Assembly (NCBI GenBank): GCA_937914965.1 | Contig: CALGIY010000280.1 | Span: 1-13,014 of the forward strand | Length of the DNA stretch: 13,014 bases | Direction of reading: 5' to 3' | Source of the DNA: an uncultured Thermoanaerobacteraceae bacterium | Lineage (GTDB): Bacteria > Bacillota > DSM-12270 > Thermacetogeniales > Thermacetogeniaceae | Shown: positions 1 through 13,014 of the stretch, piece by piece | Layout of the letters: every line of letters begins with the position of its first letter | How positions within the stretch are numbered: the stretch's first letter is position 1 | Notes under the pieces: generated by a model | What the model saw: the letters and a program-made list of their open reading frames with translations, nothing else | Database searches by the model: none | Told to the model about the DNA's origin: nothing | Translations under genes and position numbers: made by a program

Positions 1-338
1 TAGTCATCCACCGCCTCAGTGGTCAAAAAGGGGATATCACCTGTACACACCAGTATCCAGGGACTAGATGTTTCCAGGGCATCCACCCCTGACATAAAAC
101 TCTCCAGGAGTGTCGCCCCCGGAAGAGCTAAGAGACACCGGGTCTCCGGTCCATAATAGGATTTAAGTTCCTCGGGACCCACCAAGACAATGTTCTCGAC
201 AGACTGACAGTTCTTTAAAGCATCCACCACATAGTCTACCATTAATCTGGATCCAAGAGGAAGCATGGATTTGGCTGGGTTTCCTTCCTCTATCCCACTA
301 CCCCCGGCAAGGATTACAGCATCTACTCGCTCGATCAT
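1..338 (-). CDS. MobA-like NTP transferase, 5' part (runs off the left edge)
   Basis: Only the first 112 codons are in the window. The reading frame starts at ATG 338 and is open to base 1. The N-terminus has the nucleotidyltransferase signature: a beta strand (VDAVILAGG, residues 5-13), a glycine-rich loop, a lysine at 23 followed by MLPLGSRLMVDYVVDAL, and a GDIPFL segment (D101) at the position of the metal-binding Asp of MobA/GlmU-type enzymes. This family transfers NMP from an NTP to a cofactor or sugar; the substrate cannot be read from this fragment. The gene lies 16 bp downstream of the GntR regulator, with AGAGGT ahead of the ATG, so it is probably cotranscribed with ispE and gntR. 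The fold is fairly secure, the exact activity is not. A molybdenum-cofactor guanylyltransferase is one option, but the family is broad. Confidence 0.8.
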   Translation of the reverse strand, partial: MIERVDAVILAGGSGIEEGNPAKSMLPLGSRLMVDYVVDALKNCQSVENIVLVGPEELKSYYGPETRCLLALPGATLLESFMSGVDALETSSPWILVCTGDIPFLTTEAVDD

Positions 339-354
339 TTTCCAATACCTCTTT

Positions 355-1086
355 TCACTTTTCCGCTTCACCGGTCTGCAAGGACTTGTCCTGGATGTCC
401 CCTTTTTTACGCACGGCTTCTAATAAGCTGTTCTCCGCGTTCTCTATGTGCTCCCAGGCCAGAGCCTCAGCCCGGGCAATATCGCGGTCTCCTAGAGCCT
501 CCACCACTTTCCGGTGTTCATCCAAAGCCTCCCTCATCCTGCCCGGGTGAGCCAGAGAAACCGAACGGAAGCGGTGGATTTCATCTTGGAGATTGCTTAA
601 GATCTGAATCAGGCGATCATTCCTGCTGGCACGATAAAGATTGGCATGAAATTCTATATCTGACTCGATAAAAAGTTTAATTTCCTGCTGGTCGATTAGT
701 TCTGCCTTGCGAACCAGGATCCGCTCCAGTTCTTCTAGTTCCTCATCAGTAATCCTTTCTGCAGCCAAACTGGTTGCCAAAGCTTCTAAGGCTGCCCGGA
801 CCTCAAAGACATCGACAATATCCTTGAGAGAGATCCCCGCAACATAAGCTCCTTTACGAGGAACCATCACCACAAACCCCTCTAGCTCCAGCTTACGGAT
901 GGCCTCCCGCACCGGGGTCCGGCTTACTCCCAGTTCCCCCGCCAGTTGAGACTCCATCAACCGCTCCCCTGGACGCAGGACACCGCTGATAATCGCCTCC
1001 CGCAGTGTATCAAAGACTACCTCCCGTAGGGGTTTGTAAGTATCCAACCTTACGGGCAGCAGTCTCCTTTTTTCTTGATTACCCAT
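355..1086 (-). CDS. GntR family transcriptional regulator, FadR/FCD subfamily
   Basis: This is a 243-aa regulator. Residues 19-84 form the GntR winged helix-turn-helix, with YKPLREVVFDTLREAI, the LMESQLAGELGVSRTPVREAI helix pair and the wing VPRKGAYVAG. Residues 88-220 form an all-helical FCD ligand-binding domain. D143, H147, H191 and H213 are spaced like the metal-binding Asp/His set of metal-dependent FCD regulators. The length is normal for the family. The ATG at 1086 overlaps the ispE stop by 8 bp (ATGGGTAA) and is preceded by AAGGAGGAGAGAA, which fixes the start and suggests translational coupling. FCD regulators usually respond to small carboxylates or sugar acids; the ligand here is unknown. 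The operon position suggests that it may control the NTP transferase or its own operon. Confidence 0.93.
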   Translation of the reverse strand: MGNQEKRRLLPVRLDTYKPLREVVFDTLREAIISGVLRPGERLMESQLAGELGVSRTPVREAIRKLELEGFVVMVPRKGAYVAGISLKDIVDVFEVRAALEALATSLAAERITDEELEELERILVRKAELIDQQEIKLFIESDIEFHANLYRASRNDRLIQILSNLQDEIHRFRSVSLAHPGRMREALDEHRKVVEALGDRDIARAEALAWEHIENAENSLLEAVRKKGDIQDKSLQTGEAEK

Positions 1087-1978
1087 TTCTCTCCTCCTTG
1101 CTCACTTCTCCAGCAGAGAGTGTCCTGCAGACAAAGACATCCACTCCTGCAGCTTCCTGCAGCTTCATCCCTGCCTGAAAGGCCTCCTTGTGACCCGCAA
1201 ATACGCCGTAAACTGTGGGCCCACTTCCTGCCATTACCGCCACTAAGGCCCCTAGTTCCAGGAGCTGCTCCTTAAGAGCGGCTATCTCTGGGTGCAGGCC
1301 AACTGTAACCTCCTCCAGGTCATTGCCCAAAGAGGAAAGAATCCCTTCTAAATCACCCTTTTCCAGCGCCCTTAGAATACGTGGAGTATATAGATTGTCC
1401 CCTTTCTTCTGGTAAAGGCCGTAGATCTCGGCAGTGCTGACATCAAATGTAGGCTTAACCAGCACCACCCAAAAGCGGGGCAGCTGTGGAACTGGGGTTA
1501 CCTTCTCCCCACGCCCAGATATATGGGCTGTTCCTCCCAGAATAAAAAACGGCACATCAGAACCAACCTGCGCTGCGGCAGTCAACAGCTGCTCATCAGT
1601 CAAAGGAAAGTTATATAACATATTGGCTCCGGTCAAGGCTGCTGCTGCATTGCTGCTCCCGCCGCCCAGTCCCGCGGCAGAAGGTACCCTCTTTGAAATC
1701 TCTACCTGGATCCCTCCCGGCAGGAGGTGTTCAATTTCAGCTAATGCACGGTAGGCCAAATTCTCTCTACCATCAGGAACACCCGGGGAGCTGCAGCTTA
1801 CAGCAATCCCCTTCGGCAGCCTGGTTAAGATGAGGGTATCGGCAAGACTGACCGTCTGCAGCACTGAGGAAATCTCGTGGTAGCCGTCAGGCCGCAGGTC
1901 ACCCACATCAAGGGTAAGATTGATTTTAGCATATGAAGGTATTACTACTTTTTTGTGATTACAGGTCAAGTCATTCAT
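1079..1978 (-). CDS. ispE: 4-diphosphocytidyl-2-C-methyl-D-erythritol kinase (IspE)
   Basis: IspE is a cytosolic GHMP kinase that phosphorylates the 2-hydroxyl of CDP-ME in the MEP (non-mevalonate) isoprenoid pathway. With the ATG at 1978 it is 299 aa, the usual size. PSYAKINLTLDV (14-25, with K18) is the N-terminal substrate/catalytic motif. PSAAGLGGGSSNAAAAL (99-115) is the GHMP ATP-binding loop. VGSDVPFFILGG (138-149) carries the catalytic Asp D141, and MAGSGPTVYGVF (249-260) is the C-terminal glycine motif. The frame stays open upstream to 2158, but that extension reads through a REP-like palindrome and a tandem repeat and has no IspE similarity, so I reject it. No good ribosome binding site precedes ATG 1978, so the exact start is less certain than the identity. 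The stop overlaps the start of gntR. Confidence 0.94.
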   Translation of the reverse strand: MNDLTCNHKKVVIPSYAKINLTLDVGDLRPDGYHEISSVLQTVSLADTLILTRLPKGIAVSCSSPGVPDGRENLAYRALAEIEHLLPGGIQVEISKRVPSAAGLGGGSSNAAAALTGANMLYNFPLTDEQLLTAAAQVGSDVPFFILGGTAHISGRGEKVTPVPQLPRFWVVLVKPTFDVSTAEIYGLYQKKGDNLYTPRILRALEKGDLEGILSSLGNDLEEVTVGLHPEIAALKEQLLELGALVAVMAGSGPTVYGVFAGHKEAFQAGMKLQEAAGVDVFVCRTLSAGEVSKEERNG

Positions 1979-2036
1979 AAAACTATAAATTAGAGAAGTG
2001 ATGACTGAAATCCTTTTACCTATCAATAAATTTTCT

Positions 2037-2063
2037 GAGACGCGGGGACGGTTCTCGCGTCTC
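2037..2063. repeat. REP-like palindrome between cphA and ispE
   Basis: This is a perfect 8-bp inverted repeat, GAGACGCG (2037-2044) and CGCGTCTC (2056-2063), around an 11-base loop GGGACGGTTCT. It resembles the GGGACGGTTCTC-containing repetitive extragenic palindromes that I recall from several Firmicutes genomes near REP-associated tyrosine transposases; that link is from memory. Downstream on the minus strand there is only a weak T-rich stretch, so it is a poor intrinsic terminator, although it could still protect or end the cphB-cphA transcript. Confidence 0.6.
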
Positions 2064-2077
2064 ACCCCTGCCCAAAG

Positions 2078-2101
2078 AATAAAGCAATAAAGCAATAAAG
2101 C
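2078..2101. repeat. 3 x 8-bp tandem repeat (AATAAAGC)
   Basis: Three perfect head-to-tail copies of AATAAAGC lie 14 bp from the REP-like palindrome, in the spacer between cphA and ispE. Repeats like this vary by slippage. No function is evident. Confidence 0.75.
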
Positions 2102-2157
2102 AAACCAGGTACCGTTGACTATGTCCCCCTCAGTCTTTTTCCAACGACCAACGGCCA

Positions 2158-4791
2158 CTACCGCTGGGCTGCTTGTTGGGTTGATTCCTTCTCTTGAGTC
2201 TGTTCTGCTGAACCCAAATACTCTAAGACCGGTTCAAGCTCTTCATAGAAGACAACCACCACATCACCCGTTTTGGCCTGCTCTAAAGCTTCCTTCAAAG
2301 CCTCTTCAGTACCGGGGATGATGTGTAGTTCAGCACTAGACAGCCCGGCCCGTCGGGCTCCGGTGTAGAGTAGTTTAGATGTCTTCCCGGGGGAGCGGCC
2401 CCGAAGATCCCGGTCCTCTCTGATGTAGAGTTCATCAAAACCCGCCCCAGCCACCTCACCGGCATGGATGATCTGATCATCGCGCCGGTCTCCCGGCACC
2501 GCAATAATTCCGATCAGCCGGCGCGGATGCAGGGTCCTGGCAAATTCAGAGATTCTCTGGAAGGCAGGGGCATTGTGACCGTAGTCGACGATCACAGTAA
2601 CCCTTCCCACCCGCCGGATCATCAAACGGCCCGGGTTGTCCTCATGAGCAGCGCCGAAGGTGCGCAGTCCGCGCTTGATTAAGGCAGGGGGAAGCCCACA
2701 GGCGTAAGCTGCGGCAGCTGCCGCCAGGGCGTTTTCCAGGTTATGAACCGCCCGGCCGTTCATGCCTGACTTAATGGACTTCAGCTTCATCAAAGACACC
2801 GCATCCACACCGCAGCCAAAGCAGACAACCCCTTTCTTGACGAAAACTGCGCTGCCTCCTGCTCCCAGGTGGCGGCGCACCAAAACATTATTTTCATGAA
2901 TGCTGAAGTAAATCACCTTTCCCCGGGAAATACCGGCCAGCCGCGGGGCAAAGGGGTCATCAGCATTGAGAACAACAGAACCATCCTTCTTCACTGCCTC
3001 TACCACTAAAGACTTCACCCAGAATAGATCCTCCAGGGTTTCGATACCATCCTGCCCCAGGTGGTCCGAACTGATATTCGTAACCACTGCTACATCGGCA
3101 CAGTCGTAACCCAGGCCGCCCCGCAGGATTCCTCCCCTGGCGGTTTCCAGGACAGCAATTTCTACATCTGAGTCCTTCAAAACCATGCGGGCACTGTCGG
3201 GCCCAGTGGTATCCCCTTCGAGAAGACATTTATTGTTGACAAAAACCCCTCCGGTGGTGGTCATCCCCACAGTAAGTGACTGCTGTCGAAAAAGATGGCC
3301 GAGAATCCGGGTGGTAGTAGTTTTCCCATTGGTTCCGGTAACCGAGATCACCGGAATGCTCACTGGACTGTCGGGAGGAAATAGGTAATCTACAAACTCC
3401 TGCCCTACATCCCGGGATGCTCCCTGGTCGGGATGGAGGTGCATGCGAAACCCCGGAGCGGCGTTTACTTCGATAATGGCCCCCTTTCCATGAAGGGGTA
3501 CGGTGATATCTGGTGCCACCAGGTCAATCCCGGCAACATCGAGGTCCAGGATCCCTGCTGCTCGTACTGCTAATGATGCGTTCTCCGAGTGCACCTGGCC
3601 GGTAACATCAACAGCGCTGCCCCCGGTGCTTAAATTAGCATTCCGGCGTAATAAAACCTTAACCCCTGGTTCTAGGCAGCTCTCCGGATAATACCCCTGC
3701 CTTTTCAGCTCCAGAACTGAAATCGGGTCAATCTCCAGCTTTGTTAAAGGGAGGTCATGGCCATTGCCCCTTCTGGGGTCCTGGTTGGCGAGCTCCACGA
3801 GTTCGGTAATTGTATGGGTCCCATCCCCGACCACAGCAGCCGGAAAGCGCTCAGCTGCAGCCACCATCCTTCCCCCGACCACCAACAAGCGGTAATGCCG
3901 GCCCTCAACATGCTTCTCCACCAGCACCTCTTTGTCATAATTTCGTGCCAGTCTGAAAGCAGCCTCAACCTCACAGTCGCTTGTTAGATCTAGAAGAACT
4001 CCCTTCCCCTGGTTGCCGCGGCAGGGCTTAATCACCACTGGGAAACCCAATTCCCTGGCCGCAGTTAGAGCAGCCTTCCTGGTTGTCACAACCAGCCCCG
4101 GCGTCACCGGTAGGCCAAACGCTGCAAGCAGTCGCCTAGCAGACTCCTTATGGCATGCCAAGTCCACTGCCAGGGCAGATGTATGGGATGTAATAGTAGC
4201 CTGAATCCTCTTCTGACAGCTGCCATACCCTAATTGGTAGAGGGCATCCTCACCCAGGGAAAGTACCGGGATCCCTCTTTCACGGCAAGCCCTAAGGATA
4301 CTATCTGTACTGGGCCCGGGGCGTGTGGCAGCACCCAGGTCTTTGAGTTCGGCAGCTGCATCCTGAACAGGAAAAGTGCGCCCCTTGATCAGAGCTGTTA
4401 CCAGAGACACCGCTGTCTTTAGCGCAGCAATCCCTAGTTCAGAAGTACCGTATTCGATAATGATATCCCAGGTACCAACACTATCCCCCCGTACTGTTTT
4501 CCCGTAATGTACAGGAAAACCGGCCTCTACTTGAAGCTCCAAAGCAGTATGTTCAACAACATGCCCCAGGTAAGTTCCCTCCTGCAGGCGCTCGACAAAA
4601 CCCCCTGGGTAACCGAGACCGCAGGTGTGTTCTTTAAGCCCTGGCAGCGCCTCGATAAGAGCTTCAGGGAAACCAGTCAGCTTTTCTGTGGTAACCCTCT
4701 CTTTTGGGGCCAAATAAATCCGGGTCTCCAGGACAGAAGAGTGGCTCCAAACATTCCGGCCCTCGATGACCCGGGTCTTTAATATTTTCAC
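2158..4791 (-). CDS. cphA: Cyanophycin synthetase (CphA)
   Basis: CphA makes cyanophycin, a poly-L-Asp backbone with Arg (sometimes Lys) side chains, by alternating ATP-dependent additions in the cytoplasm. I start it at GTG 4791, because AAGGAGG lies 9 nt upstream and the product begins VKILKTRVIEGRNVWSHSS, the typical CphA N-terminus. That gives 877 aa, normal for the family; the frame is open 12 codons further. An N-terminal domain (1-160) includes GHVVEHTALELQ (76-87), which resembles the His/Glu site described for primer-making cleavage in some CphA1 enzymes. An ATP-grasp domain (about 213-475) includes PVVIKPCRGNQGKGV and IIEVNAAPGFRMH. A Mur-ligase-like domain (about 478-877) has the P-loop TGTNGKTTTT (485-494), ETARGGILRGGLGYD and DYGHNAPA. 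It lies 69 bp downstream of cphB and is surely the same operon. No domain is broken. Confidence 0.96.
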   Translation of the reverse strand: MKILKTRVIEGRNVWSHSSVLETRIYLAPKERVTTEKLTGFPEALIEALPGLKEHTCGLGYPGGFVERLQEGTYLGHVVEHTALELQVEAGFPVHYGKTVRGDSVGTWDIIIEYGTSELGIAALKTAVSLVTALIKGRTFPVQDAAAELKDLGAATRPGPSTDSILRACRERGIPVLSLGEDALYQLGYGSCQKRIQATITSHTSALAVDLACHKESARRLLAAFGLPVTPGLVVTTRKAALTAARELGFPVVIKPCRGNQGKGVLLDLTSDCEVEAAFRLARNYDKEVLVEKHVEGRHYRLLVVGGRMVAAAERFPAAVVGDGTHTITELVELANQDPRRGNGHDLPLTKLEIDPISVLELKRQGYYPESCLEPGVKVLLRRNANLSTGGSAVDVTGQVHSENASLAVRAAGILDLDVAGIDLVAPDITVPLHGKGAIIEVNAAPGFRMHLHPDQGASRDVGQEFVDYLFPPDSPVSIPVISVTGTNGKTTTTRILGHLFRQQSLTVGMTTTGGVFVNNKCLLEGDTTGPDSARMVLKDSDVEIAVLETARGGILRGGLGYDCADVAVVTNISSDHLGQDGIETLEDLFWVKSLVVEAVKKDGSVVLNADDPFAPRLAGISRGKVIYFSIHENNVLVRRHLGAGGSAVFVKKGVVCFGCGVDAVSLMKLKSIKSGMNGRAVHNLENALAAAAAAYACGLPPALIKRGLRTFGAAHEDNPGRLMIRRVGRVTVIVDYGHNAPAFQRISEFARTLHPRRLIGIIAVPGDRRDDQIIHAGEVAGAGFDELYIREDRDLRGRSPGKTSKLLYTGARRAGLSSAELHIIPGTEEALKEALEQAKTGDVVVVFYEELEPVLEYLGSAEQTQEKESTQQAAQR

Positions 4792-4860
4792 AATAAGAAA
4801 CCTCCTTGAACAGGAATAAGGAATCATGCCCCTTCCTATTTTTACTAACTATGACCTGGA

Positions 4861-5679
4861 TTATACGCTCCGTGAAGGGGTTCTACTCTTCATATCAAAC
4901 CTGTAGCCTGCAGGGAGGATATGCAGCATAACATAAGTCAAGGCCAGGGGTTCGCTAGGGCCTGTTGCAGAAATATTTGTTTCTCGGATCTTTTTACCAT
5001 CGATGACCGTGACTGCATGTGACCCCACCACTTCAAAGGTGCCGTCCGGTGCCACGATGATGGCTGTATCCTCGTCGATCCCCACGCCGAGAACATAGGG
5101 ATACTGAGCGACCGCAGTAAGCAGTCGTCCCAGCCTCCCCCTCTGAGCAAAGTGCTGGTCCACAACCACCTCCCGCAAGAGCCCCATACCAGGGGCCATT
5201 TGGACGGTGTTTTTGCGGGGCGGCTCGGTTTCTTCTCCCTCCACGATCATGGTTTCGCTCATCACAGATGCCCCGGCACTGGTTCCCGCAATGACAGCGC
5301 CCTTGCGGTATGCTGCATGCAAGGCGTCATCAACCTGCGTACCCCCCAGGATGCTGGTCAAGCGGAGTTGATCTCCTCCGGTAAAAAATATCCCAGTGGC
5401 CTGCATCAATAGATCCCTCGCCCCAGAACAACCAGCATCTTGGCGTGTATTCACATTTAAGACAGCGACCTCCTGCACCCCCAGGTTCTGAAAGAGGGCA
5501 CGGTAAACATCCCCGGTTTCCTGTGGCTCAGATGTTGCCGCAGTGACCACCACCAGTCTCCCCTTGTTCCCACCGGACAGTGCTGTAAACCTCTTTAAAA
5601 TCTTGCAGTCATGCTCTTTGTCCTCAGCTCCCCCAATAATCACCAGGGTCCCTAGTACCTTATTAGAAATCTTCGACAC
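4861..5679 (-). CDS. cphB: Cyanophycinase (CphB)
   Basis: CphB is a serine exopeptidase of family S51 that releases beta-Asp-Arg dipeptides from cyanophycin. The 272-aa product has LVIIGGAEDKEHDCKIL (12-28), FFTGGDQLRLT (98-108), the nucleophile elbow GTSAGA with S134, DQHFAQRGR with H176 (174-182), and GIDEDTA with E203. S134, H176 and E203 lie two residues beyond the Ser132/His174/Glu201 triad that I recall for Synechocystis CphB, which supports an active enzyme. The start is GTG 5679. An in-frame TAG two codons upstream rules out a longer protein, and the ribosome binding site (AGGGG directly before the GTG) is poorly spaced, so a slightly later start is possible. The gene leads the cphB-cphA operon and diverges from the ZIP transporter. 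Confidence 0.94.
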   Translation of the reverse strand: MSKISNKVLGTLVIIGGAEDKEHDCKILKRFTALSGGNKGRLVVVTAATSEPQETGDVYRALFQNLGVQEVAVLNVNTRQDAGCSGARDLLMQATGIFFTGGDQLRLTSILGGTQVDDALHAAYRKGAVIAGTSAGASVMSETMIVEGEETEPPRKNTVQMAPGMGLLREVVVDQHFAQRGRLGRLLTAVAQYPYVLGVGIDEDTAIIVAPDGTFEVVGSHAVTVIDGKKIRETNISATGPSEPLALTYVMLHILPAGYRFDMKSRTPSRSV

Positions 5680-5709
5680 CCCCTAGCCATCCATAATCGG
5701 GCAGGCATA

Positions 5710-5743
5710 AACCGGAAAAAGCTGCATAAATTGTAACCGGAAA
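5710..5743. promoter_or_regulatory. Divergent promoter region with two AACCGGAAA repeats
   Basis: The 77-bp spacer between the cphB and ZIP starts must hold both promoters. It contains two identical 9-bp direct repeats, AACCGGAAA at 5710-5718 and 5735-5743, which are 25 bp apart from start to start. That could be an operator for a regulator bound on one DNA face after about 2.5 turns, or it could be chance. I found no convincing -35/-10 pair. Confidence 0.3.
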
Positions 5744-5756
5744 GGCGGGTGACACG

Positions 5757-6479
5757 ATGTCTGCTTTGATCCCCAGCCTGTTGGCTGGGCTGGCTACAGC
5801 TTTTGGGTGCCTTTTGGTCCTGATCACCAAGACCCCGGGCCGCCGCACTCTGGCTGTCTCGCTAGGAGGCGCTGCCGGGGTGATGTTAGCTGTAGTAATT
5901 TTTGACCTTGTTCCGGCAGCCCTGAAGGCTGGCACCTCTCTGGAAACAATACTGGGGATTGCAGCAGGGCTCGGCCTCCTCTGGATAACCGACCGCCTTT
6001 TTACAATGCGTACCATCTCTTCATCCTTTCACCGAAAGTCTGCCTACAGGCGTCTCGGCTACCTAATGGCGGTAGGAATCGCCTTACATGACCTTCCTGA
6101 AGGTATTGCCATTGCCGGTGCTTATGCTGTTGGCGGCCGGCTAGGGCCACTTCTTGCCCTTTCCATCGCCTTGCACAACATCCCTGAAGGAATCGCCACA
6201 GCCGCCCCTCTACAGATGGGCGGCCTCCGGCGCAGGCAGGTATTATTGACCAATATTATCGTCAGCCTTTTTACACCGCTGGGAACCTTAATCGGCCTTT
6301 TCATCATCCGCTTTTCCCCCAGGAGCCTCTCCTTTCTTCTGGCTCTCGCAGCCGGGGCAATGATCTACCTGATCAAAGAGGAACTCCTTCCGGCAGCACA
6401 AAACGAAAGCATGGTTTGGTGCTGGTTGGGGGTAACCGCCGGCTATTTGCTCCTCTGGTTTGCCCAGATGCTCATCTAG
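5757..6479 (+). CDS. ZIP family divalent metal transporter (ZupT/GufA-like)
   Basis: This 240-aa integral membrane protein has about eight hydrophobic helices. It carries the two diagnostic ZIP motifs: VGIALHDLPEGIAIAG in TM4 (H111, D112, P114, E115) and SIALHNIPEGIATAAP in TM5 (H140, N141, P143, E144), which line the binuclear metal site in family structures. ZIP proteins move Zn, Fe, Mn or similar ions into the cytoplasm. Which metal is carried here cannot be read from the sequence, and there is no long His-rich loop (88-100 is short and basic). The ATG at 5757 follows GAAAGGCGGG at a reasonable distance. It is the only plus-strand gene in the window. It diverges from cphB and its stop abuts that of spoIIR. 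No functional link to cyanophycin is proven. Confidence 0.93.
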   Translation: MSALIPSLLAGLATAFGCLLVLITKTPGRRTLAVSLGGAAGVMLAVVIFDLVPAALKAGTSLETILGIAAGLGLLWITDRLFTMRTISSSFHRKSAYRRLGYLMAVGIALHDLPEGIAIAGAYAVGGRLGPLLALSIALHNIPEGIATAAPLQMGGLRRRQVLLTNIIVSLFTPLGTLIGLFIIRFSPRSLSFLLALAAGAMIYLIKEELLPAAQNESMVWCWLGVTAGYLLLWFAQMLI

Positions 6480-7157
6480 TTAACTGCGCTGTGACCGGAT
6501 CCAGGAAAGCAGGGGGTTGTCCTTGGACTCATCCAACCACTCACCGATCTTGGTAGTCAGGCGAGGTTCGTCATCTTCAGCGTCATCGGGTAACGAGATT
6601 TTTTTCCGGTTATCATCTTGCGGTTTTTGCTCCTTCTTCTCTTTGAGCTCCTCTGCAGAATTGGCTAAATCCACATAACAGAGAGGCGGAAAGAGACAGC
6701 ACCACCAGTTTCTCCCTTTGCCTTCTCCCAGGACAATCCTCAGGGCTTGATATCTACCCTGAGGAAAGGTAACTGGCCCATAGGCTCGCGCCGGGAAATT
6801 AAAAGTTCCCAAGTGGGCCTCTACCCCATCACTACAGCCTTCAGCCCTCAGAGTGCCAACTGCTACCTTTTCAATCTCCTCCAGATCGCTTTCAATCGAC
6901 TGAACAGCAGCCTCTTGATCCCGCACTTCCGAAAGTTTCGGGTGCAGGTACTCTAAAACAGCATCCCGTACCGCCAGTTTTAACTCCTGGTCTCTCGTCT
7001 GGTCGCTGTTAGCTACCACATGAAACCGGATAATGCCGCCTTGCAGCTGCTTATTCCCATATAGATCCTGTTCCTCCACAGGTACCAGGGCCTGTGCCGC
7101 ATAGATAGCCATGCTGAGAACAACAATAATCCCACAGCGAATCAGCAGTTTTTTCAC
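6480..7157 (-). CDS. spoIIR: Stage II sporulation protein R (SpoIIR)
   Basis: SpoIIR is the forespore-made signal that is exported into the intermembrane space and triggers SpoIIGA to process pro-SigE in the mother cell. The 225-aa product has a short basic start and one hydrophobic signal/anchor segment (residues 5-24). It then has the family block GIIRFHVVANSDQTRDQELKL (41-61) and a C-terminal core, YGPVTFPQGRYQALRIVLGEGKGRNWWCCLFPPLCYVD (126-163 in full). Residues 165-225 are a charged, low-conservation tail. The start is GTG 7157 with AGAGGGG 6 nt upstream. The gene is monocistronic by position: upstream lies the terminator of the SPOCS-LysM gene, and downstream it meets the ZIP gene tail to tail with no spacer. 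Confidence 0.95.
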   Translation of the reverse strand: MKKLLIRCGIIVVLSMAIYAAQALVPVEEQDLYGNKQLQGGIIRFHVVANSDQTRDQELKLAVRDAVLEYLHPKLSEVRDQEAAVQSIESDLEEIEKVAVGTLRAEGCSDGVEAHLGTFNFPARAYGPVTFPQGRYQALRIVLGEGKGRNWWCCLFPPLCYVDLANSAEELKEKKEQKPQDDNRKKISLPDDAEDDEPRLTTKIGEWLDESKDNPLLSWIRSQRS

Positions 7158-7202
7158 CTTAAACCCCTCTCTCCCAAAAGCAATCTTTAGAGCCTATTAT
7201 TT

Positions 7203-7233
7203 CCATATTGCCGCTGCATTAATCAAAATAAAC
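7203..7233 (-). promoter_or_regulatory. Candidate SigF-type promoter for spoIIR
   Basis: On the minus strand GTTTA (7229-7233) is followed after 16 nt by GGCAATATGG (7203-7212). Each element differs by one base from the SigF pattern GYATA / GGNNANAHTR, and the spacer is one longer than usual. spoIIR is a known SigF gene in Bacillus, which raises the prior. It lies 46 nt from the start codon and directly abuts the upstream gene's terminator T-run. Confidence 0.35.
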
Positions 7234-7267
7234 AAAAAACCCTGCCAGGCAGTTTCGCCAGGCAGGG
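7234..7267 (-). terminator. Rho-independent terminator of the SPOCS-LysM gene
   Basis: The arms GGCAGGG/CCCTGCC (7 bp) continue past one A·A mismatch as GCC/GGC, closing on a 6-base loop (7240-7267). On the minus strand the hairpin is followed at once by six T residues (7234-7239). It begins 14 bp after the SPOCS-LysM stop. Confidence 0.88.
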
Positions 7268-7281
7268 GTAGAATTTAGAAT

Positions 7282-8823
7282 TTAAGGATCACAGGGGATG
7301 ATGAGCACTGAGCCGATTTGGAGATTATTAGGATCAACACCGGGATTGAGAGCAAGTATGCTGTCAACACTAACATTGTACCGGATAGACAGTAGATAGA
7401 TCGTGTCCCCGGCCTGCACCACATGCTCAAAGGGGCAGGGTGGCGGTCCAGGGGGTACCGGCGGTACCGGTGCAATTTCCTCACAGATGACCACATAGAT
7501 CTGGAGTGTCTCCACAACCCGAGCTGTTAGATTGAGAACAATCTCCAGGACAGCCTTCCTTCTGCTGTCTGCTGGCCGGCCGGCCACATGCTCCACCGCG
7601 GTCTGCACGCTGACACTCATATCAGGCATAGCACCGGGGATTGGGATAAAGTTGCGAAACTTGATCACTGTGTCCAGATGGTGTACAGACTGATCGGGCA
7701 TATCGCTTACATAGAGCACCTGCGCCTTGATTTTCCCACTCACGATCACCTTATCCTTGATGATCACTATGTCTTCAGGCAAGACCTCAACCTTGTGGAC
7801 CTTCACATCCAGCACCTTGGTAACACCTGGTTTTTCCATGGGGACCATTATTTCATCCCTGACATTAATCTGTGTGTGGTCCTCACCCACTACATTGTCA
7901 ACCCTGAGCAGATCCCGGGTCGTTTCAACGCCGACCAGGTCAACGACAACATCGAGTTCTCTCGGTTCAGTGACTTTGGCCACCTGATCCAGGAGTACTT
8001 CTACATCCACAGTATGGGGGTTCACCACATCGAAGCTGACATGAGTAATGGTTTCTTCCACAGTTACATTCATTCCCGGTTCAGCGCCAAAAACCTCAAT
8101 AAACTGGGTGAAGTGAAGCACCTGGTGCATATGGTGGACGGGTTGGGTTGACAGAGCGGCTACATAGATGATTTGCAGAGTAATGTACCCTTCAACGATT
8201 ACCTTGTTCTGAATGACCTTTTTATCTGTAATGGTTACACTGGCATCTACATCCAAAACCTTTTCCACCGGTGGTTTCTCATGTGGCACCTTGAATCTCC
8301 CGGAAACCATCGCCTGGGCCATGCCTTCAGCGACTACTTCCTCCACTCGAAGGTGCTCTGTGATAGCCTCTACCCCAGGCGGCGGCTCCACCATTAATGT
8401 TATTTCCTCTACAGTTGTTACTTTAGCAAATATCTGGAGAACAGCAGTAACCTCAAAAAAGCATCGTTTTCCAGCCTTAACCTTTCCTTGGATATCCTCA
8501 ACCTTTTCATTGACCCGTGCTGTCATACCCGGTTCCGCCCCAGGTATCTCTACAAACTGGGTAAAGTCTAAACGTGCATGGGTATGATGAACCGGCTGCC
8601 CGGGGCAGTCAGCCACATAAACCACCTGCAGGTTAAGGTAACCATCCACGATTACCTTGTTCTTGATCACTTCTACCTTGGTTACCTTGACAGTTTTGTC
8701 TACCGAGATGATTTTTTCAATGCCCGGCTTAGGCTCCGGCACCCGGAATTCACCCTGTACTACAGCCTGCTTTGTCATTTCTCCGACTACATGATCAAGC
8801 TTTAATGTCTCACAGCGGACCAT
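7282..8823 (-). CDS. SPOCS (DUF3794) x3 - LysM spore-envelope protein, SipL-like
   Basis: This 513-aa protein has three tandem DUF3794/SPOCS domains (about 5-145, 155-295 and 303-445) and a C-terminal LysM (465-511). Each repeat shows VPxxKPxxxKVLDV, then NKVIVxGY-like strands, then HHxxxxxxFxxFIxIPGAxPxM. A proline linker APVPPVPPGPPPCP (451-464) precedes the LysM, which has HVVQAGDTIYLLSIRYNVSVDSILALNPG. This layout matches Clostridioides difficile SipL, where SPOCS domains plus a LysM anchor coat assembly through SpoIVA, and more distantly SpoVID of Bacillus. It is therefore probably a mother-cell coat morphogenetic protein. I chose ATG 8823 because AAGGAGGGAGAAGAG precedes it; the frame is open 9 codons further, but that would place the start within the ribosome binding site. 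A sporulation-type promoter lies 37 nt upstream and a strong terminator follows. Clostridia often carry several DUF3794 proteins, so SipL orthology is not certain. Confidence 0.9.
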   Translation of the reverse strand: MVRCETLKLDHVVGEMTKQAVVQGEFRVPEPKPGIEKIISVDKTVKVTKVEVIKNKVIVDGYLNLQVVYVADCPGQPVHHTHARLDFTQFVEIPGAEPGMTARVNEKVEDIQGKVKAGKRCFFEVTAVLQIFAKVTTVEEITLMVEPPPGVEAITEHLRVEEVVAEGMAQAMVSGRFKVPHEKPPVEKVLDVDASVTITDKKVIQNKVIVEGYITLQIIYVAALSTQPVHHMHQVLHFTQFIEVFGAEPGMNVTVEETITHVSFDVVNPHTVDVEVLLDQVAKVTEPRELDVVVDLVGVETTRDLLRVDNVVGEDHTQINVRDEIMVPMEKPGVTKVLDVKVHKVEVLPEDIVIIKDKVIVSGKIKAQVLYVSDMPDQSVHHLDTVIKFRNFIPIPGAMPDMSVSVQTAVEHVAGRPADSRRKAVLEIVLNLTARVVETLQIYVVICEEIAPVPPVPPGPPPCPFEHVVQAGDTIYLLSIRYNVSVDSILALNPGVDPNNLQIGSVLIIPCDP

Positions 8824-8860
8824 CTCTTCTCCCTCCTTTTCCAGGCACAATTTTCTGTAA

Positions 8861-8888
8861 TATAATATGTAAGAAGGATAGAGAGGGT
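8861..8888 (-). promoter_or_regulatory. Candidate SigK/SigE-type promoter of the SPOCS-LysM gene
   Basis: On the minus strand CATATTATA (8861-8869) fits the mother-cell SigK -10 pattern CATANNNTA exactly. AC lies 17 nt upstream (8887-8888) in the -35 position. The promoter sits 37 nt from ATG 8823 and fits the expected mother-cell timing of a SipL-type protein. SigE and SigK -10 elements are hard to tell apart by eye. Confidence 0.5.
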
Positions 8889-8898
8889 GTATTTCTCC

Positions 8899-8935
8899 AA
8901 TAAAGAAACCACTGCAGGGAATTGCAGTGGTTTCT
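8899..8935 (-). terminator. Rho-independent terminator of the CAP-domain gene
   Basis: A perfect 13-bp stem, AGAAACCACTGCA (8904-8916) with TGCAGTGGTTTCT (8923-8935), closes a 6-base loop. On the minus strand it ends in TTTCT then TTATT. It starts 22 bp after the CAP gene stop. The U-tract is interrupted but the stem is very stable. Confidence 0.8.
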
Positions 8936-8957
8936 GGCAGCTTATGGTATTACTTTT

Positions 8958-9701
8958 TTAAACTCCAATAAACATCTGAGTAAACATCATTCCATAAGGA
9001 CCCCCGTTGATAACACCGATGCCGATATGAGTAAATTCCGGCTTCAAAATGTTAGCTCGGTGCCCCTCAGAGTTCATCAGACCATTGTGGGCCCTGTCCA
9101 CGGAACCGGCGCCAGCAATATTCTCACCAGCCCACCGGTAGGATATCCCGGCATTTTTCATCATATCAAAAGGAGATCCGTAAGTGGGAGACTGATGACT
9201 GAAATAACCCTTGTCTATCATATCTTGACTCTTTAGGCGTGCCAGGCGTACCAACCGGTAGTCAACTGCAAGAGGTTTCAAACCTGCTTTCTGGCGTTCC
9301 TGATTGACCAGGTTGATCATCTGCTGTTCAGCCTGGGTAAGGGTAATCGCTCCATCATCCGGCTTTGGCTGAGGCTCCGGCTGCGGCTGTGGCTTGGGCT
9401 CAGGATTTGGCTGCGGCTCAGGCTGCGGAGTCGGATCTGGCTTTGGATCTGGAATTGGCTGAGGCTTTGGATCAGGCTGCGGAGCTGGCTCTGGTTGGGG
9501 TTTCGGATCCGGGCGGATAATTTTAAAATCATCCCCTGGGAAAACCCGTTTGAGAATCCCTGCTAGCACCTGGTCGCTGAAGCTTCCCTGGTAGTAGACA
9601 TACCTCGTTGCCGCAAAGGCAGTAATTGGCATTAACGCTAGCATTAAACCGACGAGAATTGCGGAAAGGGAGTATCGCGCTTTTCTGGGTAACATCCTCA
9701 T
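8958..9701 (-). CDS. Secreted CAP/SCP-domain protein (YkwD-like) with X-Pro spacer
   Basis: This is a 247-aa exported protein. Residues 1-31 are a Sec signal peptide: RMLPRKAR, a hydrophobic core, then AFA before Ala31. Residues 31-63 are a short N-terminal region. Residues 64-114 are an uninterrupted alternating X-Pro spacer. Residues 120-247 are a CAP domain with EQQMINLVNQERQKAGLKPL, YFSHQSPTYGSPFDMM (H169), GENIA (E193) and SEGHRANILKPEF (H214); these are the conserved His/Glu cavity residues of the family. Bacterial YkwD/CAP proteins are common in spore formers, but their biochemical role is mostly unknown. ATG 9701 is chosen because AAGGAGACGAAAT precedes it and the signal peptide starts there; the frame is open 16 codons further. 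A SigA-like promoter lies 33 nt upstream, so expression may not be sporulation-specific. Confidence 0.92.
   Translation of the reverse strand: MRMLPRKARYSLSAILVGLMLALMPITAFAATRYVYYQGSFSDQVLAGILKRVFPGDDFKIIRPDPKPQPEPAPQPDPKPQPIPDPKPDPTPQPEPQPNPEPKPQPQPEPQPKPDDGAITLTQAEQQMINLVNQERQKAGLKPLAVDYRLVRLARLKSQDMIDKGYFSHQSPTYGSPFDMMKNAGISYRWAGENIAGAGSVDRAHNGLMNSEGHRANILKPEFTHIGIGVINGGPYGMMFTQMFIGV
9360..9512 (-). repeat. Alternating X-Pro low-complexity spacer inside the CAP gene
   Basis: This encodes residues 64-114 of the CAP protein. Every even-numbered residue is proline, 26 in a row, with Q, E, K, D, N, T, A or I between. At DNA level it is a degenerate 6-bp repeat (CC-N-CAG/GAG-like). Such (XP)n stretches form stiff rods, as in TonB, and here would hold the CAP domain away from the membrane or cell wall. 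Confidence 0.9.
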
Positions 9702-9734
9702 ATTTCGTCTCCTTTCGGGATCTAATTTTACATT

Positions 9735-9764
9735 ATTATACTGGCACATTAGTTATTTTGACGA
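9735..9764 (-). promoter_or_regulatory. Candidate SigA promoter of the CAP gene
   Basis: On the minus strand a perfect TATAAT (9735-9740) is preceded after 18 nt by TCGTCA (9759-9764, 4 of 6 matches to TTGACA). The -10 lies 33 nt upstream of ATG 9701. The rest of the 178-bp spacer holds an imperfect palindrome at 9841-9853 and an A/T-rich run, but no gene. Confidence 0.5.
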
Positions 9765-9840
9765 AGTTGCTATTAGCCCCTCACTTCCTGTGAAGGGTAA
9801 CCAGGTACCCAAAACGCGCTTATTGTCTTTTTTTTATACA

Positions 9841-9853
9841 ATTAGGACCTAAT
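9841..9853. repeat. ATTAGG-A-CCTAAT palindrome downstream of the GX3 gene
   Basis: Six-base perfect arms surround one central base, and with one bulged base the symmetry extends to TAC/GTA outside. A 12-of-13 match to its TTAGGACCTAATG core recurs at 10220-10232, directly before the GX3 frame, so the gene is bracketed by two similar sites. It could be an operator for the CAP gene or the GX3 gene. Chance is a serious alternative, since matches this good are expected in 13 kb. Confidence 0.3.
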
Positions 9854-9879
9854 GTACAATTTTGATATTTCAGGACATT

Positions 9880-10179
9880 CTACCCCTTTTGACTCTCACT
9901 AGCAGTCAACCCGTCCTCATAGCCCTTCTGGTACCCCTGGTCCCAACCCTGGTCAAAGATCACCTCCGCATCCTTTTTCCCCGCCGTGTACCCTGCTTCC
10001 TGGCCCTCTAGATAACCGTGTTCCCGCCCCTCTTTCCGGCCCCTCTTCATTCCTTCACTAGAGCCAACTTGATACCCCTCGGCAAAGCCATCCTTGCGAC
10101 CGTCCAGGTAACCGCGGTCATAGCCACATCCATAAACTTGCTCTAAATTACGCTGTTTCTCCTCCCTGGCTTTGCCCAT
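9880..10179 (-). CDS. Gly-X3 tetrad repeat protein (deca-GX3 / Yae1-like)
   Basis: This 99-aa protein is dominated by a tetrapeptide repeat. From ATG 10179, glycines occur at residues 19, 23, 27 and so on to 67, thirteen in exact 4-residue register. A short break (DAEVIFDQ) follows, then four more at 78, 82, 86 and 90. The intervening residues are mostly Tyr, Arg, Lys, Glu and Asp. This is the pattern of the deca-GX3 motif of eukaryotic Yae1/Lto1 (adaptors for Fe-S insertion into Rli1); Yae1_N-like hits occur in bacterial proteins whose function is unknown. A glycine on one face of a helix suggests tight helix packing. ATG 10179 has AAGGGGG 8 nt upstream. ATG 10218 (13 residues longer, weaker site, 15 bp after the previous stop) is the alternative. 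The gene is probably cotranscribed with the 139-aa gene. The short acidic tail has no motif. Confidence 0.8.
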   Translation of the reverse strand: MGKAREEKQRNLEQVYGCGYDRGYLDGRKDGFAEGYQVGSSEGMKRGRKEGREHGYLEGQEAGYTAGKKDAEVIFDQGWDQGYQKGYEDGLTASESQKG

Positions 10180-10233
10180 TTCAAAACCCCCTTCATCCCC
10201 ATCAAACCATTCCAACATTTTAGAACCTAATGC

Positions 10234-10653
10234 CTAGAAATTTCCCCTCTTCTGACGCCTCTCAGAAGTGTCTGGTTTCTGTCTACCGCTTTCCCCTGCT
10301 TCCGGTTCTTCTTGTTTCGCCGCTTCTCCTGCAAGGGACAGTAGTGTAGAGAGCATCTGGGGATTCAGCTTCTTTCCCGACTTTTGAAGTAAACTGGTCA
10401 GCATTTCGGGCCCCGGCTTCTGACCCTGGGACAGCATACCAGTAAGCATCCCAGCAATATCTTTACCGCCGGACCCTGTTCCCTTGACCACCTGTTCCTG
10501 TGCCAGGTTCACAATGTTCATCAAGGCAAACAAAGAAAGAACAGCTACCGTTCCCGGGAGGTCCTCCTGCTTTGCATCAAGATTCTGTAATGTCTGGGCC
10601 ATCAGAGAAAATAGGCTTACATCCTGGCCTGAAAAATCCTGTTCTCGCTCCAA
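10234..10653 (-). CDS. Hypothetical 139-aa protein with repeated MLTSLL helices
   Basis: I do not recognise this protein. It starts at TTG 10653, set by AAGGAGG 7 nt upstream; an ATG at 10660 sits directly on the ribosome binding site and is in another frame. Residues 10-55 form an amphipathic/hydrophobic helical region (VSLFSLMAQTLQNLD, TVAVLSLFALMNIVNLAQEQ). Residues 64-110 hold an internal near-repeat, GMLTGMLSQGQKPG, PEMLTSLLQKSGKK and PQMLSTLLSLAGEA. The tail (112-139) is highly charged, rich in Glu, then Arg and Lys. There is no signal peptide and no clear transmembrane span. It lies between the YbaB-like gene (122-bp gap with its own candidate sporulation-type promoter) and the GX3 gene. 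The context suggests a spore-related role; the sequence alone does not give one. Confidence 0.8.
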   Translation of the reverse strand: MEREQDFSGQDVSLFSLMAQTLQNLDAKQEDLPGTVAVLSLFALMNIVNLAQEQVVKGTGSGGKDIAGMLTGMLSQGQKPGPEMLTSLLQKSGKKLNPQMLSTLLSLAGEAAKQEEPEAGESGRQKPDTSERRQKRGNF

Positions 10654-10686
10654 AACTCATCCTCCTTCACAAATCAACATTTCCTT

Positions 10687-10714
10687 TATTGTATTCAGTG
10701 AGGTACTGCAGGTT
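10687..10714 (-). promoter_or_regulatory. Candidate sporulation-type promoter of the 139-aa gene
   Basis: On the minus strand AAC (10712-10714) is followed after exactly 16 nt by AATACAATA (10687-10695), which differs in the first base from CATANNNTA and also resembles the SigE -10 CATACAAT. It lies 34 nt upstream of TTG 10653. The same AAC-N16 geometry precedes two micropeptide genes in this window. Confidence 0.4.
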
Positions 10715-10775
10715 ACTAATAAGCATGATGGGTATTTTTCCCCACCCCAACCTACAACCAAACCACACATAAATA

Positions 10776-11072
10776 TCAGTACAGGGAAACACCTCCCATA
10801 AGTTTCCCTGCTTCGGTTTTAAGGAGTTCGCTCCCTTTTTGCAGTGCATCATCAACAGCTTCGGCCACCAGTTGCTCCAGGTGAGAAACATTTTTCACAG
10901 AGCGCATATTGATCTTCACACCCAGCACCTGGAGTTTACCACCTATAACCACGCAAACGGCACCATTTTCGCTGCTGCCCTCTACTTTCTTGCCTTCAAG
11001 CTGCTTTTCCAGCCGGGTAATTATCGATTTAAGAAATTGCTGTGTCAGGCCGTAGGTTTCAGGAACAGGCAT
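10776..11072 (-). CDS. Divergent YbaB/EbfC family protein
   Basis: This 98-aa protein has the YbaB layout: an N-terminal helix (about 8-28, LTQQFLKSIITRLEKQLEGK), a three-strand sheet with GAVCVVIGGKLQVLGVKIN (37-55), and a C-terminal helix HLEQLVAEAVDDALQKGSELLKTEAGKLMGG (64-94) resembling the family's LxxLVxxAVNDALxKAxE block. YbaB/EbfC proteins are small dimeric DNA-binding, nucleoid-associated proteins. The usual YbaB gene sits between dnaX and recR, so this copy in a spore-gene cluster is a paralogue. The N-terminal Q/M-rich segment of typical YbaB is weakly kept. ATG 11072 is chosen because of a G-rich site (GAGGGGGGGTGGGG) just upstream; the frame is open 6 codons further. It lies 32 bp after the YDE paralogue stop, so it is likely cotranscribed. 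The fold call is by motif only. Confidence 0.72.
   Translation of the reverse strand: MPVPETYGLTQQFLKSIITRLEKQLEGKKVEGSSENGAVCVVIGGKLQVLGVKINMRSVKNVSHLEQLVAEAVDDALQKGSELLKTEAGKLMGGVSLY
10782..10810 (-). other. 9-bp inverted repeat across the end of the YbaB-like gene
   Basis: CAGGGAAAC (10782-10790) and GTTTCCCTG (10802-10810) are perfect arms around an 11-base loop. They overlap the last codons of the YbaB-like gene and end 4 bp before its stop codon. No T-run follows on the minus strand, so it is not a standard terminator; it may stabilise the mRNA 3' end. Confidence 0.4.
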
Positions 11073-11104
11073 AACCCCACCCCCCCTCAATTAATAGGAA
11101 TTAT

Positions 11105-11395
11105 TTATTTCTCTTGCTCTGGGTTTCCAGAAAAGTCCGAGAGAAGCAGTAGAATCAAGATTAAAAAAAGTGTAAAGGGGTTCGCCTTCCTCTTACCCCC
11201 ATCATTGAAAAACTTCCGGGGATGCTCAGGCATATAATCCTGCAGTCCTTTTAAAATCTCCCGGGCAGAATCACTGGAAAGCAAATCTAAGAACCCGTCA
11301 AGAAGATCAGCGATCCTGTTCCCCTGGGACCCCAGATACGGACGAAAACTATTAACTACCTGCAGTACTTGTTCATCATATAGGACACCTGCCAT
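11105..11395 (-). CDS. YDE/RPYLG family protein, paralogue 2, with micropeptide-like C-terminal helix
   Basis: I do not recognise this family. The 96-aa product begins MAGVLYDEQVLQVVNSFRPY and continues LGSQGNRIADLLDGFLDLL. Over residues 1-52 it aligns without gaps to the gene at 11982-12329, with 26 identities. Residues 53-71 are a basic linker. Residues 72-88 (NPFTLFLILILLLLSDF) form a hydrophobic segment that closely matches the C-termini of the three neighbouring micropeptides. It may therefore be a cytoplasmic helical domain tethered to membrane by that segment. ATG 11395 is set by AAAGGGGGGAG upstream; the frame is open 13 codons further. Micropeptide 1 lies 77 bp upstream across a hairpin, and the YbaB-like gene lies 32 bp downstream. 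Function is unknown; a spore-membrane role is inferred from context. Confidence 0.78.
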   Translation of the reverse strand: MAGVLYDEQVLQVVNSFRPYLGSQGNRIADLLDGFLDLLSSDSAREILKGLQDYMPEHPRKFFNDGGKRKANPFTLFLILILLLLSDFSGNPEQEK

Positions 11396-11426
11396 CGGTC
11401 TCCCCCCTTTAAAGCTTTTAGAAAGA

Positions 11427-11456
11427 GAGGCCACCCCGCACTTACGGTGTGGCCTC
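11427..11456 (-). terminator. Hairpin between micropeptide 1 and YDE paralogue 2 (possible attenuator)
   Basis: GAGGCCAC and GTGGCCTC pair, then one mismatch, then CCG/CGG, with a 6-base loop. On the minus strand it is followed only by TCTTTC, a weak U-tract. It lies 16 bp after the micropeptide 1 stop and about 30 bp before the next start. Partial termination would make much more micropeptide than downstream protein. Confidence 0.6.
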
Positions 11457-11472
11457 CACAGTAAACCTGGTC

Positions 11473-11574
11473 TTATGGATCGCCGAAGAAGAGCAGAATG
11501 AGGATTAAGAATAGTATTAAAGCCCAGTTCTTAACACATCCGCCGCCACCGAAACCGAATCCTTTAGATTCCAT
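11473..11574 (-). CDS. Membrane micropeptide 1 (33 aa)
   Basis: This is a 33-codon gene too short for standard gene calling. The peptide has a glycine-rich head (MESKGFGFGGGGCVKN) and a hydrophobic tail (WALILFLILILLFFGDP), so one transmembrane helix with an Asp-Pro end is likely. ATG 11574 follows GGAGGGATATTG. It resembles the small glycine-rich YjcZ-type sporulation peptides of Firmicutes in size and layout, although I cannot show homology. Against micropeptide 2, 15 of the last 17 residues are identical, yet 12 of those 15 codons differ synonymously, so the peptide is under protein-level selection. It has its own promoter candidate (11635-11662) and is followed by a hairpin and YDE paralogue 2. 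Cys13 is a possible disulfide or metal site. Confidence 0.85.
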   Translation of the reverse strand: MESKGFGFGGGGCVKNWALILFLILILLFFGDP

Positions 11575-11634
11575 CAATATCCCTCCTCTATGTTCTGGGT
11601 TTAGATCCTACCGGACCATTTTATTTTCCTACAC

Positions 11635-11662
11635 CATAATATGTTGTTTAAGGGAATGAGTT
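11635..11662 (-). promoter_or_regulatory. Candidate SigK/SigE-type promoter of micropeptide 1
   Basis: On the minus strand AAC (11660-11662), 16 nt, then CATATTATG (11635-11643), continuing GGT. The 11-base CATATTATGGT is identical to the element before micropeptide 3. It lies 60 nt from ATG 11574. Compared with SigK CATANNNTA, only the last base deviates. Confidence 0.5.
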
Positions 11663-11757
11663 ACATTGTCCAGGGTATTTTTGGCGCTGCCCCACTTGTT
11701 AATGAGGATAAGAAAAAGATATCTAGATACCCGGAAGGAGCCGAATACCCTTTTCCT

Positions 11758-11868
11758 TTAGTTGTCACCAAAAAACAGTAGAATCAGAATCAAGAAGAGA
11801 ATGAACGCCCAGCTTCCCCCAAATAGCCCTCCTAGGCCACCAAAACCCAATCCTTTTTCTTCTGCCAT
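11758..11868 (-). CDS. Membrane micropeptide 2 (36 aa)
   Basis: This 36-aa peptide has a short charged start (MAEEKG), a glycine-rich stretch (LGFGGLGGLFGGS) and a hydrophobic tail (WAFILFLILILLFFGDN) nearly identical to that of micropeptide 1. The start at ATG 11868 follows AAGGAGGGGATCAAGG, a strong ribosome binding site. Its own promoter candidate lies at 11951-11979. Unlike the other two micropeptides it is followed by another micropeptide, not by a YDE gene, so it appears to be a solo copy. I see no clear terminator in the 183 bp that follow, so read-through into micropeptide 1 is possible. Such peptides are usually inserted in a membrane; a role in the forespore or spore membrane is inferred from context only. 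Confidence 0.85.
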   Translation of the reverse strand: MAEEKGLGFGGLGGLFGGSWAFILFLILILLFFGDN

Positions 11869-11950
11869 CCTTGATCCCCTCCTTATACATACAAGATGGT
11901 ATTTATACCGGGATAACCATGTTATTTTCCTTTTCCTTGCATACCCCTCT

Positions 11951-11979
11951 CATAGTATGTGGATACCTATCATTGTGTT
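11951..11979 (-). promoter_or_regulatory. Candidate SigK/SigE-type promoter of micropeptide 2
   Basis: On the minus strand AAC (11977-11979), 17 nt, then CATACTATG (11951-11959). It lies 83 nt from ATG 11868 and begins 2 bp after the stop of YDE paralogue 1. The -10 matches the other micropeptide promoters except for one pyrimidine change. Confidence 0.42.
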
Positions 11980-11981
11980 AC

Positions 11982-12329
11982 CTATTCCTGTTGATCTCCG
12001 GTGTTTTCTGCTTTTGTGTCTTCCTCTGGTTCCGGCCCAACTAGCATATCTAAACCCGGGGCATCAGCCAGAAACAACAGGGCCTGCAGCAGGAAGAGTG
12101 ATGATGGGCTGAACACCTTTTTGGGTTCACTTGGTAGTGCTAGTGCCTTAAAGTTCTCTCCCGGCCCCAGGATCTGCAGAGCATCCTGCGTCTTTCTGGC
12201 CGGCTCACTGTGAAGCAGTTCCAGTAAGCTTTCCAGGGCAATAAGGCACCCATTTCCCCGGGGGCCCAGGTATGGGCGAAGACTTTGGAATACTTGAAGT
12301 GCGCTTTCATCATAGGAAATGCCGGCCAC
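11982..12329 (-). CDS. YDE/RPYLG family protein, paralogue 1
   Basis: This 115-aa unrecognised protein is paralogous to the gene at 11105-11395. It opens MAGISYDESALQVFQSLRPY and continues LGPRGNGCLIALESLLELL, with 26 of the first 52 residues identical to paralogue 2. Residues 53-74 are a variable linker. Residues 75-90 (SPSSLFLLQALLFLAD) form a shorter, weaker hydrophobic segment at the place where paralogue 2 has its micropeptide-like helix. An acidic tail (98-115) follows. The start is GTG 12329, because AAAGGGGGGAG lies upstream exactly as in paralogue 2; the frame is open 19 codons further. It lies 97 bp after micropeptide 3 across a 14-bp hairpin. Same inferred context and same unknown function as paralogue 2; the weaker helix suggests divergence after duplication. 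Confidence 0.75.
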   Translation of the reverse strand: MAGISYDESALQVFQSLRPYLGPRGNGCLIALESLLELLHSEPARKTQDALQILGPGENFKALALPSEPKKVFSPSSLFLLQALLFLADAPGLDMLVGPEPEEDTKAENTGDQQE

Positions 12330-12360
12330 CAGTACTCCCCCCTTTATTTTTTTTGTAAAG

Positions 12361-12415
12361 ACGGCCGCCGGGCAACTGGCAAGCAAGTTGAAGTCAGAGA
12401 CTGCCCGACAGCCGC
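12361..12415 (-). terminator. 14-bp hairpin between micropeptide 3 and YDE paralogue 1 (possible attenuator)
   Basis: On the minus strand GCGGCTGTCGGGCA (12402-12415) pairs with TGCCCGGCGGCCGT (12361-12374) through 14 positions, including three G·U pairs, with a 27-base loop. Only CTTTA follows, so it is not a full intrinsic terminator. It holds the same place as the hairpin before the other YDE gene, although the two sequences differ. Confidence 0.5.
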
Positions 12416-12426
12416 ACTATCCCCCA

Positions 12427-12513
12427 TTAAGGATCCAAAAACAGTATGATCAGGATTAGAAAAAAAATAAAAATGAACCCACCACCAAAGAATCCCTTAC
12501 CACAGCCTCCCAT
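12427..12513 (-). CDS. Membrane micropeptide 3 (28 aa)
   Basis: This 28-aa peptide has a Gly/Cys head (MGGCGKGFFGGG) and a hydrophobic tail (FIFIFFLILIILFLDP). It keeps the FLILI core and the Asp-Pro end of micropeptide 1. It is more diverged than micropeptides 1 and 2 but has the same plan. ATG 12513 follows AAAGGAGGTCAGTTAATT, a near-perfect ribosome binding site, which strongly supports translation. A promoter candidate sits at 12586-12613. The gene is followed by a hairpin and YDE paralogue 1, giving the same cassette order as micropeptide 1 with YDE paralogue 2. Homology to the YjcZ-type group is likely from layout but not demonstrated. Confidence 0.82.
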   Translation of the reverse strand: MGGCGKGFFGGGFIFIFFLILIILFLDP

Positions 12514-12585
12514 AATTAACTGACCTCCTTTCTAACGCCAATCTGGCCTGTATTTTAGAAGAAGCCTCTGTAAGACTCCCCATAC

Positions 12586-12613
12586 CATAATATGGTCTGC
12601 AGCTGAAAGTGTT
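12586..12613 (-). promoter_or_regulatory. Candidate SigK/SigE-type promoter of micropeptide 3
   Basis: On the minus strand AAC (12611-12613), 16 nt, then CATATTATGGT, the same element and spacing as before micropeptide 1. The -10 lies within the 13-bp palindrome ACCATAATATGGT (12584-12596). The -35 begins 3 bp after the stop of the patatin gene, and no terminator lies between them. Confidence 0.5.
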
Positions 12614-12616
12614 CCT

Positions 12617-13014
12617 CTAAAACAGCAGCCTCTGTATGTCAGGAAGCGACCGAATGGCTGCCAGGCGCCCGCGTTCTAAAAGTTCCGGAACCCGGTCGAA
12701 ATCGCCAAGCTTCGCATCAAGGGCGAGGGGTTCAATAACGAGCTCAGCAGACTCAAGATCTAGCCTGGTACCCTGCAAGCTCATAATGTTGATTCCCCGC
12801 TGAACCACCTGGATCAATGTCTGTGGTTCCTGTACATTCCCTTTCCGCCTCAAACTCACCGCTGTAACTACATCTGCTCCTATTATGCGTGCTAAAGGGG
12901 CCGGGTCCATTTCTAAAAGCCCCCCATCTATGAGCAGTGTCTTCTGATAGGGAACCGGCTCAAAAACCCCGGGTATAGCACAGCTGGCCTGAACCGCTAT
13001 CCCTAAAGGAGCCT
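12617..13014 (-). CDS. Patatin-like phospholipase (RssA/NTE family), C-terminal part
   Basis: The last 131 codons are present; the 5' part, with the expected GxSxG nucleophile, lies beyond the right edge. The visible part has ASCAIPGVFEPV (residues 9-20 of the fragment), the conserved S-x-A-x-P-x-x-F stretch of patatins. IDGGLLEMDP follows, whose Asp in DGG is the second member of the Ser-Asp dyad. Then come LARIIGADVVTAVSL, a strand-turn-strand typical of the family, and a helical C-terminus. Bacterial members (RssA, YlbK) act as lipid acyl hydrolases or are uncharacterised; the substrate is not readable here. It is transcribed toward micropeptide 3, and the first sporulation-type promoter begins directly after its stop codon. 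Confidence 0.9.
   Translation of the reverse strand, partial: APLGIAVQASCAIPGVFEPVPYQKTLLIDGGLLEMDPAPLARIIGADVVTAVSLRRKGNVQEPQTLIQVVQRGINIMSLQGTRLDLESAELVIEPLALDAKLGDFDRVPELLERGRLAAIRSLPDIQRLLF

Follow-up and report, generated by a model that had tools for sequence, protein, structure and literature searches.

Hydrophobic micropeptides with sigma-K-like promoters and a neighbouring protein that carries their hydrophobic segment: a candidate sporulation module in the Thermacetogenium phaeum family and other Bacillota

We describe a conserved group of genes in which small hydrophobic peptides are encoded next to a protein, YDE1, that carries the peptides' own hydrophobic segment at its C terminus; elsewhere this tail is a separate neighbouring gene, and a YbaB-like gene and an unnamed gene, NP, recur beside YDE. 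The window, that is, the whole stretch of 13,014 nucleotides that was analysed, is a 13-kb contig (C280); the draft genome to which it belongs is 2.0 Mb in size, 92% complete and from a family including Thermacetogenium phaeum. As judged by sequence comparison, the genes appear conserved and translated, the segment is shared and occurs in fused and split forms, the peptides have a common promoter pattern, the gene order is kept between genomes, and the group is associated with SpoIVA. We give about even chances to the proposal that these genes form a late-sporulation module of the mother cell, controlled by sigma-K, whose peptides and tail-bearing YDE protein would likely reside in the outer forespore membrane.

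All genes of the cassettes lie on the minus strand. The end of a patatin-like gene is followed by the 28-aa peptide MGGCGKGFFGGGFIFIFFLILIILFLDP (12427..12513), YDE2 (11982..12329; 115 aa, GTG start, with the diverged tail SLFLLQALLFLADAP), a 36-aa hydrophobic peptide (11758..11868), the 33-aa peptide MESKGFGFGGGGCVKNWALILFLILILLFFGDP (11473..11574, its ATG at 11574 and its stop codon ending at 11473), the YDE2 paralogue YDE1 (11105..11395; 96 aa, ATG start, with a helical RPYLG domain and a C-terminal tail common to the peptides) and the YbaB-like gene (10776..11072), and then by NP (10234..10653; 139 aa), a GY-repeat protein, a CAP protein, a SipL-domain/LysM protein and SpoIIR. The sequence-only reading had described two cassettes of the same order with a third micropeptide, having its own promoter, between them. 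The duplicated layout is real, as its coordinates, promoter words and ribosome-binding repeat were borne out and relatives contain these cassettes too; the third micropeptide is the 36-aa peptide, with a CATACTAT site upstream, and our recount agreed with the 26 identical residues reported in the first 52 of YDE1 and YDE2 (BLASTP E=9e-11). A 27-nt repeat (78%) around the ribosome-binding site AAAGGGGGGAG lies 5' of both YDE genes; in the spacer before YDE2 (12330..12426) this site is accompanied by a GC-rich hairpin.

The C-terminal sequences are KANPFTLFLILILLLLSD in YDE1 and WALILFLILILLFFGDP, WAFILFLILILLFFGDN and FIFIFFLILIILFLDP in the peptides. When profiles were compared with hhalign, the YDE1 tail NPFTLFLILILLLLSD matched the peptide segment WAFILFLILILLFFGD at 95.8% (E=7e-9), and a DNA repeat search recovered the tail and peptide stretch as a four-copy family in the window. 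In the RPYLG motif P19, and in the tail six residues, were invariant across an alignment of 22 YDE sequences, and the tail segment was nearly constant while the soluble part varied. The protein had been proposed to be soluble or tethered; YDE1 is not simply soluble, as its C terminus holds the peptides' hydrophobic segment. The charges flanking the YDE tail (38 K/R and 46 D/E on the N side, 26 and 53 on the C side, counted in 21 of the 22 sequences) indicated no clear orientation. At two loci (L107 and L111), a 48- or 53-aa NPYTLFLILILLI protein is encoded 5' of the N-domain protein, with stand-alone peptides nearby; the names attached to such split tail and N-domain proteins among the best-sharing candidates were Tepidanaerobacteraceae and Thermosediminibacter. 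A profile comparison showed the fused and the split N-domains to be related (96.6%), and a stand-alone peptide or tail gene was present at the locus in 14 of the 18 genomes with only split N-domains. That the tail and the YDE domain are joined in some genomes but encoded separately elsewhere argues for a joint function. YDE proteins matched 0 families in Pfam and NCBIfam at E values up to 1, and a Foldseek search with the YDE model, which is of moderate quality (pLDDT 74.4, pTM 0.40), matched no PDB chain. The split N-domain proteins of L103-L114 contain a KINxEALxxLL motif, and this motif also scores weakly with the NP profile, which suggests that N-domain proteins and NP may share building blocks.

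Substitutions in the peptide genes follow the pattern of translated sequence held by purifying selection. When 12 core codons were compared among 67 peptides from the fetched loci, synonymous pairs made up 68.6% of the codon pairs that differed, compared with 26.2% of random single changes, and there were 978 second-position versus 15,923 third-position differences, in both cases among pairs that are not independent. (The 79 peptides yielded 74 upstream regions after removal of short regions and of any with more than 75% identity, and 67 of these were used in the codon count and 65 in the charge count.) The window peptides matched no model in Pfam or NCBIfam; Pfam matches at E values up to 10 were taken as chance. 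By inspection, many peptides have a Gly-rich start followed by one conserved hydrophobic segment; some have no such start. The uninterrupted hydrophobic run has, by our own count, a median of 14 residues (range 12-16), so short that spanning of a membrane is uncertain. K/R and D/E residues numbered 100 and 86 on the N side and 26 and 82 on the C side in 65 peptides, a distribution that fits an N-in/C-out orientation. A scan of the genome contigs keyed to the hydrophobic motif confirmed at least four loci.

Each of the three window peptides is preceded by a sigma-K-like promoter on the minus strand: AC-N16-CATATTAT for the 28-aa peptide (12587..12612) and for the 33-aa peptide (11636..11661), and AC-N17-CATACTAT for the 36-aa peptide (11952..11978). 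The word CATATTATGGT occupies 11643-11633 and 12594-12584, and CATACTAT occupies 11959-11952, each 5' of a peptide. The pattern AC-N16/17-CATAnnnT was found within 200 bases in 42 of the 74 upstream regions, as against a mean of 1.1 (at most 5) in 100 first-order resamplings, and 5 of 74 on the antisense strands. Of 289 further ORFs at these loci, an uncurated, partly redundant set that may contain spurious frames, 30 had the two-part pattern (Fisher P=3e-16); the background is thus higher than the resampling indicates, and the difference is still large. The -10 half alone did not discriminate (46 sense versus 36 antisense of 74). Within 250 bases there were 45 sites, with the consensus GTAACA...CATATTATGG and a median of 62 bases between the site end and the start codon.

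Promoters of sigma-K and sigma-E have their -10 element in common and are told apart by C versus T in the -35 element, according to PMC517825. By that criterion the peptide promoters are of the sigma-K rather than the sigma-E type, because the discriminating base was C in 42 regions and T in 1. Counts of AC, AT, AG and AA were 42, 1, 2 and 20, and we attribute the 20 AA cases to GTAAC having been read one base too soon. We discarded a sigma-E or sigma-G reading, since patterns for these factors matched 0, 0 and 1 of the 74 regions. A sigma-K gene scoring above its family cut-off is present. Both the genes themselves and the promoter pattern are well supported. NP (1 of 28) and YbaB (4 of 30) seldom have a two-part pattern of their own, which is consistent with read-through; the promoter of the 33-aa peptide probably also serves YDE1, YbaB and NP in this manner.

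Between the 33-aa peptide and YDE1 lies a hairpin, AGGCCAC...GTGGCCT, with a weak U-tract (11428..11455, minus strand), whose stem has a single occurrence in the genome. Its sequence is kept in 11 same-family genomes of five genera. An alignment of 11 of the 12 same-family YDE1-type spacers, with L035 left out, had 92.6% of cells pairing, and the pairs hardly vary across the 11 genomes. Compared with resampled sequence, the stability of the spacers gave z values of -1.4 before YDE1 and 0.0 before YDE2, and from -3.0 to 0.0 over 16 spacers. In stability the hairpin-bearing spacers thus do not clearly exceed resampled sequence, a weak point of the original description; the YDE1 hairpin is nevertheless conserved in sequence. 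An Rfam search gave no match apart from one sub-threshold match taken as chance. It is plausible that the YDE1 hairpin acts as a partial terminator favouring the peptide.

YDE1 as the sole query matched 31 of 101 genomes, including 18 of 20 in its own family. In a sample of 398 genomes of the phylum, treated as one draw, the YDE profile matched 89, the peptide profile 95 and SpoIVA 336. Since both the YDE and peptide profiles contain the tail, co-occurrence was assessed with the 60 genomes having the YDE N-domain, and 51 of these also had a peptide (Fisher P=1e-28, kinship ignored); a peptide match was absent in the other 9. SpoIVA was detected in 93 of the 95 peptide genomes and 87 of the 89 YDE genomes, the exceptions (G248 and G294) being only 75% and 61% complete (P=2.6e-6 for peptides, 8.5e-6 for YDE and 0.0016 for the N-domain alone, kinship again ignored). 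The link to sporulation is an association, and a moderate one, because most sampled genomes have SpoIVA anyway. The idea of an unnamed spore-membrane module is upheld as far as the peptide-plus-YDE layout in spore formers is concerned; strict pairing of peptide and YDE is not, as exceptions exist. Protein searches returned 57, at least 20 and at least 88 matches, the last two numbers covering the best-sharing candidates, and the names shown were nearly all "hypothetical protein" from Bacillota, although a few carried out-of-place labels such as "L-arabinose isomerase". Named organisms included Syntrophaceticus schinkii, Thermosediminibacter, Tepidanaerobacter and Thermacetogenium phaeum DSM 12270, a species described as spore-forming in PMC3551663.

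We examined the surroundings of the N-domain in the 58 genomes with fetched loci, a set not identical to the 60 mentioned above. NP, which has no family match, was the commonest YDE neighbour, being found within 3 kb in 40 genomes; YbaB was found in 26 and a stand-alone peptide in 28, or 31 when separate tails in the locus are included. None of peptide, tail, NP and YbaB was nearby in 13. The YbaB-like gene 3' of YDE1 passes the PF02575 cut-off (55.8 versus 25.5 bits) and falls under the TIGR00103 equivalog cut-off (34.3 versus 49.45 bits); it thus differs from described YbaB/EbfC nucleoid-associated proteins in failing TIGR00103 and in sitting in a sporulation-linked gene group. The structure model of NP was too poor for use (pLDDT 51.7). 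Within the family, the complete order patatin - YbaB - NP - GY - CAP - SipL/LysM - SpoIIR was present at 5 of 18 loci, and a total of 9 keep it as far as SipL/LysM; several of the remainder end at contig edges. Among the exceptions, L043 has patatin and YbaB only, and L045 and L046 have none of the neighbours from patatin to SpoIIR. No recognised peptide was found within 3 kb of YDE in 5 of the 18 same-family genomes, two of which have a divergent, Trp-rich small hydrophobic peptide in place of the usual one before YDE (L045, 6433-6546; L046, 6704-6811). The SipL/SPOCS and LysM domain protein of the window (7282-8850) is likely a coat-morphogenesis protein. The low-complexity GY/EG-repeat protein (9880-10218) has weak Yae1/FliH-like matches and adjoins NP at most of the longer loci within the family.

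In the mechanism that we propose, the module would be expressed late in the mother cell under sigma-K, and the peptides and tail-bearing YDE would insert side by side through the common FxLFLILILLxxxD segment, most likely into the outer forespore membrane. The helical YDE domain would face the mother-cell side, on which the coat is built, and the YbaB-like and NP proteins would act with YDE. The hairpin between the peptide and YDE genes would lower downstream expression, so that several peptides might be made per YDE protein. We infer the membrane, the orientation, the stoichiometry or abundance and any coat role of the peptides and YDE from the patterns described above. The presence of the SipL-domain/LysM protein and SpoIIR in the window speaks for this mechanism; the diverged tail of YDE2, the short hydrophobic run and the 13 genomes with no partners nearby speak against it. 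Clostridial coats are not known to contain many of the Bacillus components, and their replacements are poorly known. More tentatively, the module could be an undescribed clostridial mother-cell scaffold in which tail-bearing YDE proteins sit within a lawn of matching sigma-K peptides on the outer forespore membrane and, with the YbaB-like and NP proteins, provide a foundation of the coat beside SpoIVA. The closest parallel in working would be the SpoVM-SpoIVA coat basement, where a very small membrane peptide made by the mother cell accompanies a larger protein at the outer forespore membrane. The module differs in that SpoVM is amphipathic and lies on the surface, and in that SpoIVA itself is also present in its genomes.

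The main rival is a role in a coat layer without membrane insertion, in which the sigma-K peptides would pack as a water-repellent protein layer of the coat, integument or exosporium and YDE proteins would be larger building blocks. The promoter evidence applies equally to this reading, and the short hydrophobic run, the Gly-rich start of many peptides and the nearby SipL/LysM protein are in its favour. The little-changed tail beside a variable soluble part, however, suits insertion or specific pairing, and the acidic bias at the C-terminal end of the peptides also argues against a packed layer, which we regard as doubtful.

A role in germination or at the inner spore membrane, where the module would assist in retaining or freeing cortex-lytic enzymes, is unlikely. 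It would account for the PF07486 (SleB-like) cell-wall hydrolase and YpeB that adjoin the module in L106 and L107 (Thermosediminibacter and Tepidanaerobacteraceae), and by eye also in L108, L111-L113 and L116 of the same two families. This neighbourhood was seen in those two families, however, and the promoters fit sigma-K, with sigma-G patterns matching 0-1 of 74 regions; SleB and YpeB are forespore-made in Bacillus. A trypsin-like peptidase adjoins the module in L103 (1446-2471, Trypsin_2 just under the cut-off), and by eye also in L104, L105, L109, L110 and L036.

The nearest described relatives of the peptides in layout and control are the YjcZ-type peptides of Bacilli (TIGR01732, tiny_TM_bacill), which are likewise very small, with a Gly-rich start and one hydrophobic segment that starts FAL or FAF and ends near Gly, the same layout as in the G155 peptides FALLVVLFILLIIVG. 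In B. subtilis, yjcZ belongs to the sigma-K regulon, as given in PMC517825; control is alike in the module peptides, as read from the promoter pattern alone. If the peptides were YjcZ members, YDE would be an incidental neighbour, a reading that we find very unlikely. The family model misses the window peptides, with 0 matches over cut-off and two weak matches outside the window in the genome, and exceeded its cut-off in just 1 of 149 phylum genomes. The peptide profile matched TIGR01732 at 31% (E=5e-4, one comparison) versus 95.8% for the YDE tail; the peptides have the core FLILILL and not VVLFILLIIVG, end in an acidic stretch, and are linked to a protein with the same segment; and peptide and N-domain co-occur. 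On both model and profile comparison, the window peptides fall outside this family. A toxin-antitoxin-like or regulatory pair, with the peptide as a membrane toxin restrained by YDE or the hairpin RNA, would explain small hydrophobic peptides adjoining a stable hairpin, but is highly improbable, because clusters contain several peptides whose own sigma-K-like promoters lie on the strand that encodes YDE, the Rfam search was negative and the place among sporulation genes is fixed.

Our search of the open-licence literature brought up no description of YDE or NP, nor of any connection between them and the peptides. The Moorella spore proteome does not bear on the module, because the available portion of PMC8745062 gives just orthologues of known spore proteins, and the available portion of PMC3533761 contains no mention of YjcZ or YbaB that we could find. 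Gene callers and proteomics likely miss the peptides, since they are mostly 25-36 aa and no family model matched them. As a conserved, unannotated module with sigma-K-like promoters, it offers concrete, testable genes in cultured Thermacetogenium, Syntrophaceticus and Thermosediminibacter. Elsewhere in the window, a large ligase-like ORF (2158-5679), which by eye resembles a cyanophycin synthetase, adjoins an S51 peptidase, and the two are possibly a pair for cyanophycin synthesis and degradation.
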